Assembly: GCF_000265525.1 (NCBI RefSeq)
Contig: NC_018015.1
Coordinates: forward strand, 124,001 to 188,000
Origin: Thermococcus cleftensis
GTDB lineage: Archaea > Methanobacteriota_B > Thermococci > Thermococcales > Thermococcaceae
Reading direction: 5' to 3'
Length of the DNA: 64,000 nucleotides
Shown here in pieces: positions 1-64,000 of the stretch. Both the position numbers and the translations under genes were made by a program. Within the stretch, counting starts at the first letter, position 1; each line of letters opens with the position of its first letter. The notes under the pieces were generated by a model. That model did not search any database and was not told the origin of the DNA. It worked only from the letters and a program-made list of their open reading frames with translations.

Positions 1-97
1 ACCAAAGATAGCCGAGATAGTGGCGCCGGTTTACCTGAGGGAAAAGCTCGACCTCAATGACGGTGACAGGATAACCATACGGGTCGTGAAACCATGA
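1..97 (+). CDS. C-terminal fragment, probable CTP-dependent riboflavin kinase (DUF120)
   Basis: The window opens inside this gene. Only 31 codons are visible, read in the frame starting at base 2 and ending in a TGA that overlaps the next ATG as ATGA. The visible tail contains APVYLREKLDLNDGD followed by a short beta strand, which resembles the end of archaeal RibK (DUF120) proteins that phosphorylate riboflavin to FMN using CTP. The four-base overlap suggests translational coupling to the membrane-protein gene that follows. The family call rests on a short stretch and could be wrong; the upstream sequence would settle it. Confidence 0.5.
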   Translation, partial: PKIAEIVAPVYLREKLDLNDGDRITIRVVKP

Positions 98-624
98 GGC
101 TGGATTGGGAGTCCCTCATGTCCTGGACGGGAGTTGGGGCGTTCGTGGGCTTCGCCCTGGCGGTGGCCTTCTACTCACCCGAATCCGGGAACGAGGGCTT
201 CGTTTACCTGATCTACGTCGGCTTGCTGGCTGGACTTCTAGTTGGAGCCAGGCACACTTTGAGGACTAGGGCAACTGCGCTCGCATTTCCCCTGGGCTTT
301 CTGGCGACGTCGCTGCTCGCTGCGGCCTGGGCCGTTCACGACGTCGGGCCGAGCGGGGCTTACGCCTTCATAGCAGCCGTCATGGCGGCTATGATTATCA
401 TCGGTCCCTCAAACTACCTCGATATGTTCCTCGCGCCCCTGAGCTACTTTGGCGGTTTCGCTACGGCCATGCTGGTCTTCAAGGGCTACGAACCCCTCCA
501 AGGAACCGAGGGAGCCGTGGCGAGCCTCTTCGTGGTCGGTGTGATGGGGGCAATACTGGCCTTCTTCGCCCTCTTCGCGAGGTGGGCCTTCGAGGTGGCC
601 AGGAGCCTCCCGAGGAGACGGTGA
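94..624 (+). CDS. hypothetical polytopic membrane protein
   Basis: A 176-residue protein with about six hydrophobic segments (roughly residues 12-28, 37-53, 62-82, 91-106, 112-130 and 144-168) and an Arg-rich end (SLPRRR), pointing to an integral membrane protein with a cytoplasmic C-terminus. I see no catalytic motif and do not recognise a named family. Its ATG overlaps the stop of the upstream riboflavin-kinase-like gene (ATGA), so the two are probably one operon. Function unknown. Confidence 0.7.
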   Translation: MRLDWESLMSWTGVGAFVGFALAVAFYSPESGNEGFVYLIYVGLLAGLLVGARHTLRTRATALAFPLGFLATSLLAAAWAVHDVGPSGAYAFIAAVMAAMIIIGPSNYLDMFLAPLSYFGGFATAMLVFKGYEPLQGTEGAVASLFVVGVMGAILAFFALFARWAFEVARSLPRRR

Positions 625-670
625 GGTAACGTTTAAATACGTTCATCAATAACCTAATCCGGTGATTAAA

Positions 671-880
671 ATGGTGATGCGCCTCTCGAAGCTCTACGGC
701 AAGCAGATTTACAACACCAGGGGCTATTACGTCGGCTACGTCGATGAGATTCTAATCGAAATCGACAGGGGCAGGGGAAAGGTGCTCGCCCTGGGCCTGC
801 CTGGAGAAAAGGTCGGCGTCCCCTACGACCGGGTCACCGCGATAGGGGACATAATACTGGTGAAGGCGAAGGAGGAGTGA
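671..880 (+). CDS. PRC-barrel domain protein
   Basis: A small 69-residue protein forming a single PRC-barrel: RLSKLYGKQIYNTRGYYVGYV, then acidic beta strands (DEILIEIDRGRG) and a VGVPYDRVTAIGDIILVK end. In archaea, stand-alone PRC-barrel proteins of this size are small cytoplasmic beta-barrels with proposed RNA-processing or cell-division roles, but the job of this copy is unknown. The ATG at 671 is preferred over the GTG at 662 because GGTGAT at 661-666 sits about five bases before it. A TATA-like TTTAAATA at 632-639 gives it its own promoter. It runs tail-to-tail with the DHH gene. Confidence 0.75.
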   Translation: MVMRLSKLYGKQIYNTRGYYVGYVDEILIEIDRGRGKVLALGLPGEKVGVPYDRVTAIGDIILVKAKEE

Positions 881-882
881 GC

Positions 883-2346
883 TCAGCCCTCTTTAACTTT
901 TAGCGCCTCCAGGAACTTCTCCGTTATGGCCTCCTCCGCCAGCCTCAGGAGCGAGCTCTTGTCCTTGGCGAGCTTGAATATGCCGAGGGGTATCCTCGCC
1001 CCCCCGGACTGGGAGTGTCCGCCGCCGCTTCCTATGTCGCCGAAGGCCTCCCTGAGAACCGCCCCGATGTTCACCCTGACGTCCCTCGTCCTGGCGGATA
1101 TCTCTATCCTGTCATCGACGATTCCGAAGACGAGGACGGTATTTATGCCTTCCAACCGGAGCAGGAAGTCGGCGGACTCGGCTATGGCGTCGCGGTTCGT
1201 GATGAAGCCGACGTTGCTTATGACCACGTTCTTGTAGATGCGCCTGTTCATTATTGCCTTCGCCAGTATCTCGGCAGTCTCGGTGCTTATGTCCGGGTGC
1301 TCTATCTTGTCGAGGAGTTCGTAGTCTACTTTGCCGGCGAGGAACTCTATGGCTTTCAAATCAACGTGGCTGAGCTTGGAGAACTTCTTGGTGTCTATGT
1401 ATATCCCGTAGAAGAGCGCCGTCGCCAGCAGGGGGGAGAGCGAGATGTTGAGCATTCTGAGGTATTCCGCGAGAATCGCCGAGGAAGAGTGGACGTCGGG
1501 CCTTATGTCGAGGAACGCGTCCTCGGGGATAAGCTCCTGGAGGTGCTGGAGTATCTGGTGGTGGTCTATGAGTATCTTTATCCTCTCGTAGTCAGACTGC
1601 TCAAGGGTCGTGAGGTTTCCGTTCGGCTGGCAGTCCACAAGGGCTATGAACGGGTAGCGCTTCAGCTCGTAGGAGCCGCGCGATACCTTCCTCAAGTCGA
1701 TGCCGAGCAGGTTCACGAAGGCCCTGTTCTCGTGGTGCGCTATCTCGCCGCCGTAGACTATCTGGGTCTTGAAGCCGAGGGTCTGGGCTATGACGCTCAG
1801 CGCCACCGCACTGGCTATCGCATCAGGGTCGGGGTTGTCGTGCATCACTATGAGGAGCCACTCGCTCTGACTCCTGAGCTCCTTGAGCTTCTTGACGAGA
1901 AGGTTCGCGTTCTTCCGCTCCCCGATCCGCTCAACCGTCCTGACCAGGGCTTCCTTGAGAGCGCTTCCTGGTGAAACGGCGTAATCAACCTTGACCTCGG
2001 CCTCGTACTCCTCGTTTATTTGAGCCACGAGATCGTCCAGGCCGAGGTCATCGGGGAGAACCGTAACTATCGGAACCTCCTTGTTGTTGGTCCTGATTAC
2101 ATAAACCGTCTTCCTGATGGTGTCCACGTTCATGGTGGTTATTATAACGAGCTCGGCCCGGTCTATGCCCGCCTTGAGGAGCGTGGCGGTGTAGGAGAAG
2201 TCCCCCTGGACGACGTGAAACCCGCTCTCCTCCAGGGCCTTGGCGCGTATTTCATCTTTCTCTATGATCGTCACGTCAAACTCGCCCCTGAGGGACTCGG
2301 CGATGGAACGGCCAATTGCCCCTCCTCCAAGTACCAGCACCCGCAT
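883..2346 (-). CDS. TrkA-N / DHH-DHHA1 phosphoesterase fusion
   Basis: A 487-residue two-part protein. Residues 1 to about 110 form a Rossmann TrkA-N (RCK) domain with the dinucleotide-binding VLGGGAIG and an acidic IIEKDE strand end. Residues from about 160 carry a DHH phosphoesterase with DNPDPDAIAS, LVDCQPNG and IDHHQ, followed by a DHHA1 domain with GGGHSQSGGARIPLG. The DHH motifs predict Mn-dependent cleavage of a phosphodiester such as a cyclic dinucleotide, short oligonucleotide or nucleotide, gated by NAD(H) or another ligand on the RCK part. This is inference from the domains. The ATG at 2346 is chosen because AGGTGGGG precedes it; a TATTTAAAC box lies about 30 bases upstream. Confidence 0.85.
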   Translation of the reverse strand: MRVLVLGGGAIGRSIAESLRGEFDVTIIEKDEIRAKALEESGFHVVQGDFSYTATLLKAGIDRAELVIITTMNVDTIRKTVYVIRTNNKEVPIVTVLPDDLGLDDLVAQINEEYEAEVKVDYAVSPGSALKEALVRTVERIGERKNANLLVKKLKELRSQSEWLLIVMHDNPDPDAIASAVALSVIAQTLGFKTQIVYGGEIAHHENRAFVNLLGIDLRKVSRGSYELKRYPFIALVDCQPNGNLTTLEQSDYERIKILIDHHQILQHLQELIPEDAFLDIRPDVHSSSAILAEYLRMLNISLSPLLATALFYGIYIDTKKFSKLSHVDLKAIEFLAGKVDYELLDKIEHPDISTETAEILAKAIMNRRIYKNVVISNVGFITNRDAIAESADFLLRLEGINTVLVFGIVDDRIEISARTRDVRVNIGAVLREAFGDIGSGGGHSQSGGARIPLGIFKLAKDKSSLLRLAEEAITEKFLEALKVKEG

Positions 2347-2461
2347 GTTCCCCACCTTTTTGCACAATAATGTTTAAATACAAGCGCCGATATACTAGGA
2401 CGGTGAAACTCCTCTCTGGGTTTCTTTGACCGAGGGATATATATAGCTAATGGTGGTGACC

Positions 2462-4159
2462 ATGCAGCTGCCGGACAAGAGGCCACTCATGGAAAACGTG
2501 GTAGTAACATCTGCGGGGGAGCTTGGGGAGCTTATTCAGAAGGCTCTATCCAAGGGCAACGGAGCATTTCTGAAGATATTCGCTAAGAAATCGGACGGCA
2601 AGTACTACATAACGGTCCTCCTCGACAGGTCAAAGGTGCTGGCCGCGGAGTGCCTCGTGGTGGACACGAAGCAAAATCTATCAGGGGAGGAAGCAATAAG
2701 CGTGCTGAAGTCATTCGTCGGTAAACCGATGGTCGTTGACGTTTATGACCTCGATGAGCTGGAGCTCAAGCTGTCCGTGGCGGATAATGTTGAGGTTTAC
2801 GCCCAGACCCCCAAGGTCCCCCTGAGCGAACTCTTCCAGATTTCCGGCGAGGGACCCCCCTCTGAGAGCGTAAAGGAAGAGCCGCCCCAGAAACCGAGCG
2901 AACCGGCAATGGCCGCGGAAGCGGCGGCGTCTCAGGTGGCAGTTTCAGCCCAGCCTGCCGTCGCGGAGAAGCCCGCGCCTCAGGCTCCCGCAGGAAAGCC
3001 GGAGGTCATTGTGAATCTTACAGGGGGAAGCATTCCCGAGAGGGCGTTCCAGGTCTACGCCGAGGACCTCCTCAGGGAGGCCAAGAGGATAAGGGGCCTC
3101 ACGATAAACAAGATTGAATTCGATGCCAACGTTGGGGAGGGCGTGGTTTACCTCAACGTTCACATCTACGGCAGCTCAACCGGCAGTTCAAGGGACGTTG
3201 AGATAGCGGAGAAGAGAATGCTCCACGCCGTCAGCAAGTACGCACCGGTTCTCCTCAGGGAAGCCGAGGTCAAGCCGATAATCAGGGACGTGAGCATAAT
3301 CATCGACGGTCAGGAGGTTAAGCCGCAGGAGATAGTGGACAAGGACAAGAAGAAGACCGGCAACGTGACAAAGGACGGCAGGATAACCCTCTCCGTTCTC
3401 GAGGACGTGTGGCCGTACTTCAGCGCCTACGCGAGAACCGTCATCAACGAGATAGAGAGCGCTGGCATAAAGGTGGACAAGGCGCACTTCGACATCAGGG
3501 GGCGCAAGGAGTTTGAGATCAACCTCTCCCTGGTTGTTGAGACAAGCATGACGAAGGACGCGGTTCAGAGGATAGTGAAGGACGTGGTGAGCAGGCACGC
3601 CAGGGAGCTTGGCAGGAGCCTGAAGCGCTACATAACCGTCCACAACATAGATGTGGAGACGGTATCCAAATCCACCTCCTCCACCGCCGTCCAGACAGCT
3701 GCCCCGGTTGAGAGCGGCAAGGCGGCAGAGATACTGGCGAAGAAGGCCCTCCTGGAGAAGGAGGTCGAACAGCTCCTCAAGGAGGCTGGAATAGACGAGC
3801 TCTCAGTCCTCACGGAGGAAAAGAAGAAGGAAAGCGAGGAGACCGTGCTCAGGAGCCGCATAGAACCCGCCGTGGAGACCCTCAAGAACAGGATTCACGC
3901 GGAGCTAAAGCTCGTCCCGCGCGTCACCTTCAAGTGGCTCAAGCTGAACCACGAGGTCAAGGGGACGACCGTTTACGTGGACATAGAGGCCAGCTTCATA
4001 AGGGAGAACGTCGGCGGGCTGTTCGGCTCGTTCTCCGGAGTTTCCGACGACAAGATAAAGCAGGACATAGCCGCCACGGTCCAGAGGGTCATCAAGGACG
4101 TGTCCAGGGAGTACGGAATTTCAATGAAGGTGCGGAGGCTCAACGTGATTATCCGCTGA
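2462..4159 (+). CDS. DUF2226-type protein with three tandem alpha/beta modules
   Basis: A cytoplasmic protein of about 565 residues. The N-terminal part (about 1-125) resembles archaeal DUF2226. A Pro/Ala/Glu-rich linker follows (about 130-185). Three similar modules of about 95 residues then occur near 195-285, 310-405 and 470-565. Each has a long amphipathic helix, a beta hairpin (VYLNVHIYG, FEINLSLVV, VYVDIEASF), a second helix and a last strand (IRDVSIII, ITVHNIDV, VRRLNVII). No catalytic motif is visible, so a structural or scaffolding role is plausible. GGTGGTGACC favours the ATG at 2462 over 2450, but a TATATATA at 2438-2445 is close enough that starts at 2450-2489 remain possible. A related two-module protein lies at 9382-10404. 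Confidence 0.7.
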   Translation: MQLPDKRPLMENVVVTSAGELGELIQKALSKGNGAFLKIFAKKSDGKYYITVLLDRSKVLAAECLVVDTKQNLSGEEAISVLKSFVGKPMVVDVYDLDELELKLSVADNVEVYAQTPKVPLSELFQISGEGPPSESVKEEPPQKPSEPAMAAEAAASQVAVSAQPAVAEKPAPQAPAGKPEVIVNLTGGSIPERAFQVYAEDLLREAKRIRGLTINKIEFDANVGEGVVYLNVHIYGSSTGSSRDVEIAEKRMLHAVSKYAPVLLREAEVKPIIRDVSIIIDGQEVKPQEIVDKDKKKTGNVTKDGRITLSVLEDVWPYFSAYARTVINEIESAGIKVDKAHFDIRGRKEFEINLSLVVETSMTKDAVQRIVKDVVSRHARELGRSLKRYITVHNIDVETVSKSTSSTAVQTAAPVESGKAAEILAKKALLEKEVEQLLKEAGIDELSVLTEEKKKESEETVLRSRIEPAVETLKNRIHAELKLVPRVTFKWLKLNHEVKGTTVYVDIEASFIRENVGGLFGSFSGVSDDKIKQDIAATVQRVIKDVSREYGISMKVRRLNVIIR

Positions 4160-4205
4160 GCTGTCTCTTTTTATCCTCTTGAAAACCTCGCTCCTCAAGA
4201 CGGAA

Positions 4206-4279
4206 GGGAGGTCAGTTCGTCAGCACTCAAGATCGTCATCATCCTTGCGTCAGCACTGCCGAGGTCATCATCACCTCCC
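4206..4279 (-). ncRNA. box C/D guide sRNA (candidate)
   Basis: On the minus strand an almost ideal C/D RNA is present. Terminal stem GGGAGG (4274-4279) pairs with CCTCCC (4206-4211). Next to it are a C box TGATGA (4268-4273, part of TGATGATGA) and a D box CTGA (4212-4215). Inside lie a D' CTGA (4250-4253), a seven-base gap and a C' ATGATGA (4236-4242), with a second CTGA at 4220-4223. In the inner register the guides are 11 bases (4254-4264) and 12 bases (4224-4235). Such RNAs direct 2'-O-methylation of rRNA or tRNA with L7Ae, Nop5 and fibrillarin. The RNA lies convergent to the DUF2226 gene. Targets were not identified. Confidence 0.72.
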
Positions 4280-4365
4280 CCTTGCCGGTGGTCTTAATAA
4301 GCTTGCCGACATTTCGTCGAACATCTAAACGTTAAGCTTTTAAGCTAACTGTGCCACCCACCAAC

Positions 4366-5235
4366 ATGGACGCTCTAATCCTCGGAGTTCTGGCGGCGCT
4401 GGCATCGGCCTTCTCGTGGGCGGCATCGACGATACTGATAAAAGCCGGAATGCGGGACAAGAGCCCGGTGGCGGCCAACATCTTCCGCCTCTATGCTGTC
4501 TCGGTGATGTTTACGGCAATATTCCTCGCCAACGGCACCTTCTCGAAGGTCGCCGAGCTGTCGCCAAAGCTGCTCGCGGTTGCCTTCGTCTCGGGGGCCT
4601 TTGGATTCGTCATTGGCGACTACTTCTACCTCAACGCCCTCAAGATGATGGGCGTCTCAAGAACCGTTCCGATAACTTCCACCTATCCGCTATGGGTCAT
4701 ACTGTGGGCTTCCCTCTTCCTGGGGAGGGAGGTGAGCGCCCAGATAATCGTGGGCGCCGCGCTGGTGGTTTCCGCGATAGTGGTCGTGAGGAAGGCGGAG
4801 GAGGAAGAGAGGATAAACCCCAAGGGATTTCTCTTCGCGATCTTGGCCCCAATCTCCTGGAGCTTCGCGATACTCACTATGGACTGGCTCACCGGCTACG
4901 TGGACGTGCTCACGCTCGCGGGGATAAGAATGATGTTCGCGGCCTTAGCAGTGTCACTGTTCCTGCCGAGGTACGCGGGTGAGCTGAGGAGGATAACCCT
5001 TCGGGAAGCGCTTCTCCTGACCGGCGCCGCGGCCACCGGCCTGCTCCTCGGGCAGTACCTCTTCGTCTACTCGATAAACCTCGTCGGCTCACAGATATCG
5101 GCCCCCGTTTCGGCTATAAACCCGATAATAGCCTCCACCCTAGCGATATTAATCCTCAAGGAACCGCCCAACAGGAAGATACTTGAAGGACTTATTCTTG
5201 CCGTGCTGGGAGTGATACTCATCTCCACAGGCTGA
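4366..5235 (+). CDS. EamA/DMT-family transporter
   Basis: A 289-residue integral membrane protein with ten hydrophobic segments in two homologous halves (about 1-145 and 150-289), the EamA (DUF6) duplication of the drug/metabolite transporter superfamily. It begins with a LASAFSWAASTILIKAG first helix and carries the usual Pro/Gly-rich TYPLWV and NPIIAST helices. The substrate cannot be read from the sequence; exporters of amino acids, nucleotide sugars or metabolites are all in this family. The ATG at 4366 lies about 26 bases after a CTTTTAAG TATA box and has no ribosome site, so the transcript is probably leaderless. The GTG at 4351 lacks support. Confidence 0.82.
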   Translation: MDALILGVLAALASAFSWAASTILIKAGMRDKSPVAANIFRLYAVSVMFTAIFLANGTFSKVAELSPKLLAVAFVSGAFGFVIGDYFYLNALKMMGVSRTVPITSTYPLWVILWASLFLGREVSAQIIVGAALVVSAIVVVRKAEEEERINPKGFLFAILAPISWSFAILTMDWLTGYVDVLTLAGIRMMFAALAVSLFLPRYAGELRRITLREALLLTGAAATGLLLGQYLFVYSINLVGSQISAPVSAINPIIASTLAILILKEPPNRKILEGLILAVLGVILISTG

Positions 5236-5243
5236 GGCTCAGG

Positions 5244-5251
5244 TTTTTAAG
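5244..5251 (+). promoter_or_regulatory. TATA box of the H/ACA RNA
   Basis: TTTTTAAG, preceded by a purine-rich BRE-like base run, would place transcription start near 5273, just before the first hairpin of the guide RNA. It stands right after the stop of the transporter gene, and no coding frame follows until 5512. Confidence 0.5.
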
Positions 5252-5280
5252 GTGGTCGGTCATAGAACCAATCGCCGACA

Positions 5281-5434
5281 GCGAGGGGACAATACGTCTC
5301 CTCGCACGGGCTCGGTCTACCCGCCTCCGCGAGGTATCGGGTTCCGTGAGCGGAGAGTGCTCACGCCGAGCCCACAGGGCCGGGAGCATCCACCCGCGTG
5401 AGCGATGAGCGCGGGCCTCTGTGCCCGGCCCACA
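5281..5434 (+). ncRNA. H/ACA guide RNA with two ACA hairpins and a leading hairpin
   Basis: Hairpin A: lower stem GGGCTCGG (5308-5315) with CCGAGCCC (5366-5373), then ACA (5374-5376); upper stem CTCCGC (5325-5330) with GCGGAG (5350-5355), flanked by GA and TGA as in a kink-turn. Hairpin B: lower stem GGGCCGGG (5377-5384) with CCCGGCCC (5424-5431), then ACA (5432-5434); upper stem CCCGCG (5393-5398) with CGCGGG (5410-5415) and loop TGAGCGATGAG, a K-loop for L7Ae. Pockets are 5385-5392 and 5416-5423, and the pocket lies 16 bases from ACA as the pseudouridylation rule needs. A further hairpin (5281-5305) precedes them and is followed by ACG. Such RNAs guide Cbf5-Nop10-Gar1-L7Ae to uridines in rRNA. 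Targets are not assigned. Confidence 0.82.
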
Positions 5435-5511
5435 CTTCGACGCACTTCTGAGGAAGGCTTATAACCGGGAGGGATTTAGTTTTTGAGAGCCGACATAACC
5501 GGTGGTTATTT

Positions 5512-6084
5512 ATGGTGATAATCCCCCGACCCATCGACCCCCAGGAGATAAGGCGAATCCGGAAGGAGCTCGGCATAACCCAGGAGGAGCTGGCGGAGAG
5601 GGCCGGCGTGACCCAGGCGTACATAGCCAAGCTAGAGACGGGAAAGGTCGATCCGCGACTCTCGACGTTCAACCGAATCCTTCAGGCTCTCCTCGAGTGC
5701 AAGAGGGCCCAGCTCACCGCCAGGGACGTCATGTCATCTCCGGTTCTCTCGGTCAAGCCCTACGAGAAGGTCGAGAAGGTCATCAAGCTGATGAACGAGC
5801 ACAACATCTCCCAGATCCCGGTCATAGCGGGCAACAAGGTCGTCGGCTCCGTTACGGAGAAAACCCTCGTTAGACAGAGCCTCGAGTACGAGGACATCTA
5901 TGACCACAAGGTCATGGAGGTAATGGAGGAGCCCTTCCCGATAGTGAACGAGGACGAGGACCTCGAGGTCGTCAAGTACCTCTTGGAAGAGCACCCTGCG
6001 GTTCTCGTCCAGGACAGGGAGGGCAAGATAACCGGGATAATCACGAGGGTGGACATCTTCCGCATAGGCAAAGGCAGGGCTTAA
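5512..6084 (+). CDS. HTH (XRE) transcriptional regulator with paired CBS domains
   Basis: A 190-residue protein. Residues about 10-62 form a Cro/C1-type helix-turn-helix (RRIRKELGITQEELAERAGV, then TQAYIAKLETGK). Residues about 68-190 hold two CBS motifs (RDVMSSPVLSVKPYEKV... and KVMEVMEEPFPIVNEDEDL...), each ending with a valine-rich ITG or VVGSVT strand. CBS pairs bind adenosine ligands such as AMP, ATP or SAM, so the protein probably senses energy or methyl status and binds DNA. The ATG at 5512 follows GGTGG by about six bases. It follows the H/ACA RNA and precedes a secreted-protein gene; the target is unknown. Confidence 0.85.
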   Translation: MVIIPRPIDPQEIRRIRKELGITQEELAERAGVTQAYIAKLETGKVDPRLSTFNRILQALLECKRAQLTARDVMSSPVLSVKPYEKVEKVIKLMNEHNISQIPVIAGNKVVGSVTEKTLVRQSLEYEDIYDHKVMEVMEEPFPIVNEDEDLEVVKYLLEEHPAVLVQDREGKITGIITRVDIFRIGKGRA

Positions 6085-6107
6085 GCCTGCCTGAGGAGGT
6101 GTCCGAG

Positions 6108-7319
6108 ATGAGGTGGATTCCCATTCTCGTTCTCATCGCCATACTCCTAGCTCCTTGCGCCAAGGCCGCGACGGTGGCTGTGGACGTTTCCCACGGGGAG
6201 GGGACTGTGGCGCTGGTGAATCCGGTGGTGGACCCCGCAAGCGGCAGGGTCATCGGAGAGGGCATCGTGCCGACCCTCTCCTGGTACGAGTGGGCCTACT
6301 TCGGCCGCTATCAGGACCTTGAAAGTGCGGGGGCAAAGTTCCTAGGTGACAGGATAACCTACGAGTCCCTCAGAGACGTGGACGTCCTCATCATCGGGCA
6401 GCTTCACGAGCCGCTCGACGATGATGAGATAAAAGCTGTGGTGAAGTGGTTCTCGCTGGGCGGAAAGGTTCTCTGGGTCTCGGGGGATTCCGATATCGAT
6501 GACGGTTCGTACGTTCAGGACAACGCCAACAAGCTTCTCTCCGCAATACCCGGGGTGAGGCTCAGGATAGACTACGCGACGGTTACGGACACCTTCAGCA
6601 ACGCCGGCAAAAGCTCGTACGTTTCTGGCTTCGTTAGACCTGACCTCCACACGCCCGGAGCGAGCGTGCTCAACGAGGGCTACATCGGAGAGGTGGGAAA
6701 GGTTCTCTTCCACGAGGGGGGCGTTATCGCGTGGGTCGATGATTCCGGGAAGTGGCACCCCCTGATAATTGGGGAAATACCGGAGGGTGTTTACAGGATA
6801 GTCACCACAAGCTCGAACGGAATGATCGAGGACAACAGGGCGCCGGAGCCCAGGGCGTACGGAGTCTGGGAGAAGGGCATATTCACGCTTCTCGCGGTGG
6901 AGTTCGTGAAGCTCCCCAACGGGGCCGAGGGAATCCTGATAGTGAGCGGCGAGAGCCCCTACGGGAGCCAGGTTCCAATATGGGTCAATCGCTACGGCAA
7001 CTACCTGTTCGACGGGCAGAGGTTCGTCTCGAACCTCCTGAACTGGGCAGTCAGGCAGTCCTACACGCTGGAAAAAGCCGAAACCTTGTCCACCACAACC
7101 ACCTCCACCACGAGAAGAACCACAACCACCACGTCGGAGAACGAGGACACGACGACTTCTTCGTCATGGACGGCCGACTCGGCGACCTCTTCCTCCACCC
7201 ACCAAGCTCCCACAACTTCCCCAGAGGAAAGCTCTGGAAGCGGCTGGCTTGTGGCAGTTCTCGCTATTCTCCTTCTCAGTGCGGCGGTTCTCGCGTTTCT
7301 CCTGGTTAAAAAGCGCTGA
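6108..7319 (+). CDS. membrane-anchored surface protein with Thr/Ser-rich stalk
   Basis: A 403-residue exported protein. It has an N-terminal signal peptide (about 1-21, ending CAKA), an ectodomain (about 22-320), a Thr/Ser-rich stalk (about 325-375) likely to be O-glycosylated, one transmembrane helix (about 379-399) and a KKR stop-transfer end. The ectodomain begins VDVSHGEG and contains VDVLIIGQLHEPLDDDEI and LGGKVLWVSGDSDID, resembling DUF4350/ThuA-like glutamine-amidotransferase folds that lack the catalytic triad. The role is unknown; binding a carbohydrate or partnering an ABC transporter are guesses. The ATG at 6108 has GAGGAGGT seven bases before it; the in-frame GTG at 6099 lies inside that site. 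Confidence 0.75.
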   Translation: MRWIPILVLIAILLAPCAKAATVAVDVSHGEGTVALVNPVVDPASGRVIGEGIVPTLSWYEWAYFGRYQDLESAGAKFLGDRITYESLRDVDVLIIGQLHEPLDDDEIKAVVKWFSLGGKVLWVSGDSDIDDGSYVQDNANKLLSAIPGVRLRIDYATVTDTFSNAGKSSYVSGFVRPDLHTPGASVLNEGYIGEVGKVLFHEGGVIAWVDDSGKWHPLIIGEIPEGVYRIVTTSSNGMIEDNRAPEPRAYGVWEKGIFTLLAVEFVKLPNGAEGILIVSGESPYGSQVPIWVNRYGNYLFDGQRFVSNLLNWAVRQSYTLEKAETLSTTTTSTTRRTTTTTSENEDTTTSSSWTADSATSSSTHQAPTTSPEESSGSGWLVAVLAILLLSAAVLAFLLVKKR

Positions 7320-7409
7320 GTTCTTCTCAATTTTTATGGCGAAAATATCCAACAACTTTATATACCCCCAGCCAAACCAGTGATGGACAATTAATCCAGG
7401 TGATGAGCA

Positions 7410-9287
7410 ATGAAGAGAACCGCCCTTCTGCTCCTGGTGCTCCTCATCGGAGCCGTCGTTGCCTCGGGCTGTCTGAACGGTAGAGAGACATCAACCACTC
7501 CGAGCACGACTCCCGGCACAACTCCCAGCACTACCCCGAGCGAGACCACCAGCTCTCCCAGCCCAACCGAAACAACGACCACCCCTACGCCCACCGAGAC
7601 CGAGAAGCCGTACTATCCAATAACCGTAACGGACTTCGCCAACAGAACAGTTACCATCGAGAAAGCCCCCGAGAGGGTCGTAACCCTCGCGCCGAGCATA
7701 ACCGAGGACCTCTACTACCTCGGCCTCTTTGAGAGGGTTGTCGGCGTTACCGACTACGACGACTTCCCGCCGGAGGTCGCGAACGTCACGAGGATAGGTG
7801 GCTACGGCCAGTATGCGAACCTGGAGAAGATAGCGTCGCTCGAGCCCGACCTGATTCTCGCGGACAGCTACTCGCTGACGATACTCGACCAGCTAGAGAA
7901 GATAGCCCCCGTCGTCATCGTGGATCCCCACAGCCTTGACGATATCCCAAGGGCCCTCGACCTCTTAGGCAGGGTGTTCAACGCCGAAGAGCAGGCAAAG
8001 AGGGCAACCGCAGAGTTCCAGGCGGGGTTGGAGGAGATAAGCTCGGCGGTGAAGGACGAGCCCAGGATTAAGGTCTTCTACGTCGTCTGGAACAACCCGC
8101 TTATGACCGCTGGAGGTGGAACCTTCATAAGCGACGTCATTGAGCTGGCGGGCGGAGAGAACATCTTCAACGACACCACCGGCTGGCCGACGGTGAGTCC
8201 CGAGCAGGTCATAGAGAGGAACCCGGACGTCATAATCCTCACCCCACACTGTGGCATGACCGTCCAGGACGTCTACAGTGGGCCGTTAGACAACACTAAG
8301 GCCGCCAAGAGTGGAAAAGTCTACGTCATCGAGAACGAGAACGACCTGATACACCCGAGCCCGCGCGTCGTCAGGGGCCTTGAGACCGTTGCCCGGCTCC
8401 TCCACCCGGAGGCCTTCAAGATCGAGTACCCGCTCACCGTGACCGACTTCGCGGGCAGGGAGGTGACCATCGAGAGCGAGCCTATGAGAATAGTCACCTT
8501 GGCTCCAAGCATAACGGAGAGCCTCTTCTACATAGGCGCGGGCGACAAGGTCATCGGGGTTACCGACTACGACGACTTCCCGCCGGCGGTTAAGAACATC
8601 ACCAGGATAGGCGGCTACGGCAAGTACGCCAACCTCGAGGCAATAGCATCGCTCGAGCCGGACCTCATTCTCGCGGACGGCTTCTCGCTGGAGATACTCG
8701 GGAGCCTGGAGAAGATAGCGCCGGTCGTCGTAATCGACCCCAAGAACCTAAGTCAGGTCTACGACGCCATCGAGCTCCTTGGAAGAGTAACCAACCGCGA
8801 GGAGGGCGCGAGGGCAGTCGTGACCGACATGAAGGCCAGGGTAGTCTACGTCACTTCCATGGTCTCCGACCAGCCAAAGGTCAAGACCTTCTTCCTCCTG
8901 AGCTACTACAACGGCTACTGGACGGCCGGAGCAGGAACCTTCATCGATGACCTCATAAGGCTCGCGGGCGGCGAGAACATCTTCGGCGATGTGAGCGGCT
9001 GGGGAGCGGCGAGCGAGGAGCAGATAATAGCCAGGAATCCAGAGGTCATAATAATCTCGCCCAACGCGGGGATAAAGCCCGAAGACCTCTGCTCCGGTCC
9101 CCTCGCGGACGTCGATGCGGTGAAGAAGGGAAGGGTCTACGTCCTCAGCGACGAGAACCTGGTCGTGAGGCCCGGGCCGAGGATAGTGCACGGGCTGGAG
9201 GAGATAGCCGAGTACCTGCACCCCGACGTCTTTAACCTTCAGCCCCAGCCCCTGGCCTGCAACGCAACGGCCGAGACCGGGGGCTGA
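7410..9287 (+). CDS. lipoprotein with two tandem periplasmic-binding (BtuF/Fhu-like) domains
   Basis: A 625-residue exported protein with lipobox VVASGC (Cys21), a Thr/Pro/Ser linker (about 25-68) and two copies of a class III substrate-binding domain (about 70-345 and 348-612). Both copies carry VTDFA, RIVTLAPSITE, GVTDYDDFPP, RIGGYG and ASLEPDLILAD, and end in a GLE helix. These domains bind cobalamin, siderophores or haem for ABC importers. No permease or ATPase gene is adjacent, so the partner must be elsewhere. The two halves are so alike that an internal duplication is plain. It has a strong TTTATATA box near 7354-7361 and a GGTGAT ribosome site. Confidence 0.88.
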   Translation: MKRTALLLLVLLIGAVVASGCLNGRETSTTPSTTPGTTPSTTPSETTSSPSPTETTTTPTPTETEKPYYPITVTDFANRTVTIEKAPERVVTLAPSITEDLYYLGLFERVVGVTDYDDFPPEVANVTRIGGYGQYANLEKIASLEPDLILADSYSLTILDQLEKIAPVVIVDPHSLDDIPRALDLLGRVFNAEEQAKRATAEFQAGLEEISSAVKDEPRIKVFYVVWNNPLMTAGGGTFISDVIELAGGENIFNDTTGWPTVSPEQVIERNPDVIILTPHCGMTVQDVYSGPLDNTKAAKSGKVYVIENENDLIHPSPRVVRGLETVARLLHPEAFKIEYPLTVTDFAGREVTIESEPMRIVTLAPSITESLFYIGAGDKVIGVTDYDDFPPAVKNITRIGGYGKYANLEAIASLEPDLILADGFSLEILGSLEKIAPVVVIDPKNLSQVYDAIELLGRVTNREEGARAVVTDMKARVVYVTSMVSDQPKVKTFFLLSYYNGYWTAGAGTFIDDLIRLAGGENIFGDVSGWGAASEEQIIARNPEVIIISPNAGIKPEDLCSGPLADVDAVKKGRVYVLSDENLVVRPGPRIVHGLEEIAEYLHPDVFNLQPQPLACNATAETGG

Positions 9288-9381
9288 ACCTCCCACTTTT
9301 CTTCTTTGTCCCTGAATGCCATAACATATTCTCGAGGTAACTGTTTTATACTCGAATGCACATAACACCAACGGTGATACC

Positions 9382-10404
9382 ATGCGGGCGATAGAATCGC
9401 TCGACTCAATTAAATTCGACGAACTGCTTGAGAGGCTCGAAGATATGGGGAACAAGCTCCTTCTCGTTAGGGCCTCTGGGGAGAAGATTCTCCTCCACGG
9501 GGGCGGCAGGGTCGTGAAGAAATACACCGAACCGCCTGAGGAGCTGAGAAACGTCGAGATAGTAGAACTGGACAAGTTCGAGTTTCTCGACCACCTCCAG
9601 GGAGAGACAGAAACCCGGGACACTCCGACGGCGGTGGAGTTTTCATATTCCCTCGACGCCCCGAGCGACGTCTACCTGCGCCTCGAGGAAGCCCTCCTAA
9701 AGGCGGTGTCAAGGGCCTACAAGACCCTCGGTGTTGCGATTGGACGGGCCGAGCTGAAGGCTTCCGTGAGATACGGAGCAACCGGTAGGGACATACTCCT
9801 CGTTAGGGGGAACGTGGAGGCATTCTCGGCCGGTGAAGTGGAAAAAACCGAGCTGGCGCGAGTTCTGTCAGAGGCCATATCCCGGGAGACCGGCTTCGAC
9901 ACCAGGGTTGTGATAAGGGAGTTCAGCCTGACCAGAACCCCGGGAAAACCCGTGCTGAAGGTGCCCGCACCTAGGACTCACGTCAGGGGAGGAAGGGTTC
10001 TCGAGGTGCCACTCGGTGGAAAGGACACCGCGGCGATAAACAGGGAGAAGGTGGAGGCGGAGGTCGAGAGAATACTCCGCGAGGCGGGGATAGGAGAGCT
10101 CGCCGGAAAGCTCAAGGAGAGCGGTGGAAAGGGCGTTTCGGCAAGGGCGCTGGAAGCGTTCCTCCTGGAGAGGCTTTCCGGGACCGAGGAGGTCAAAGTG
10201 AATTGGGTCCGGGTCTCTCCAGCAGGAAACGGTGAATTCAAGGTCGCCATTGGGGCCTCCAGGAGGTCGAAGTCGAGGAGCGACGTTGAAATAGCCGAGA
10301 TGATGGGGAAAAGCATAGTAGCCGCTGAAAGGGAGGGTAGGGCCAGGGGGCTGGCTTTTAAGGTTTCCTCGGCGTTCCTGGTGCTGGAGGAGGACATCTA
10401 TTAG
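9382..10404 (+). CDS. DUF2226-related protein with two tandem modules
   Basis: A 340-residue cytoplasmic protein similar in design to the protein at 2462-4159. A short N-terminal domain (about 1-75, with VRASGEKILLHGGGRVV) is followed by two modules of about 95 residues (about 88-180 and 245-340), each helix, beta hairpin, helix, strand. The second carries SRSDVEIAEMMGKSIVAA, matching the SSRDVEIAEKRMLHAVSK of the larger protein. A helical segment (EVERILREAGIGELAGKL) before the last module also has a counterpart there (EVEQLLKEAGIDELSVL). No active-site motif is visible; function unknown. A TTTTATAC box at 9344-9351 and GGTGAT before ATG support the start. Confidence 0.7.
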   Translation: MRAIESLDSIKFDELLERLEDMGNKLLLVRASGEKILLHGGGRVVKKYTEPPEELRNVEIVELDKFEFLDHLQGETETRDTPTAVEFSYSLDAPSDVYLRLEEALLKAVSRAYKTLGVAIGRAELKASVRYGATGRDILLVRGNVEAFSAGEVEKTELARVLSEAISRETGFDTRVVIREFSLTRTPGKPVLKVPAPRTHVRGGRVLEVPLGGKDTAAINREKVEAEVERILREAGIGELAGKLKESGGKGVSARALEAFLLERLSGTEEVKVNWVRVSPAGNGEFKVAIGASRRSKSRSDVEIAEMMGKSIVAAEREGRARGLAFKVSSAFLVLEEDIY

Positions 10405-10453
10405 GGTTCAATAACGTTAAAAGCTCCCTTCCCTATTTTCCCACGGTGGGAGC

Positions 10454-10630
10454 ATGGAGAGGAAGACGTTCTACAGAATCCTGCTCGCTGTGGTTCTGGT
10501 CCTCACGGGGATTTACACCCTCGGAATAATGGGCGTCATACCCTTCCAGTGGAGCTACTACATCACCATCTTCATGATAATCCTCTTCTTCTATCTCAAG
10601 CTGGACAAGATGTCGCGGGGAGAGCCCTAA
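10454..10630 (+). CDS. small two-helix membrane protein
   Basis: A 58-codon open frame with a good ribosome site (GGTGGGAGC just before ATG). The product starts MERKTFYRILLAVVLVLTG and has two transmembrane helices (about 8-28 and 34-50) with a short KLDKMSRGEP cytoplasmic end. Codon use agrees with neighbouring genes and a TTAAAA box lies about 30 bases upstream. No family is recognised. Its stop overlaps the end of a convergent minus-strand reading frame by four bases. Confidence 0.65.
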   Translation: MERKTFYRILLAVVLVLTGIYTLGIMGVIPFQWSYYITIFMIILFFYLKLDKMSRGEP

Positions 10631-10847
10631 TAGGCCTTTCGCAGGGCCCTCACTGAGAGGAGAATGAACCCCAGGGCCATCAGGAGCAGGAGGGAGAGCG
10701 AATAAAGCGGTAGGTTACCGTTGCCGCTGAACGCAATTGAGAAAACTATGCATTCGTCGTGGTACCTCCATTCCCAGCCTGGCTCCGTCCCAGCGGGAGT
10801 TAGAGAGACTGTGAGCATGAACAGCAACAAGGAACGAGCTGCTTCAT
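10627..10847 (-). pseudogene. small secreted/membrane protein gene with one frameshift
   Basis: On the minus strand an ATG at 10847, about 34 bases after a TATA-like TTTTTATT (near 10878-10885), starts MKQLVP. One base out of phase, TTG at 10830 continues as LLLFMLTVSLTPAGTEP and a 67-codon frame ending in a transmembrane helix and RALRKAY. Joining the two frames by one base in the GTTCCTTG run gives a normal signal peptide (MKQLV-P-LLLFMLTVSLTPAG), a short ectodomain with one Cys and a C-terminal anchor, about 73 residues. This reading suggests a one-base deletion, a sequencing error or a decayed gene. Function unknown. Confidence 0.45.
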
Positions 10848-10951
10848 GTCAAAACCATCATCAGTTAGGGCACCCTAATAAAAATCTTGCGGTTCAAGCC
10901 CAAAAGTCAATTCCTTTTGTTTTCTCTTTTGGTCCGGCTAAACAAACGATG

Positions 10952-10997
10952 TAAACCTTTGGTTTAGAATTTTCGGGTTTAAAAACGCTTTTTTATC
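10952..10997 (+). promoter_or_regulatory. promoter/operator region of the soluble hydrogenase operon
   Basis: A perfect inverted repeat TAAACC-TTT-GGTTTA occupies 10952-10966. It overlaps GTTTAGAAT (10962-10970), which matches the SurR core GTTn3AAC at all but the last position. TATA candidates follow at 10977-10984 and 10988-10995 (CTTTTTTATCC). A regulator site upstream of TATA is the arrangement expected for activation; SurR is known to activate hydrogenase operons in Pyrococcus. Assignment to SurR here is inference from one imperfect site. Confidence 0.45.
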
Positions 10998-11028
10998 CGC
11001 CGATTAAGCATCAGTTGAGGGGATAAAG

Positions 11029-11082
11029 ATGAGCACGTGCATAATCCTGTTCATTGGAGGTGGTTGGGTTGAGATACGTTAA
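11029..11082 (+). CDS. upstream ORF overlapping the hydB start
   Basis: A 17-codon ORF in the leader of the hydrogenase operon. It starts at ATG with GAGGGGAT about six bases before it, reads [17 protein letters not shown] and stops at TAA 11080-11082, 14 bases inside hydB, which itself starts at a weak TTG. The ribosome site of hydB (GGAGGTGG) lies within this ORF, so translating it should affect hydB initiation. It may be a leader peptide or chance; no protein family is implied. Confidence 0.35.
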
Positions 11083-12172
11083 GCTTCCGAAGGAGAACAC
11101 CTACGCGTTCCTTGAAAGGCTGAAGGAGTGGGGCAAGCTCTACGCCCCGGTTAAGATATCCGAGAAGTTCTACGACTTCAGGGAGATAGACGACGTCAGG
11201 AAGGTCGAGTTTCACTACAACAGGACGATAATGCCGCCAAAGAAGTTCTTCTTCCTGCCTAGAGAAAAGCTCTTCGAGTTCAACCTTGCAAAAGCGGAGT
11301 ACAAGGAGGTCATCGAAGAGGTTGAACCCTTCGTACTCTTCGGTCTCCACGCCTGCGACATCTTTGGCCTCAAGATACTCGACACAGTTTACCTCGACGA
11401 ACTCCCGGACAAGTACTACAGGGTGAGGCGTGAGAAGGGCATCATTATAGGCATCAGCTGTATGCCCGACGAGTACTGCTTCTGCAACCTCCGTGAAACG
11501 GACTTCGCCGACGACGGCTTCGACCTGTTCCTTCACGAGCTTCCGGACGGCTGGCTCGTCCGCGTCGGAACCCCAACCGGGCACCGCATAGTGGACAAGA
11601 ACATCAAGCTCTTCGAGGAGGTCACCACCGAGGACATCTGCAACTTCCGCGAGTTCGAGAACAAACGCTCGAAGGCCTTCAAGTACCACGAGGACTGGAG
11701 CAACCTTCGCTACCTCCTCGAGCTCGAGATGGAGCACCCGATGTGGGACGAGCAGGCTGAAATCTGCCTCGCCTGCGGCAACTGCAACACCACCTGTCCG
11801 ACGTGCCGCTGCTACGAGGTGCAGGACATAGTCAGCCTCGACGGGAACACCGGCTACCGTGAGAGGCGCTGGGACTCCTGCCAGCTCAGGAGCCACGGTC
11901 TGGTTGCTGGAGGCCACAACTTCAGGCCGACGAAGAAGGCCCGCTTCATGAACCGCTACCTCTGCAAGAACTCCTACAATGAGAAGCTCGGCATAAGCTA
12001 CTGCGTCGGCTGTGGAAGGTGCACATACTTCTGCCCTGCGGGAATAAACTTCGTGAAGAACCTGCGCACGATAATGGGTCTCGAAGAGAAGACCTGCCCC
12101 TCCGAGATAAGTGAGGAGATCCCGAAGAGGGGCTTCGCCTACGCTTCGGAGATAAGGGGTGAGGACATATGA
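11069..12172 (+). CDS. hydB: soluble hydrogenase I beta subunit (sulfhydrogenase, Fe-S)
   Basis: A 367-residue iron-sulfur subunit of the heterotetrameric cytosolic NADP-linked [NiFe]-hydrogenase (sulfhydrogenase). The C-terminal third holds two ferredoxin-like motifs, [14 protein letters not shown] and [14 protein letters not shown], plus further Cys (CMPDEYCFC), which carry electrons between the small subunit and the flavin subunit. It closely resembles Pyrococcus HydB over its whole length. The TTG at 11069 is chosen because GGAGGTGG is five to six bases upstream and [12 protein letters not shown] is the family N-terminus. The next gene overlaps by ATGA. Confidence 0.95.
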
Positions 12173-13053
12173 GCGAGGTAGTTCCAAGGGAGATCATGAT
12201 GCCCGGCGAGAATCCCTACGCCCTTCATAAGGTTAAAGTGCTCAAGGTGTACCCGCTAACAGAGACGGAAAAGCTGTTCCTGTTCCGCTTCGAGGACCCG
12301 GAGATAGCCGAGAGGTGGACCTTCAAGCCCGGCCAGTTCGTCCAGCTCACCATACCCGGCGTTGGAGAGGTTCCGATAAGCATATGCTCCTCCGCGATGA
12401 GGAAGGGTTTCTTCGAGCTGTGCATCAGGAAAGCCGGGAGGGTCACCACAGTCGTCCACAGGCTCCAGCCAGGGGATACAGTCCTCGTTCGCGGTCCCTA
12501 CGGTAACGGCTTCCCCGTTGATGAGTGGGAGGGAATGGATTTACTGCTCATCGCCGCCGGTCTCGGAACGGCACCGCTCAGGAGTGTCTTCCTCTATGCC
12601 ATGGACAACCGCTGGAAGTACGGCAACATAACCTTCATCAACACGGCCCGCTATGGAAAAGACCTGCTCTTCTACAAGGAGCTCGAAGCGATGAAGGACC
12701 TCGCCGAGGCCGAGAACGTCAAGATAATCCAGAGCGTTACGCGCGACCCAGACTGGCCGGGAAGGCACGGCAGGCCCCAGAAGTTCATAGTCGAGGCTAA
12801 CACCAACCCGAAGAAAACGGCGGTGGCAATCTGCGGCCCGCCGAGAATGTACAAGTCGGTCTTTGAGGCCCTAATCAACTACGGCTACCGGCCGGAGAAC
12901 ATCTACGTGACGCTGGAGAGGAAGATGAAGTGCGGCATAGGCAAGTGCGGCCACTGCAACGTCGGAACGAGCACGAGCTGGAAGTACATCTGCAAGGACG
13001 GCCCGGTCTTCACGTACTTCGACATAGTATCAACGCCTGGCTTACTGGACTGA
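12169..13053 (+). CDS. hydG: soluble hydrogenase I gamma subunit (FAD/NAD(P)-binding)
   Basis: A 294-residue flavoprotein reductase subunit that passes electrons between NAD(P)H and the Fe-S chain. Residues about 15-110 form the FAD-binding barrel ([13 protein letters not shown]), and residues about 115-235 the NAD(P)-binding fold ([14 protein letters not shown], ending AICGPPRMY). The C-terminal [12 protein letters not shown] with one further Cys (YICKDGP) binds a [2Fe-2S] cluster as in dihydroorotate dehydrogenase electron-transfer subunits. The start overlaps the hydB stop (ATGA), so translation is coupled. Second gene of hydBGDA. Confidence 0.95.
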
Positions 13054-13063
13054 GGTGGTGGAG

Positions 13064-13858
13064 ATGGAGGAGAAGAAAATTAGGATCGGCTTTTACGCCC
13101 TCACCTCATGCTACGGCTGCCAGCTCCAGTTAGCTATGATGGACGAGCTCCTCCAGCTGCTTCCGCGCGCTGAAATCGTCTGCTGGTACATGCTCGAGCG
13201 CGACAGCTACGAGGACGAGCCGGTTGATATAGCCTTCATCGAGGGAAGCGTTTCAACGGAGGAAGAGGTTGAGCTCGTCAAGAGGATACGCGAGAACGCG
13301 AAAATCGTTGTGGCCGTCGGTTCCTGCGCCGTCCAAGGAGGTGTGCAGAGCTGGGAGAAGGACAAGAGCCTTGAGGAGCTATGGAAGACCGTCTACGGTG
13401 ACGGAAAGGTCAAGTTCGAGCCGAAGATGGCCGAGCCGGTCGAGAACTACATCAAGGTGGACTACCGCATCTACGGCTGCCCGCCGGAGAAGAAGGACTT
13501 CCTCTACGCGATAGGCACCTTCCTCGTCGGCTCCTGGCCGGAGGACATCGACTACCCCGTCTGCGTTGAGTGCAGGCTGAAGGGACACCCGTGCATTCTC
13601 ATCGAGAAAGGCGAACCGTGCCTTGGACCGATAACGAGGGCCGGCTGCGACGCGAGGTGCCCGGGATTCGGGGTGGCGTGCATCGGTTGCCGCGGCGCGA
13701 TAGGCTACGATGTTGCCTGGTTCGACTCACTCGCCAGGACGTTCAAGGAGAAGGGACTCACCAAGGAGGAGATACTGGAGCGTATGAAGATGTTCAACGC
13801 CTACAACCCAAAGCTCGAGGAGATGGTTGAGAAGATATTCCAGGAGGTGGAAGAATGA
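13064..13858 (+). CDS. hydD: soluble hydrogenase I delta (small) subunit
   Basis: A 264-residue [NiFe]-hydrogenase small subunit that carries three Fe-S clusters from the active site toward HydB. The proximal-cluster motif TSCYGCQ is at the N-terminus, with GSCAVQGG and YGCPPEK following, and Cys-rich segments [27 protein letters not shown] and CIGCRG toward the end. No signal peptide or Tat motif is present, in keeping with a cytosolic enzyme. The ATG at 13064 follows GAGGTGGTGG; the GTG at 13055 is inside that site. It overlaps hydA by ATGA. Confidence 0.95.
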
Positions 13859-15141
13859 AGAACCTCTACCTTCCGATCACCGTTGACCACATAGCGCGCG
13901 TTGAGGGTAAGGGTGGCGCGGAGATCATAGTGGGCGACGAGGGTGTCAAGGAGGTCAGGCTCAACATCATAGAGGGGCCAAGGTTCTTCGAGGCCATAAC
14001 CATAGGCAAGAAGCTCGACGAGGCCCTAGCGGTCTACCCGAGGATATGCTCCTTCTGTTCGGCTGCCCACAAGCTCACCGCGGTGGAGGCGGCCGAGAAG
14101 GCAATCGGATTTGAACCGCGCGAGGAGATACAGGCCCTCAGGGAGGTTCTCTACATCGGGGACATGATAGAGAGCCACGCTCTGCACCTCTACCTCCTCG
14201 TTCTCCCCGACTACCTAGGCTACTCCAACCCGCTCAAGATGGTGGACGAGTACAGGAAGGAGATAGGCATAGCCCTCGACCTCAAGAACCTCGGAAGCTG
14301 GATGATGGACGAGCTCGGAGCGAGGGCGATACACCAGGAGAACGTCGTCCTCGGCGGCTTCGGCAAGCTGCCAGGCAGGGCAACCCTTGAGAAGATGAAG
14401 AGGCGCCTTCAGGAGGCCCTTCCGAAGGCAGAGTACACCTTTGAGCTGTTCTCCAAGCTGGAGCAGTACGAAGAAGTTGAGGGTCCGATAACTCACCTGG
14501 CGGTGAAGCCTAGGGGAGACCTCTACGGGATCTACGGTGACCACATAAAGGCCAGCGATGGCAACGAGTTCCCGAGCGAGGACTACAAGGAGCACATAAG
14601 GGAGTTCGTGGTCGAGCACAGCTTCGCCAAGCACTCCCACTACCACGGGGAGCCCTTCATGGTCGGGGCGATATCGAGGGTCGTCAACAACGCCCCGCTC
14701 CTCTACGGAAGGGCGAAGGAGCTCTACAAGAGCCACAGGGAGTTGCTCAGGCCGACCAACCCCTTCGCCAACAACCTCGCCCAAGCCCTTGAGCTGGTCT
14801 ACTTCACCGAGAGGGCCATCGACCTCATAGACGAGGCCCTAGCCAAGTGGCCGATAAGGCCGAGGGACGAGGTCGAGATGAGGGACGGGTTCGGCGTTTC
14901 CACGACGGAGGCACCGCGCGGGATACTCGTTTACGCCCTCCAGGTCAAGGACGGAAGGGTGGCTTACGCTGACATAATAACACCGACCGCGTTTAACTTA
15001 GCGATGATGGAAGTCCACGTGAGAATGATGGCCGAGAAGCACTACAACGACGACCCGGAGAGGCTCAAGTACCTCGCGGAGATGGTCGTCCGCGCCTACG
15101 ACCCGTGCATCTCCTGTTCGGTGCACGTCGCGAGGCTCTGA
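13855..15141 (+). CDS. hydA: soluble hydrogenase I alpha (large, NiFe) subunit
   Basis: A 428-residue large subunit that holds the NiFe active site and reversibly oxidises H2. Both CxxC ligand pairs are intact: RICSFC (Cys65, Cys68) and DPCISCSVH (Cys418, Cys421). Four residues (VARL) follow the final His424, the expected tail removed by the maturation protease encoded at 15806. Unlike the Mbs large subunit at 61572, all four nickel ligands are kept, so this is a working hydrogenase. Last structural gene of the operon; vapBC follows after 50 bases. Confidence 0.96.
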
Positions 15142-15191
15142 TTTCTCAACTTTTTTAAGGCCTTGAGAATTACCAAAGACTGGGGAGGAAA

Positions 15192-15407
15192 ATGGGAGAG
15201 ATAGTCATCCGGGTGAACGTTCCCGAGGGTTATGAGGAGAGCTTCAAAAAAGAAGTTGAGGAGATGGCCAAATACCTCAGAAACCGCGAAAAACTACGGA
15301 AAAACATGGAGAAGCTCTTTGGGATACTCAAGACAGACAAAACATGGAAAGAGATGAAGAGGGAGATGCATGAGGAACGTCTTGCTAGATACCTCGATTC
15401 TTATTGA
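15192..15407 (+). CDS. VapB-type antitoxin
   Basis: A 71-residue, highly charged protein with a short N-terminal strand (GEIVIRVNVPEGYEESF) and long Lys/Glu-rich helices, the usual form of VapB antitoxins that neutralise a PIN toxin and repress their own promoter. It overlaps the PIN-domain gene by 38 bases. GGGGAGG precedes the ATG by about four bases, and a CTTTTTTAAGG box at about 15150-15160 gives the pair its own promoter downstream of hydA. The call relies mainly on pairing with the toxin. Confidence 0.7.
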   Translation: MGEIVIRVNVPEGYEESFKKEVEEMAKYLRNREKLRKNMEKLFGILKTDKTWKEMKREMHEERLARYLDSY

Positions 15408-15801
15408 GCACTTCAAGGGGAACCCTAAAGCCAGGAAAATCCTTTTGGGTCTCATAGATTCGGGTGACGCCCTTTTCGTGAATCCAATAGTCTTCAGTGA
15501 GGTTGTCTACCTCCTGATCGGCTTCTATTCTGGTGTATCCCCGAGGAGTATAAAGGGAAAACCTGAAAGACTGCCTTCAGAACTGGATCTGATTTTTGAA
15601 TCCCTTCAAGAGTATGCCTTTGTCGAACTCGGCGGGAGGACGTCTCAAATAGCCAAAAACCTCATCCAAAAGTACGCCATGCTCCCTAACGATGCACTGA
15701 TTCTTGCAACCTGCATCGAGCACGGTTTTGCACTGGCAACTCTCGATGACGACTTTGAAGGCCCCGCACGGGCAGAAGGTGTCGAGCTGATAACGGGGTG
15801 A
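15370..15801 (+). CDS. VapC-type PIN-domain toxin
   Basis: A 143-residue PIN domain, a Mg-dependent RNase that usually cuts tRNA or rRNA. Acidic active-site residues are visible: LLDTSILIEHF (Asp7), NPIVFSEVVY (Glu), LPNDALILATCIEHG (Asp) and ATLDDDF near the end. Length and order match VapC. It overlaps the antitoxin gene, and its stop lies just before the maturation-protease start, with GGTGAT bridging the two. Base composition is a little richer in A+T than the flanking hydrogenase genes, consistent with later insertion. Confidence 0.85.
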   Translation: MRNVLLDTSILIEHFKGNPKARKILLGLIDSGDALFVNPIVFSEVVYLLIGFYSGVSPRSIKGKPERLPSELDLIFESLQEYAFVELGGRTSQIAKNLIQKYAMLPNDALILATCIEHGFALATLDDDFEGPARAEGVELITG

Positions 15802-15805
15802 TAGC

Positions 15806-16267
15806 TTGAGAACACTCATCCTTGCCCTCGGCAACGAACTGATGAAGGACGATGGAATAGGACTGAAGGCCGGCAGAATACTCTCGGAGAAGGGGTACAA
15901 CGTCCTCGAAGTTGGAACGGACATATTCATGCTCTCCGCCCACTACAAAGGCGAGGAGCGGTTGATAATCATCGATGCAATCCTGAGCGAAAAGCTTGAG
16001 CCCGGAAAGATAATCCACCTGAGGGGCGAAGAGGTCTTCGAGAAGCTGAAGGGGGAGATAAGGAGCGCCCACTTCATGGGAGCGATAGACGGCCTTAAGC
16101 TCCTCATGGCCCTGGACGAGCGCCTTGCCAAAGCGGATATACACTTCATCGGCGTCGTCGCGAAAGAGGTAGACCTCGGTATGGAGCTGAGCGAGGAAGT
16201 CGAGAATGCCCTCCCAAAAGTGGTCGAACTCGTTGAAAAACTTGCAGAAACTGAATCACGGAATTAA
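15806..16267 (+). CDS. hydrogenase maturation protease (HycI/HyaD family)
   Basis: A 153-residue endopeptidase that trims the C-terminal tail of a [NiFe]-hydrogenase large subunit once nickel is in place. The N-terminal ALGNELMKDDGIG carries the nickel-sensing acidic residues, and the VGTDIFML and IDAILSEKLEPG segments are typical. Its likely substrate is HydA, whose tail after SCSVH is VARL. It starts at TTG with GGTGAT before it, five bases after the vapC stop, so it may be read from the hyd promoter, the vap promoter or both. Confidence 0.9.
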   Translation: MRTLILALGNELMKDDGIGLKAGRILSEKGYNVLEVGTDIFMLSAHYKGEERLIIIDAILSEKLEPGKIIHLRGEEVFEKLKGEIRSAHFMGAIDGLKLLMALDERLAKADIHFIGVVAKEVDLGMELSEEVENALPKVVELVEKLAETESRN

Positions 16268-16297
16268 ATAAAAATTGAATCGAAGAACCGAAGAGAA

Positions 16298-16591
16298 TCA
16301 ACCAAACAGCATCTCCAGCTCCTTTTTCATTATACTTCTGTTCATCAGCAGGTGAATTATTATGAGAAACATCATGACGATGCCGTAGCGGGCGCGGAGC
16401 TTGAGGAAGTCGAGCTGGGTCATTCCCAGAAAGCTGCCGTTTTTACTGGCAATTGCCGTCCCAACCGTTATGAATATCACACCCAGGAACATCACGAAGA
16501 GTAGCATCGAAAAAGCGGCCTTTACCTTCAGCTTTTTCCTCATTTTCGGGTTCTTTTTTGCCTCCTCGAAAGCCTTTGCCATCGGATCCAT
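16298..16591 (-). CDS. small membrane protein (DUF4405-like)
   Basis: A 97-residue protein with a basic N-terminal region (KKNPKMRKKLKVK) and two transmembrane helices (about 27-48 and 68-86). The second, RARYGIVMMFLIIIHLLMNR, ends with a His-containing turn, as in DUF4405-like membrane proteins that may bind haem; with one such His this is only suggestive. GGTGAT precedes the ATG, and a TTTTAAC TATA-like box lies about 35 bases upstream with a perfect inverted repeat just beyond (16635-16650). It is convergent with the maturation-protease gene. Confidence 0.65.
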   Translation of the reverse strand: MDPMAKAFEEAKKNPKMRKKLKVKAAFSMLLFVMFLGVIFITVGTAIASKNGSFLGMTQLDFLKLRARYGIVMMFLIIIHLLMNRSIMKKELEMLFG

Positions 16592-16634
16592 GCTATCACC
16601 CTAAATGCGAACTCTAGAACCGTTAAAACCTTTA

Positions 16635-16650
16635 GTTAGGTTTTCCTAAC
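16635..16650. promoter_or_regulatory. perfect inverted repeat, candidate operator or terminator
   Basis: GTTAGG-TTTT-CCTAAC, a 16-base perfect dyad, sits just upstream of the TATA box of the minus-strand small membrane gene and about 50 bases after the end of sufB. It may be a regulator site for the former or a termination hairpin for the latter; nothing in the sequence decides. Confidence 0.4.
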
Positions 16651-16702
16651 GAAAAACCGCGAGAAATTTGGGGATCAAGAAAATAAAAGAAAAATTTTTC
16701 AG

Positions 16703-18040
16703 TTACATTCCCCCGCTGACGGCCAGCTCGATGATCTTCCTTATCTCGACGAGGAACTCCATCGGAATGTCCTTGAGCATTGGTTCAAGGAAGCCCTTGA
16801 CGATGAGCTGGGTCGCCTTCTCCTCGCTGAGTCCCCTTGACATCAGGTAGAACAGCTCCTCCTCACGTATCTTGCCTATCGCCGCCTCGTGGCTTAGCTC
16901 GGCATCATCGACCCTGCTGACCAGGCCGGGGTAAGTTTCCATCGTCGCTTTGTCGCTCATCAGCAGGGCGTCGCAGCTTATGTGCCCCTTCGTCCTCGGC
17001 GCCTCCGCCTTTATGACGCCGCGCGTTATCACGGTGCTCTCGTCCATTATGACGGCCTTGCTCGCGTTAATTCCTGCCGCTCCCCTGCCCCGGAGGTACA
17101 TCTCGCCGCCCAGATCGACGTACCAGTCCTTCTGACCCAGGAGTATTCCGTTAAGCTCCACGTAGCCGTTCTCGTCCACCCAGTACTTGGGGTTGGCGAC
17201 GTTGCTCCTGCCGGTTCCCAGGCCGACGGTGGTGTTGATGAAGCGCGCGCCTTTTCCTATCTTCGCCCTCGTCATCGGCCTCGTGTGGACGTACTCCGGC
17301 CAGTTCTGGAGTACCGTGAGCTGGGCCTTCGCCCCGTCGTGGAGGTATGCTTCAGTCATATCGAGATGCAGGGAGTGCTTGACGAGCACCGGGGCGGTGC
17401 AGCCTTCTATGAGGTGGAACTCGCTGTTGCGCTCCGCTATTATGATTATATGGGGGGCCTGGGCCAAAGCGCTCTCCTGGATAAGGAAGAACAGGTGGAG
17501 CGGGAACGGGACCTTGAGTCCCTCCTTGACGTAGAGGAATATCCCTCCGTTCCAGACGGCCGTATGGTAGGCGGTAAGCTTGCTCTCGTCGGCGCGGAAG
17601 AGCCTGAGGAAGTGGTCCTTGACGATCTCGGGGTACTTCTTAACGGCCTCTTCCATGGGGAGCACTATCAACCCCTTCTTCTCCCACTCCTTGAGGAACT
17701 CGTTGTAGATTACACCCGTGTCCGTCTGGACGGCCAGGCCGGCTATGTACTTCTGCTCGACCTCGGAGATGCCAAGTCTGTCGAGCAAAGCCTTCATCTC
17801 GGGAGGGAGGTCATCGAGGCTCTCGATGTGATCAGGAAGGCCCTCTATCTCGGGTTTGGCGATGAACTGGAGCAGCTCCTCCTCGCTTATGAGCGGGTCG
17901 TTGAGTGGGGCCTTCTCAAAGGCTTCCAAAGCTTTGTACCTTATCCGTGTCATCCACTCCGGTTCCCTGTTCCTCCTCGCGAGCTCCTCTATCTCCTGGG
18001 ATATTATCTCCTTGGCCTCCTGGAGGGATATCTGGCTCAT
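16703..18040 (-). CDS. sufB: Fe-S cluster assembly scaffold SufB/SufD
   Basis: A 445-residue SufB/SufD-family protein. The N-terminal half is helical; the C-terminal half is the parallel beta-helix with GGIFLYVKEG, GARFINTTVGLG, INASKAVIMDES and the conserved ISCDALLMSDKATMETYPGL, ending EAAIGKIREEELFYLMSRGL. With SufC it forms the complex on which Fe-S clusters are assembled for ferredoxins and hydrogenases. Its start overlaps the sufC stop (ATGA). No sufS or sufU is nearby, as is usual in archaea that keep only the SufBC core. Confidence 0.93.
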   Translation of the reverse strand: MSQISLQEAKEIISQEIEELARRNREPEWMTRIRYKALEAFEKAPLNDPLISEEELLQFIAKPEIEGLPDHIESLDDLPPEMKALLDRLGISEVEQKYIAGLAVQTDTGVIYNEFLKEWEKKGLIVLPMEEAVKKYPEIVKDHFLRLFRADESKLTAYHTAVWNGGIFLYVKEGLKVPFPLHLFFLIQESALAQAPHIIIIAERNSEFHLIEGCTAPVLVKHSLHLDMTEAYLHDGAKAQLTVLQNWPEYVHTRPMTRAKIGKGARFINTTVGLGTGRSNVANPKYWVDENGYVELNGILLGQKDWYVDLGGEMYLRGRGAAGINASKAVIMDESTVITRGVIKAEAPRTKGHISCDALLMSDKATMETYPGLVSRVDDAELSHEAAIGKIREEELFYLMSRGLSEEKATQLIVKGFLEPMLKDIPMEFLVEIRKIIELAVSGGM

Positions 18041-18777
18041 TCTCTCACCTCCTCGAATATCCCGCCGAAGCCCTCGCTCTCTATCCTATCGACGAGCTCT
18101 CCACTGCCGGTCTTCACTATCCTGCCGTCCTTCATGACGTGAACCTTCAGGCTCTCTCTGTCGAGGTGGCCAAGTATTCTGCCGTAGTGAGTTATCAGGA
18201 GTATCGCCGTTCCCTTCCTGTGAAGCTCCTCAATCTTCCTGCTAATGACGCTGAGGGAATCAACGTCCACACCGCTGTCTGGTTCGTCGAGTATGAGAAG
18301 CCTGGGTTCTATGAGTAGGGCTTGGAGAAGCTCTAGCCTCTTCCTCTCGCCGCCGGAGAATCCCACATTCACGTAGCGGTGCAGGTCCTCTTCCCGGAAC
18401 CACAGCTCCTTGGCCTTCTCAACTATTAGGTCGTAGGCTTCAACGGGGTCCAGTCCCTTGAGCTCCGCGAGAACCTGCTGGAGGAACTCGATTATTTTAA
18501 CCCCCTCAACCTCGTGCGGGTGCTGGAAGGCAAGCATTATCCCCCTCTTAGCCCTCTCGTCCGGGCCAAGCTCCGTAATGTCCTCACCTTTGAAGATTAT
18601 CTTCCCTTCATCAACCGAGTACCTCGGGTGGCCGGCTATCGTGAGCGCCAGCGTGGACTTTCCACTGCCGTTAGGACCCATCACAACGTGAAACTCGCCG
18701 GGAAGAACCTCCAGATTCACCCCATCGAGGATCTTCTTGTTATCTACCGAGACGTGAAGGTTCTCAACTTTGAGCAT
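18037..18777 (-). CDS. sufC: Fe-S assembly ATPase SufC
   Basis: A 246-residue ABC-type ATPase with Walker A GPNGSGKS, signature FSGGERKRLELLQ, Walker B LLILDEPDSGVDVD and the switch His in LLITHYGRI, all in the SufC form. It powers the SufB scaffold during cluster assembly. The start at 18777 is chosen because CAAGGAGGTGAG lies immediately upstream; the longer frame from 18822 adds an unconserved tail that includes this site. A TTAAAAAAC promoter element is at about 18811-18821. First gene of a two-gene operon. Confidence 0.95.
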   Translation of the reverse strand: MLKVENLHVSVDNKKILDGVNLEVLPGEFHVVMGPNGSGKSTLALTIAGHPRYSVDEGKIIFKGEDITELGPDERAKRGIMLAFQHPHEVEGVKIIEFLQQVLAELKGLDPVEAYDLIVEKAKELWFREEDLHRYVNVGFSGGERKRLELLQALLIEPRLLILDEPDSGVDVDSLSVISRKIEELHRKGTAILLITHYGRILGHLDRESLKVHVMKDGRIVKTGSGELVDRIESEGFGGIFEEVRE

Positions 18778-18879
18778 TAGCTCACCTCCTTGGGTAACGT
18801 GATTGGGACGTTTTTTAAGCATTTCTGGACACGTGTGTGAACTGAATGTAAAGGGAAAGAAAAGGCCGTGCTGTGGGGC

Positions 18880-20784
18880 TCATCGGGAGAGGGGGAGGGC
18901 TTCCCTTATGCGCCTAAGGAGCTCCTCTTTCTTTTCGGTATCAACCAGAGCGATCTCAAGGACCTGGTCGATGGTTTCGACGGGGAATATCTGTATCTTC
19001 TCCGCCTTGTCCCTGCTGAGGAAGACGTCCTTTTCGTTGGCCTTGGGTATTATAACAGTCTTTATTCCAGCCTCGATAGCCGCCTCTATCTTTGGCGTGG
19101 CACCGCCTATCGGGAGCACCTCACCCAGGACGCTCAGCGAACCAGTCATGGCCACGTCCTGTCTTATCGGTATCTCCTCCAGGGCGGATATTACAGCGGT
19201 TGCCACGCTTATGCTCGCGGAGTCTCCTTCAACGCCCTCATAGGTCTGGAGGAACTGAACGTGGATATCATACCTGCTTATGTCCTCTCCCTTGTAGCGC
19301 TTGATTATCGCCGAGACGTTCTGGACGGCCTCTTTCGCTATCTCACCGAGCTTTCCGGTGACGATTATCTTGCCCTCTTCCTTGCTGGCGGCAGGGGCAA
19401 CGGCCGCCTCTATCGGAAGAACTATGCCGCTCTGCTCGCCGATGACGGCGAGACCGTTCACCCGCCCAATCTCGCTTCCATCAGCCCTGATAACCTGATA
19501 TTCCTTCTTCCTCTCGATATACCAGTCGGCGAGCTGCTTCTCGAGCGGTTTAGCCATTCTGATGGCCTCTATAACGTCCTCCCTCTCGACGTACTTCTTG
19601 CCCTTCTTGACTGCTATGTCCCCGGCCGCCCTGACGATACCGCCGAGGTCACGAAGGCGAAGCGTGAGGTGGCCCTTCCTGCCGGCCCGCTTTTGCGCTT
19701 CCCTCACTATCTCCTCCACCGCATCACGGGTGAAGTGCGGAATCTTGCCGTCGCGTTTGACCTCCTGAGCCACGAACTGCACGAGCTTCTTTCTGTTCTC
19801 AAGCGTGTCGGGCATCGTGGTGCGCATGTAGACCTCGTAACCGTATCCCCTGATTCTCGAGCGCAGAGCGGGGTGCATCTTCTCGATGGTGTCTAGGTTT
19901 CCTGCGGCGACGAGTATAAAATCACATGGTACTGGCTCGGTTCTAACCATAGCGCCGCTCGACATCTCGCTCTGGCCGGTTATCGGGAACTTCTTTTCCT
20001 GCATCGCGGTGAGGAGGCTCTGCTGCATCTTAAGGGATAGAGTAGCTATCTCATCTATGAAGAGTACTCCCTTGTGGGCGCGGTGAATCATTCCAGGCTC
20101 AACGCGCTCGTGGGCCGGCGTCCCGAGTCCACCGCTCTGGAACGGGTCGTGCCTCACGTCGCCAAGCAGTGCTCCCGCGTGCGCTCCTGTGGCGTCTATG
20201 AAGGGGGCCTTGTTCCTGCCGCAGTTATCGACGAGGAGCTTGGGGACGAGGACGGAGCCCTTGAGGCGCATGTTGGAGAGGGCCATTATGGTGAGTATGA
20301 CGACAAAGAGGCCCATCAGAAGGGTCGTGGCGTTGAAGTCGATGAAGAGGGCTAGCATCACGGTGAACATAACGAAGAGGAGAATATATGACTTCACGTT
20401 CTCCTGGCTCTTGGCCTTTTCACGGTACTTCTCGACTATTCTCCGCCCCTGGCAGGCCGGGACGGTTTTAATTTTTGGCATGTTCTCGTCTTCGGGGTTC
20501 GGGAAGACGAGTATGTCCTCTAGATTCTCGGTGGGGAGAAGCTCAGCCATCGCCTGACCGAGCATTGATTTTCCGGTTCCGGGTTCGCCGATGAGGAGAA
20601 CGTGCCTCTTCTGGTTGGCGGCCGTCTTGATGACCTCAACCGCGTGCTCCTGCCCGATGACCTGGTCAATTAGCTTCTCAGGAACCTTAATCTCCTCGGT
20701 CGTGCTGAACTCAACGCCCAGCTCGAGGCTCTCGCCGTATTCCCTGGGGGCCAGGGCCTCTTTAACCTTCTCTTCGTCCCCCAT
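18880..20784 (-). CDS. lonB: membrane-anchored ATP-dependent Lon protease (LonB)
   Basis: A 634-residue archaeal Lon. The AAA+ domain has Walker A GEPGTGKS (about 66-73) and Walker [12 protein letters not shown]. Two transmembrane helices are inserted between them (about 155-200, [16 protein letters not shown] and [13 protein letters not shown]), tethering the protease to the membrane. The C-terminal peptidase has the Ser-Lys dyad in GDSASIS and GATPKIEAA. It degrades misfolded and membrane proteins. No intein interrupts it. The ATG at 20784 follows a GGAAG-type site; the frame runs 71 codons further upstream but without a ribosome site and through the TATA element near 20829-20837. Confidence 0.95.
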
Positions 20785-20901
20785 ACCGCTTCCCTCTTTT
20801 CTTCCTCTAAGTCTGGATTCCCGGGGCGATTTATAACTTTTTTGAGCGGGATAAGAAAAAGCTAAAATATGCCTTGGACTCCATAGGGGGTGGTGAGAGC
20901 G

Positions 20902-21705
20902 ATGAAGGTTGAGGATCAGATAGTGTTTACCGCGCGCCACGGAAGTTGGAAGGTCGCGGACAGGCTCATCGACATGGAGGACGAAAAGATCGCCCACTTC
21001 ATAGCCAGCATAGCCAACACCGTAAACGCCAAGATTCCAGAGTACCTCACCGAGGTCATGAACGTGGCCGGCATAGCCAGCCTCGCGGAGGAGATGGGTA
21101 GGAAGGATCTGAGCGATGCCATTGTCGCCCTCAAGTCTCCCGGAACCGCAAGGAAGCTGGGTCAGCTTGTCTTCGAGGAGGACAAGAAGCTCAAGAAACT
21201 CCTCGTTGATGTCGCCAGGGCCCTCCTGGTCAGGGGGGTTCTGTCTGGAAAAGTGCCCATCGATTATCCGGAGGAACCCCTAACCGAGGTCAGGATAGTG
21301 TTCCCCTACAACGAGGACCACGTGAACTTTACCGCCTTCCACCTCAGCGCGGAGCACGGCAAGTGGAGGGCCGTCAGGAGGCTGATAATCGACGACAAGA
21401 CCCCCATGGCGGACGTTGCAAGGCTCCTCGCGAGCATAAACGAGAGCATAACCGCTAAGCTCCCCGTTTACGCTGGAATCGACGTCGATGGAATTGACTC
21501 CTGGTTCGGCGAGTTCAAGAAGGTTAGAAAGTCGGACATTCCCGCCGTCGTTGAGAAGTACAGGCACTTTCCAGCCGAGAACTACGCGTCCGAACCCTTC
21601 GTCGAGCACGCGAGGGTCTACGCCTTGAGGAAGGCGCTCGAAAAGATAGGCCTTTCCCTCGATGTTCCGGCCAAGAGCCTGGAAAAGTACCTGGAGAAGA
21701 AGTGA
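20902..21705 (+). CDS. DUF2666 protein with internal repeat
   Basis: A 267-residue soluble protein made of two related halves. [31 protein letters not shown] near the start is echoed by [25 protein letters not shown] and [19 protein letters not shown] in the middle. This is the duplicated DUF2666 domain, found mainly in Thermococcales and Methanocaldococcus relatives, with no known function. The ATG at 20902 is taken because GGTGAGAG precedes it; GTG at 20890 is possible. It is divergent from lonB and both promoters share the gap. Confidence 0.8.
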
Positions 21706-21712
21706 ACCGAGA

Positions 21713-21782
21713 GAAGATGATGACGCCGAGGACACCCGAGCGGTGCCCCAGCCGCCGTGAGGAGTCTTCGCTTCGCTGATTC
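21713..21782 (+). ncRNA. box C/D guide sRNA (candidate)
   Basis: C box ATGATGA (21717-21723), a 12-base guide, D' CCGA (21736-21739), an 18-base spacer able to form GCGG/CCGC, C' TGAGGA (21758-21763), another 12-base guide (21764-21775) and D box CTGA (21776-21779). GAA/TTC flanks can pair as a short terminal stem. Two guides of exactly 12 bases between the paired boxes match archaeal 2'-O-methylation guides. The RNA fills the gap between the DUF2666 and RidA genes and may be cut from their shared transcript, since no separate TATA is obvious. Targets not assigned. Confidence 0.6.
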
Positions 21783-21799
21783 GACGTGAGGTGATTGGC

Positions 21800-22183
21800 A
21801 TGGAGAAGGAAGTCGTGTTCACGGAAAGGGCCCCTGCCCCGATAGGGCCCTACAGCCAGGGAGTTATCGCCGAGGGAAAGTTTCTCTTCGTCTCAGGGCA
21901 GATTCCAATAGATCCTGAGACCGGGGAGCTCGTGAATGGACCGATAGAGGCCCAGGCGGAGAGAGCCATCAGAAATCTCCTCGCGGTTGTTGAGGCCGCC
22001 GGAGGGAGCGCGAGGAACATCGTCAAGGTGACCGTCTACCTCAGGGACATGAAGGGCTACGCCCGATTCAACGAGGTCTATGAGAGGTATTTCTCGACCT
22101 CCAGACCCGCAAGGGCTGTCGTTGAGGTCTCGAACCTCCCAAAGGGGGTGGACGTCGAGATAGAGGCGGTGGCAGTTCTTTGA
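21800..22183 (+). CDS. ridA: RidA/YjgF enamine-imine deaminase
   Basis: A 127-residue RidA-family protein that hydrolyses reactive enamines and imines made by PLP enzymes such as threonine dehydratase. Family marks are [12 protein letters not shown] at the start, [15 protein letters not shown], the helix [29 protein letters not shown] and the end [23 protein letters not shown], with the substrate-binding Arg in RPARAVVEV. The length is typical for a trimer-forming subunit. The ATG at 21800 follows GAGGTGATTGGC. Confidence 0.95.
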
Positions 22184-22208
22184 CCCAATTTTTAATGAAG
22201 GTGGGAGC

Positions 22209-22580
22209 ATGGAAAAGGTCAGGATAAGGCGGGAGTTGCTCGAGTACCTGCTCGAGCTGGCCAGGGGCTTTTATCCCAACGAATTCGCAGGGTTTCTCAG
22301 GGAAAGGGACGGAATCTTTGAGGAGGTTCTTATAGCACCCAACCCCCATTTCGGAAGGAACTCGGCATTCTTTGATACCTGGCTCCTTCCCCACGATGAG
22401 AGTGTAAAGGGGACCGTTCACTCCCACCCGGGGCCGAACCCCCGGCCGTCCGGGGCGGATCTGCATTTCTTCTCGAAGTTCGGCGGCGTGCACCTAATAA
22501 TAGCGTACCCCTTCACGGAGGACTCGGTCAGGGCTTATAGGAGCGATGGAAAGGCAGTCAAGATAGAGGTCGTAGAGTGA
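22209..22580 (+). CDS. JAMM/MPN+ metalloprotease
   Basis: A compact 123-residue zinc isopeptidase of the JAMM family. The catalytic set is visible: Glu25 (YPNEFAGF), His71 and His73 in VHSHPGP, Ser81 and Asp84 in PSGAD. Archaeal homologues (JAMM1 types) remove SAMP ubiquitin-like modifiers from proteins or release MoaD/ThiS-like sulfur carriers. No SAMP gene is visible here. GGTGGGAGC precedes the ATG, 25 bases after ridA. Confidence 0.88.
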   Translation: MEKVRIRRELLEYLLELARGFYPNEFAGFLRERDGIFEEVLIAPNPHFGRNSAFFDTWLLPHDESVKGTVHSHPGPNPRPSGADLHFFSKFGGVHLIIAYPFTEDSVRAYRSDGKAVKIEVVE

Positions 22581-22646
22581 TCAAGAGGTCACGTTCATGT
22601 GAAAATTCTTAAAAAGGTTGGCACGCTAGGGGTTTTGGTGTTGGGC

Positions 22647-23024
22647 ATGAAGGTGGGGGATATTCTGGACAGGCTGGACGAGAAGCAGAGAAGAACCGTG
22701 ATGCAGTGTCACGAAACGTGCGGCATACCGGCACTTGACAGGGAGGTGGACACCGAGGTTGAGGAGGACGTGGTGAAGTTCCTCAAGGCCATCTCCAACC
22801 CCCTGAGGCTCAAGATACTCAAGCTCCTCAAGGACAACTGGCTCTGTGTCTGCATAATCTCGCTGATACTGGAGCAGGACCAGACCCTCATCAGCCATCA
22901 CCTCCGCACCCTGAGGTCGCTGAACCTGATAGAGGTCAGGAAAGAGGGCAAGATGCACTTCTACCGGACCAACCGCGAGGTCCTCAAGAGGTACCTTGAG
23001 AAGGTCGGGGTCGAGCTGGTGTGA
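22647..23024 (+). CDS. ArsR-family winged-helix regulator
   Basis: A 125-residue ArsR/SmtB-type regulator. The winged helix spans about 40-115 (LKAISNPLRLKILKLL, then DQTLISHHLRTLRSLNLIEVRKEGK). It carries NWLCVCIIS (Cys67, Cys69), the position of the arsenite-sensing LCVC motif of ArsR, and an N-terminal CHETC pair (Cys21, Cys25), so a thiolate metal or redox sensor is likely. The start at 22647 is preferred because a CTTAAAAAG box at about 22607-22615 would put transcription start near 22635. No metal pump is adjacent. It is followed four bases later by mazG. Confidence 0.8.
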   Translation: MKVGDILDRLDEKQRRTVMQCHETCGIPALDREVDTEVEEDVVKFLKAISNPLRLKILKLLKDNWLCVCIISLILEQDQTLISHHLRTLRSLNLIEVRKEGKMHFYRTNREVLKRYLEKVGVELV

Positions 23025-23027
23025 GAG

Positions 23028-23342
23028 ATGAACGAGCACCAGGAGAGAGTGGACAGGGTTATAAAGCAGTTCGGGGGCTACTGGAGCCCCTTTGAGATGC
23101 TGGCGGCGCTGATGGAAGAGGTCGGCGAACTGGCGGACGAGCTGCTCAAGATTGAGGGCATCAAGGGAGAAGGCGATAGAAAGCGGTTGAGGGAGGAACT
23201 GGGCGACACCCTTTTTGCCCTGGCCTGCATCGCCAACTACTACGGAATAGACCTGCTCGAGGCCCTCGGAGAGAGCGTGGAGAAGTACCTGGCCAGGGAT
23301 TCAAGCCGGTGGAAAGATGTCGATGATGTCAAAAGGGGATAA
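23028..23342 (+). CDS. MazG-type nucleotide pyrophosphohydrolase
   Basis: A 104-residue all-helical MazG-fold protein with the metal-binding pattern EEVGELADELL in the first helix pair and REELGDTLFALACIANYYGIDL in the second (EExxE ... ExxD). Such enzymes hydrolyse (d)NTPs, often damaged or modified ones, to the monophosphate and pyrophosphate. It lies immediately after the ArsR-type gene with a GAG-rich site overlapping its stop, so the two are co-transcribed. Substrate unknown. Confidence 0.88.
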   Translation: MNEHQERVDRVIKQFGGYWSPFEMLAALMEEVGELADELLKIEGIKGEGDRKRLREELGDTLFALACIANYYGIDLLEALGESVEKYLARDSSRWKDVDDVKRG

Positions 23343-23353
23343 TTTCATTTTAC

Positions 23354-23394
23354 CATAACAACCGGTTATGCTATAGCTCCTAATTAGGGGAGCT
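23354..23394. promoter_or_regulatory. two adjacent inverted repeats
   Basis: CATAAC-AACCG-GTTATG (23354-23370) is followed by AGCTCC-(8 bases)-GGAGCT (23375-23394). They lie just after the mazG stop and about 55 bases upstream of the TATA box of the Lrp-type gene. Lrp proteins bind such dyads and often control themselves, but the second repeat could also be a termination hairpin for the arsR-mazG transcript. Confidence 0.35.
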
Positions 23395-23497
23395 TTATGC
23401 CCGGACGGGTGACTTCGAGATTGTGGATAATCCAAGGTATAGAAACATTTTTATAATCCAGCGGCAACTCCCGATTAAATACGGGGGAGGTGACAAG

Positions 23498-23947
23498 ATG
23501 GCGGATAAAATAAACGGAATCGATATCCGCATTCTAAAGCTACTCTCAAAGAACGCCCGCCTCACCTACAAAGAGCTCGCCGAGATCCTCGGCACCACTA
23601 GGCAGAGGATATCCAGGAGAATGGACCGCCTCGAGCGGAACGGCGTCATAAAGAAGTACACCGTCATACCGGACTACGACGCCCTTGGCTACGTCCACGT
23701 TATCCTTGGCATAACCGTCAAACCGTCAGTCAGCATCGACGAGGTTATCTCCACCCTCGTCGAGGACGAGAACATCAAGATAGTCCAGCGCGCCCTTGGC
23801 TCCCACAACCTCGTTGTCCACATCGTTGGGCCGAAGGACATGAAGGAGCTCGAGAAGATAATCGCAGAGGTCACCAAGAAGATACCGGGAATCGACAAGC
23901 TCGACATAACATTCATCACCGAGACCATCAAGTTCGAGGTTCTTTGA
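23498..23947 (+). CDS. Lrp/AsnC-family transcriptional regulator
   Basis: A 149-residue feast/famine regulator. The N-terminal helix-turn-helix (DIRILKLLSKNARLTYKELAEILG, then TRQRISRRMDRLERNGVIKKYT) is followed by the RAM/AsnC ligand domain (VHVILGITVKPSV... ALGSHNLVVHIVGPKDMKELEKIIAEV), which binds amino acids and forms octamers. The ATG at 23498 follows GGAGGTGAC by five bases, and TTTTTATA at 23448-23455 is the promoter; the longer frame from 23423 starts upstream of TATA and is not credible. Target genes are unknown. Confidence 0.92.
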   Translation: MADKINGIDIRILKLLSKNARLTYKELAEILGTTRQRISRRMDRLERNGVIKKYTVIPDYDALGYVHVILGITVKPSVSIDEVISTLVEDENIKIVQRALGSHNLVVHIVGPKDMKELEKIIAEVTKKIPGIDKLDITFITETIKFEVL

Positions 23948-24025
23948 TTTCCTTTAATTCCTTCGTCACCCGCCGAAGGAAAGAATAATAAAGGAGCCTC
24001 CCAACTTCTCCAAAAGGTGACAGTG

Positions 24026-24739
24026 ATGCTCGAGAGAATAGCTATGGACGTGGCAGTGGCTGCGGGCCTTGGCTTCGGCTCGTACCACTTCAAGGCCCTC
24101 GACGCAAAGGGCGCAGTAGCGGCGACCGCTCTCGGGCTGGTGGTCATAGAGCTCGGCGGACTTTACCCGTTTCTGGCGATGGTGACATTCGTTATTCTTG
24201 GTGTTCTCGCTACAAAGTATAGGTTCCGGGAAAAAACCCAGCTTGGGGCGGCGCAGGATAAAAACGGTATTAGGAGCTGGGGTAACGTCCTTGGAAACGG
24301 CCTGGCAGCTGCAATCTTTCTTATTTTCGAACATTTTTCCAACATGGACGTCTTCTGGGCGGCAGTCTTCGCCGCGATAGCGACCGCCAACGGGGATACC
24401 CTCGCCAGTGAGCTAGGCAAGGTCTTTGGAAAGAGTCCCAAGCTGATAACCAATCTCAAGCCTGCAAAGCCCGGCACCAACGGCGCCGTCTCGTGGGCTG
24501 GAGAACTGTTCGCCTTTGCTGGGGCCCTGGCGATAGCGCTCTTCGCCCTTCCACTAACGGCGGAGAAAGCCACGATGCTTCTAGCCGTTACTCTCGGAGG
24601 CTTCATCGGCGTGAACATCGACAGCCTCATAGGCGCCACGCTGGAGAACGAGGGGATAACCGACAACAACTCCACCAATTTCCTCGCCTCACTGATGGGT
24701 GGTTTCATCGGTGCGGGCCTCTTCTACGCCCTCGCGTGA
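24026..24739 (+). CDS. DUF92 integral membrane protein (TMEM19/VTE6-like)
   Basis: A 237-residue membrane protein with six to seven helices. Conserved DUF92 features include the acidic ATANGDTLASELGK loop, KPGTNGAVSWAGE and the GVNIDSLIGATLEN turn. Plant members (VTE6) are phytyl-phosphate kinases, and archaeal members may phosphorylate isoprenoid phosphates, which would suit ether-lipid metabolism; that is inference from the family. AAAAGGTGACAGTG before the ATG at 24026 supports the start over GTG 24017. Confidence 0.85.
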   Translation: MLERIAMDVAVAAGLGFGSYHFKALDAKGAVAATALGLVVIELGGLYPFLAMVTFVILGVLATKYRFREKTQLGAAQDKNGIRSWGNVLGNGLAAAIFLIFEHFSNMDVFWAAVFAAIATANGDTLASELGKVFGKSPKLITNLKPAKPGTNGAVSWAGELFAFAGALAIALFALPLTAEKATMLLAVTLGGFIGVNIDSLIGATLENEGITDNNSTNFLASLMGGFIGAGLFYALA

Positions 24740-24768
24740 GATTTAAGAACACAGTGGAAAATTCAACG

Positions 24769-24829
24769 CGGCGAATGATGACTACGGCGGATTCCCGACC
24801 GGTGAGGAGGACCTTAGGGGCTGACGCCG
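24769..24829 (+). ncRNA. box C/D guide sRNA
   Basis: Terminal stem CGGCG (24769-24773) pairs with CGCCG (24825-24829). C box ATGATGA (24775-24781), a 13-base guide, D' CCGA (24795-24798), a 4-base spacer, C' TGAGGA (24803-24808), a 12-base guide (24809-24820) and D box CTGA (24821-24824) follow in order. An ATTTAAG TATA element at 24741-24747 would start the RNA near 24768, exactly at the stem. The 61-base size is typical. It guides 2'-O-methylation; targets not assigned. Confidence 0.8.
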
Positions 24830-24845
24830 GAAAGATAGAAAAGGA

Positions 24846-25907
24846 TCACTCATCCTTCGCCTCTCCCCTCCCCCTCAGGTACTCCTCGTAGACCTCCCAC
24901 AGCGAGACGAGGGCAGCGGGAATGCCGTGCTCAGTGGCGAAGGTCATGTATGGGGCCAAATCAACCACGTAGTCGGCGAAGCGGAAGAGACCGCGTGGAA
25001 TGCCCTCGCGGGAGCCGACGAAGATCACAACCTCCCTGGCGTAGAACATGTCCTTAGCGAGGCTCCCCTTCACCTCGGCCAGAGTTGGTCCCTTGGGGTC
25101 GGTGATGATGAGCAGCCTCTTGCTCCGCCTCTTGTCCCTGACGACCTGATAGAGATCCCACACTGAAACGGGAACCTTCTCGACCTTCCAGGGATAGGCC
25201 TCGCGCTGTATCTGGTACCTGCTCTCCTGGCCGATTTTAACGCCTTTTATGAACTCGGCCAGCTCGAAGGCGTCCATCTTCTCCTTGGGGGCTATGACGA
25301 GCTCCTTCACCTCGAAGGCCTGAGCGGCCCGACCTATCTTCTCACCGAAGGAACGGCAGGCCTTGTAGTCGCCCCAGTATGGCATCTGGACGAGCGTGAC
25401 CTTGCGGAAGAGCTTCCTCGCGTCTATCTTGTCCGGGGTAAACTTCCTGAACTCCTCTCCGGGAAGGACAGAGAGGTAAGCCTTGTCCCCGATTATCTCC
25501 ACCTGAACAACCCTGTCCGGCCAGCTGAGGTTTACATCAGCGCCGCTCAGTTCCCTTATCCTTGCCCCCAGTTCCCTATTGACATCGAGGCTTGAAAAGC
25601 TGTGCTTTCCGCGCCTCTTCGTCTTCACAGCGAAAGTCTCGTCCGCTCCTATTAGCGGGGCAAGCTTTTCGGCGCTTTCGACTATCCTCTCGAGCGCTGC
25701 CGGAACCTCGACGATGACGGGAATGATCCTCTCGACCTCCGGGATCGCTAGTATCTTCTCCTCCACGTTCTCCTCGTCGGTCTCAACAATGACCAGACCC
25801 GAGTAGCCCATCGGAGACGCCCAGACGCTGGCATCTGGAAGGGCCTCCCTTATGTAGTTTGCCGCGACGCTCTCCATTCCCCGCTGGGTCTTAACGAGAA
25901 ACTTCAC
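24846..25907 (-). CDS. THUMP-SPOUT family RNA methyltransferase-like protein
   Basis: A 353-residue protein. The first about 170 residues form a THUMP-type RNA-binding module (MKFLVKTQRGMESVAANYI, ADETFAVKTKRRGKHSFSS, VQVEIIGDKAYLSVLPG). The C-terminal part from about 250 is a SPOUT-like fold with a probable knot (KRLLIITDPKGPTLAEVKGSL, REVVIFVGSREGIPRGLF, MTFATEHGIPAALVSLWEVY). It matches the archaeal THUMP/SPOUT family of uncharacterised tRNA methyltransferases; the modified position is not known. It ends 17 bases past the C/D RNA on the opposite strand. Confidence 0.8.
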   Translation of the reverse strand: MKFLVKTQRGMESVAANYIREALPDASVWASPMGYSGLVIVETDEENVEEKILAIPEVERIIPVIVEVPAALERIVESAEKLAPLIGADETFAVKTKRRGKHSFSSLDVNRELGARIRELSGADVNLSWPDRVVQVEIIGDKAYLSVLPGEEFRKFTPDKIDARKLFRKVTLVQMPYWGDYKACRSFGEKIGRAAQAFEVKELVIAPKEKMDAFELAEFIKGVKIGQESRYQIQREAYPWKVEKVPVSVWDLYQVVRDKRRSKRLLIITDPKGPTLAEVKGSLAKDMFYAREVVIFVGSREGIPRGLFRFADYVVDLAPYMTFATEHGIPAALVSLWEVYEEYLRGRGEAKDE

Positions 25908-25991
25908 TCTCCCACCTCCAGAGAAGGGTTGGATAGAACTTTAAAAGTCTGCCGAGAGAAGGACGGGTTTAGAGAAGGAGAGTTGGAGGCA

Positions 25992-26594
25992 TCAAGCCTC
26001 CGGCTCGGCGAGGACCTTTATCTTCCTTATCTCGGCCCTCTTTATCGGGTATATCTTGCGCGCTTCCTTGGCTATCTCAGCCGCCATCTTGCCGCTGACG
26101 GCCTCGAGGACGAAGTCCTTGAAGTCAAGCTCCTCGGCCTTCTTGTAGATGATGTCCCTGATGATCTCCCTGATGGCCCTCTCCTGGCTGGTCTGGATCC
26201 TGCGGTAGGCTATAACCATGCCCATGACGCGGAGCTTGTAGCCGTCCTTGGTGGTGATGTTGAATATTCCATCGACCCTGGTGGTCCTCCTTCTGACGAG
26301 GCTCCTTATGTAGCTCCTCGCGAGGGTGTGGCCCTTGAACTTGGTGTAGGCGTTCTGGCCCTTGACGTCGTAGACCTGGAAGTAGAGCTTGACCTGGCCC
26401 TTGGTGAAGTCTCCAGTGAGGTCCTTGAGGGTGGTCTCGATGACCCTGCCGATTACCTTCTCCGGCTCATCGGCCGGGGTGAGGCCTATCTCCTTGCTTC
26501 CGAAGAAGTCCGGAGCGTAAACTATATACCACTCCTTGCTCTTCCACTTGTCCTTGGTAGCGGCAGCCTTCTTCCTGGGGTTACCTTTCGCCAT
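25992..26594 (-). CDS. rps3ae: 30S ribosomal protein S3Ae (eS1)
   Basis: The 200-residue archaeal/eukaryotic S3Ae (eS1) protein of the small subunit platform. Recognisable parts are the basic N-terminus [56 protein letters not shown] and the basic [16 protein letters not shown] end. It is the last gene of the rpsO-gan-pcc1-rps3ae group on the minus strand, 15 bases after pcc1 and preceded by GGAGGTG. Confidence 0.97.
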
Positions 26595-26609
26595 CTTAAC
26601 ACCTCCGCT

Positions 26610-26870
26610 TCACACCTTTTCGGTAACATCTTCGGCGATTTTGATTGAAAACACCAAATCGTCCAGCGCTTTGATGAGTGTTTCAATCTCACCCGAGTAT
26701 TTAACCTTTGTTATGACGTCCCCATCTTCCCATTGGGTTAGCACATTTAAACTTTTCTTTAGGCCCTCAGGGAGGCCCGCGTTGTCCACCTCAAGCGCCT
26801 GGGCAATGGCCTCGGCCCTCTTGGGGTCGCCGTAGTGCCAGGCTATCTCCGCCCTAGCCTCAATCTTCAC
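26610..26870 (-). CDS. KEOPS complex subunit Pcc1
   Basis: An 86-residue Pcc1-family protein (pfam Pcc1), the dimerising subunit of KEOPS, which makes the t6A37 modification on ANN-decoding tRNAs together with Kae1, Bud32 and Cgi121. It has the usual strand-helix-strand fold: [28 protein letters not shown] and [29 protein letters not shown]. The start is GTG and overlaps the end of the upstream nuclease gene by 11 bases, so translation is coupled. Confidence 0.9.
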
Positions 26871-28290
26871 TGCCCTTTCCCTCCCCGACCTGCCTGGCCA
26901 AGGCCTCGTTAAACAACCGTATGAACTCGTCTATCCTGCCCTTAGGGAAGCGTATTCCTGCTGCTATCGCGTGCCCGCCGCCCTCACCGCCGAGCTTCTC
27001 CGCCACTTCCTTCAGTGCCTCTCCCAGGTGGTAGCCCTTTGCGAGGGCCTTCTCTGTGGTTCTGGCCGAGCCTTTCACCAGGTTCTCGTCCTCGTCGCTG
27101 TCCGCCAGAACGACGACGGGCTTCTCGGGGTCGGCCAGGCCGGCGTTTATGGCTATGTTGGCCGCTATACCCACGAGCGTGTCCCTTATGTTCCTGCCGG
27201 CGTAGAAGACGTAGGCGTGCTCACCCTCGTCGGCCATGCCCCAGTTCTGGATTATGAACTTCCTGGCCTCTATCTGCTCCCTCTTGTAGTCGTCGAGCAT
27301 CTTCCTGGCCTTCCTGTAGGCATCTTCGTCGCCGAGGCATATCGCAACGCCCAGCGTTCCGGCGTTCAGCCTCCCGGTGGCGTTGAGGAGCGTGGCGAAC
27401 TCCCTCGCCTCGTGTCTCGGATCGCCTTCGGGATAGAGGGGACTTATCACCACGTCGCCTATGAGCCTGTCTATCGTCTCCTTGGGGGCACCGTGCTTTA
27501 TGAGGTGTATCACAAGGGCGTCGTGGAGCTTCCTCTTCTCCTCCTCACGAAGCTGCCAGTACCTCATCTCCGGGTCGAAGCCCCTGGCGCGGAGCCACTC
27601 TATGGCGTTCCTCTCGTCGCCTGTTATCCCTGGAATCTCGGGATTGGTTGAGTAAGCCAGCATCTGGTAGAGGGGTCTGCTCTCCCTTCCGAAGAGCCTG
27701 AGCTCCTTCCGCACCTCGAGTATTCCTAGCTTTTTGCCGTCCTCGAGTATCTCAAGGTTCAGCCCGTGGAACGTCCCGTCTATCTCCTGCATATCGCCGA
27801 CAGCGCCCACGATTGCTATGTAGGCCAAATCTCTGTTTTTCTCGTTCATCTCCCTCGCCACGAAGTAGGCAACACCGGAACCGCTCAGGTCGCGGACGCT
27901 GTTGGCCCCGAAGGGGACGGGGTTCACGAGGACGTGGGATTCGGTGGAAAACTCGCTCTTTTCCGGCGGGTGGTGGTCGGCAACGACAACCGTTGCGAAG
28001 TCGAGGTGCTTCTCTATCAGTTCAATCGAGCCGCTTCCAAGGTCGCTGAAGACGTATATCCTGTGCCTCTCACTTGCCAATTCCTTTATCAGCTCCTCGC
28101 TGAGCTGCTTGACTATGCTGAGCTGAAAGCTCCCTCCTTCCCTAGCAACGGCCTTCGCTAAAATCGCGCCCGCGGTGATTCCGTCGGCGTCGCGGTGGGA
28201 GATGAGCCTTATGGTGTGCCCTAGCTCGATGTGCATCTTGATTAGCTCTGCCCCTTCCCTGGCCCGCTCCAAAAACGGCCCCCTATCCAC
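26860..28290 (-). CDS. gan: GINS-associated nuclease GAN (archaeal RecJ/Cdc45-like, DHH family)
   Basis: A 476-residue DHH-family 5'-3' exonuclease. Motifs run in order: [42 protein letters not shown], and C-terminal DHHA1 [18 protein letters not shown]. In Thermococcus kodakarensis the counterpart binds GINS and MCM and is related to Cdc45, degrading single-stranded DNA (and RNA primers) at the fork. The position between rpsO and pcc1 matches that organism. It starts at GTG with a GGTGATG-type site, 32 bases after rpsO. Confidence 0.93.
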
Positions 28291-28322
28291 GAGGCATCAC
28301 CGGGTAAGAAGAAGGAAAGGGA

Positions 28323-28778
28323 TCAGCGGACCAGGAGCTTGGCCTGCTCCGGATCGTAGCGCCACTTCGCCGGCAGCTTGCCGGTTCTCCTGTAGTACTT
28401 GACGAGACGCCTTATCTTGCTCTCGGTGAGCTGGAGACCTCTCCTGGAGTGCTTGTCCTTCGGGTGCTGCTCAAGGTGTTTCCTGAGCTTAACCGCCTTC
28501 CTGATGAGAGCCATGAGGTCCTCGGGAATCTCGGGCGCTAGGCCGTTCTCCTCGAGTATCTTGGTTATCTTCTTGCCGGTGACGAGCTTGACGCTCGGAA
28601 TGCCGTACTGGTCGCGGAGAATGGTTCCTATCATAGCAGCGCTGTAGCCTTCCTTCCTGAGCTTGATAACGAGCCCCTCGACCTCCTCCGCCGTGTACTC
28701 GACCCAGGTCGGCGGAGCGGTCCTCGGTGGCCTCTTAGAACCAGACTTACCCCTCTTTCTCGCGTGTATCCTTGCCAT
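28323..28778 (-). CDS. rpsO: 30S ribosomal protein S15 (uS15)
   Basis: A 151-residue archaeal-type S15 with the basic N-terminus [19 protein letters not shown], the eukaryote-like extension ([20 protein letters not shown]) and the core [30 protein letters not shown]. First gene of the rpsO-gan-pcc1-rps3ae operon. GGGAGGTG precedes the ATG at 28778; the longer frame upstream is not conserved. Its TATA box (CTTTTTAAAC near 28846-28856) and first 31 coding bases lie inside the reading frame of the endonuclease gene on the same strand. Confidence 0.96.
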
Positions 28779-29760
28779 ACCATACACCTCCCGGTGACGG
28801 CCAGCTCCCGCCAGCCGCCCCTTCGCGTTGGGAATTGATGGGAGGTTTAAAAAGGTTTGCCCTCTTGACGTATCCCCGTCCACGCTTCTCGTATTCGATT
28901 AGCCACATTCTGATAGCCTCTGCTGGAGGATAACTTTCCTTCAGCTCTATAGCTCTCCGAAGTTTTTCTGATTTCCTCGTTGCCGTAAAACCAACGTTTT
29001 CATAAAAAGATACCACATCCCCAAAGCGTGAAATCCACAGGACGAACATATCAACGTTTGAGGTGTACACCTCTCCTCGAATCGTGAATTCGTGACCTTT
29101 AGAGTATAACTTTACCATCCGTGAACGAATCCCCAGTTCTTTAAGGAGTTTCTTGGCAAATTTCAGAACCTGAACGTCTGAGTTGACGACCCCGACTTTA
29201 ACATCGAACGTTTTCCCGGCATTCACAGTTGGAAATCCCTCACTATCAAAGAACCCCCTGAGGAACTGCACCGGATACCTCTCCGACAGGGAGAACAGGG
29301 TCTCCTTTGAGCTGCTTAAAAGCTGAAACAATGTTTTGTTGCTCCCTTCAACATAGAACCTATCCACCCTGGTCGAATCACTTTCAAGACCCACAGTTGT
29401 TTTGACTCCCAACCGTTGAAGTGACTCAGCAAACGCATTAGCGAACTCTTCATCAATGACCTTAAGCTTGATGAGATACTTTCCATTGGATTTCCTGTGA
29501 ATACTCCCATCGCCCAGATAAACTCCGATTACATAGGAAAGTTCCGGTGAAGGTTCTGTCACGATGCGTTTAATCCGGTTGAACGGGTCGTGTGTGCCCT
29601 TGCACCAGCGGATCACTGTTGCCTTTGAAAGTCTGAGCCGGTACTCATCGGCTATGATATCGACGATTTTGCCATAGGAACATCCCAAAGAACGCAGGAG
29701 CTTTACCCTCTCAACAACCTCGTGAAGTTCATTTACATCCAGATCTTTAATTTTTCTCAT
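28747..29760 (-). CDS. stand-alone LAGLIDADG homing endonuclease
   Basis: A 337-codon frame. An N-terminal helical segment (about 1-60) ends in a helix-turn-helix-like [15 protein letters not shown]. Two LAGLIDADG helices follow, [13 protein letters not shown] (about 76-88) and [11 protein letters not shown] (about 165-175), so one chain can cut an asymmetric DNA site. The acidic Asp/Glu metal ligands are present. No intron or intein host surrounds it. Its last about 45 codons (rich in Gly, Pro, Ser) read through the rpsO promoter and into rpsO, so the natural end may have been lost. The DNA is richer in A+T than its neighbours, a sign of transfer. Confidence 0.82.
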
Positions 29761-29868
29761 GACTATCGATTAACGTAACACGTGCAACAATAAAAAGTTT
29801 ACTCCATCGCCGAGCATACACACAGTCACTACTGTACAAACAAAGACACCAACGCACAGAAATGAACA

Positions 29869-29946
29869 TGGTAGCGGGGGGAGGATTTGAACCTCCGACC
29901 TCCGGGTTATGAGCCCGGCGGGCACTCCTAGCTGCCCCACCCCGCT
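29869..29946 (-). tRNA. initiator tRNA-Met (CAT)
   Basis: On the minus strand it reads AGCGGGG-acceptor, D-arm with GGGGCAGC, an anticodon stem of GGG/CCC pairs around CTCATAA, T-loop GGTTCAAATCC and a CCCCGCT acceptor return, then A73 and an encoded CCA (29869-29871). The A1-U72 pair together with three G-C pairs in the anticodon stem are archaeal initiator features. No intron is present. A TTTATAAA box lies at about 29978-29985 upstream. Confidence 0.95.
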
Positions 29947-30039
29947 GCTTGACCCGTTAGTTAGTCATCGGGAGTGGGTTTATAAATTTTTCGGAGCGGG
30001 CTTTATATTTGGAGACACCCTTAATTCCCCGGTGGTGCT

Positions 30040-31200
30040 ATGTACCTGACGAAAGAGGAGGAGCTGGTTCTGGCGGGGGAGTACGGCTACGCCCTCCAGA
30101 AGGCCATGGAGATACTGGTCGCCCTCGGCGAAATTTACGGCGCCGACAGGCTCATTCCGATAAAGAGCGCTCAGATCGCGGGCGTTTCCTACAAGAACAT
30201 AGGCGACGCCGGAATGGAGTTCCTGAGGGACTTCGCCGACGCCGGCGCAAAGGTCAGCGTTTACACAACGCTGAACCCGGCAGGAATAGGCGACGACGAG
30301 TTCATGGAGAAGCAGAGGGAAGTTCTTGAGCTTTACAGGGCAATGGGAATAGAGACCACCTCAACCTGTACGCCCTACTACGGGGCGAACCTGCCGAAGT
30401 TCGGCGACCACCTTGCCTGGAGCGAGAGTTCAGCTGTGAGCTTCGCGAACTCCATCGTAGGCGCGAGAACCAACCGCGAGGGTGGGCCCTCGAGCTTAGC
30501 GGCAGCGATAGTTGGAAAGACTCCCAACTACGGCCTCCACCTCGACGAGAACAGAAAGGCGACGGTGGTAGTTGAGGTTGAGGCGAAGGTGAGGACGTTC
30601 GTTGATTACTCGGCCCTGGGCTACCACCTCGGGAAGACCCTTGGCAATGACGTACCCTACCTCCGGGGGATCCAGCCCGAAAGGGTCGAGTTCCTGAAAG
30701 AGCTCGGCGCGGCGATGGCGGCGAGCGGGAGCGTGGCGCTCTACCACGTCGAGGGCGAGACTCCGGAGTACCGCGATGCCGTAACGGATAAACTTGAGAC
30801 AATAACCGTTGAGGAAAGCGACGTAAAAGCCGTTAGGGAAGCTTTCTCCGATGACTGGGGAGACATTGACATAATCCTCGTCGGCTGTCCCCACGCTTCC
30901 CTGGCGGAGATTAAGGAGATAGCCGAGCTCCTGAAAATGCGTGGCAGACCCCTGAAGATACCCCTCTTCATCACTGCGAGCAGGGCCGTTAAGGCCCTCG
31001 CAGATTCGCTCGGCTACACCGAGACGATAGAGCGCTACAACGGAAGAATCATAGCGGATTCCTGCCTCGTCGTCTCGCCGATTAAGGGGTGGTACCGCGG
31101 CATAGCGACCAACAGCGGGAAGAGTGCCTTCTACTTCCGCTCCTTCGGCTTTAAGGTGAGGCTCGACGACGCCGAGAAGCTCATAAAGGAAGCGCCGTGA
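30040..31200 (+). CDS. aconitase X large subunit (phosphomevalonate dehydratase)
   Basis: A 386-residue AcnX catalytic subunit (formerly DUF521), a relative of aconitase that binds a [4Fe-4S] cluster. In archaea it dehydrates mevalonate 5-phosphate to trans-anhydromevalonate 5-phosphate in the modified mevalonate route to ether lipids. Visible marks are SAQIAGVSYKNIGDAGMEF, TSTCTPYYGANLPKFGDHLAWSES, ANSIVGARTNREGGPS and the late Cys positions VGCPHASLAE and IADSCLVVSP. The small subunit follows nine bases later. Promoter TTTATATTT at 30001-30009. Confidence 0.92.
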   Translation: MYLTKEEELVLAGEYGYALQKAMEILVALGEIYGADRLIPIKSAQIAGVSYKNIGDAGMEFLRDFADAGAKVSVYTTLNPAGIGDDEFMEKQREVLELYRAMGIETTSTCTPYYGANLPKFGDHLAWSESSAVSFANSIVGARTNREGGPSSLAAAIVGKTPNYGLHLDENRKATVVVEVEAKVRTFVDYSALGYHLGKTLGNDVPYLRGIQPERVEFLKELGAAMAASGSVALYHVEGETPEYRDAVTDKLETITVEESDVKAVREAFSDDWGDIDIILVGCPHASLAEIKEIAELLKMRGRPLKIPLFITASRAVKALADSLGYTETIERYNGRIIADSCLVVSPIKGWYRGIATNSGKSAFYFRSFGFKVRLDDAEKLIKEAP

Positions 31201-31209
31201 GGTGGGAGA

Positions 31210-31602
31210 ATGAAGATGAAGGGGAGGAAAATCGTCGGGGGAAAGGCGGAGGGAGAGCTCATCGTGTCGCAAAAGCCCCTCTCGTTCCTCGGTGGCGTCG
31301 ATCCAGAGACCGGAATCGTTACAGACGCCGAGAGCGACATAAGGGGCCAGAGCATAGCGGGGAAGATACTCGCCTTTCCGCGCGGCAAGGGCTCGACCGT
31401 CGGTTCCTATGTGATCTACGCCCTCAAGAAAAACGGAAAGGCACCGAAGGCCATAATAGTCGGCGAGGCCGAGACGATAGTCGCCACCGGCGCGATAATA
31501 GCTGGCATTCCAATGGTGGACGGGATAGACGTTTCTAAACTGAGGAGCGGTGACAGGGTCAGAGTTGATGCTGACTCCGGCGAGGTCGAGGTGGAGGACT
31601 AA
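31210..31602 (+). CDS. aconitase X small (swivel) subunit
   Basis: A 130-residue AcnX swivel-domain protein (formerly DUF126) that pairs with the large subunit just upstream. It has GGKAEGELIVSQKPLSFLGGVDPETG, the GKILAFPRGKGSTVGSYVIYAL motif that closes over the active site, and a final GDRVRVDADSGEVEV strand. GGTGGGAGA precedes the ATG. It completes the phosphomevalonate dehydratase, and a T-rich stretch after its stop probably ends the transcript. Confidence 0.92.
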   Translation: MKMKGRKIVGGKAEGELIVSQKPLSFLGGVDPETGIVTDAESDIRGQSIAGKILAFPRGKGSTVGSYVIYALKKNGKAPKAIIVGEAETIVATGAIIAGIPMVDGIDVSKLRSGDRVRVDADSGEVEVED

Positions 31603-31641
31603 CTCCGGCTTCTTTTCTCTTATCAACCCAAGCGAAATTCG

Positions 31642-31659
31642 CAAACCTTTTGAGGTTTG
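31642..31659. promoter_or_regulatory. inverted repeat CAAACC-N6-GGTTTG
   Basis: A perfect six-base dyad with a six-base spacer lies 26 bases before the GTG of the small coiled-coil gene. If that protein is an antitoxin-like repressor, this would be its natural operator; that link is inference. Confidence 0.35.
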
Positions 31660-31684
31660 ACACTGAACATTCTTTGGTGATAGC

Positions 31685-31906
31685 GTGAGCGAGAGCGTTC
31701 AAGTCATTATCAATCGCATAGAGAAAATCGAGAGAGAACTAGAAGAACTCAAGCTCGAACTACTGAAACTCCAGGTGGAGAAAGAGGGGGCTGAGGTTAT
31801 TCCGGAGGACGAGTACCAGGAACTCAAAAGGCGCGCTGACTACCTGAAGAACAACCCCGACGAGGGACTAAGCGCAGATGAGGCAATTCGTGAACTTCTA
31901 AGTTAG
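31685..31906 (+). CDS. small coiled-coil protein, orphan antitoxin-like
   Basis: A 73-residue charged protein. Residues about 5-38 form a heptad coiled coil (VIINRIEKIERELEELKLEL), and the rest, PEDEYQELKRRADYLKNN with DEGLSADEAIRELL, resembles the C-terminal toxin-binding tail of RelB/VapB-like antitoxins. No toxin-sized frame lies next to it. GGTGATAGC precedes the GTG start, and an inverted repeat lies just upstream. It may be a remnant of a toxin-antitoxin pair or a free regulator. Confidence 0.6.
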   Translation: MSESVQVIINRIEKIERELEELKLELLKLQVEKEGAEVIPEDEYQELKRRADYLKNNPDEGLSADEAIRELLS

Positions 31907-31991
31907 GTGGGAGTCAGTGGTATACGTCCAAAGTCAAATGAATAGAATAACTTTTTAACCCCACTCCCCATTTTAAGCTTGGAGGCAGAAA

Positions 31992-33263
31992 ATGCCCGGA
32001 GGAATCTACGAGTGCACCGTCTGCGGCCACAGGGAGGTTCTCGATTCGAACGAACCCGTCATAGAGAACTCCTGCCCGGTCTGCGGCGGCGACATGATTT
32101 TAGTGGGCTTTCGGGTGGAGCCCAGGGAAACGGAAGAAGTTTCTGGAAAGGAAGACACAGAAGCGGAGACCGCCGCTCCGGTTCTCCCCCTCGCCGTCGA
32201 GGAGAAGCTGAGAGCCTTTTACGTCCTTGAGCCGGCCGGCGTTGAGGGGAACGTCTTCGTCTTCGAGGTCAGGGAGATACTCGAGACGGACTTTGAGAGG
32301 GTTTTGGCGGAACTCGAGGAGCTTGGCTACTGGGCGGCCCTCAAGAGACGTGGCGAAAAAGTTCTTCTCTACGTCTTCCCCGCGGGGGAGATCGGGGAAG
32401 ACAACCGCTGGCTCCCCTGGGTGTTCCTGATAGCGACGATTTTCACGACGTTTTTAGCCGGTTACTGGCTGTCACTAAGCTACATATCCCTGCTCAACGA
32501 GTACAACCTCCCGGGGATAAGGAACCCCTACATCAATGCCCTGGCCTTTTCGATAAGCGTGATGGGGATACTGGGAACCCACGAGCTGGGCCACAAGATA
32601 GCGGCCGCTTACCACGGAGTGAGGGCAACGATGCCCTACTTCATTCCCTTCCCCAGCATGCTGGGCACTATGGGGGCGGTGATAAGGGTGAAGTCTCCCC
32701 TCCCGACGAGGAACGCGGCCATCGACCTGGGCGTCAGCGGACCGATAGCGGGCTTCCTCGTGGCGGTCCCGGTGAGCATAATTGGGCTGAAGCTCTCGGT
32801 ACCGCTCCCCGTAGACGCGATCCAGCCTATGGAAGGGGGAATAACCTTCGGCGAGAACCTGCTGTTTTTGCTCATAGAGAAGTACTTCCTCCGCTTGCCG
32901 GAGGACGTCGTCGTCTTCCTCCACCCCGTTGCTATAGCCGGCTGGGTTGGGATACTCGTTACGTTCCTCAACCTCATTCCCGCGGCACAGCTCGACGGGG
33001 GACACATAGCGAGAGCCTTCCTGAGCGAGAGGGCGCACCGCTACATGACCTCGGTCATAGGGCTCGTCCTCATAGGAATGAGCTTTCTCTGGGTTGGGTG
33101 GCTCATATGGGGGGTTCTGGTGCTGCTGATGGGGGCGATGGGTAACCCCGGGGCGCTCGACGAGGTGTCTCCAATCTCGAAAAAAAGAATCCTTCTGGCG
33201 GTTATAGCGGTGTTGCTCTTCGTGCTCTCCGCCACGCCCGCACCGATAAGCGCGACTGGCTGA
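31992..33263 (+). CDS. site-2 protease (M50) with N-terminal zinc ribbon
   Basis: A 423-residue intramembrane metalloprotease. The N-terminus carries a zinc ribbon (CTVCGHREV ... CPVCGGD, Cys8/11 and Cys28/31) and a small soluble domain to about 135. Six or more membrane helices follow. The zinc site is GTHELGHK (HExxH at 197-201) on one helix and AAQLDGGHIARAF on a later one. Such enzymes cut membrane-bound regulators to release them. The gene is tail-to-tail with a regulator gene ending only one base away. TATA CTTTTTAAC lies at about 31950-31958. Confidence 0.9.
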   Translation: MPGGIYECTVCGHREVLDSNEPVIENSCPVCGGDMILVGFRVEPRETEEVSGKEDTEAETAAPVLPLAVEEKLRAFYVLEPAGVEGNVFVFEVREILETDFERVLAELEELGYWAALKRRGEKVLLYVFPAGEIGEDNRWLPWVFLIATIFTTFLAGYWLSLSYISLLNEYNLPGIRNPYINALAFSISVMGILGTHELGHKIAAAYHGVRATMPYFIPFPSMLGTMGAVIRVKSPLPTRNAAIDLGVSGPIAGFLVAVPVSIIGLKLSVPLPVDAIQPMEGGITFGENLLFLLIEKYFLRLPEDVVVFLHPVAIAGWVGILVTFLNLIPAAQLDGGHIARAFLSERAHRYMTSVIGLVLIGMSFLWVGWLIWGVLVLLMGAMGNPGALDEVSPISKKRILLAVIAVLLFVLSATPAPISATG

Positions 33264-33264
33264 G

Positions 33265-33837
33265 CTACCCCTTCTTTCTCGTTCCCTCCTTGTCCTTCAG
33301 TATCTGCTCGATGTCATAGTAAATGGAGTCCCTCGAAACGCCGAACATTCTGGCTATCTCCGATATGTTCAGAACGCGTGGATTGTAGTTGAAGTTCTCG
33401 AGTATCTTGGCCAGGAGTTCGCGGCGTTCCTTTATGGTGAACTCGCTGAGGGGCTTTTCCTCAGGTGGAGCGTTGTAAACGACCACGACGACGGCGTAGG
33501 TCCTCCTCGTCACGGGGGTGGTGTAGGTGCCGACCTCGAAGTCCACAACCTTGGCATTCTTCGGAAGAATGCGGTTGATCTTTTCCATAGTTTTGGTTAT
33601 GGCGTCCTCCTTGTTCTTCCCATGGGCGTAATCTGCGATTATACCCTTTTTCATGTTACCGTGGTCGTCCAGCAACAATACGACTGTCAGGTTCATAAAA
33701 GCACCGAACGTTAGGTTAATCTTGGAGGACACTATGGACCCGTGCAGTGGGGACAACAGTTTTCTTGACTTTGATACCACGTTCTTTATACAATCTTCAA
33801 TGCTCGATGACTCACATTGAACGCTTACCAACTCCAC
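33265..33837 (-). CDS. HTH regulator with N-terminal sensor-like domain
   Basis: A 190-residue protein. The first about 120 residues form an alpha/beta domain with strands INLTFGAFMNLTVVLLLDD and YAVVVVVYNAPP and a helix DAITKTMEKINRILPKN. The last about 50 hold a helix-turn-helix, PRVLNISEIARMFGVSRDSI followed by YYDIEQIL. It is transcribed away from the two pilin-like genes, sharing their promoter gap, so it may control them; that is inference from position. GGGGTGG precedes the GTG start. No family name is assigned. Confidence 0.65.
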   Translation of the reverse strand: MELVSVQCESSSIEDCIKNVVSKSRKLLSPLHGSIVSSKINLTFGAFMNLTVVLLLDDHGNMKKGIIADYAHGKNKEDAITKTMEKINRILPKNAKVVDFEVGTYTTPVTRRTYAVVVVVYNAPPEEKPLSEFTIKERRELLAKILENFNYNPRVLNISEIARMFGVSRDSIYYDIEQILKDKEGTRKKG

Positions 33838-33954
33838 AGAACCACCCCTGGGGTTTCCGCAGTATTGGGGGGCTTCCCCTTAAATTTGGGCAGAAAGCTA
33901 TATAAGCTTTTTCGGTGGATATTGGTATGAAGTAATCCTTTGGAGGTGGATAAC

Positions 33955-34140
33955 ATGAAGAGGAAGGCTCAGGGTGCCATCGAGTACCTGTTTATGATTG
34001 CGGCTGCGCTGGTTATAGTCCTCATAGTCTGGAGGCAGATCAGCGGCAGGGGTAGCAGTGCCAGTGAGATTGCCGACACTGCGGAGGACAAGATAAGCTC
34101 GGAGCTCCAGCAGGAGATTGACTCCGGCTCCAACGGCTGA
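33955..34140 (+). CDS. small class III signal-peptide (type IV pilin-like) protein
   Basis: A 61-residue protein whose start MKRKAQGAIEYLFMI is the class III (QGxxEY) signal of archaeal pilin-like proteins, cut before Gln6 by a prepilin peptidase. It is followed by one hydrophobic helix (about 12-27) and a short acidic ectodomain (SSASEIADTAEDKISSELQQ). It is very small for a pilin. GGAGGTGG precedes ATG 33955, with TATATAAG at about 33899-33906. A sister gene follows 40 bases later. Confidence 0.82.
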   Translation: MKRKAQGAIEYLFMIAAALVIVLIVWRQISGRGSSASEIADTAEDKISSELQQEIDSGSNG

Positions 34141-34180
34141 AGTCTCCACCCCAGCTCCTTTTTCTTTTGGAGGACTGCCA

Positions 34181-34366
34181 ATGATGAGGCGTGCCCAGGC
34201 ATCTTTGGAGTACATGTTTATGATAGTAATCGCCATTGTTATGATAGTTCTTGCGATCAGGAGGTTCTTCGATCCCCGTTTTGGAACCATAAGAAGAACC
34301 GGGACGCTCCAGCAGACCTACGAGAGCATGATATCAAATGAGATGGAGGATAAAATCAACGACTAA
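34181..34366 (+). CDS. second small class III signal-peptide (pilin-like) protein
   Basis: A 61-residue protein starting MMRRAQASLEYMFMIVIAIVM, again a class III signal with cleavage before Gln, one helix (about 10-26), a short basic turn and an acidic end (SMISNEMEDKIND). It matches the preceding protein in length and design, so the two likely form a pair in one transcript. TTGGAGG precedes the ATG. Its stop overlaps the end of the convergent glycosyltransferase gene by four bases. Confidence 0.8.
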   Translation: MMRRAQASLEYMFMIVIAIVMIVLAIRRFFDPRFGTIRRTGTLQQTYESMISNEMEDKIND

Positions 34367-36594
34367 TCCTCTAAAATCACCTCAATCTCGGTACCGGGGT
34401 CTAATATGATCGTCCCGCCCCTTTTCTGGTGAATACCTTCTGCAGATATCCTAAATCTATGATGTCCGGAGTAAACGATCACCTCGCCGTACCTTTTCTC
34501 GGGATCCAGCAGATTTCCACGTGTATCCGTCGCAACTCCTTCGTATTCAAGCACGAGTTTTGTCGTGGTGTTGGGGGAGGACAGCAACAGGCCTCTCGAA
34601 ACGCTCCTCACGGTGAGTTCGATGTACTCTCCGGGGTTTTCGGAGTACAGGCGAACTGAGAACACTCCAGGAGTGATCCGTGTTATCCATGCTCTGCTGG
34701 AAAGGGAGACGTTGTCCCCTAGCCCGTAAATACTCATCACGGCACTTCCATTGTCATCGAGGATAACGATCCTCCCGTTTTCCGAGATTACTGTGGGGCT
34801 TCTTGGAGGGATACGCAGGCTGAATATCGATAAGACGTCCCCAGTTGAATACGACTCAGAGAATAGGAGCTCACCATTCGTTACGATCAAAGCCTTAAGC
34901 CGGCTGTAAATCTCTCCAAGATGTCCTCCAGAGCGTATGGCCCCTTCGGCCCACGTGCTAAAAACAACGCAGTCTGAGGACACCTTTACCTGCTTGAAAA
35001 ACTCCTCAACGGGTGTTCCATTCACGTACAGAACACCAAATGAGTCCACCAGCAGGGGATTCGTCTCAGCGTTAAAGTAGTAAGTGTTCATTGGATTGAC
35101 GGAGTACATCGAGCCGCAGGAAGAGCTGGTTTTCATGTAGGAGATCGCATCGGACCTGAGTTCTCCGGAGTGAACTGCCCAGGGAATGCCCAGCTCCCCC
35201 GAGGGTGCGTTTATAACGAGCCCCCCCACAATCATAATCAGCGACACCAGAGAGACTGCACCGACGATTACCCACTCCTTCCAGAAAACCCTGTATCCAG
35301 CCAAACGCTCCCCAGCGAACAGGTAGAAGGTAAGAAGCAGGGGTAAGATAAACCTGGTGATCGGTCTGACGGGAAACACAAGGAGGTACATGGCCACGTT
35401 CATAACGAATAAAACCGCGAGATCCACTGGGAGGGGCTTTTCATTCGAGAATCCTCTAAACCTGAAGAGTATGAGGGCAAAGATCAACAGGAAAGCGGGG
35501 ACAAAGACGTACGCCGTTTCCTGATGGTTGCTTCCAACCGTAGACAACACTCTGTTAATTAGCTCGTAGAGCCCCATGAACGAGCCGTATCTACCTCCCT
35601 GCATGAGGTAGGTTTGGTAGAAATAATCCCCTGAGATTAGATAGCCCAGGGCACCCTCAACAATAACTTTCGGAATCAGAACTGCAAGGGCCATGCAAAT
35701 CAGCAGGCGCAGCTGAGAGATTGCCGAACGAAAGATATGTACGAGCTTCTCAAAGTACTCAACTCTGAAAAGATACACGACCAAGATCGCCCACATAAGG
35801 AAGATGAAGACACCCACGTACTTGTGACCCACCAGAACAACCGGGTGAATCCCCAAGACAACGATTATGTCCTTTGTTATCGAAGAGGGCCAGGCCATTC
35901 TAAGGGACACGAAAAGGGCTATCAAGAAACTGTAAACTGCAGCGATAACCAGTCCCTGCCTCCACGATAGGACAAGGCTCACCGCAGACTGGAAATGCAT
36001 TTTGGAGGTCTCGTCCAGGTTCAAAGCGAGAAAGGTAATATACAGGGCCACGACGAAGGGCAGTATCGTGAACTTGGCCGTACTGCCCAGTCCCGCGAGG
36101 AAAAGGGAGACGTACATATCCCACCGGGATTTAGTCCTCGTGTATCTGACAAAATAGTAGAGAGACGCAATTACAAAGAACTCAATCAGGGTATCGTGGA
36201 GAACCAGCTGATTTATCCTGAACACCGTTGGATCTACGAGCAAGAGGGCGGAGTACAGAACGGCGAGCCTGATTCCCCCAAGGAGTTTACCAGTACGGTA
36301 CGCCAAAACAACTGCCAATCCTCCCAGAAACACAGACAGAAGCCTGCCGGACACGTAGCTGTCCCCAAATACCCTCAACCAGCCGGCGAGAAGATAGTAG
36401 TAAAGCGGAGGGTGAACGGCAAAGATATCCCTGTAAGGGAGGTAACCGCTGTTGATGAGCCTCGCCATCAGCAGGTATGTTCCCTCGTCGTAGTCCACGT
36501 ACTCGTTCATCTGGAACAGGAGAGTAACCCGCGTAAGGATATATACCAGCAGAATGAGCCCAGGAATCAATCTTTCAAGAGCCTCCCTCTTCAT
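34363..36594 (-). CDS. membrane glycosyltransferase, GT-C fold (PMT/ArnT-like)
   Basis: A 743-residue polytopic protein with about 12 helices in the first 480 residues and a C-terminal extracellular beta-rich domain (about 490-743). The first external loop has the GT-C metal/substrate motif EYVDYDEGTYLLMARLI (Asp34, Asp36), and VHPPLYYYLLAGWL follows, typical of PMT_2/ArnT transferases that use polyprenyl-phosphate sugars. It probably adds sugar to surface glycans or proteins, perhaps the neighbouring pilin-like proteins. Its start overlaps the DUF2079 gene stop by four bases. Confidence 0.82.
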   Translation of the reverse strand: MKREALERLIPGLILLVYILTRVTLLFQMNEYVDYDEGTYLLMARLINSGYLPYRDIFAVHPPLYYYLLAGWLRVFGDSYVSGRLLSVFLGGLAVVLAYRTGKLLGGIRLAVLYSALLLVDPTVFRINQLVLHDTLIEFFVIASLYYFVRYTRTKSRWDMYVSLFLAGLGSTAKFTILPFVVALYITFLALNLDETSKMHFQSAVSLVLSWRQGLVIAAVYSFLIALFVSLRMAWPSSITKDIIVVLGIHPVVLVGHKYVGVFIFLMWAILVVYLFRVEYFEKLVHIFRSAISQLRLLICMALAVLIPKVIVEGALGYLISGDYFYQTYLMQGGRYGSFMGLYELINRVLSTVGSNHQETAYVFVPAFLLIFALILFRFRGFSNEKPLPVDLAVLFVMNVAMYLLVFPVRPITRFILPLLLTFYLFAGERLAGYRVFWKEWVIVGAVSLVSLIMIVGGLVINAPSGELGIPWAVHSGELRSDAISYMKTSSSCGSMYSVNPMNTYYFNAETNPLLVDSFGVLYVNGTPVEEFFKQVKVSSDCVVFSTWAEGAIRSGGHLGEIYSRLKALIVTNGELLFSESYSTGDVLSIFSLRIPPRSPTVISENGRIVILDDNGSAVMSIYGLGDNVSLSSRAWITRITPGVFSVRLYSENPGEYIELTVRSVSRGLLLSSPNTTTKLVLEYEGVATDTRGNLLDPEKRYGEVIVYSGHHRFRISAEGIHQKRGGTIILDPGTEIEVILED

Positions 36595-38063
36595 TGAATC
36601 CCCTCCAGCACCCGCTGAAGATTCTCAACCTCCCGTGTTCCAATGAGGTCATTCCTGACCCAGATTTCAACTCCGTCCCTCTTATATATCACCGTGTATT
36701 CCGAAAGAAGGTCCTCCACAAGAAAGTTGTAATCGGCGTAACTCAGAGTCCAGTCAAGGAGCACCAGGTCCGCTCTCGGCAGGGCCCTCCCGCAGTAGGA
36801 CGCCCATATGACGTAGGTGTTTTCTCTGTTTGCCAGGTGGGGAAATATATCGTTCTGGGTTAATACGGAGAAATCGGTAGCCGCCAAAGCCCTGGTTACA
36901 TCCATCAGCATTCTGTCGTGCCCCGTCACGGGGACGTAGTAATTGGCTGGGATCTCCAGGATTCCCGTAAGACCGTTCTCACCGGGAAGTACCGGGGACG
37001 TAACGGTGGAAACGAAGAGGCCAAGGGCCAACGCCATAACAACCGTTCTGCTCCTGCGATTGCCGGGCATCTCGGCAAGGGCGTACATGATTGCAATCAT
37101 TGAGAGGGGGACGAGCATATACGGATACTGAAATCCCACCCGGTAGAGATTTTTCTCGCACGATAGTAAAATCTCGGCCCAGGGAAGAGCGGTTAGCAGG
37201 AGGGAATACTTCGGCTTAAGAAACGTTAGCATTCCAAGCGTGGCGCTCGCCACAAGGAAGTAAACCGCCTTCATCGGTATGTTGCAACCGTCAAGAAGAC
37301 CTCCATAGAAGGACGCCAAGTGAGACGAATCCACCACAACCCACCCCAGAAGAATCCATGCGGTCCCCACTGCAATAAAAACAAGGGACGTTCTTTCCAG
37401 TTCGTCAAGGGTTCCGGATTTCAATGCCCTGATGATTGAAACATACGTAGAGGGGCTGAATATCTCCCGATTCTTGAGGAGGTAGAAAAGCCCCAGCGAA
37501 ATGACCGCAATGCCCGCATCTTCTCTCGCGCTAAGAATACCCAAAGCGGACAAAAGCGCAAGGCCATATCTCTTCTGCTCAATCATCAGCGCGGCCAGGA
37601 AGATGAAGGGCATTGCGAAGGGTACGGCGTGAAAATCGTAGCTGTTTATCCCTTGAACGAGGGAATTCCCGAGGTACATAACCACTAACGCCAGGGCAAT
37701 TTTGGACTCTCCGATTATTCTCCCAGCCAGTAGGTACAGCAGGTACGCAGATAGGGATATGACGACCGTTTGGATAACCAGCAGGGTCTCGGCGTGGGGT
37801 AAAAGGCCGTAGAGAGGGGCCAAGACAGCGAGAACTGGGGATAAGTGTATCCTGAAGTGGTTGGGGGCACAAAAAACGAACCATTCAACGGTGTTATACA
37901 TAAAATCTCCGTGGACAGTGCTCCACAGGGACTGCATAAAGATTCCCATATCGAAGGCATTTGTACGGAAGGTGTAGTGCCTGTTAAATGAAATGAGCAC
38001 CATGGCCGCACTGTATGTTACCATTGTTACCCACAGGAAGTAACTAGACCTCCTTTTTTGCAT
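36591..38063 (-). CDS. DUF2079 multi-pass membrane protein
   Basis: A 490-residue membrane protein of the DUF2079 family, with the hallmark NAFDMGIFMQSLWSTVHGDFM near the start, HLSPVLAVLAPLYGLLPHAETLL and FHAVPFAMPFIFLAALM. About ten helices are followed by a short C-terminal soluble part. The family is thought to be GT-C-like transferases, unproven. The ATG at 38063 is chosen because AGGTGATCC lies five bases upstream. It overlaps the next gene by ATGA. Confidence 0.82.
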   Translation of the reverse strand: MQKRRSSYFLWVTMVTYSAAMVLISFNRHYTFRTNAFDMGIFMQSLWSTVHGDFMYNTVEWFVFCAPNHFRIHLSPVLAVLAPLYGLLPHAETLLVIQTVVISLSAYLLYLLAGRIIGESKIALALVVMYLGNSLVQGINSYDFHAVPFAMPFIFLAALMIEQKRYGLALLSALGILSAREDAGIAVISLGLFYLLKNREIFSPSTYVSIIRALKSGTLDELERTSLVFIAVGTAWILLGWVVVDSSHLASFYGGLLDGCNIPMKAVYFLVASATLGMLTFLKPKYSLLLTALPWAEILLSCEKNLYRVGFQYPYMLVPLSMIAIMYALAEMPGNRRSRTVVMALALGLFVSTVTSPVLPGENGLTGILEIPANYYVPVTGHDRMLMDVTRALAATDFSVLTQNDIFPHLANRENTYVIWASYCGRALPRADLVLLDWTLSYADYNFLVEDLLSEYTVIYKRDGVEIWVRNDLIGTREVENLQRVLEGIQ

Positions 38064-38121
38064 AGGGATCACCTGTAACTACGGCAATAATAAGGAGCAG
38101 TCTTTGGTTGGGTTTAATCAA

Positions 38122-40361
38122 TCAGTTTTCAAGTCTTATCGACTCCACGAATATGATGCAATCACAGTCTTTATGGATTTCGATTACGTTCAACGAATCC
38201 CTATTTATAGTCACATTAAATGAAAGGATATTAGCTCCTTGGGTTATTGTGGCGTCGTATTCCTTTCCGTTTATTATAACGGACAGATTAAGAGGAGATC
38301 TCATAGATGAAACGATGGACATAGTGACTTTATTATAGTCCCTGCATGGAACAAAGGCTATGGTTCCTTTAGGAGCCGTAAGCCATGCGTAGTCAATGCC
38401 CTCGAGATAAAAGTACTCAACTCTAAAGTACTTCTTCCAGAAGCCATATACATAATACTTACCGTCCAAGTGCATATTTCCTGAGATATAATCATCACAA
38501 AGTGTCAGTTCGTTAGATAAAATCCTATAATTATTCCTTGTATCGGTTGAAGTTAAATCAAATAACCAATTTCCATCATTAAAACGAATCAGTTTGTATC
38601 TTGGATAAAAGACCATAGGATCCAAACTGGGATAATTTGTATCTATATAAGCAAGTTCAGCATTGAGTGGTCTTAGTCCAAGGAGTATCGTTTTTTCAGC
38701 GTTGCTGGGGGTTAGATTTTCCACTCTGCACCTATTCATATGAGAGAAGATAACAGTATTAGACGTGAAAAATGGAATCCACTGTGCAGAATCCTGGAAA
38801 CACGAATTAAGGATGGTGGCATTACTGAACCTATCATTTATCCACTTGAAATCCTCTAAATTATTTGAATCCACATAGAAGTTTGCCTCTCCAGCAATCA
38901 GATCGTAAGGGATACTGAGGGCTGGAACTATAAAAAGAAGTATCAATATGAATACCTCACTCATTACATGCAATTTTCGAACCGTTATATTGCGTGTTAA
39001 TGTGAGTGCCGTGTCCCACCCGAGAGCAATGAAAACCGGGAATAGCGGGATTAACCAGAGGAACATTCTCTCCATGGCAGCGGTTCCAAAAAAGGCACTG
39101 GAACATTATAAGTGAGGCGATTTAACATTAGTAGTATAACAAACACAGTAAATGCCAACAATGACAATGTTTCTTTACGTTTAAGCTTTTTCCTCATTGC
39201 GGCTATCGGACCTAGAAACAAAAAGATCGTTGCAAGGTAGTTGGAATTCCTGATCGTTGCCCATCTGATGATATACATAAATTTCCACCAAGTATCCATC
39301 GGATTTTTTCCCTTAAATATCGCGAGATTTCCAACCACAACCCCCACGTATGACGCCCAGGGATATTCAATAGTTACATCTGATGCCAACTGAGGCCACA
39401 GAAAATATGGATTTAACAGAACATACAAAACTACTGGAGTAACAAAATACATCACGCCGACTGAGAGAGCTTTTTTAATGGACATCTCCCTGCTTATAAT
39501 TTTTAGAAGAAGGTACACAGACAAAACGAATACCCAATTCTGAAAACCATAGGGGGGAACCGAAAGAGCTCCAACTCCAATTAGCACTGTAAATATTGTA
39601 AGAGCCTTAGAGTTACCAGCGTTTTCGATGTCCAAGTATGCCAATGCAAGAAGTACCATGAAGAAATACAATCCAATAAAGTTGGGATTTATGTAAACCA
39701 GCAGGTAATAGGTACAAATGTTAGTCACGAGTATTAACATTGATGCGTATAACCTAATTTTTCGATCAAACCAAACAGACGCGAATAGATAGGTTCCCAA
39801 GACTATGAAGGCCCAGCTCCATAGACGTACAACCAGCATGGCGTGAGGTATCAAATCTCCCGAAACAAGCACAACAAGGGACACTAGCACATGGTATCCA
39901 GCAGGATAAGTGAAGACGTTAAAAACAGGGACCTTTGGAGGAAACAGAGTCATATATTCGAGAATATACTGAATTTTTGTAGCGTGGAAATAGTTATCAA
40001 CATTATCTGTGGGCATCTTGAACACTAGTGCTCTCACTCCAACTACAAGAAAAACCGTGAGCAATAGTTTTACGAGGGGGATATACTCTGACTTTTTTTG
40101 GCTTGTTATTAAACGAAAATCTCCAATGTCAAATGTAACAGTGATAAGAAAGATCACAACGTACTCAAGAACATTTAGATCTACATGGACAATACTAAAG
40201 CAATAAGCAAAGATAGAAAGAATAGACATTCCTATTGCGGGGGATATGGAAATTCGGTATAAAATGTCTTCAAACAAATACCTGCTTATATTAAATCCCA
40301 CAAGTACAACCAGCAACGGTGCAAAGTATGGGATTAATCTTAGCGAGAACGAAAATCCCAA
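38122..40361 (-). pseudogene. large GT-C-like membrane protein gene split by a frameshift
   Basis: Two frames, 40361-39051 (436 codons, about 11 helices) and 39075-38122 (317 codons), together read as one protein of about 745 residues. The first ends in an unlikely hydrophilic tail (PWRECSSG) just where the second begins. A one-base shift at the six-T run (39088-39093) joins them as VPVPFFGTAAMERMFLWLIP, restoring a membrane helix. The C-terminal part is an extracellular domain. It may be a true pseudogene, a homopolymer sequencing error or slippage. The start at TTG 40361 follows a TATATAAT box at about 40387-40395. The DNA is markedly AT-rich. The family is not recognised beyond a GT-C-like form. 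Confidence 0.65.
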
Positions 40362-40509
40362 AGGCCAGTGACGCTCCCAACAAAAAATTATATACTTCCC
40401 GTAATTCCATAATCTAACGTACGAGCTTAGATTTATAAAAATGACCCCCTAGAGATTACAACGAAAAACTTAATACAATATTTGCACAATTCATAACAAG
40501 GTGATCCCC

Positions 40510-41073
40510 ATGGCGTTCCTCTCCTTCGGATCCAAAAGGGATAAAATAAAAAAGATGATCGAGGAAGAGAAGTTCGACGAAATACTCAAAATGGCAGTTA
40601 AGGACAAGAAAGCCCTGCAGGCACTGATTGAACTTTTGGACGACTCCAACCCCGGCATAGTTGGCGATGCACTTCTCCTGCTGAGCAACGTCCTCGAGAT
40701 CAATCCGAATTCCACGCGGAGCCACATAACCCCAGAACTCTTCCAGAAGCTGATGGCGCTGATGGAGAGGAAAAATCCATACGTCAGGGAGAACGCTATG
40801 CTCCTATCGTACAAGATAATAAAGAGCTTTCCAGAGGTTGCGTCCCAGCACAGGGACTGGATAGTGGAAGGCGTGAGAAGGGGTCTCACAGAGGGCAACA
40901 AAGACCAGAAAGGTTTTCTTCTGATGGTCATAGGCGAGCTTGGGCTGAAGGAACTTAGGCCAATGGTGGAAGAGCTCGTTAGCGTCGAGGACAAGGTGAT
41001 ACTTCCCTTTGAGGGCAAGAAGTGGGTCCCTCTTGGGGATATAGCCAAAGAAGTTCTTGAAAAACTTTCGTAA
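40510..41073 (+). CDS. HEAT/armadillo-like repeat protein
   Basis: A 187-residue all-helical soluble protein with repeated helix pairs (KALQALIELLDDSNPGIVGDALLLLSNV, LFQKLMALMERKNPYVRENAMLLSYKII, GFLLMVIGELGLKEL), the pattern of HEAT/PBS repeats that bind other proteins. The N-terminal about 30 residues are basic and charged. Its partner is unknown. The ATG at 40510 follows AAGGTGAT; the gene is divergent from the frameshifted membrane gene. Confidence 0.72.
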   Translation: MAFLSFGSKRDKIKKMIEEEKFDEILKMAVKDKKALQALIELLDDSNPGIVGDALLLLSNVLEINPNSTRSHITPELFQKLMALMERKNPYVRENAMLLSYKIIKSFPEVASQHRDWIVEGVRRGLTEGNKDQKGFLLMVIGELGLKELRPMVEELVSVEDKVILPFEGKKWVPLGDIAKEVLEKLS

Positions 41074-41165
41074 GCTGAACTCAAATTGATACGTTTCCTA
41101 CATTATTCCATTTATGTTGCGAAAAATTAATAAGCCCGTTTGTTTTAAATACCCAGGGTGATACT

Positions 41166-41402
41166 ATGCTCGAAGAGTTGCTGTTGCTGTTTTTCCTCTT
41201 CCTGGCCATCATGCTGGTGGTCAAGGTTGGCTTTGGAGTAATCAAGTACCTAGTGGCCAATGCAATAATTGGCCTTATAATACTGTGGTTCACGAACTGG
41301 ATAGGCATCTCGGACGTGCCACTGACGGCCCTCAACGTGCTGGTAGTGGCGATAGGCGGGATATTGGGCGTAATTGCCCTGATAATAGTCTACTGGTTCT
41401 AG
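41166..41402 (+). CDS. BofA-like small membrane protein
   Basis: A 78-residue protein made of three hydrophobic segments (about 4-26, 32-50 and 58-78) resembling the pro-sigma-K processing inhibitor BofA family. In Bacillus, BofA restrains an intramembrane protease; archaea lack sigma-K, and members there have no known role. A link to the site-2 protease at 31992 is tempting, but they are 8 kb apart. The promoter TTTTAAATA is at about 41142-41150 and GGTGAT precedes ATG. Confidence 0.72.
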   Translation: MLEELLLLFFLFLAIMLVVKVGFGVIKYLVANAIIGLIILWFTNWIGISDVPLTALNVLVVAIGGILGVIALIIVYWF

Positions 41403-41492
41403 CTGGTTTTTCCTAAACTTTATAAATTCTCCGCTTTTTCATTCTCCAGGATTAAAACCGAGTGGAAAGCATTCTGAGGGGGTGTGATGCTC

Positions 41493-42740
41493 ATGTCTCA
41501 CAAGTCCGCGGAAATGTACGAGCTCAAAAAGAAGGTGGAAGAACTTAAGAACCATCGGGGTCGAGCTACCGAGCTGGTCAGCCTCTACATTCCCGCTGGA
41601 TACGACATAAACAAGGTGATGCAGCAGCTCCGAGAGGAATACGGAACGGCCCAGAACATCAAGAGCAAATCGACCCGAAAGAACGTTCTGGGAGCACTTG
41701 AGAGGGCCATGCAGCACCTCAAACTCTACCGGAAGACGCCCGAGAACGGTCTCGCTCTCTTCGTCGGGAACGTCAGCGAGCAGGAAGGTGTGAGCGACAT
41801 CAGGCTCTGGGCGATAGTTCCGCCCGAGCCGCTGAAGGTCCGCCTCTACCGATGTGACCAGACCTTCGTCACGGAACCGCTCGAGGAGATGCTCCGCGTC
41901 AAAGACGCCTACGGCCTGATAACCGTCGAGAAGAACGAAGCCACGATAGGCCTTCTCCGCGGAAAGCGCATCGACGTCATAGACGAGCTGACTTCGAACG
42001 TCCCCGGAAAGACGAGGGCTGGTGGTCAGTCGGCGAGGCGTTACGAGAGGATCCGCGAGCAGGAGACCCACGAGTTCATGAAGAGGATCGGTGAGCACGC
42101 CAACAAGGCCTTCCTCCCGCTCCTTGAGAAGGGCGAGCTGAGGGGAATCATCATTGGTGGCCCTGGGCCGACCAAGGAGGAGTTCGTCGAGGGCGACTAC
42201 CTCCACCACGAGCTCAGGAAGAAGATAATAGGCGTCGTTGACATCAGCTACCACGGCGAGTACGGCCTGAGGGAGCTCGTCGAGAAGGCCAGCGACATAC
42301 TCAAGGACCACGAGGCGGTGAAGGAGAGGCATCTAATCCAGAACTTCTTCAGGCACCTCGTCAAGGACACGGGGATGATAACCTACGGTGAGAAGGAGGT
42401 CAGGCAGGCGCTCGAACTTGGAGCCGTGGACACTCTCCTCATCAGCGAGGGCTACGACAAGGTTCGCGTCAGGGCCAAGTGCAACAACTGCGGCTGGAGC
42501 GAGGAGAAGACGATGAGCGAGCAGGAGTTCCACGTCTACAGGAAGAAGCTCACCCACTGCCCCAAGTGCGGAAGCCAGAACATAAGCTTCGAGAAGTGGG
42601 ACGTCGCGGAGGAGTTCATAAAGATGGCCGAGGAGGCCGGCTCGAACGTGGAGATCATCTCCCTCGACACGGACGAGGGCCAGCAGTTCTACAAGGCCTT
42701 CGGCGGCCTTGGGGCGTTCCTCAGGTACAAGATTCACTGA
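41493..42740 (+). CDS. prf1: peptide chain release factor aRF1
   Basis: A 415-residue archaeal release factor that recognises all three stop codons and frees the nascent chain. Domain 1 holds NIKS (55-58) for stop-codon reading; domain 2 holds GGQ (177-179, in [18 protein letters not shown]) for hydrolysis; domain 3 carries a minidomain zinc ribbon, [11 protein letters not shown] ... HCPKCGSQN. The ATG at 41493 starts the conserved [14 protein letters not shown] and has GAGGGGGTG eight bases before it; starts at 41484 and 41487 lie too near that site. Confidence 0.97.
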
Positions 42741-42810
42741 GCTATTTAAACCTCTTCTCCCTTCTTCAGGTATGCCACAAAAGACGGGATAAAATTTGGA
42801 AAAGCCAAAA

Positions 42811-44739
<1,929 letters not shown>

Positions 44740-44766
44740 TCACACCACCGCACTCACTTGAACCCA

Positions 44767-44777
44767 ACCTTTAAAAA
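44767..44777. promoter_or_regulatory. symmetrical TATA element between argS and the lipoate-ligase gene
   Basis: CCTTTAAAAAG reads CTTTTTAAAGG on the other strand, so it can serve as TATA box for both. It is about 33 bases from the argS ATG (44739) and 40 from the ATG at 44812. No other TATA-like sequence stands in the 72-base gap. Confidence 0.5.
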
Positions 44778-44811
44778 GTTCTCCCGCGAATTTACTCTGG
44801 AGGTGGGTAGA

Positions 44812-45090
44812 ATGAAGCACCGCGTGGGTGAGCACAAGGCAAAGAAGGGCCTCATAAGGATAGAGTTCGATGAGAAGGACGGAATAGCGGAGCACGTCAA
44901 GATAACCGGGGACTTCTTCATGCACCCGGAGGAAGCTATTCAAGAGCTCGAGCAGAGACTGGAAGGCCGCCGCGTTGAAGAGCTGGAGCACCTTATGGAC
45001 GAGTTCTTCGCCATGAGGCTCGACATAGAGATGCCCTACGTGAACGTGGAGGATTTCAAGATAGCCCTCAAAAACGCGCTGAAGGAGTGA
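44812..45090 (+). CDS. lipoate-protein ligase accessory (C-terminal) domain protein
   Basis: A 92-residue stand-alone version of the C-terminal domain of lipoate-protein ligase (LplB type): GLIRIEFDEKDGIAEHVKITGDFFMHPEEAIQELEQ in short matches the family's GLIR-x-GDFF signature, and a C-terminal helix follows. In Thermoplasma a separate LplB of this kind is needed with LplA to attach lipoate to target proteins. The LplA partner is not in this window. GGAGGTGGG precedes the ATG, and its stop overlaps a GTG of the SpoIIM gene. Confidence 0.82.
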   Translation: MKHRVGEHKAKKGLIRIEFDEKDGIAEHVKITGDFFMHPEEAIQELEQRLEGRRVEELEHLMDEFFAMRLDIEMPYVNVEDFKIALKNALKE

Positions 45091-45095
45091 TTCCC

Positions 45096-45659
45096 GTGCT
45101 CGGAGTGGAGGTCCCCAAAAAGACCCTCGGCTACCTTCTCCTGGTCTTTCTGCTGGCGTCATTTGCAGGCTATGGAATCGGAACCGCCAGCCCGGGAACC
45201 GCGGTAGATGCCGTCAAGAGGATAATCGAGCAGATAGGACCCATCTCGGACTCCAGCTTCGAGAACTTCGTTAAGATATTCACCAACAACGCGACAGTGG
45301 CCCTCATGACCTTCCTCTCGGGCCTGTTCTTCGGCCTCGGTCCATGGTTCATAATGGCCTTCAACGGCCTGATGGTGGGCCTAGTTGTTCTGGCAGTTCA
45401 CAGAATGAGCGAGGTGCCGATGGGACAGATAATCCTGGGTCTTATCCCACACGGTGTGATAGAGATACCCGCGATAGCCCTGGCGGGTGTGGCCGGTATA
45501 GTGTGGTACCGGGAGATAATTGGGGGGGAAGGAAGCGGGGAGGAAAGGTTCAAAAGGGGAGCCGTTAAGGGGCTCAAGCTCTTCGTCCTGTCAGTTCTAC
45601 TCCTCCTCGTTGCGGCCTTCATTGAGGCCTACGTAACCCCCAAGGTCGCCGGCCTCTGA
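45096..45659 (+). CDS. SpoIIM-family (stage II sporulation protein M) membrane protein
   Basis: A protein of about 187 residues with five helices (first about 8-25). The family pattern is FENFVKIFTNNATVALMTFLSGLFFGLGP, then FNGLMVG and LIPHGVIEIPAIALAGVAG. Archaea do not sporulate; the role there is unknown, perhaps membrane remodelling. GTG at 45096 has GGAG eight bases upstream; GTG at 45087 overlaps the previous stop and is also possible. Its last 63 bases overlap the end of the convergent DUF354 gene. Confidence 0.85.
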   Translation: MLGVEVPKKTLGYLLLVFLLASFAGYGIGTASPGTAVDAVKRIIEQIGPISDSSFENFVKIFTNNATVALMTFLSGLFFGLGPWFIMAFNGLMVGLVVLAVHRMSEVPMGQIILGLIPHGVIEIPAIALAGVAGIVWYREIIGGEGSGEERFKRGAVKGLKLFVLSVLLLLVAAFIEAYVTPKVAGL

Positions 45660-46724
45660 CGCTTCTTCAATTTTTAGCGTCCTGAACGCTCCAGACTCCT
45701 CGTACGCTTCTATCTCGCTCAGTATGACGTCCATCGGGTTCTCGAAGCCGCTCACGACGCTTCTTATGTAGGCGCGGTAGCTCCCGTTCATTTCCATCAT
45801 GCGCTCTGCCATTCTGGCAACCTTCACAGGATCCGTGGAGTGGAACTTGACACCTTTCTCGATCAGCCACCTGGTCACCGCGAGCAGCCTGCCAGGATAT
45901 GTTGAGATCGTGGGGGTTCCGAGGGCTATCGCCTCCCGGTTCATCGTTCCGCCGGCGCCGATCATCAGCCGGGCGTAGTAGAGGAGGCTCAGGCTGTCCA
46001 CAGGCTTCTCCGGCATTATGACGTTGTCAAAGCGCTCAAAGCGCTCCCTCTGCTCCTTGGTTCTCGGGAACAGGACTATTGGAATCTCTGAAAGTAGGGG
46101 AATGACGTCCTCGAGGACACTCTTTTCGGGCCCGTTGAAGTAGTTGGCCTTGATCGGCTCGGTTCGCATCACTATGTAAGAGTTCTTTCTGAGACCAAGC
46201 TCCCTCAGAACCCGAGCCTCCGGCCTGAAGCCGTAGAGGTGGGCCAGCTCGGAAAAGCCGTTCACGGGCCTCATTCCGTTAGGGTCCGCTCCGCTACGGA
46301 AGAGTTCGTAGGCGTCTATGGCCTTTGGAAACAGGAGAAGCCGGGTGTAGGGGAGAATGAGCTTGTTCTGACCGATGGCCGTTTCGTTGTCTACGAAGCC
46401 TATCGACGGTATCTGGAGGCCAAAGGCAACGCGCGGGGCCTCTGCGGAGTGCTTGTAAAGCGCGAGATCAGGCTTCTCCTCGATTATGAGCTTGCTGAGC
46501 CGATACATTCTCTCGGAGCTTGCCAGGAGCTTTCCCTCAAGGGTTGCCCCACCGTGCTTACCAACCACGTAGTAATCAAAGCCATACATATCGAGTATTC
46601 CCGTAAGGCCGTCGAACTCGCGGGTGGTCAGAAGGACCTCATGCCCGGCCTTTTCAAGCTCCCTGATTACACCCTTGAAGAAGTGAACGTGAGGAGCGTT
46701 CGTGATGTCTATCCATACCTTCAT
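45597..46724 (-). CDS. DUF354 glycosyltransferase-fold protein
   Basis: A 375-residue soluble protein of the DUF354 family with a GT-B-like double Rossmann fold: MKVWIDITNAPHVHFFKGVIREL at the start, VVGKHGGATLEGKL, LALYKHSAEAPRVAFGL in the first half and IGAGGTMNREAIALGTPTIS in the second. It resembles UDP-GlcNAc 2-epimerases and MurG-like transferases, and lies beside wecC-wecB, so it may use UDP-sugars for surface glycans. The start at 46724 is favoured by GGTGGGTGG just upstream. It is convergent with and overlaps the SpoIIM gene. Confidence 0.82.
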   Translation of the reverse strand: MKVWIDITNAPHVHFFKGVIRELEKAGHEVLLTTREFDGLTGILDMYGFDYYVVGKHGGATLEGKLLASSERMYRLSKLIIEEKPDLALYKHSAEAPRVAFGLQIPSIGFVDNETAIGQNKLILPYTRLLLFPKAIDAYELFRSGADPNGMRPVNGFSELAHLYGFRPEARVLRELGLRKNSYIVMRTEPIKANYFNGPEKSVLEDVIPLLSEIPIVLFPRTKEQRERFERFDNVIMPEKPVDSLSLLYYARLMIGAGGTMNREAIALGTPTISTYPGRLLAVTRWLIEKGVKFHSTDPVKVARMAERMMEMNGSYRAYIRSVVSGFENPMDVILSEIEAYEESGAFRTLKIEEASEAGDLGGYVGLNEGRNEEE

Positions 46725-46736
46725 TCCACCCACCAT

Positions 46737-47007
46737 ACTACTGGACAGCCCTGTTCAATATAAGGCTTTCCCAAAAACGGTTGTAAAGCCTTCTTTTCAA
46801 CACTTTAACATGGTGTCCCCACCGGAAAGAACGTTTAGAACGCTTTCTGTCTATGAAAACAAAGCTCAGGAATGATAAAATTCCAATCGGGGCATCATTA
46901 TCCTGCGGAGTTTATGATAACGGCCCATATGCAAAGAAACCGGGCCGGAAACCGTTTTCTGGAAAAGGCTTTTATTCCACCAAGCCTAGAACCGCTGGGT
47001 GAAGAGA
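46737..47007 (+). promoter_or_regulatory. long leader/promoter region of wecC-wecB
   Basis: A 271-base gap without a credible gene. Near its end is a CTTTTATT element (about 46968-46975) that would start transcription about 12 bases before ATG 47008. The earlier part is AT-rich and contains only a 21-codon chance frame from 46810. I see no box C/D or H/ACA structure in it. Confidence 0.45.
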
Positions 47008-48294
47008 ATGCTGGAGAAGATCGAGACGGGAACGGCAGAGATCGCGGTCATCGGCCTGGGATACATAGGCCTTCCAACTGCCATAATGTTCGCCAACGCC
47101 GGGTTCAAGGTTACCGGCTATGAAATCAGAGAAGATGTTGTTGAGAGGATAAACTCGGGGAAAGCACACATCGTTGAGCCCGAGATTGACGAGCTCCTCA
47201 GGAGGGCCGTCGAGAGCGGGAACCTTAAGGCGACTTCCAACCCAAGGGATATAGAGGGAAAGGACGCCTACATAATATGCGTCCAGACGCCCCTGAAGGA
47301 CGACAAAACACCGGACCTGAGCTACCTTGAGAGCGCCGTTAGAACCGTTGCAGGGGCCATGAAAAGGAACTCCCTAGTCGTCATAGAGAGCACCGTTCCA
47401 CCGCTCACCACCGTTAAGATGGCGGGGCTCATAGAGGAGCTGACGGGCTTCAAAGCTGGAGAGGACTTCTACATGGTTCACGCCCCGGAGAGGGTGATGC
47501 CGGGGAGGATATTCAAGGAGCTCGTCTACAACTCTCGCATCTTCGGCGGGATAACGCCCGAGAGCGCGGAGATGGCGGAGAAGCTCTACCGCTCCTTCGT
47601 CCGGGGGCAGACCTTCAAGACCAGCTCCACCGTCAGTGAAGTCGTCAAGCTAATGGAGAACACCTTCCGCGACGTGAACATAGCCCTAGCGAACGAGTTC
47701 GCCTTCCTCGCGCACCAGTACGGGATAGACGTCTTTGAGGCGATAGAGCTGGCCAACACCCACCCGCGGGTCAGGATACACTCGCCCGGCATAGGCGTCG
47801 GTGGGCACTGTCTCCCGAAGGACCCCCACCTTCTCCTCTGGCCGGCTAGGGAGGACTTCGGGCTGATAAGGCTTGCAAGGGAGATAAACGACTCGATGCC
47901 CCTCTTCACCAAGGATTTGCTCTTCTCGGCCCTCAGGGAACTCAACGTTCCGCCGGAGGACGCTGTAGTGGCGGTTCTCGGCCTGGCCTACAAGGGCGAC
48001 AGCGACGACACGAGGAATTCCCCCGCCCTGGCATTCATAGAGGCCATCGAGGGTGACGTCGCGGAGGTGAGAACCTACGACCCCTTCGTAGGGGGGAGCG
48101 CGGGGAGCGTTGAAGACGCTCTTAGGGAGGCCGACGCGGCCGTCATAGCTACAGACCACACGGCCTTCAAGTCCCTCGACTGGGAGAAACTCGGAGAGCT
48201 CATGAGGACAAGGATTCTGATAGACGGCAGGCACGTAGTTGAAAACCCGCCGAGGGGCTTCCTATTCAAGGGCATCGGGAGGGGGGAGTATTGA
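47008..48294 (+). CDS. wecC: UDP-N-acetyl-D-mannosamine dehydrogenase (UDP-glucose/GDP-mannose DH family)
   Basis: A 428-residue NAD-dependent four-electron dehydrogenase. The Rossmann start has IAVIGLGYIGLPTAIMFANAGFKV in brief GxGxxG form, the UDP-binding core has ENTFRDVNIALANEFAFL and the catalytic Cys is in GIGVGGHCLPKDP. The third domain begins AVLGLAYKGDSDDTRNSPAL. It oxidises UDP-ManNAc to UDP-ManNAcA, an N-glycan or polysaccharide precursor. ATG 47008 follows GGGTGAAG. It overlaps wecB by TTGA. Confidence 0.9.
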   Translation: MLEKIETGTAEIAVIGLGYIGLPTAIMFANAGFKVTGYEIREDVVERINSGKAHIVEPEIDELLRRAVESGNLKATSNPRDIEGKDAYIICVQTPLKDDKTPDLSYLESAVRTVAGAMKRNSLVVIESTVPPLTTVKMAGLIEELTGFKAGEDFYMVHAPERVMPGRIFKELVYNSRIFGGITPESAEMAEKLYRSFVRGQTFKTSSTVSEVVKLMENTFRDVNIALANEFAFLAHQYGIDVFEAIELANTHPRVRIHSPGIGVGGHCLPKDPHLLLWPAREDFGLIRLAREINDSMPLFTKDLLFSALRELNVPPEDAVVAVLGLAYKGDSDDTRNSPALAFIEAIEGDVAEVRTYDPFVGGSAGSVEDALREADAAVIATDHTAFKSLDWEKLGELMRTRILIDGRHVVENPPRGFLFKGIGRGEY

Positions 48295-49424
48295 GGCCCG
48301 CCTTCGTCTTCGGAACGCGGCCGGAGATAATAAAGCTCGCCCCCGTCATAAGGGCGTTTGAGGAGAGGGGCGTTAAACCGCTCCTCGTGCACACGGGCCA
48401 GCACTACGACTACGAGATGAGCAGGGTCTTCCTTGAGGAGCTCGGGCTTCCCGAGATAGACCACCACCTGGAGGTAGGCTCAGGCACACAGGCGGAGCAG
48501 ACCGGGACGGCGATGATAAAGATCGAGCGGGTCCTGATGGACGAGAGGCCAGATGTAACCATTGTCCAGGGCGACACCAACACGGTTTTAGCTGGAGCCC
48601 TGGCAAGCGTCAAGCTGAAGATACCTGTGGCTCACGTTGAAGCGGGCCTGAGGAGCTTCGACAGGACGATGCCGGAGGAGATAAACAGGGTTTTAGCGGA
48701 TCACGCGAGTGAGGTCCTCTTCGCGCCGACCGAAGAGGCTAAGAAAAACCTTGAACGCGAGGGCATAACGGAGAACGTCTACGTCGTCGGCAACACCGTC
48801 GTTGATGCGGTTCTTCAGAACGCTGAGCTGGCCGAGAGGAAGAGCGACGTCCTGGAAAGGTTCGGCCTGAGGCCAGGGGAGTACGTTCTAATAACGGCCC
48901 ACAGGGCCGAGAACACCGACAGCAGAGAGAACCTGGCCAAGCTGGTGGAAATCCTCGAGAGCCTGCCGATGATCGGAATCTACCCCATGCACCCCCGCAC
49001 GAGGAACAGGCTGAAGGAGTTCGGCCTGTGGGAGAGGGTAAGCTCGATAGGGAACCTGATCGTGACCAAACCCCTCGGCTACCTCGACTTCCTCAGGCTG
49101 GAGAGGAACGCCTTTGCGATAATGACGGACTCCGGTGGAATACAGGAGGAGGCGATAATCCTCAACGTGCCCTGCTTAACCCTCCGCTACAACACGGAAA
49201 GGCCGGAAACGATTGAGGCCGGCGGCAACGTCCTGGTCGGTCTCGAAAAGGAAAGGGCGATAGGTTATTTGAGGAAACTCATGGACGACGAGGAGTTCTA
49301 CAGGAGAATGGCGAGCGCGCCGAACCCATTCGGAGACGGGAAGGCGGGAGAGAGGATAGCCGAAATCCTGATGGGGCTGTACGAGGAAGGAAAGCTGAAG
49401 GTGAAGAGCTCGAAGTTCATCTAG
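48291..49424 (+). CDS. wecB: UDP-N-acetylglucosamine 2-epimerase
   Basis: A 377-residue epimerase that interconverts UDP-GlcNAc and UDP-ManNAc. It starts RPAFVFGTRPEIIKLAPVI and has TGQHYDYEMSRVFLEELGL, VQGDTNTVLAGALASVK, HVEAGLRSFDRTMPEEINR and TDSGGIQEEA, all key parts of the WecB fold. With wecC it makes UDP-ManNAcA. The start is TTG overlapping the wecC stop (TTGA). The gene is tail-to-tail with the secreted paralog operon, overlapping by four bases. Confidence 0.95.
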   Translation: MRPAFVFGTRPEIIKLAPVIRAFEERGVKPLLVHTGQHYDYEMSRVFLEELGLPEIDHHLEVGSGTQAEQTGTAMIKIERVLMDERPDVTIVQGDTNTVLAGALASVKLKIPVAHVEAGLRSFDRTMPEEINRVLADHASEVLFAPTEEAKKNLEREGITENVYVVGNTVVDAVLQNAELAERKSDVLERFGLRPGEYVLITAHRAENTDSRENLAKLVEILESLPMIGIYPMHPRTRNRLKEFGLWERVSSIGNLIVTKPLGYLDFLRLERNAFAIMTDSGGIQEEAIILNVPCLTLRYNTERPETIEAGGNVLVGLEKERAIGYLRKLMDDEEFYRRMASAPNPFGDGKAGERIAEILMGLYEEGKLKVKSSKFI

Positions 49425-50110
49425 TTCAGGGTCTCCGCCCAGGCTTCCAGCTCCCTCACCACCTCACGGGAAAGGAGTTCCCAGCAGTCCTCGCCGCTGA
49501 GCTTTCCGTTCCTGACCTCGAGGGTGTTCCAGTAAACAACCAGCGTGGAGTAGGGCCTACCGCTGGCGTCCCCCCTCGCCTCGGCCGTCTGGAACAGCTC
49601 ACGGGCAAAGTCCTCCAGGTTGTCCGTGTTCCCCCTGTACATTTCCTCAACGGAGAGATAGCTCCCAACGTCGCCGCTGGAGCTCGCGTAGAGCAGAACG
49701 CTGGCGTAGCAGGTCTCGTAGTAGAACCTATCCTCGTGTCCCTGGAAGGGTATGAACAGCACCACCACTGGCTCGTCTATCCAATCCGGCGGACTCTCGC
49801 CGGGCATTATTATTACCGGCCTGACGTGGGCAAACTCCACGCTGATGTTCCTCTCCTCGAAGGCCTCCCTGATGGAGGATTTGAGGGCGCTTTCAAAATC
49901 CCCCCGAAGACCAAACTCCGGGTAAACGTCGGAGGCAAGTTCCACCTCCAGGGGGAAATCAACCACCACACGCTCCCCTGTCGTCACGTTCTCGAGGTGG
50001 CTGAACTCACCGGAGGATTTCCACGAGACGTTGGCCGTGAGGAGGAGATAGCCCGCGGTCGAATATGCTATCAGCATGAGGAGCAGGAGGACTTTTCCGG
50101 ACCGGTTCAC
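49421..50110 (-). CDS. exported protein, third of three tandem paralogs
   Basis: A 229-residue protein with an N-terminal signal anchor (about 6-25, LLLLMLIAYSTAGYLLLT) and an extracellular domain. It contains VVVLFIPFQGH, CYASVLLYASSSGDVGSYLS and a C-terminal GKLSGEDCWELLSREVVREL. The paralogs upstream share the YxSxGDxxxYL motif and a late Cys helix. It starts at GTG, overlapping the previous stop by four bases, so the three genes are one operon. No named family; function unknown. Confidence 0.7.
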   Translation of the reverse strand: MNRSGKVLLLLMLIAYSTAGYLLLTANVSWKSSGEFSHLENVTTGERVVVDFPLEVELASDVYPEFGLRGDFESALKSSIREAFEERNISVEFAHVRPVIIMPGESPPDWIDEPVVVLFIPFQGHEDRFYYETCYASVLLYASSSGDVGSYLSVEEMYRGNTDNLEDFARELFQTAEARGDASGRPYSTLVVYWNTLEVRNGKLSGEDCWELLSREVVRELEAWAETLN

Positions 50111-50682
50111 GATCGTCCACCCTCCAGTATTCTCTCAACGTGATCAACCAGGGCCTCCGAGGAAATCTCCAGCAGGTGCCTGTTGTAGCCTGCGAAACCG
50201 ATGAGGCCACGGGACTCGTCAGAGACGTCCACCAGAAGGTAGGCCTGGCCCTCGGGCGTCTCGCTTTCATTAAAGGCTGATAGAACCCCCATTCCACCAG
50301 TTGAGTTTAAATGGCTGAGGTAGTCGCCCGGGTCGCCCGAGCTGGAGTAAAACGCGCCAACCCTGATGTGCCCCCGTGAGGAGACCGGGAAGTAGGTGAT
50401 GTTGATCCACTCAACCCAGACGGCTAAGAATTGACCGTCGCACTCAACGGGGGCCGATAGGAGAAGGACCCTGTACCCCCTGGACCTGAGTTCAGAGGCA
50501 ACGAGGTTTCCGAGGGTAGAGTCGGGGTAAACGCAAAAGCCGGAACCCGCGGAGACGTTCACCTGGTCCGGCATCACCACGACCTTGGAGTCCGTTTTCG
50601 AGCTTCCGAAAACGAAGGGGCCGAAGTAGAAGGCAAGAAGGAGTACCAAGAGAACCGCGGCCGCGAGGTGGAGCTTCCTCAT
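50107..50682 (-). CDS. exported protein, second of three tandem paralogs
   Basis: A 191-residue protein with an N-terminal hydrophobic signal anchor (about 5-26, LAAAVLLVLLLAFYFGPFVF) and an extracellular domain with AVWVEWINITYFPV, IRVGAFYSSSGDPGDYLSHLN and QAYLLVDVSDESRGLIGF. It has two Cys in CVYPDST and VECDGQ and shares the YSSSGDxxDYL motif with its neighbours. ATG 50682 begins right after the previous stop (TGAATG), so the genes are coupled. Unknown function. Confidence 0.7.
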   Translation of the reverse strand: MRKLHLAAAVLLVLLLAFYFGPFVFGSSKTDSKVVVMPDQVNVSAGSGFCVYPDSTLGNLVASELRSRGYRVLLLSAPVECDGQFLAVWVEWINITYFPVSSRGHIRVGAFYSSSGDPGDYLSHLNSTGGMGVLSAFNESETPEGQAYLLVDVSDESRGLIGFAGYNRHLLEISSEALVDHVERILEGGRS

Positions 50683-51345
50683 TCACAACACCCCTGACGT
50701 CTGAAGAAGCTCTCCGACGCCCTCCGCTATGGCCTCAACCGCGCCCTCGCAGGGATCGCCTCCGACCAAGCGGCCCCTCTCAGCCTTCATTCCCCTCCAC
50801 CACGCTATCCCAACGTCCCCTGAAAGTCTGTTGGTTCCAAGGTATGCCATTGCCCTAGCATCGAGCTCCTCCGCGAAGGCCTCGGGGTCGCTTGTCTTGA
50901 TGGCCGCGTAGGCGGCCAGGAAGCTCTGGACGTCTCCCACAGAGGAGTAGTACGCAACGACGTTCAGCTTGCAGGTCCGGGAGAGAAGTCCGCTCTTCTC
51001 GTCCTCCGAGAGAACGTAGACGACGAGCAGTCTGCCCTTGAATTGAACCGCGGGAAGGCTATCCATTCCCGTGGCAACGACCCCCGGGTCAAGTCCGTAC
51101 CTCCGGGCCACAGGAGGAATGGCGACCTCAAGTTTGGACTTCAGCGGTTCCCTCGCCACGACCACTATGTAAAGCTCGTTCGGGTCAAGGGGGACGTGGA
51201 CTGAGTTGTCGTCGGTTAAAGTGGGACCACCTGTAGACACCCCTCCCCCCGAGTACTCAGTAAATACGCTGTCCTGGGAGGCCATAATAAGCGTTGGGGC
51301 CGCGAGAACCGCGAGAAGAACGACTATCAAGAGCGCCTTCTTCAT
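50683..51345 (-). CDS. exported protein, first of three tandem paralogs
   Basis: A 220-residue protein with a classical signal peptide (MKKALLIVVLLAVLAAPTLIMA) and an extracellular domain: NELYIVVVAREPLKSKLEV, RLLVVYVLSEDEKSGLL, CKLNVVAYYSSVGDVQSFLAAY and a C-terminal DPCEGAVEAIAEGVGELL. It shares the YYSSxGDxxSFL motif with the two genes downstream. GGTGAGTGGTT precedes ATG 51345, with TTATTTAAG at about 51376-51384. Unknown function, probably a cell-surface complex with its paralogs. Confidence 0.7.
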   Translation of the reverse strand: MKKALLIVVLLAVLAAPTLIMASQDSVFTEYSGGGVSTGGPTLTDDNSVHVPLDPNELYIVVVAREPLKSKLEVAIPPVARRYGLDPGVVATGMDSLPAVQFKGRLLVVYVLSEDEKSGLLSRTCKLNVVAYYSSVGDVQSFLAAYAAIKTSDPEAFAEELDARAMAYLGTNRLSGDVGIAWWRGMKAERGRLVGGDPCEGAVEAIAEGVGELLQTSGVL

Positions 51346-51413
51346 AACCACTCACCAGGGTAGAAATTGGTGGAGGCACTTAAATAATTTTTGGACTTGT
51401 GAGCGAAAAAGCG

Positions 51414-52673
51414 CTAAACGGGTGTTCCGATGTAAATGCCGTGCCTCGTCCTGACTATCCTCACCCTGATCCTGTCCCCCACTTCCGCATCGGTGTTGAT
51501 GACCTCTATTAGACGGTTCCGGGCTTTGGCCAGCATCTCCCCCTTTATCCTGCCAGGGAGAACCACCTCCGCCCTGACTATCTCCCCGGGCCGGAAGGCG
51601 AGCGGAATGAACTCTCTCTTCTCCATGCCGAAGTGCTTCGGCCTCAGGACGAGAGGTCTCATACCGGTCTTCTCTTCGAGTTTCCTGAGCCAGGCGTAGA
51701 ACTCCTTGAAGGGGACGAGCTTCGCTATCGTTGGGTTCCTGCCGAACTTGTAGGGAATGTAGTTCTGGAAGCCGAGGGCCGGCCAGCGCTTCCCGGCGCC
51801 GATTTTCCGTGCAAACTCAATGAAGGCCTCGGCCTCGTCGTCGTTTATCCCGAAGATTATGACCGGAGCGATGAGGACGTCTATCCCAGCGTTCACCAAA
51901 GCCTCCGCCATCTCGAGGACGTGCTCGAGGTCGTAGTCCTTCCTGCCCATCAGCATCTTAGCCTTGTCGGGGTCGAGGGAGTGAAGAGATAGGTTCACCC
52001 TGTCGAGACCGGCCTCGGCGAGCTCCTCGACAAGCCTGTCGTTGAGAAGAGTTCCGTTGCTCTGCATCGAGATAACGGAGACGTTTGGGTGCTCGCGAAG
52101 GGCCTGAACAAGTTCGACCCTAAAGGGATATATCAGAGGCTCCCCCTGGCCGTCGATGTGGGCCTCCAAACCCTTACCCTTTATCCTCGCCACGTCATCG
52201 AACCACTTCATCAGGTAGTCCACGTCCACGACGTAGTCGAGCTTCCTTGTCCTAGAATAGGGCCCTTCATCGACGGAGCAGAAGATGCAGCTTAAATTAC
52301 ACCCGCTGACACCGCGAATCTGTATGAGGTTCGTCCCCCTGTCTATTAAACCGAAGGCGTTGTAGCCTAAGAGGGGGATTTCCATTCCCTCGTGAATGTA
52401 CAGTACCTTTCTGTCGGTGTACCTGTTCCTTAACAGCGCCCCCAGGTTGTTCTGAATGTATATCGCCACGAACTTCTCGATTCCGGGGTAGTCAGTGTCG
52501 ATGACGAGAAGGCCGTTTCTCACGGAGATTTCAGGCCTGACCCTGTACTTTCTCCGTATCACCCTCGCGAGCTCGTCCTTATCAAAGTCCGCGTACAGGG
52601 TCTCGCGCCATATCAACCTCACGCTCTCGCCGAGATCCTCGAAGGTGACGTGGGGGAGGTGAACCTCAATCAT
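51414..52673 (-). CDS. radical SAM protein with C-terminal TRAM-like domain
   Basis: A 419-residue radical SAM enzyme. The [4Fe-4S]-binding CNLSCIFC (Cys125, 129, 132) follows an about 115-residue N-terminal domain. The AdoMet GGExP-like motif is DGQGEPLIYP, and later strands SMQSNGTLL and RVNLSLHSLD complete the barrel. The C-terminus (FRPGEIVRAEVVLPGRIKG ... VGDRIRVRIVRTRHGIYIG) is an OB/TRAM-like RNA-binding fold, so a tRNA-modifying role is plausible. It belongs to an archaeal predicted Fe-S oxidoreductase group (COG2100-like) with no proven reaction. Confidence 0.85.
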   Translation of the reverse strand: MIEVHLPHVTFEDLGESVRLIWRETLYADFDKDELARVIRRKYRVRPEISVRNGLLVIDTDYPGIEKFVAIYIQNNLGALLRNRYTDRKVLYIHEGMEIPLLGYNAFGLIDRGTNLIQIRGVSGCNLSCIFCSVDEGPYSRTRKLDYVVDVDYLMKWFDDVARIKGKGLEAHIDGQGEPLIYPFRVELVQALREHPNVSVISMQSNGTLLNDRLVEELAEAGLDRVNLSLHSLDPDKAKMLMGRKDYDLEHVLEMAEALVNAGIDVLIAPVIIFGINDDEAEAFIEFARKIGAGKRWPALGFQNYIPYKFGRNPTIAKLVPFKEFYAWLRKLEEKTGMRPLVLRPKHFGMEKREFIPLAFRPGEIVRAEVVLPGRIKGEMLAKARNRLIEVINTDAEVGDRIRVRIVRTRHGIYIGTPV

Positions 52674-52762
52674 GTTTCGGGGTTCTCATAGGGGGCTTAA
52701 AAACCCGCCGATGGATAAAAAATCCCGCCATTGATGGGTCTTCCGGTTCCCCACTGCCCAAA

Positions 52763-52847
52763 GATTTTTAAAGGCAGGCCTGTTGCCATCATGCGGGCAT
52801 GGAAACATTTTAATATTATTGAATTAAACAGTCTAGCGATGGACTAG
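52763..52847 (+). promoter_or_regulatory. promoter and possible 18-codon leaderless leader ORF
   Basis: A TTTTTAAAGG TATA element (52764-52773) would start transcription near 52793, at an ATG (52791) that opens an 18-codon frame reading MRAWKHFNIIELNSLAMD and stopping at TAG 52845-52847. The ribosome site of the ACT-domain regulator follows at once. A second TATA-like ATTTTAATATT (52806-52816) could instead serve the regulator directly, and then no leader peptide would be made. Confidence 0.3.
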
Positions 52848-52861
52848 TGTGGGTGAGGTTA

Positions 52862-53362
52862 ATGTGGGGGAAAATCGAGCATTACTTTGACGAATACCCG
52901 GTAAGGAAGCAGATCGCCAAGACGCTTCTCAAGTACGGACTCAAGGTCTCAGATGATCTCAAGATCAAGGCCGGTGACATAGAGGTGCCCTACACCAAGA
53001 TCGCCAAGGCCCTCGACGTGGACAGAAGGGTTGTGAAAGAGACCGTCGGTATGATACTCAAAATACCCGAGCTGAAGGAGATATACACCAACCTCGAGCC
53101 GACGGTCCACATGAAGTACGTCGGCAGGCACGTGGGCTACGGTGTCATCGAGATCGAACCTGAGCCAAGGGCGATAGGAATACTAGCCAAAATAGCCCTC
53201 AAGATAGCCGAGCGCGACATCAACATCGTCCAGGTCGTCGCGGAGGATCCGGAGCTCTATCCCGAGGCGACCCTCACGATAATCACAGAGAAGCCCATTC
53301 CGGGCGACCTCATCAACGAGCTCTCCAAGCTCGAGGGTGTCAAGAGAATCTCCATCTACTGA
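52862..53362 (+). CDS. ACT-domain transcriptional regulator of amino-acid metabolism
   Basis: A 166-residue protein. Residues about 1-75 form a helix-turn-helix (RKQIAKTLLKYGLKVSDD, IPYTKIAKALDVDRRVVKETV form) and residues about 88-166 an ACT domain (GVIEIEPEPRAIGILAKIALKIAERDINIVQVVAEDPEL, then EATLTIITEKPIPGDLINELSKLEGVKRISIY in parts). ACT domains bind amino acids. This matches archaeal COG2061-type proteins, possible regulators of amino-acid metabolism. ATG 52862 has GGTGAGG four bases before it. It lies upstream of the Mbs operon but has its own transcript. Confidence 0.8.
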   Translation: MWGKIEHYFDEYPVRKQIAKTLLKYGLKVSDDLKIKAGDIEVPYTKIAKALDVDRRVVKETVGMILKIPELKEIYTNLEPTVHMKYVGRHVGYGVIEIEPEPRAIGILAKIALKIAERDINIVQVVAEDPELYPEATLTIITEKPIPGDLINELSKLEGVKRISIY

Positions 53363-53544
53363 GCCCTTCTTCACACCATTTATTAGTTCGCCAAGGTTCT
53401 TCTGAGGTTCGATACTAAAACCGCCTTGGTCCCCTGAAAGAAACTGAACAAATTTGGGAAGTGCCAGCTTTAACAGGGCAGTGCTCCCTGAAGAACCCTT
53501 ACTGGCATTAAAGAACAAATCTGATGCCCCCATTTTAACCAAAA

Positions 53545-53596
53545 GTTTTAAACCTTTGTTCTTCGCAGGTAAGGTTTATAAGTCATTGTTAAAAAC
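53545..53596 (+). promoter_or_regulatory. Mbs promoter with two SurR-type sites flanking the TATA box
   Basis: Two exact GTTn3AAC sequences are present: GTTTTAAAC (53545-53553) and GTTAAAAAC (53588-53596). TATA TTTATAAG lies between them at 53575-53582, giving a start near 53606. The second site sits between TATA and the start, where a bound protein should block polymerase, as known for SurR on sulfur-induced genes of Pyrococcus (SurR releases DNA when oxidised by sulfur). The first site is 43 bases upstream of the second. Assignment to SurR is by motif only. Confidence 0.7.
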
Positions 53597-53657
53597 CCAA
53601 GATTAGCTTCGCTTAACTCTGTTCGGACATGTCCACCAACCGCTGGAGGTTGATGAT

Positions 53658-54188
53658 ATGGGAGAGGCAAGCAAAATAAGCAGGTACCTGTACACGGTAA
53701 TCGTGCTGTTCTTGATATGGCTGGCCATAACGGCCAGTCTGGACCCGCAGGAATTGGGATTTGGTCTGCTGCTGTCGCTCATAGTCGCAGCATTCACCTA
53801 CGAGATATTCACCACGAGCGGTCTGGCGAACCTCCACCCCAAGAGGATAGCCTACATGCTCGCCTACATACCCTACTTCCTGTGGGCGATGATTAAGGCC
53901 AACCTTGACGTTGCCTACAGGGTCCTCCACCCCAAGAGGCCCATAAGGCCAGGAATAGTGAAGTGCAGAACCGTCCTCAACAGCGACGTTGGAAAGCTCT
54001 CCCTGGCCAACTCGATAACCCTAACGCCAGGAACCATAACCCTCGACGTCGATGGCGACGAGTACTTTATTCACTGGATATGGGTTCCAGAGGAAGCTAT
54101 GACTGAGAACGAGGAAGAGCACGTGAAGGTCGCTTCCGAGAACATAACGGTTCCCTTCGAAAAGTTCCTGAAGGTGATCTTCGGATGA
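53658..54188 (+). CDS. mbsA: membrane-bound sulfane reductase subunit A (MnhE-like)
   Basis: A 176-residue MnhE-like subunit of the Mrp-antiporter part of Mbs (also called Mbx). Two helices (about 12-30 and 62-80, with YMLAYIPYFLWAMIKANLDVAYRVL) are followed by a cytoplasmic domain ending TLTPGTITLDVDGDEYFIHWI. Mbs oxidises ferredoxin, reduces sulfane sulfur and pumps Na+ or H+. First gene of the 13-gene operon; GGAGGTTGAT precedes ATG 53658 and the SurR-type promoter lies upstream. It overlaps the next gene by ATGA. Confidence 0.9.
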   Translation: MGEASKISRYLYTVIVLFLIWLAITASLDPQELGFGLLLSLIVAAFTYEIFTTSGLANLHPKRIAYMLAYIPYFLWAMIKANLDVAYRVLHPKRPIRPGIVKCRTVLNSDVGKLSLANSITLTPGTITLDVDGDEYFIHWIWVPEEAMTENEEEHVKVASENITVPFEKFLKVIFG

Positions 54189-54439
54189 TAGGGATAAACG
54201 TTTACCTCGTGCTTATAGCAATAGCGACGCTCCTCAGCATGTACCGGGTCTTCAGAGGGCCGACGACCGTCGATAGGCTCGTGGCAGTGGATATCATGAC
54301 CACCATAACAGCCGGCCTGATGGTGCTCTTCGCCCTCTACTACAAGAGAATGATATTCCTCGACGTCGCGCTGGTTTATGCCATACTGGCCTTCGGTGGA
54401 GTCATAGCCTTCGCGAGGTACATGGAGGGAGGCCTATGA
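54185..54439 (+). CDS. mbsB: Mbs subunit B (MnhF-like)
   Basis: An 84-residue three-helix MnhF-like subunit with STMYRVFRGPTTVDRLVAVD in its LLSMYRVFRGPTTVDRLVAV form, the family signature RVxxGPTxxDRxxAxD, and YALLAFGGVIAFARY-type last helix. It belongs to the sodium/proton antiporter module of Mbs. ATGA overlaps join it to the genes before and after, so translation is coupled. Confidence 0.9.
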   Translation: MIGINVYLVLIAIATLLSMYRVFRGPTTVDRLVAVDIMTTITAGLMVLFALYYKRMIFLDVALVYAILAFGGVIAFARYMEGGL

Positions 54440-54843
54440 ACGCTTTGACTGCGATAGGAGAGGCCCTCGTGTTGATAGGAACGTTTTTCTACTTCCTCTC
54501 AGCCCTGGGTCTCATCAGAATGCCTGACGTTTACAACAGAATGCAGACCTCCACCAAGAGCGCGACGCTCGGAAGCCTCGGAGTCATGGCAGGAGTTGGC
54601 ATCTGGGCCCTCGGAACGGACTTCGGAAGCGCCGCCTGGCTCACCAAGAGCCTGGTCATAGCGACATTCCTCCTGCTCACCAACCCGATAAGTGCCCACG
54701 CCCTCATAAGAGCCGCCTACAAGAGCGGAATCCCCCTCTGGGAGGGCAGCGTCGTTGATAAGTACCGCGAGCACCTGGAGGCGGGGAAGAAGGAAGAAGT
54801 AGAGGCCCCCAAAGAAACCCCCGAGGAGGGTGGTGAGGAATGA
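54436..54843 (+). CDS. mbsC: Mbs subunit C (MnhG-like)
   Basis: A 135-residue MnhG-like subunit with three helices and the family motif LGLIRMPDVYNRMQTSTKSATLG. The C-terminal about 35 residues are charged and acidic (KKEEVEAPKETPEEGGEE) and face the cytoplasm. Part of the antiporter module of Mbs. It is joined to both neighbours by four-base overlaps. Confidence 0.9.
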   Translation: MNALTAIGEALVLIGTFFYFLSALGLIRMPDVYNRMQTSTKSATLGSLGVMAGVGIWALGTDFGSAAWLTKSLVIATFLLLTNPISAHALIRAAYKSGIPLWEGSVVDKYREHLEAGKKEEVEAPKETPEEGGEE

Positions 54844-55124
54844 ACTGCATAACATGCATTGAATACATCATAGTCGGCATCATGATAATCTCCGCTGTGC
54901 TCGCCGTTGAGTGGAGGGACCTCCTGGCGGCGGCGGTTGGAATGGCGGCGGTGAGTCTCTTTGCCTCACTGCTGTTCTTCATGCTCCAGGCACCGGACGT
55001 GGCGATGACAGAAGCGGCCATAGGTGCGGCGCTCAGCGGTGCGATATTCATCTTCGCCATCAAGAGAACCCAGCGCTTTGAGACGGAAGAGGAGGAGAAG
55101 CCCGGCTGGTGGGTGAGGTGGTGA
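54840..55124 (+). CDS. mbsD: Mbs subunit D (MnhB/DUF4040-like)
   Basis: A 94-residue three-helix subunit with LLAAAVGMAAVSLFASLLFFMLQAPDVAMTEAAIGAAL in pieces, the DUF4040 pattern DVAxTEAxxGAAL found in the MrpA C-terminal part and MbhD. The conserved Glu in the last helix sits in the ion path of the antiporter module. It overlaps mbsC by ATGA; the next start follows three bases after its stop. Confidence 0.88.
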   Translation: MNCITCIEYIIVGIMIISAVLAVEWRDLLAAAVGMAAVSLFASLLFFMLQAPDVAMTEAAIGAALSGAIFIFAIKRTQRFETEEEEKPGWWVRW

Positions 55125-55126
55125 AA

Positions 55127-55834
55127 ATGCTCAAGCGCGCGCTCGCGATAATCACCCTACTCATAATCGGCTACTGGCTCGCCCAGGGGCTGGCGGGCGT
55201 TCCGTTCGGCGAGGACAAGATGCTGGTCGGCCAGTACTACCTCGATCACGTTAAAGAACAGACCGGAGCCGTCAATGCTGTAACTGCCGTGGTCGTCAAC
55301 TACCGTGGGTTCGATACCCTCGGTGAGGTTACCGTCCTGTTCATAGCTTCAACCGGAGTCGGGGCACTCCTCTGGAGGAGGAGAAAAGAGAGGACCGCGA
55401 GGACGGAGGGATCGATAGTCCTCACCACTGGAACCAGGCTCCTCGTGCCGTTCGTGATGCTCTTCGGTGCCTACATCTTCATTCACGGACACCTCACCCC
55501 GGGCGGAGGATTCCCGGGAGGAGCCACCATAGCGACCGCGTTCCTGCTGCTCTACATGGCGTTCGTTCAGTATGAGATACCACACAAGGCCTTTGAGAAG
55601 GTCGAGGGCGCCGTCGGAGTGAGCTACGTTCTCGTTGGCCTCATAGGCCTTGCCATAGGTGGCTACTTCCTCTACGACTGGATATGGCAGGACTGGGGCT
55701 TTGGCACCGAGAACATCGGCAGGCTCCTCAGCGGAGGATTCATCCCCATAATCTACACCATCATCGGCCTCAAGGTCGGCACCGAGCTGAGCGGAATCAT
55801 CGACAACATGCTCAAGGAGGAGGTGAGCGAATGA
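55127..55834 (+). CDS. Mbs subunit E/F (MnhB-like)
   Basis: A 235-residue subunit in which the parts that are separate in the Mbh hydrogenase (E and F) appear joined. The first about 85 residues (IITLLIIGYWLAQGL ... YRGFDTLGEVTVLFIASTGVGALL) match MbhE or the MrpA tail. The rest (TRLLVPFVMLFGAYIFIHGHLTPGGGFPGGATIATAFLLLY in pieces) is a MnhB domain with the conserved HLTPGGGFPGG loop. It is part of the ion-pumping module. ATG 55127 follows GAGGTGGTG; the GTG at 55109 lies inside mbsD. Confidence 0.85.
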   Translation: MLKRALAIITLLIIGYWLAQGLAGVPFGEDKMLVGQYYLDHVKEQTGAVNAVTAVVVNYRGFDTLGEVTVLFIASTGVGALLWRRRKERTARTEGSIVLTTGTRLLVPFVMLFGAYIFIHGHLTPGGGFPGGATIATAFLLLYMAFVQYEIPHKAFEKVEGAVGVSYVLVGLIGLAIGGYFLYDWIWQDWGFGTENIGRLLSGGFIPIIYTIIGLKVGTELSGIIDNMLKEEVSE

Positions 55835-56175
55835 TTTCAGTCTACTACTTCGGTGCCATCTCCCTCATACTGATAGGCCTCTACGCAGTCCTCGTTAAGA
55901 AGAACCTCCTTAAGATGCTCATCGGGCTGAGCATAATGGAGACCGGCGTGAACCTCCTCCTGGTCAGCGTCGGCTACGTTGCCGGAAGGAGCGCGCCCAT
56001 ACTGAGCGAGGGAATCGGGCCGAACCAGGCGGTCGATCCGATTCCCCAGGCGCTGGTTCTCACGGCAATAGTCATAGGCGTCGCCACCACCGCCATGGCC
56101 CTTAGCGTCGCCATGCTGCTCTACGAGAAGTACGGAACCCTTAACGTTGAGGAGATAAGGAGGTTGAGAGGATGA
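55831..56175 (+). CDS. mbsG: Mbs subunit G (MnhC/NuoK-like)
   Basis: A 114-residue three-helix NuoK/MnhC-like subunit with KNLLKMLIGLSIMETGVNLLLV and DPIPQALVLTAIVIGVATTAMAL, including the membrane Glu residue and the DPxPQALVLTAIVI signature. It passes ions in the antiporter module next to subunit H. It overlaps both neighbours by ATGA. Confidence 0.92.
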   Translation: MISVYYFGAISLILIGLYAVLVKKNLLKMLIGLSIMETGVNLLLVSVGYVAGRSAPILSEGIGPNQAVDPIPQALVLTAIVIGVATTAMALSVAMLLYEKYGTLNVEEIRRLRG

Positions 56176-57659
56176 ACGGGCAGTACGCTTCACTCCTCAT
56201 AGCATTGCCCCTCATAGGTGCCTTCTTCGTGCCCCTGATAAAGGGCGCCGGAAAGAAGGCCGTTAAGTATTATCTCATAGCTATCACCGCAGTCCAGACC
56301 GGAATAGCGGCCTGGGTCTTCCAGCAGGTCTACTCCACCGGGAAGCCGATAATAGTTATGGCCGGCGCCTGGAGACCGCCCGTTGGAATCAACCTCTACA
56401 TCGGCCACTTCGCGGCTCTCTTCATTCTCATCGTTGCCGCGGTCAGCTTCATGATGGCCGTCTTCAGCCTCAGGGCCATCGAGGTCGAGCCGATAGACAA
56501 GTACGCCATGCTCTTCCTCCTGCTGATGCTCGGAGCCACCGGCATGATAGCGACGGGAGACATCTTCAACCTCTTCGTCTTCATGGAGATAACGGCCATA
56601 AGCGCCTACGCTTTAACCGCCTACAACAAGACTGGCGAAGCCGCGGAGGCCTCAATGAAGTACATTATCCTCGGAGGAATAGGCTCAAGCTTCTTCCTCA
56701 TCGGCATAGCCCTCATCTACGGCTCGCTCGGAACCCTCAACATGGCCCAGATAGCCCAGCTCGCCGGTAACATGAACGCCACCGTCGCCCAGGTCGGACT
56801 GGCGCTGGTAATCTTCGGCTTAGCCGTTGAGGCCGAGCTCTTCCCGCTCAACGCCTGGGCGCCAGATGCATACCAGGCCGCGCCGCACCCGATAACGGCC
56901 ATGTTCTCGGCCTTCGTCGTCAAGGCTGGGCTCTACGCAATGGCCAGGCTGCTTTACCTCATGCAGGCGGTGGAGAGCTGGGGTTCGGTCCTCAAGCTGC
57001 TCATAATAATGGCCACCCTCACCGTCTTCGTCGCCGAGTTCGCGGCACTGAGGCAGAGGAACGTCAAGAGAATGATAGCCTACTCCAGTATAGCCCAGAT
57101 AGGCCTTATAGCCCTCGCCTTCGCCCTCGGAACTCAGAGCGGTGTCGATGCGGGAGTATTCCACATGGTGAACCACGCCATAGTCAAGGCCCTCCTGTTC
57201 CTCGCCGTCGGGCACGTCGCGGTTACCCTCGGCGGGGCGGAGATGGAGAGGTTCGAGGGGCTTGGGAAGAGAATGCCCCTGACGGCCTTCGCCATAACCA
57301 TCGGAGCCATAGCCGCCGTTGGAATACCACTCTTCAACGTCTTCTGGAGCAAGCTCAGGATCCTCCTCGCCACCCTAGGTGCCGGCTACACTTGGGCTGC
57401 CGCGGTCGTGCTCATCGCCAGCGTCGTCGAGGCGGTCTATTACTTCAGGCTCGTCCACCTGATGTGGTTCGCCGGGGAGGGTGAGAGGATAAGCGAGGGA
57501 CTGGCAGTAAGCCTCATACTGCTCTTCCTCGCGGCCCTTGTGGTGGTCATAGGCGTTTATCCGGACTACGCTTGGAGCATCGCCCAGAAGGCAGGAAGCG
57601 ACATCTTCAACGTGGCCCAGTACATTGAGAACGTTCCACTGATGGGGGTGGGAGCATGA
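56172..57659 (+). CDS. mbsH: Mbs subunit H (MnhD/NuoN-like antiporter)
   Basis: A 495-residue, 14-helix antiporter-like subunit. Key membrane residues are visible: Glu in LFVFMEITAISAYAL (helix 5), Lys in FVVKAGLYAMARL (helix 7), and AYSSIAQIGLIALA and HMVNHAIVKALLFLAVG with the Lys of helix 12. It pumps Na+ or H+ driven by the redox module. It is the first of two MnhD-type subunits; the second gene overlaps by ATGA. Confidence 0.93.
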   Translation: MNGQYASLLIALPLIGAFFVPLIKGAGKKAVKYYLIAITAVQTGIAAWVFQQVYSTGKPIIVMAGAWRPPVGINLYIGHFAALFILIVAAVSFMMAVFSLRAIEVEPIDKYAMLFLLLMLGATGMIATGDIFNLFVFMEITAISAYALTAYNKTGEAAEASMKYIILGGIGSSFFLIGIALIYGSLGTLNMAQIAQLAGNMNATVAQVGLALVIFGLAVEAELFPLNAWAPDAYQAAPHPITAMFSAFVVKAGLYAMARLLYLMQAVESWGSVLKLLIIMATLTVFVAEFAALRQRNVKRMIAYSSIAQIGLIALAFALGTQSGVDAGVFHMVNHAIVKALLFLAVGHVAVTLGGAEMERFEGLGKRMPLTAFAITIGAIAAVGIPLFNVFWSKLRILLATLGAGYTWAAAVVLIASVVEAVYYFRLVHLMWFAGEGERISEGLAVSLILLFLAALVVVIGVYPDYAWSIAQKAGSDIFNVAQYIENVPLMGVGA

Positions 57660-59500
57660 TTAACGAGATACTCCTTATCCTCTTCGCTCCCCTCGTAGCG
57701 GGAGTCATTGCGTGGGCGCTCGACGTAAAGGGAGTGAGGGAGGCAATAGGGATAATCGGTGCCGCGATCCCGCTGGCAGTGCTGGCCAAGCTCTACTCCC
57801 AGGTGCTCGATGAGGCTATCAACTACTCGATCACCGTGAGCGGGTTCACCCTCCAGCTCCAGCTCAACCCGATGAGCTGGTACTTCGCGGTCATCGCTTC
57901 GCTCGTCGGCCTGGCAATGGCACTCGGAATGGCCGTGACCTCCAGGAACTCTTACGACTGGCTCTTCGCGCTCATGAGTTACACTGGAGTGCTCGGCGTC
58001 TTCCTTAGCCAGGACTTCGTGAGCTTCTTCCTGCTCTGGGAGCTCATGACCTTTGCCAGCTTCATGATGGTGCTCAGGAGGAACAGGCACGAGTCGCTGA
58101 AGTACTTCGTTCTTAGCGTCATCGGAGCCTACGCCATGCTCATAGCCATCGGAATGCTCTACGCCAAGACCGGGGCGCTGGATTTCGCCACCATCAGACA
58201 GGCCCTCTACATGGACGCCGCTATGGGCACCATAACGACCAGGGAGATGGCGATGATATTCGGCCTCTTCCTCGTTGCCTTCGGTGTCAAGGCCGGAAGT
58301 GTTCCGCTCCATGTCTGGGCGCCCGGTGCTTACAGCGAGACGGACCAGAGCTACACTGCCTTCTTCAGCGGTGCCCTCAGTAAGGCAGGGGCCTACGGTT
58401 TCCTCCTGCTCTACATACTCATGGGCTACAAGCTCTACGCCGCCTTCGGCACCTTCAACAACCACCTAGTCTTCGCCTACATCATAGCCTGGCTCGGCGC
58501 CATAACCGTCGTCGTCGCCGGCTTCCTCGCGGTTCTCCAGGAGGACATCAGGAAGCTCTTCGCCTACTCCTCCATCAGCCAGGTCGGTTACATACTGCTC
58601 GCCTTTGGGCTCGGCAGCACCCTCGGCTTTGCGGGAGGTCTCTTCCACGTTCTCAGCCATGCCGTCTTCAAGGGCCTCTTCTGGCTCGTCACGGCCGCGA
58701 TAATCCTCCAGACAGGCAAGACCCAGTTCAAGGACATGGGCGGTCTGGCGGAAAAGATGCCCTTCACCTTCGCCATGGGTCTCATAGCGGTGCTCAGCCT
58801 CGCTGGAATCCCGCCAACGGCCGGCTTCGCGAGCAAGTGGCTCATCTACGAGGCAGCAATACAGGCCCACATGCCCCTCGTCGCTGGGGCCATATTCCTC
58901 GGAAGCGGCATAGCCTTCGCATACGTCGTCCGCTTCCTCTACGCCGTCTGGTTCGGCCAGAGGCCCAGCGACCTCGAGGACGTCAAGGAGGCCCCGCTAC
59001 CGCTCCTCATTGGAATGGCGATACTCGCGATACCGAACCTGGTCTTCGGAATTGCCCCCGGCCTAGTCACCGACTACATCAACAAGATGCTTGGCGGCGA
59101 GATAGTGGGCGGCGACTACTACAGGCTCGTCACCCAGACGGGAACCTACAACGCCCTTCTCGTCACCATAGTGCTCACCATCGGCCTCGCCATAGCAGGA
59201 CTCATCTACATCTACGGAGCCAGGGCCAGGAAGGTTCCGGTCACCAACACTTACCAGTCCGGTAACCCCGTCACCGAGGAGTACAACCTGAGCATCAGGA
59301 AGAACTTCTACAGGCCTCTCGCGGAGGCCCTTGAGTTCTGGCTCAAGTACAGCTGGGACAGGTTCTACGAGCGCCTGGCTTCAATGGCCGAGGACTTCGC
59401 TGACTCGCTCAGGGAGAGCTTCTACAACGGAAACGTCCAGAGCTACTCCTGGTATCTGGCGGTAGTACTACTCATACTCGCTCTGTGGGGGGTGCTGTGA
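57656..59500 (+). CDS. Mbs subunit H' (second MnhD-like subunit with C-terminal MbhI-like tail)
   Basis: A 614-residue second antiporter-like subunit. The first about 480 residues repeat the MnhD pattern (FFLLWELMTFASFMM, SGALSKAGAYGFLLLY, AYSSISQVGYILLAFGLG, HVLSHAVFKGLFWLV). The extra C-terminal part (about 500-614), with NTYQSGNPVTEEYNLSIRKNFYR and a final helix, resembles the separate MbhI of the hydrogenase, here fused. Having both H and H' is a distinguishing mark of Mbs against Mbh. It joins the next gene directly (stop then ATG). Confidence 0.9.
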   Translation: MINEILLILFAPLVAGVIAWALDVKGVREAIGIIGAAIPLAVLAKLYSQVLDEAINYSITVSGFTLQLQLNPMSWYFAVIASLVGLAMALGMAVTSRNSYDWLFALMSYTGVLGVFLSQDFVSFFLLWELMTFASFMMVLRRNRHESLKYFVLSVIGAYAMLIAIGMLYAKTGALDFATIRQALYMDAAMGTITTREMAMIFGLFLVAFGVKAGSVPLHVWAPGAYSETDQSYTAFFSGALSKAGAYGFLLLYILMGYKLYAAFGTFNNHLVFAYIIAWLGAITVVVAGFLAVLQEDIRKLFAYSSISQVGYILLAFGLGSTLGFAGGLFHVLSHAVFKGLFWLVTAAIILQTGKTQFKDMGGLAEKMPFTFAMGLIAVLSLAGIPPTAGFASKWLIYEAAIQAHMPLVAGAIFLGSGIAFAYVVRFLYAVWFGQRPSDLEDVKEAPLPLLIGMAILAIPNLVFGIAPGLVTDYINKMLGGEIVGGDYYRLVTQTGTYNALLVTIVLTIGLAIAGLIYIYGARARKVPVTNTYQSGNPVTEEYNLSIRKNFYRPLAEALEFWLKYSWDRFYERLASMAEDFADSLRESFYNGNVQSYSWYLAVVLLILALWGVL

Positions 59501-60394
59501 ATGATAGACTGGAAGCTGATACTTGAAGTCATAGGAATGCTCATCTACGCGACCTTCATGGGTTTCATCTTCATGGGTATTGAGAGAAAGGCAATGGCCA
59601 GGATACAGAGGCGCGTTGGGCCGCCGATCTACCAGCCCATCATCGACACCCTCAAACTCCTCGGCAAAAAGGAGAGCATAAGCCACGGCTTCATCTACGA
59701 CTTCGGGCCGATATTCGCCCTCGGCGCCAGCATAACCGCGCTCCTATTCATACCCATAGCCAACTTCCAGCTCTTCAGCAGCAATGCCGACCTCATCGTC
59801 GTCGCCTACCTCCTCGAGGTGCCGATGCTCGGCATAATGCTCGGTGCCATGAGCTCTGGCAACCCCTACTCTGCCGTCGGTGTCCAGCGTGGACTGCTCA
59901 CCATGGTGGCTATGCAGCTGCCCTACGGTCTGGCCCTGATAGCACTCATACAGTACTGGGGAACCTTCAAGCTTTCAGAGCTAGTCGCCCTCCAGCAGAC
60001 CCAGGGGTGGAGCATACTCGTTCCCGCGCTCTTCCTGGCGATGATAGTCTTTGACATAGTCTTCCAGGCTATGCTTGGCCTCGAGCCCTTCGACATAATC
60101 ACCGCCCCAGCGGAAATCTCGATGGGTCCCATGGTCGAGTACGGCGGCAAGCACGCGGCCCTGCTCTTCACCCAGCACGCGGTTCAGCTCTTCGCGGAGA
60201 CAGCCTTCTTCGCCGTGCTCTTCCTCGGCGGGGCCAGTAACCTCCTTGAACTGCTTGTCAAACAGATAGCGGTGCTCTTCATAGCGATATTCGTGGCCAG
60301 CATCTACCCGCGCTTCACCATCGACCAGGCAGCCAAGTTCTTCTGGAAGTGGCCGACCATAATGGGAATAATAGCCGTACTGCTGACGATGTGA
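59501..60394 (+). CDS. mbsM: Mbs subunit M (NuoH-like)
   Basis: A 297-residue NuoH/MbhM-like subunit with eight helices that anchors the peripheral arm to the membrane part. Signatures are GIERKAMARIQRRVGPPIYQPIIDTLKLLGKKE in pieces, FVVAYLLEVPMLGIMLGAMSSGNPYSAVG-type loop, EPFDIITAPAEISMGPMVEYGGKH and YPRFTIDQAAKFFWKWP. Conserved Glu and Asp in cytoplasmic loops carry the link between redox and ion pumping. Confidence 0.93.
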   Translation: MIDWKLILEVIGMLIYATFMGFIFMGIERKAMARIQRRVGPPIYQPIIDTLKLLGKKESISHGFIYDFGPIFALGASITALLFIPIANFQLFSSNADLIVVAYLLEVPMLGIMLGAMSSGNPYSAVGVQRGLLTMVAMQLPYGLALIALIQYWGTFKLSELVALQQTQGWSILVPALFLAMIVFDIVFQAMLGLEPFDIITAPAEISMGPMVEYGGKHAALLFTQHAVQLFAETAFFAVLFLGGASNLLELLVKQIAVLFIAIFVASIYPRFTIDQAAKFFWKWPTIMGIIAVLLTM

Positions 60395-60404
60395 GGTGAT
60401 GTGG

Positions 60405-60992
60405 ATGAGCGAGAGGAATGACGATTTCATAACCTACGAGCTCCAGGAGTTCAAGCTCTTCGAGCCCCTGTTCCGGTGGGCCAGGAAGAAGAGCCTCTGG
60501 ATAGTGGCCTTCTGTACAGGGTGCGGAGGCATAGAGATGCCTCCGCTCTTCACGGCACGCTACGACATCGAAAGGTTCGGTATGATGCCGAACCCCTCCC
60601 CGAGAATGGCGGACCTGTTCCTCATCACGGGCTACGTCACTCCAAAGACCCTCAAGAGGATAATCATAACTTACGAGATGATTCCCGACCCGAAGTACAT
60701 AATCGCCCACGGCTCGTGCCCCATTAACGGCGGTGTCTACTGGGACTCCTACAACGTGGTCAAGCAGCTCGACAAGTACATACCCATCGACGTCGCCATA
60801 GCCGGCTGTATGCCGAGGCCGGAAGCTGTTATGGACGGAATCCAGGAGATAATGAGGAAGATCGAGAGCGGGGAAGCCGATGGCTGGAAGAGATATAGGG
60901 AGAACTACGAGTGGTACAGGAAGAACCAAGACGAGCTCTTCGGTGAAGGCTGGCGCGAGAGGGACGCCAGGAGGTGGCTGGCATGGATATGA
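60405..60992 (+). CDS. mbsJ: Mbs subunit J (NuoB-like Fe-S small subunit)
   Basis: A 195-residue NuoB-like subunit that holds the proximal [4Fe-4S] cluster next to the catalytic site. Four Cys ligands are visible: FCTGCGG (Cys37, Cys40), HGSCPINGG (Cys105) and AGCMPRPEA (Cys135). It has no signal peptide. ATG 60405 follows GAGGTGATGTGG; the earlier GTG and ATG lie within that site. It overlaps mbsK by ten bases. Confidence 0.93.
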   Translation: MSERNDDFITYELQEFKLFEPLFRWARKKSLWIVAFCTGCGGIEMPPLFTARYDIERFGMMPNPSPRMADLFLITGYVTPKTLKRIIITYEMIPDPKYIIAHGSCPINGGVYWDSYNVVKQLDKYIPIDVAIAGCMPRPEAVMDGIQEIMRKIESGEADGWKRYRENYEWYRKNQDELFGEGWRERDARRWLAWI

Positions 60993-61561
60993 ACGAGAAG
61001 CCGAAGGTGGAGGAGAAGGAGGTCCAGGAGATGGAAGTCCAAAAACTCCCCGACACCAAGGAGGGCAGGCTCGTCGCAGAGCTGCTCGAAAAGGCCCCCT
61101 ACGCCGAAGGAAGCGTCAGAAGGGAGAGGAGGATAGAGTTCAGGGTCCCCAAAGAGGAGGTGAAGAACTTCCTCAGGCTCGCCAGCGAGAAGTTCGAGAT
61201 ACTGCTTCAGATAACCGTCGTGGACTGGCTCAAGGAGAGCGAGTTCGAGGTAATCTACCAGCTCTGGAGCGTGAGTGAAAACGTTCACGCCATGGTCAGG
61301 ACGAGGATTCCAAGGGACGATCCGAGGCTTCCGACGGTGATGGACATCTGGCCCGTCGCTGAAACCTACGAGAGAGAAGCTCATGAGTTCTTCGGCGTCA
61401 TCTACGAGGGCAACCCAAGGCTTGGGCCTTTCATCCTCGAGCCGAAGGAGTACGAGAAACACCCCCTCAGGAAGGACTTCAACATGCTCGGCTACGTTAA
61501 GATGGTCTACGGCGAGGACTTCGACAGGTATGATGAGAGCAAGACCAACTACGTGATATGA
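60983..61561 (+). CDS. mbsK: Mbs subunit K (NuoC-like)
   Basis: A 192-residue NuoC-like subunit with a charged N-terminal helix (about 1-25) and the 30-kDa domain: FEILLQITVVDWLKESEFEVIYQL, RIPRDDPRLPTVMDIWPVAETYEREAHEFFGV and PLRKDFNMLGYVKMVYG. It supports the catalytic subunit L, with which it is fused in some relatives. GGAGGTGG precedes ATG 60983. Confidence 0.92.
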   Translation: MDMNEKPKVEEKEVQEMEVQKLPDTKEGRLVAELLEKAPYAEGSVRRERRIEFRVPKEEVKNFLRLASEKFEILLQITVVDWLKESEFEVIYQLWSVSENVHAMVRTRIPRDDPRLPTVMDIWPVAETYEREAHEFFGVIYEGNPRLGPFILEPKEYEKHPLRKDFNMLGYVKMVYGEDFDRYDESKTNYVI

Positions 61562-61571
61562 GGTGATGATC

Positions 61572-62756
61572 ATGGCGAATTTGGAGGTTCCGAAGGAACT
61601 CAGGCAGGAGGCAAAGCAGCACGATATGTACCTTCACCCCATAGACAAGGACACCTACGAGCTGTTCTTCGGCCCACAGCACATGGCGACCGAGAACTTC
61701 AGCATAATCCTCAAGATGGACGGCAACAGAATAGAGAAGGCCATAGTAAATCCCGGCTTCCTCCACAGGGGCTTCGAGAAGCTCGCAGAGCAGAGACCGT
61801 ACTTCACCAACATAGCCCTGCTCCTCCGCATCTGTGTCCCCGAGAGCGATGTGCCGGAGAACATTTACTCCATGGCGGTCGATGAGATAGTGGGCTGGGA
61901 GGTTCCAGAGAGGGCGATATGGATCAGAACCACCGTCCTTGAGATGGCCAGGGTGGCAGGCTGGATGTTCTGGATAATGGGATTTGGAAACGAGATAGGT
62001 CTCTACACGCCGGGACAGTGGGCGGCAGCTTACCGCGAGCGCTTCATGCGCCTCTTTGAGGAGCTCACCGGCGGAAGGGTTTACCACATCTACACAGTTC
62101 CGGGCGGTGTCAGAAGGGACATACCGGGGGACAAGTGGCTCCGCCAGCTCAGAGACACCGTCGAGTACATCAAGGGCAAGCTGAAGGACTTCGACGAGAT
62201 ACTCTTTGACAACTACATCACCTTCGAGAGGACTGAGGGCGTTGGGGTCATGGACAAGAAGTTCGCCCTCAAGCACGCCGTCACCGGCCCGAACCTCAGG
62301 GCCGTTGGAGTCCCCTACGACGTCAGAAAGGACGACCCCTACTACCTCTACCCCGAGCTTGATTTTGAAGTGCCGGTTCTCAAGGAAGGTGACAGCCTTG
62401 CCAGGGTTCTCGTAAGGAGGTACGAGCTGGAGCAGGACCTCTACATACTGGAGCAGCTCCTTGACATGGGGCCGCCGAGCGGGCCATACATGGTCAAGGA
62501 TCCGAAGCTCAAGAACCTGCCGAGGTTCAAGGTTCCGGCCGGAGATGCCTTTGCCCACGTCGAGAGCACCAAGGGCGATTTTGGAGCATACGTTGTCAGC
62601 GATGGAAGCCACAAGCCATACCGCGTCCACATTAGAGGGCCAAGCCAGAGCCACGGCGTTACCGTGCTTGAAGAACTGCTCAAAGGCGCGCGCCTTGCCG
62701 ATGTGCCGGTCATATTGAAGACCCTCGACAACTGCCCGCCCGACATAGACAGGTGA
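61572..62756 (+). CDS. mbsL: Mbs subunit L (NuoD-like, catalytic; nickel ligands partly lost)
   Basis: A 394-residue NuoD/large-subunit homologue. In [NiFe]-hydrogenases this subunit has two CxxC pairs that hold nickel; here they are CxxE (Cys88, Glu91 in RICVPES) and CxxD (Cys388, Asp391 in NCPPDID). Losing two Cys means no NiFe centre, as known for Pyrococcus Mbs, in which sulfane sulfur is reduced by the Fe-S cluster. The early FFGPQHMATENFSI and NPGFLHRGFEKL motifs are intact. There is no C-terminal tail for maturation. ATG 61572 follows GAGGTGATGATC. Confidence 0.93.
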   Translation: MANLEVPKELRQEAKQHDMYLHPIDKDTYELFFGPQHMATENFSIILKMDGNRIEKAIVNPGFLHRGFEKLAEQRPYFTNIALLLRICVPESDVPENIYSMAVDEIVGWEVPERAIWIRTTVLEMARVAGWMFWIMGFGNEIGLYTPGQWAAAYRERFMRLFEELTGGRVYHIYTVPGGVRRDIPGDKWLRQLRDTVEYIKGKLKDFDEILFDNYITFERTEGVGVMDKKFALKHAVTGPNLRAVGVPYDVRKDDPYYLYPELDFEVPVLKEGDSLARVLVRRYELEQDLYILEQLLDMGPPSGPYMVKDPKLKNLPRFKVPAGDAFAHVESTKGDFGAYVVSDGSHKPYRVHIRGPSQSHGVTVLEELLKGARLADVPVILKTLDNCPPDIDR

Positions 62757-62761
62757 TGGCA

Positions 62762-63448
62762 ATGCCGGCGAGAGTAGTGGGTGAGGAAAAGGTCAAGATC
62801 AAGAAGTCCTTCGTCAAGCCCTGGATGGGGGTTAAGTACCTCTTCAAGAGGCCCGTCACTATAAAGATACCCTTCGAGAAGATAGACGCCGCACCAAAGT
62901 ACAGGGGCTTTCACACCCTGGACTGGAAGAAGTGCGTTGGCTGTAACTTCTGCGGCCAGATATGCCCGGCAAGGGCAATAGAGATGACCTGGCTCGAAGT
63001 GGACGGAAAGATGGAGAAGAGGCCACACCCGAAGGTGGACTACGGCCGCTGTACCTTCTGCCAGTTCTGTGTTGACGTCTGTCCCACAGGGGCGCTCGGA
63101 TTCAGTGAGAACTACATACTCACGACGGACGGAACGGAGGACGCGCTGGAACTCTTCGACTGGGTGCCCATTCACCCGGACAAGGTCAGGGAGCTCAACG
63201 AGAAGTTTGGGGACTACTACTTCCCGGTCGTCAAGATCGAGAGGCTCGAGGACGACACCTACCGCTACCACCTCCGCGATGGTGACGTGATTGAGTTCAA
63301 GATACTCGGCTACGGCATAAGACCTCCCAAGAAGCCGGCGGCAAAGCCTTCACAGAAGTCGGTAGAGAAGAAAGAGGCCTCCACATCGGCGAAGAAGGAA
63401 GAGAAACCCGCCGGAAAGGCTGAGGCTAAATCTGGGGAGAAGAAGTGA
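62762..63448 (+). CDS. mbsN: Mbs subunit N (NuoI-like ferredoxin subunit)
   Basis: A 228-residue NuoI-like subunit with two [4Fe-4S] motifs, CVGCNFCGQICP and CTFCQFCVDVCP, the entry point for electrons from ferredoxin. The last about 45 residues are Lys/Glu/Ala-rich and probably disordered. AGGTGATGGCA precedes ATG 62762; GTG 62753 and ATG 62756 are alternatives. It is the last gene of the operon, followed by a T-rich terminator. Confidence 0.93.
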   Translation: MPARVVGEEKVKIKKSFVKPWMGVKYLFKRPVTIKIPFEKIDAAPKYRGFHTLDWKKCVGCNFCGQICPARAIEMTWLEVDGKMEKRPHPKVDYGRCTFCQFCVDVCPTGALGFSENYILTTDGTEDALELFDWVPIHPDKVRELNEKFGDYYFPVVKIERLEDDTYRYHLRDGDVIEFKILGYGIRPPKKPAAKPSQKSVEKKEASTSAKKEEKPAGKAEAKSGEKK

Positions 63449-63468
63449 TCTTCTTCTTTTCTTTTGAT
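63449..63468 (+). terminator. T-rich terminator of the Mbs operon
   Basis: The pyrimidine run with several T clusters (TTCTTC, TTTTC, TTTTG) directly after the mbsN stop fits the U-tract termination of archaeal RNA polymerase. No hairpin is required or seen. Confidence 0.45.
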
Positions 63469-63546
63469 CCCTTAGGTTTTCAGAAGCCCCTATGCTGGCG
63501 TAACCTTTTAAAGTGTTAAAGTCCAACAACCCATCGGGGTGATTCC

Positions 63547-64000
63547 GTGACAGTGAACATTAAGAGCGAAAAGAACTACGGATTGATAGGTTCAGTCCTT
63601 GTGATAGTCGGTGGGTTTCTGGGCATAATACCCTACATCGGGATAATAATGAGCACGGTTTCCCTCATTGGGCAGATTCTCATACTCCTCTCCCTCAAGG
63701 GAATAGGTGAAAAGCTCGGGGACGACAGGCCCTTTAAGTACTACCTTTATTCAGTCGTCTCGGGTATAGCAGGCGCCATCATCGCGATAGTCTTCATGGC
63801 CATTGGAATCCTCTCAATCCCGGCCTTCATCGATGAGGCCGACTCAATTTCCACCGTTGGAATAGCCTTCCTGGGCATCGGCGTCCTTGTCCTGCTGGCC
63901 GCGGCGATAGTTGGCATCTACTATGCCATCAAGACCTGGCGCACGATGTACGGGCTGACCGGCGTCGAGGAGTTCGATAAGACCGCGACGTGGATGCTGT
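63547..64000 (+). CDS. DUF996 membrane protein (5' part)
   Basis: The window ends inside this gene; about 151 codons are visible. The product has four or five helices: YGLIGSVLVIVGGFLGIIPY and IGIIMSTVSLIGQILIL, then LKGIGEKLGDDRPFKYYLYSVVSGIAGAI-type segments and TVGIAFLGIGVLVLLAAAIVG, the DUF996 pattern of small archaeal membrane proteins of unknown role. GGTGATTCC precedes GTG 63547 and CCTTTTAAAG lies at about 63504-63513. The C-terminus is not seen. Confidence 0.75.
   Translation, partial: MTVNIKSEKNYGLIGSVLVIVGGFLGIIPYIGIIMSTVSLIGQILILLSLKGIGEKLGDDRPFKYYLYSVVSGIAGAIIAIVFMAIGILSIPAFIDEADSISTVGIAFLGIGVLVLLAAAIVGIYYAIKTWRTMYGLTGVEEFDKTATWML

Follow-up and report, generated by a model that had tools for sequence, protein, structure and literature searches.

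What is encoded by three small, tandem genes (A, B and C) in the gap between wecB and a radical SAM protein gene of Thermococcus cleftensis, and do their products assemble with one another at the cell surface, as the original prediction supposed from their differing signal types? The window analyzed is the whole 64,000-nucleotide stretch C1:124001-188000 of a 1.95-Mb host genome, and inspection of its ORFs places A, B, and C on the minus strand, in a neighborhood of wecB/wecC, radical SAM, and Mrp antiporter genes. The features are as follows.

48291..49424, plus strand, wecB (UDP-GlcNAc 2-epimerase), the left border
49300..51400, exchanged block, DNA about 95% identical to that of locus L032, with flanks at about 80%
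49421..50110, minus strand, gene C, 229 aa, initiated at GTG; N-terminal anchor, paralog of A, YASSSGD, invariant C134 and C209
50107..50682, minus strand, gene B, 191 aa; N-terminal anchor, remote paralog, FYSSSGD, invariant C50 and C81
50683..51345, minus strand, gene A, 220 aa; signal-like N-terminal helix, then a predicted alpha/beta domain with YYSSVGD
51345, start of gene A, ATG with GGTGA upstream; the in-frame GTG at 51351 is a weaker candidate
51346..51413, minus strand, intergenic stretch with BRE/TATA-like promoter ccaaaaattatttaag and Shine-Dalgarno-like ggtga, the consensus judged by eye
51414..52673, minus strand, radical SAM protein gene, the right border, a core gene in 90 of 94 Thermococcaceae genomes

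The genes are tightly packed: A and B abut, with the end of A being the start of B, B shares 4 nt with C, and the 3' end of C overlaps wecB by 4 nt. The TATA-like element and the ggtga upstream of A make it very probable that the trio is a single transcription unit with its own promoter. Sequence comparison finds elements like that of A upstream of A at other loci, and cassettes of B and of a further family, E, are preceded by other TATA-like elements. By eye, each protein starts with a hydrophobic segment, signal-peptide-like in A (MKKALLIVVLLAVLAAPTLIMASQ) and anchor-like in B and C, in agreement with the prediction that all three are secreted or membrane anchored and that their signal types differ.

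The description of the trio as a paralogous operon with a YxSxGD-type motif also holds, as the ORFs are in place, each carries a version of the motif, and the paralogy is beyond chance. A and C compare as clear paralogs (BLASTP, 1e-7; profile-profile, 6e-19 over 217 columns, and 2.5e-18 with the transmembrane [TM] segment removed). A and B give no similarity signal in pairwise comparison, and at the profile level they match with an E value of 4.6e-6 and the motif aligned in register; once the TM segments are removed, the score is 33, and a joint A+C profile scores 37.6 against B, whereas 100 column shuffles reach 23.6 at most and a reversed profile 14.7. B is a remote paralog, detectable only by profile. 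Direct profile comparison of B with C is not significant (19.6 against a shuffle maximum of 21.1), and we relate these two because both link through A only. Within the motif, Y132, Y133, S134, and G137 are invariant in an alignment of 30 A sequences and D138 is nearly so (at least 90%); Y112, S113, and G116, and not D117, are invariant in 12 B sequences, as are Y141, S144, and D147 in 9 C sequences. Family D is tentatively accepted as a probable further paralog (A profile, 8.7e-4 in genome G024).

A late cysteine followed by a helix, predicted for two of the proteins, proves to be a family trait of C, with C134 and C209 present in 9/9 sequences, and does not extend to the family of A, in which C125 and C199 occur in two sequences only, the window protein and its closest relative. 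Ten other A proteins have C162 and C178, the remainder have no cysteine or a single one, and the alternative pairs of A mostly co-occur. B has C50 and C81 in 12/12 sequences. Such pairing is as expected for disulfides in an extracytoplasmic domain, and no conserved lipobox-type cysteine is seen near the N terminus in the A, B, or C alignments.

The original prediction recognized no family, and no match to a known, characterized one emerges from Pfam, NCBIfam, or PDB-sequence searches: scans of A, B, and C against Pfam and NCBIfam give zero matches at E<=1, and profile searches of PDB chain sequences return noise only, and no PelC. A, B, and C look like a protein family so far undescribed, and matches are found only in Thermococcaceae. 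The A profile has matches in 47 of the 115 genomes searched in the phylum, every one of them from that family, and the B profile matches 35 of 94; the C profile matches 40 genomes, although some of these hits are A proteins and the full C-type count is lower. Profile searches find no further A, B, or C copies in the same genome, a scan of genome contigs with the A sequence finds no relative, and 13 other archaeal genomes give no match in a search run without a positive control. There are no relatives of A in plasmid and phage records and no match at E<=1e-3 in a viral structure library. Single A-like genes are present in another genus outside the radical SAM slot (L065:9568-10149 and L126:5126-5710), where they adjoin, by eye, apparent ftsZ, secE/nusG, and ribosomal L11/L1 genes.

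Comparison of about 60 Thermococcaceae loci shows that the slot has mostly constant borders, the radical SAM gene and wecB, with spoIIM standing in for the latter at loci that lack wecBC, and that its content varies. A is alone at at least 11 loci, B is alone at at least 5, and A+B+C are together at at least 6; further combinations are A+B, B+C, A+C, A+D, A+E, B+E, B+C+E, and E alone. The slot is empty at L103, L106-L108, L110-L113, L115, and L124, and broken copies are present at L033 (C), L040 (A), L047 (A and C), L062 (A), L063 (C), and L128 (B). Such empty slots and broken copies in several genomes show that the cassette function is dispensable.

Other genes also occupy the slot. Family E consists of small membrane proteins of about 115-204 aa with the motif DPTxWYVGN (e.g., L051:10467-11036, L043:10396-10902, and L062:10410-10976); the one member checked has no Pfam or NCBIfam match, and E was rejected as a paralog, being absent from all A, B, and C profile matches. 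A lipoprotein-like gene of 726-799 aa lies in the slot, alone or beside B, at L104:4023-6422, L105:3354-5732, L119:3249-5429, and L121:3663-5870. The two tested, from L104 and L121, have a GH13 alpha-amylase domain and an AMPK1-type CBM, and those of L105 and L119 are similar to them at their starts. At L096:4037-5350, a 437-aa gene, an IS605-type TnpB by eye, splits the slot gene E. Between the radical SAM gene and B at L129, an A-type promoter-like element and a short A-like frame start remain, apparently the deletion scar of a lost A.

DNA identity to L032 climbs from ~80% to ~95% near 49.3 kb and drops again inside the radical SAM gene, a sharp change at either end of the cassette. Within the block, identity is lower in patches of A (83%) and at about 50050-50350 (60-69%). 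This last stretch, in the 3' half of B, may be a mosaic patch or reflect compensated frameshifts. Synonymous divergence (dS) from L032 is 0.26 for A, 0.43 for B, and 0.17 for C, against 0.86-1.09 for the flanking radical SAM, wecB, wecC, DUF354, and spoIIM genes and 0.98 for argS; other flanking values are 0.62 for an ACT-domain gene and 0.25-0.74 for the mrp genes. The mrp genes, which lie further right, also have low dS against L034, whereas A is near saturation there (2.99), and the low cassette dS is therefore specific to the L032 pair. Other pairs behave similarly, with a dS of 0.16 for A against 1.56 for the flanks in L046/L054, and 0.36 for C against 1.05 for the flanks in L052/L130. 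The reverse pattern is seen between L034 and L097, in which both flanks are 92-98% identical and the slot (A+B versus B+E) only 48-68%, with sharp transitions, one where wecB ends and one close to the radical SAM end of the slot. The final cassette gene at 23 loci, whichever of A, B, C, D, and E it is, shows an identical 15-nt antisense overlap with the wecB end, such that the antisense of the wecB ...SRFI-stop is the ...SDEP-stop-like tail common to otherwise different proteins (window positions 49410-49424 and homologous sites). These sequence patterns show that cassettes are exchanged as blocks, and the simplest reading is that they are joined in the conserved flanks by homologous recombination. 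A C-terminal SDEP sorting signal was considered and rejected, as the antisense overlap with wecB accounts for its recurrence.

The cassette genes evolve far faster than their neighbors, and the amino acid identity of A drops to 28-45% between species with a ~90% identical radical SAM protein. Against L032, dN/dS is 0.28-0.35 for the cassette genes and 0.05-0.15 for most flanking genes. These ratios argue that the genes are real, and A, B, and C are, on this evidence, functional genes under purifying but relaxed selection.

Structural models suggest what kind of domain is exchanged. The AlphaFold2 model of A, built on the A alignment (pLDDT 87.2, pTM 0.81), has helix 2-23, strands 25-39 and 57-63, helix 68-82, strand 86-89, helix 94-99, strands 105-118 and 122-134, helices 139-148 and 154-171, strand 176-191, and helix 198-216, and places the motif at the end of strand 122-134 and in the turn into the helix at 139. 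The model of B, built separately from 12 sequences with one good model of five (pLDDT 76.6, pTM 0.72), has the same order of core elements. Foldseek searches of the PDB match A to PelC (1.8e-4, probability 1.00), TraT (1.2e-3), GNA1162 (4.3e-3), and then LptE, and B to LptE (1.7e-3), TraT (3.4e-3), and, lower, Neisseria 3bf2 (1.7e-2). The A and B models thus independently show a resemblance to one class, the ring-forming or envelope lipoproteins. Because the TM-scores are modest, at roughly 0.3-0.6 (A-PelC, 0.33-0.51; A/B-TraT, 0.34-0.39; B-LptE, 0.43/0.58), the fold call is made at the level of topology, which may reflect convergence, and we claim neither descent nor membership.

Our favored explanation, in which we place about even confidence, is that the operon represents one allele of a surface-protein cassette that the Thermococcaceae exchange and whose products are membrane anchored and probably ring forming. 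The cassette occupies a fixed slot, has its own promoter-like element, and is replaced blockwise, most simply through homologous recombination in the flanks. Each protein, to judge from the models, would be an N-terminally anchored extracytoplasmic alpha/beta domain, often with a disulfide, with the order strand, helix, strand, long antiparallel strands, helix, strand, and C-terminal helix of the PelC/TraT/GNA1162/LptE kind. By analogy, neighboring domains may associate laterally into rings that sit beneath the S-layer, on the outside of the single membrane, and the rings would be homomeric in A-only or B-only genomes, or mixed where two or three of the proteins are present. We infer that the exposed, variable face would meet an outside partner, such as a virus, vesicle, mobile element, or surface glycan, and we propose that this contact is why the cassette changes rapidly and is swapped. 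It is doubtful, though conceivable, that recombination-driven allelic exchange of PelC/TraT-like surface rings decides who docks, be it viruses, vesicles, or mobile DNA, and we are similarly hesitant to see in such a docking system what variable surface receptors or exclusion proteins would look like in archaea.

An unlikely but tenable alternative is that the proteins are accessory factors of surface polysaccharide export or assembly, acting as a PelC/LptE-like ring or adaptor that would help a ManNAc(A)-containing glycan, made with WecB and WecC, to pass across or along the envelope. The fold resembles that of polysaccharide and LPS export lipoproteins, and wecB and wecC are adjacent in most genomes. 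However, wecBC lies on the opposite strand, and the link is weakened because loci keep one without the other: A is kept without wecBC at L041, L042, L053, L056, and L057, the slot is empty despite wecBC at L103, L110-L113, L115, and L124, and the A-like genes of another genus are away from wecBC.

A more specific form of the surface-cassette explanation, in our judgment quite improbable, is that the proteins act as TraT does in surface exclusion, or bar superinfection, keeping out conjugative elements, vesicles, or viruses, and that these invaders drive the swapping. TraT ranks high in the fold searches with either model, and fast divergence with swapping would fit an arms race, but there are no relatives in plasmid or phage records and no direct link to mobile elements.

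The predicted hetero-oligomer fares differently in its two parts. A surface oligomer was a fair guess, as the fold class includes ring formers (PelC, a 12-mer, and TraT, a 10-mer). An obligate A/B/C hetero-trimer or hetero-oligomer has the operon spacing and the co-occurrence of all three genes in its favor, and is nonetheless very improbable as an account of the locus: it is refuted because each of the three genes is present at some loci that lack the other two, as the solo loci and the pairs A+B, B+C, A+C, A+D, A+E, and B+E attest, whereas optional mixing and homo-rings are compatible with these data. For the same reason, differing signal types do not imply fixed partners. That these are lineage-specific ORFs with no selected function, decaying or drifting neutrally at a recombination hot spot, would suit the frequent broken copies, empty slots, and fast evolution, but is hardly credible given a dN/dS of about 0.3 in a close pair, the conserved motif and cysteine pairs, and the recurring promoter-like element.

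The surface-cassette explanation invites comparison with several known systems. PelC is a dodecameric lipoprotein ring that sits on PelB in Pel polysaccharide export (PMC12141448). It is the best fold match of A and, as predicted for A, a small, membrane-anchored extracytoplasmic domain; however, A, B, and C have no lipobox and no sequence similarity to it, there is no PelB barrel or pel gene nearby, and there is no outer membrane. TraT is a surface exclusion lipoprotein that forms an outward-facing decamer (PMC11733297). It resembles the models of A and B in fold, faces the outside, and is also found on the chromosomes of divergent lineages, whereas A, B, and C are archaeal, lack a lipobox, are not on plasmids, and have no tra genes. 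LptE and GNA1162 are likewise fold matches, with LptE the best for B, but archaea are not known to have LPS, an outer membrane, or an LptD partner. We do not file the locus under PelC, TraT, or LptE, as checks for a lipobox, for sequence similarity, and for a matching gene context all came out negative. If our reading is right, it presents a PelC/LptE/TraT-like domain that is not tied to an outer membrane, in a fold best known from outer-membrane lipoproteins.

The locus behaves like a variable surface cassette, and the one already known in the Thermococcales is VARTIG, a hypervariable module consisting of a large Ig-domain protein (arCOG07710) and variable partners (PMC8416519). The two share variable secreted or membrane proteins, the same archaeal order, and recombination between species. 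They differ in that VARTIG has a large Ig protein, whereas here a fixed slot holds one to three small non-Ig proteins; the large Ig-domain gene that opens a VARTIG operon at its 5' end is absent from the slot in the loci examined, and the first cassette gene encodes 220 aa with no Pfam match. If the surface-cassette explanation is right, the locus would be a second, compact hypervariable surface locus in the Thermococcales besides VARTIG, built from an undescribed family, and would offer a simple, genetically testable system for archaeal surface variation by cassette swapping between conserved flanks.
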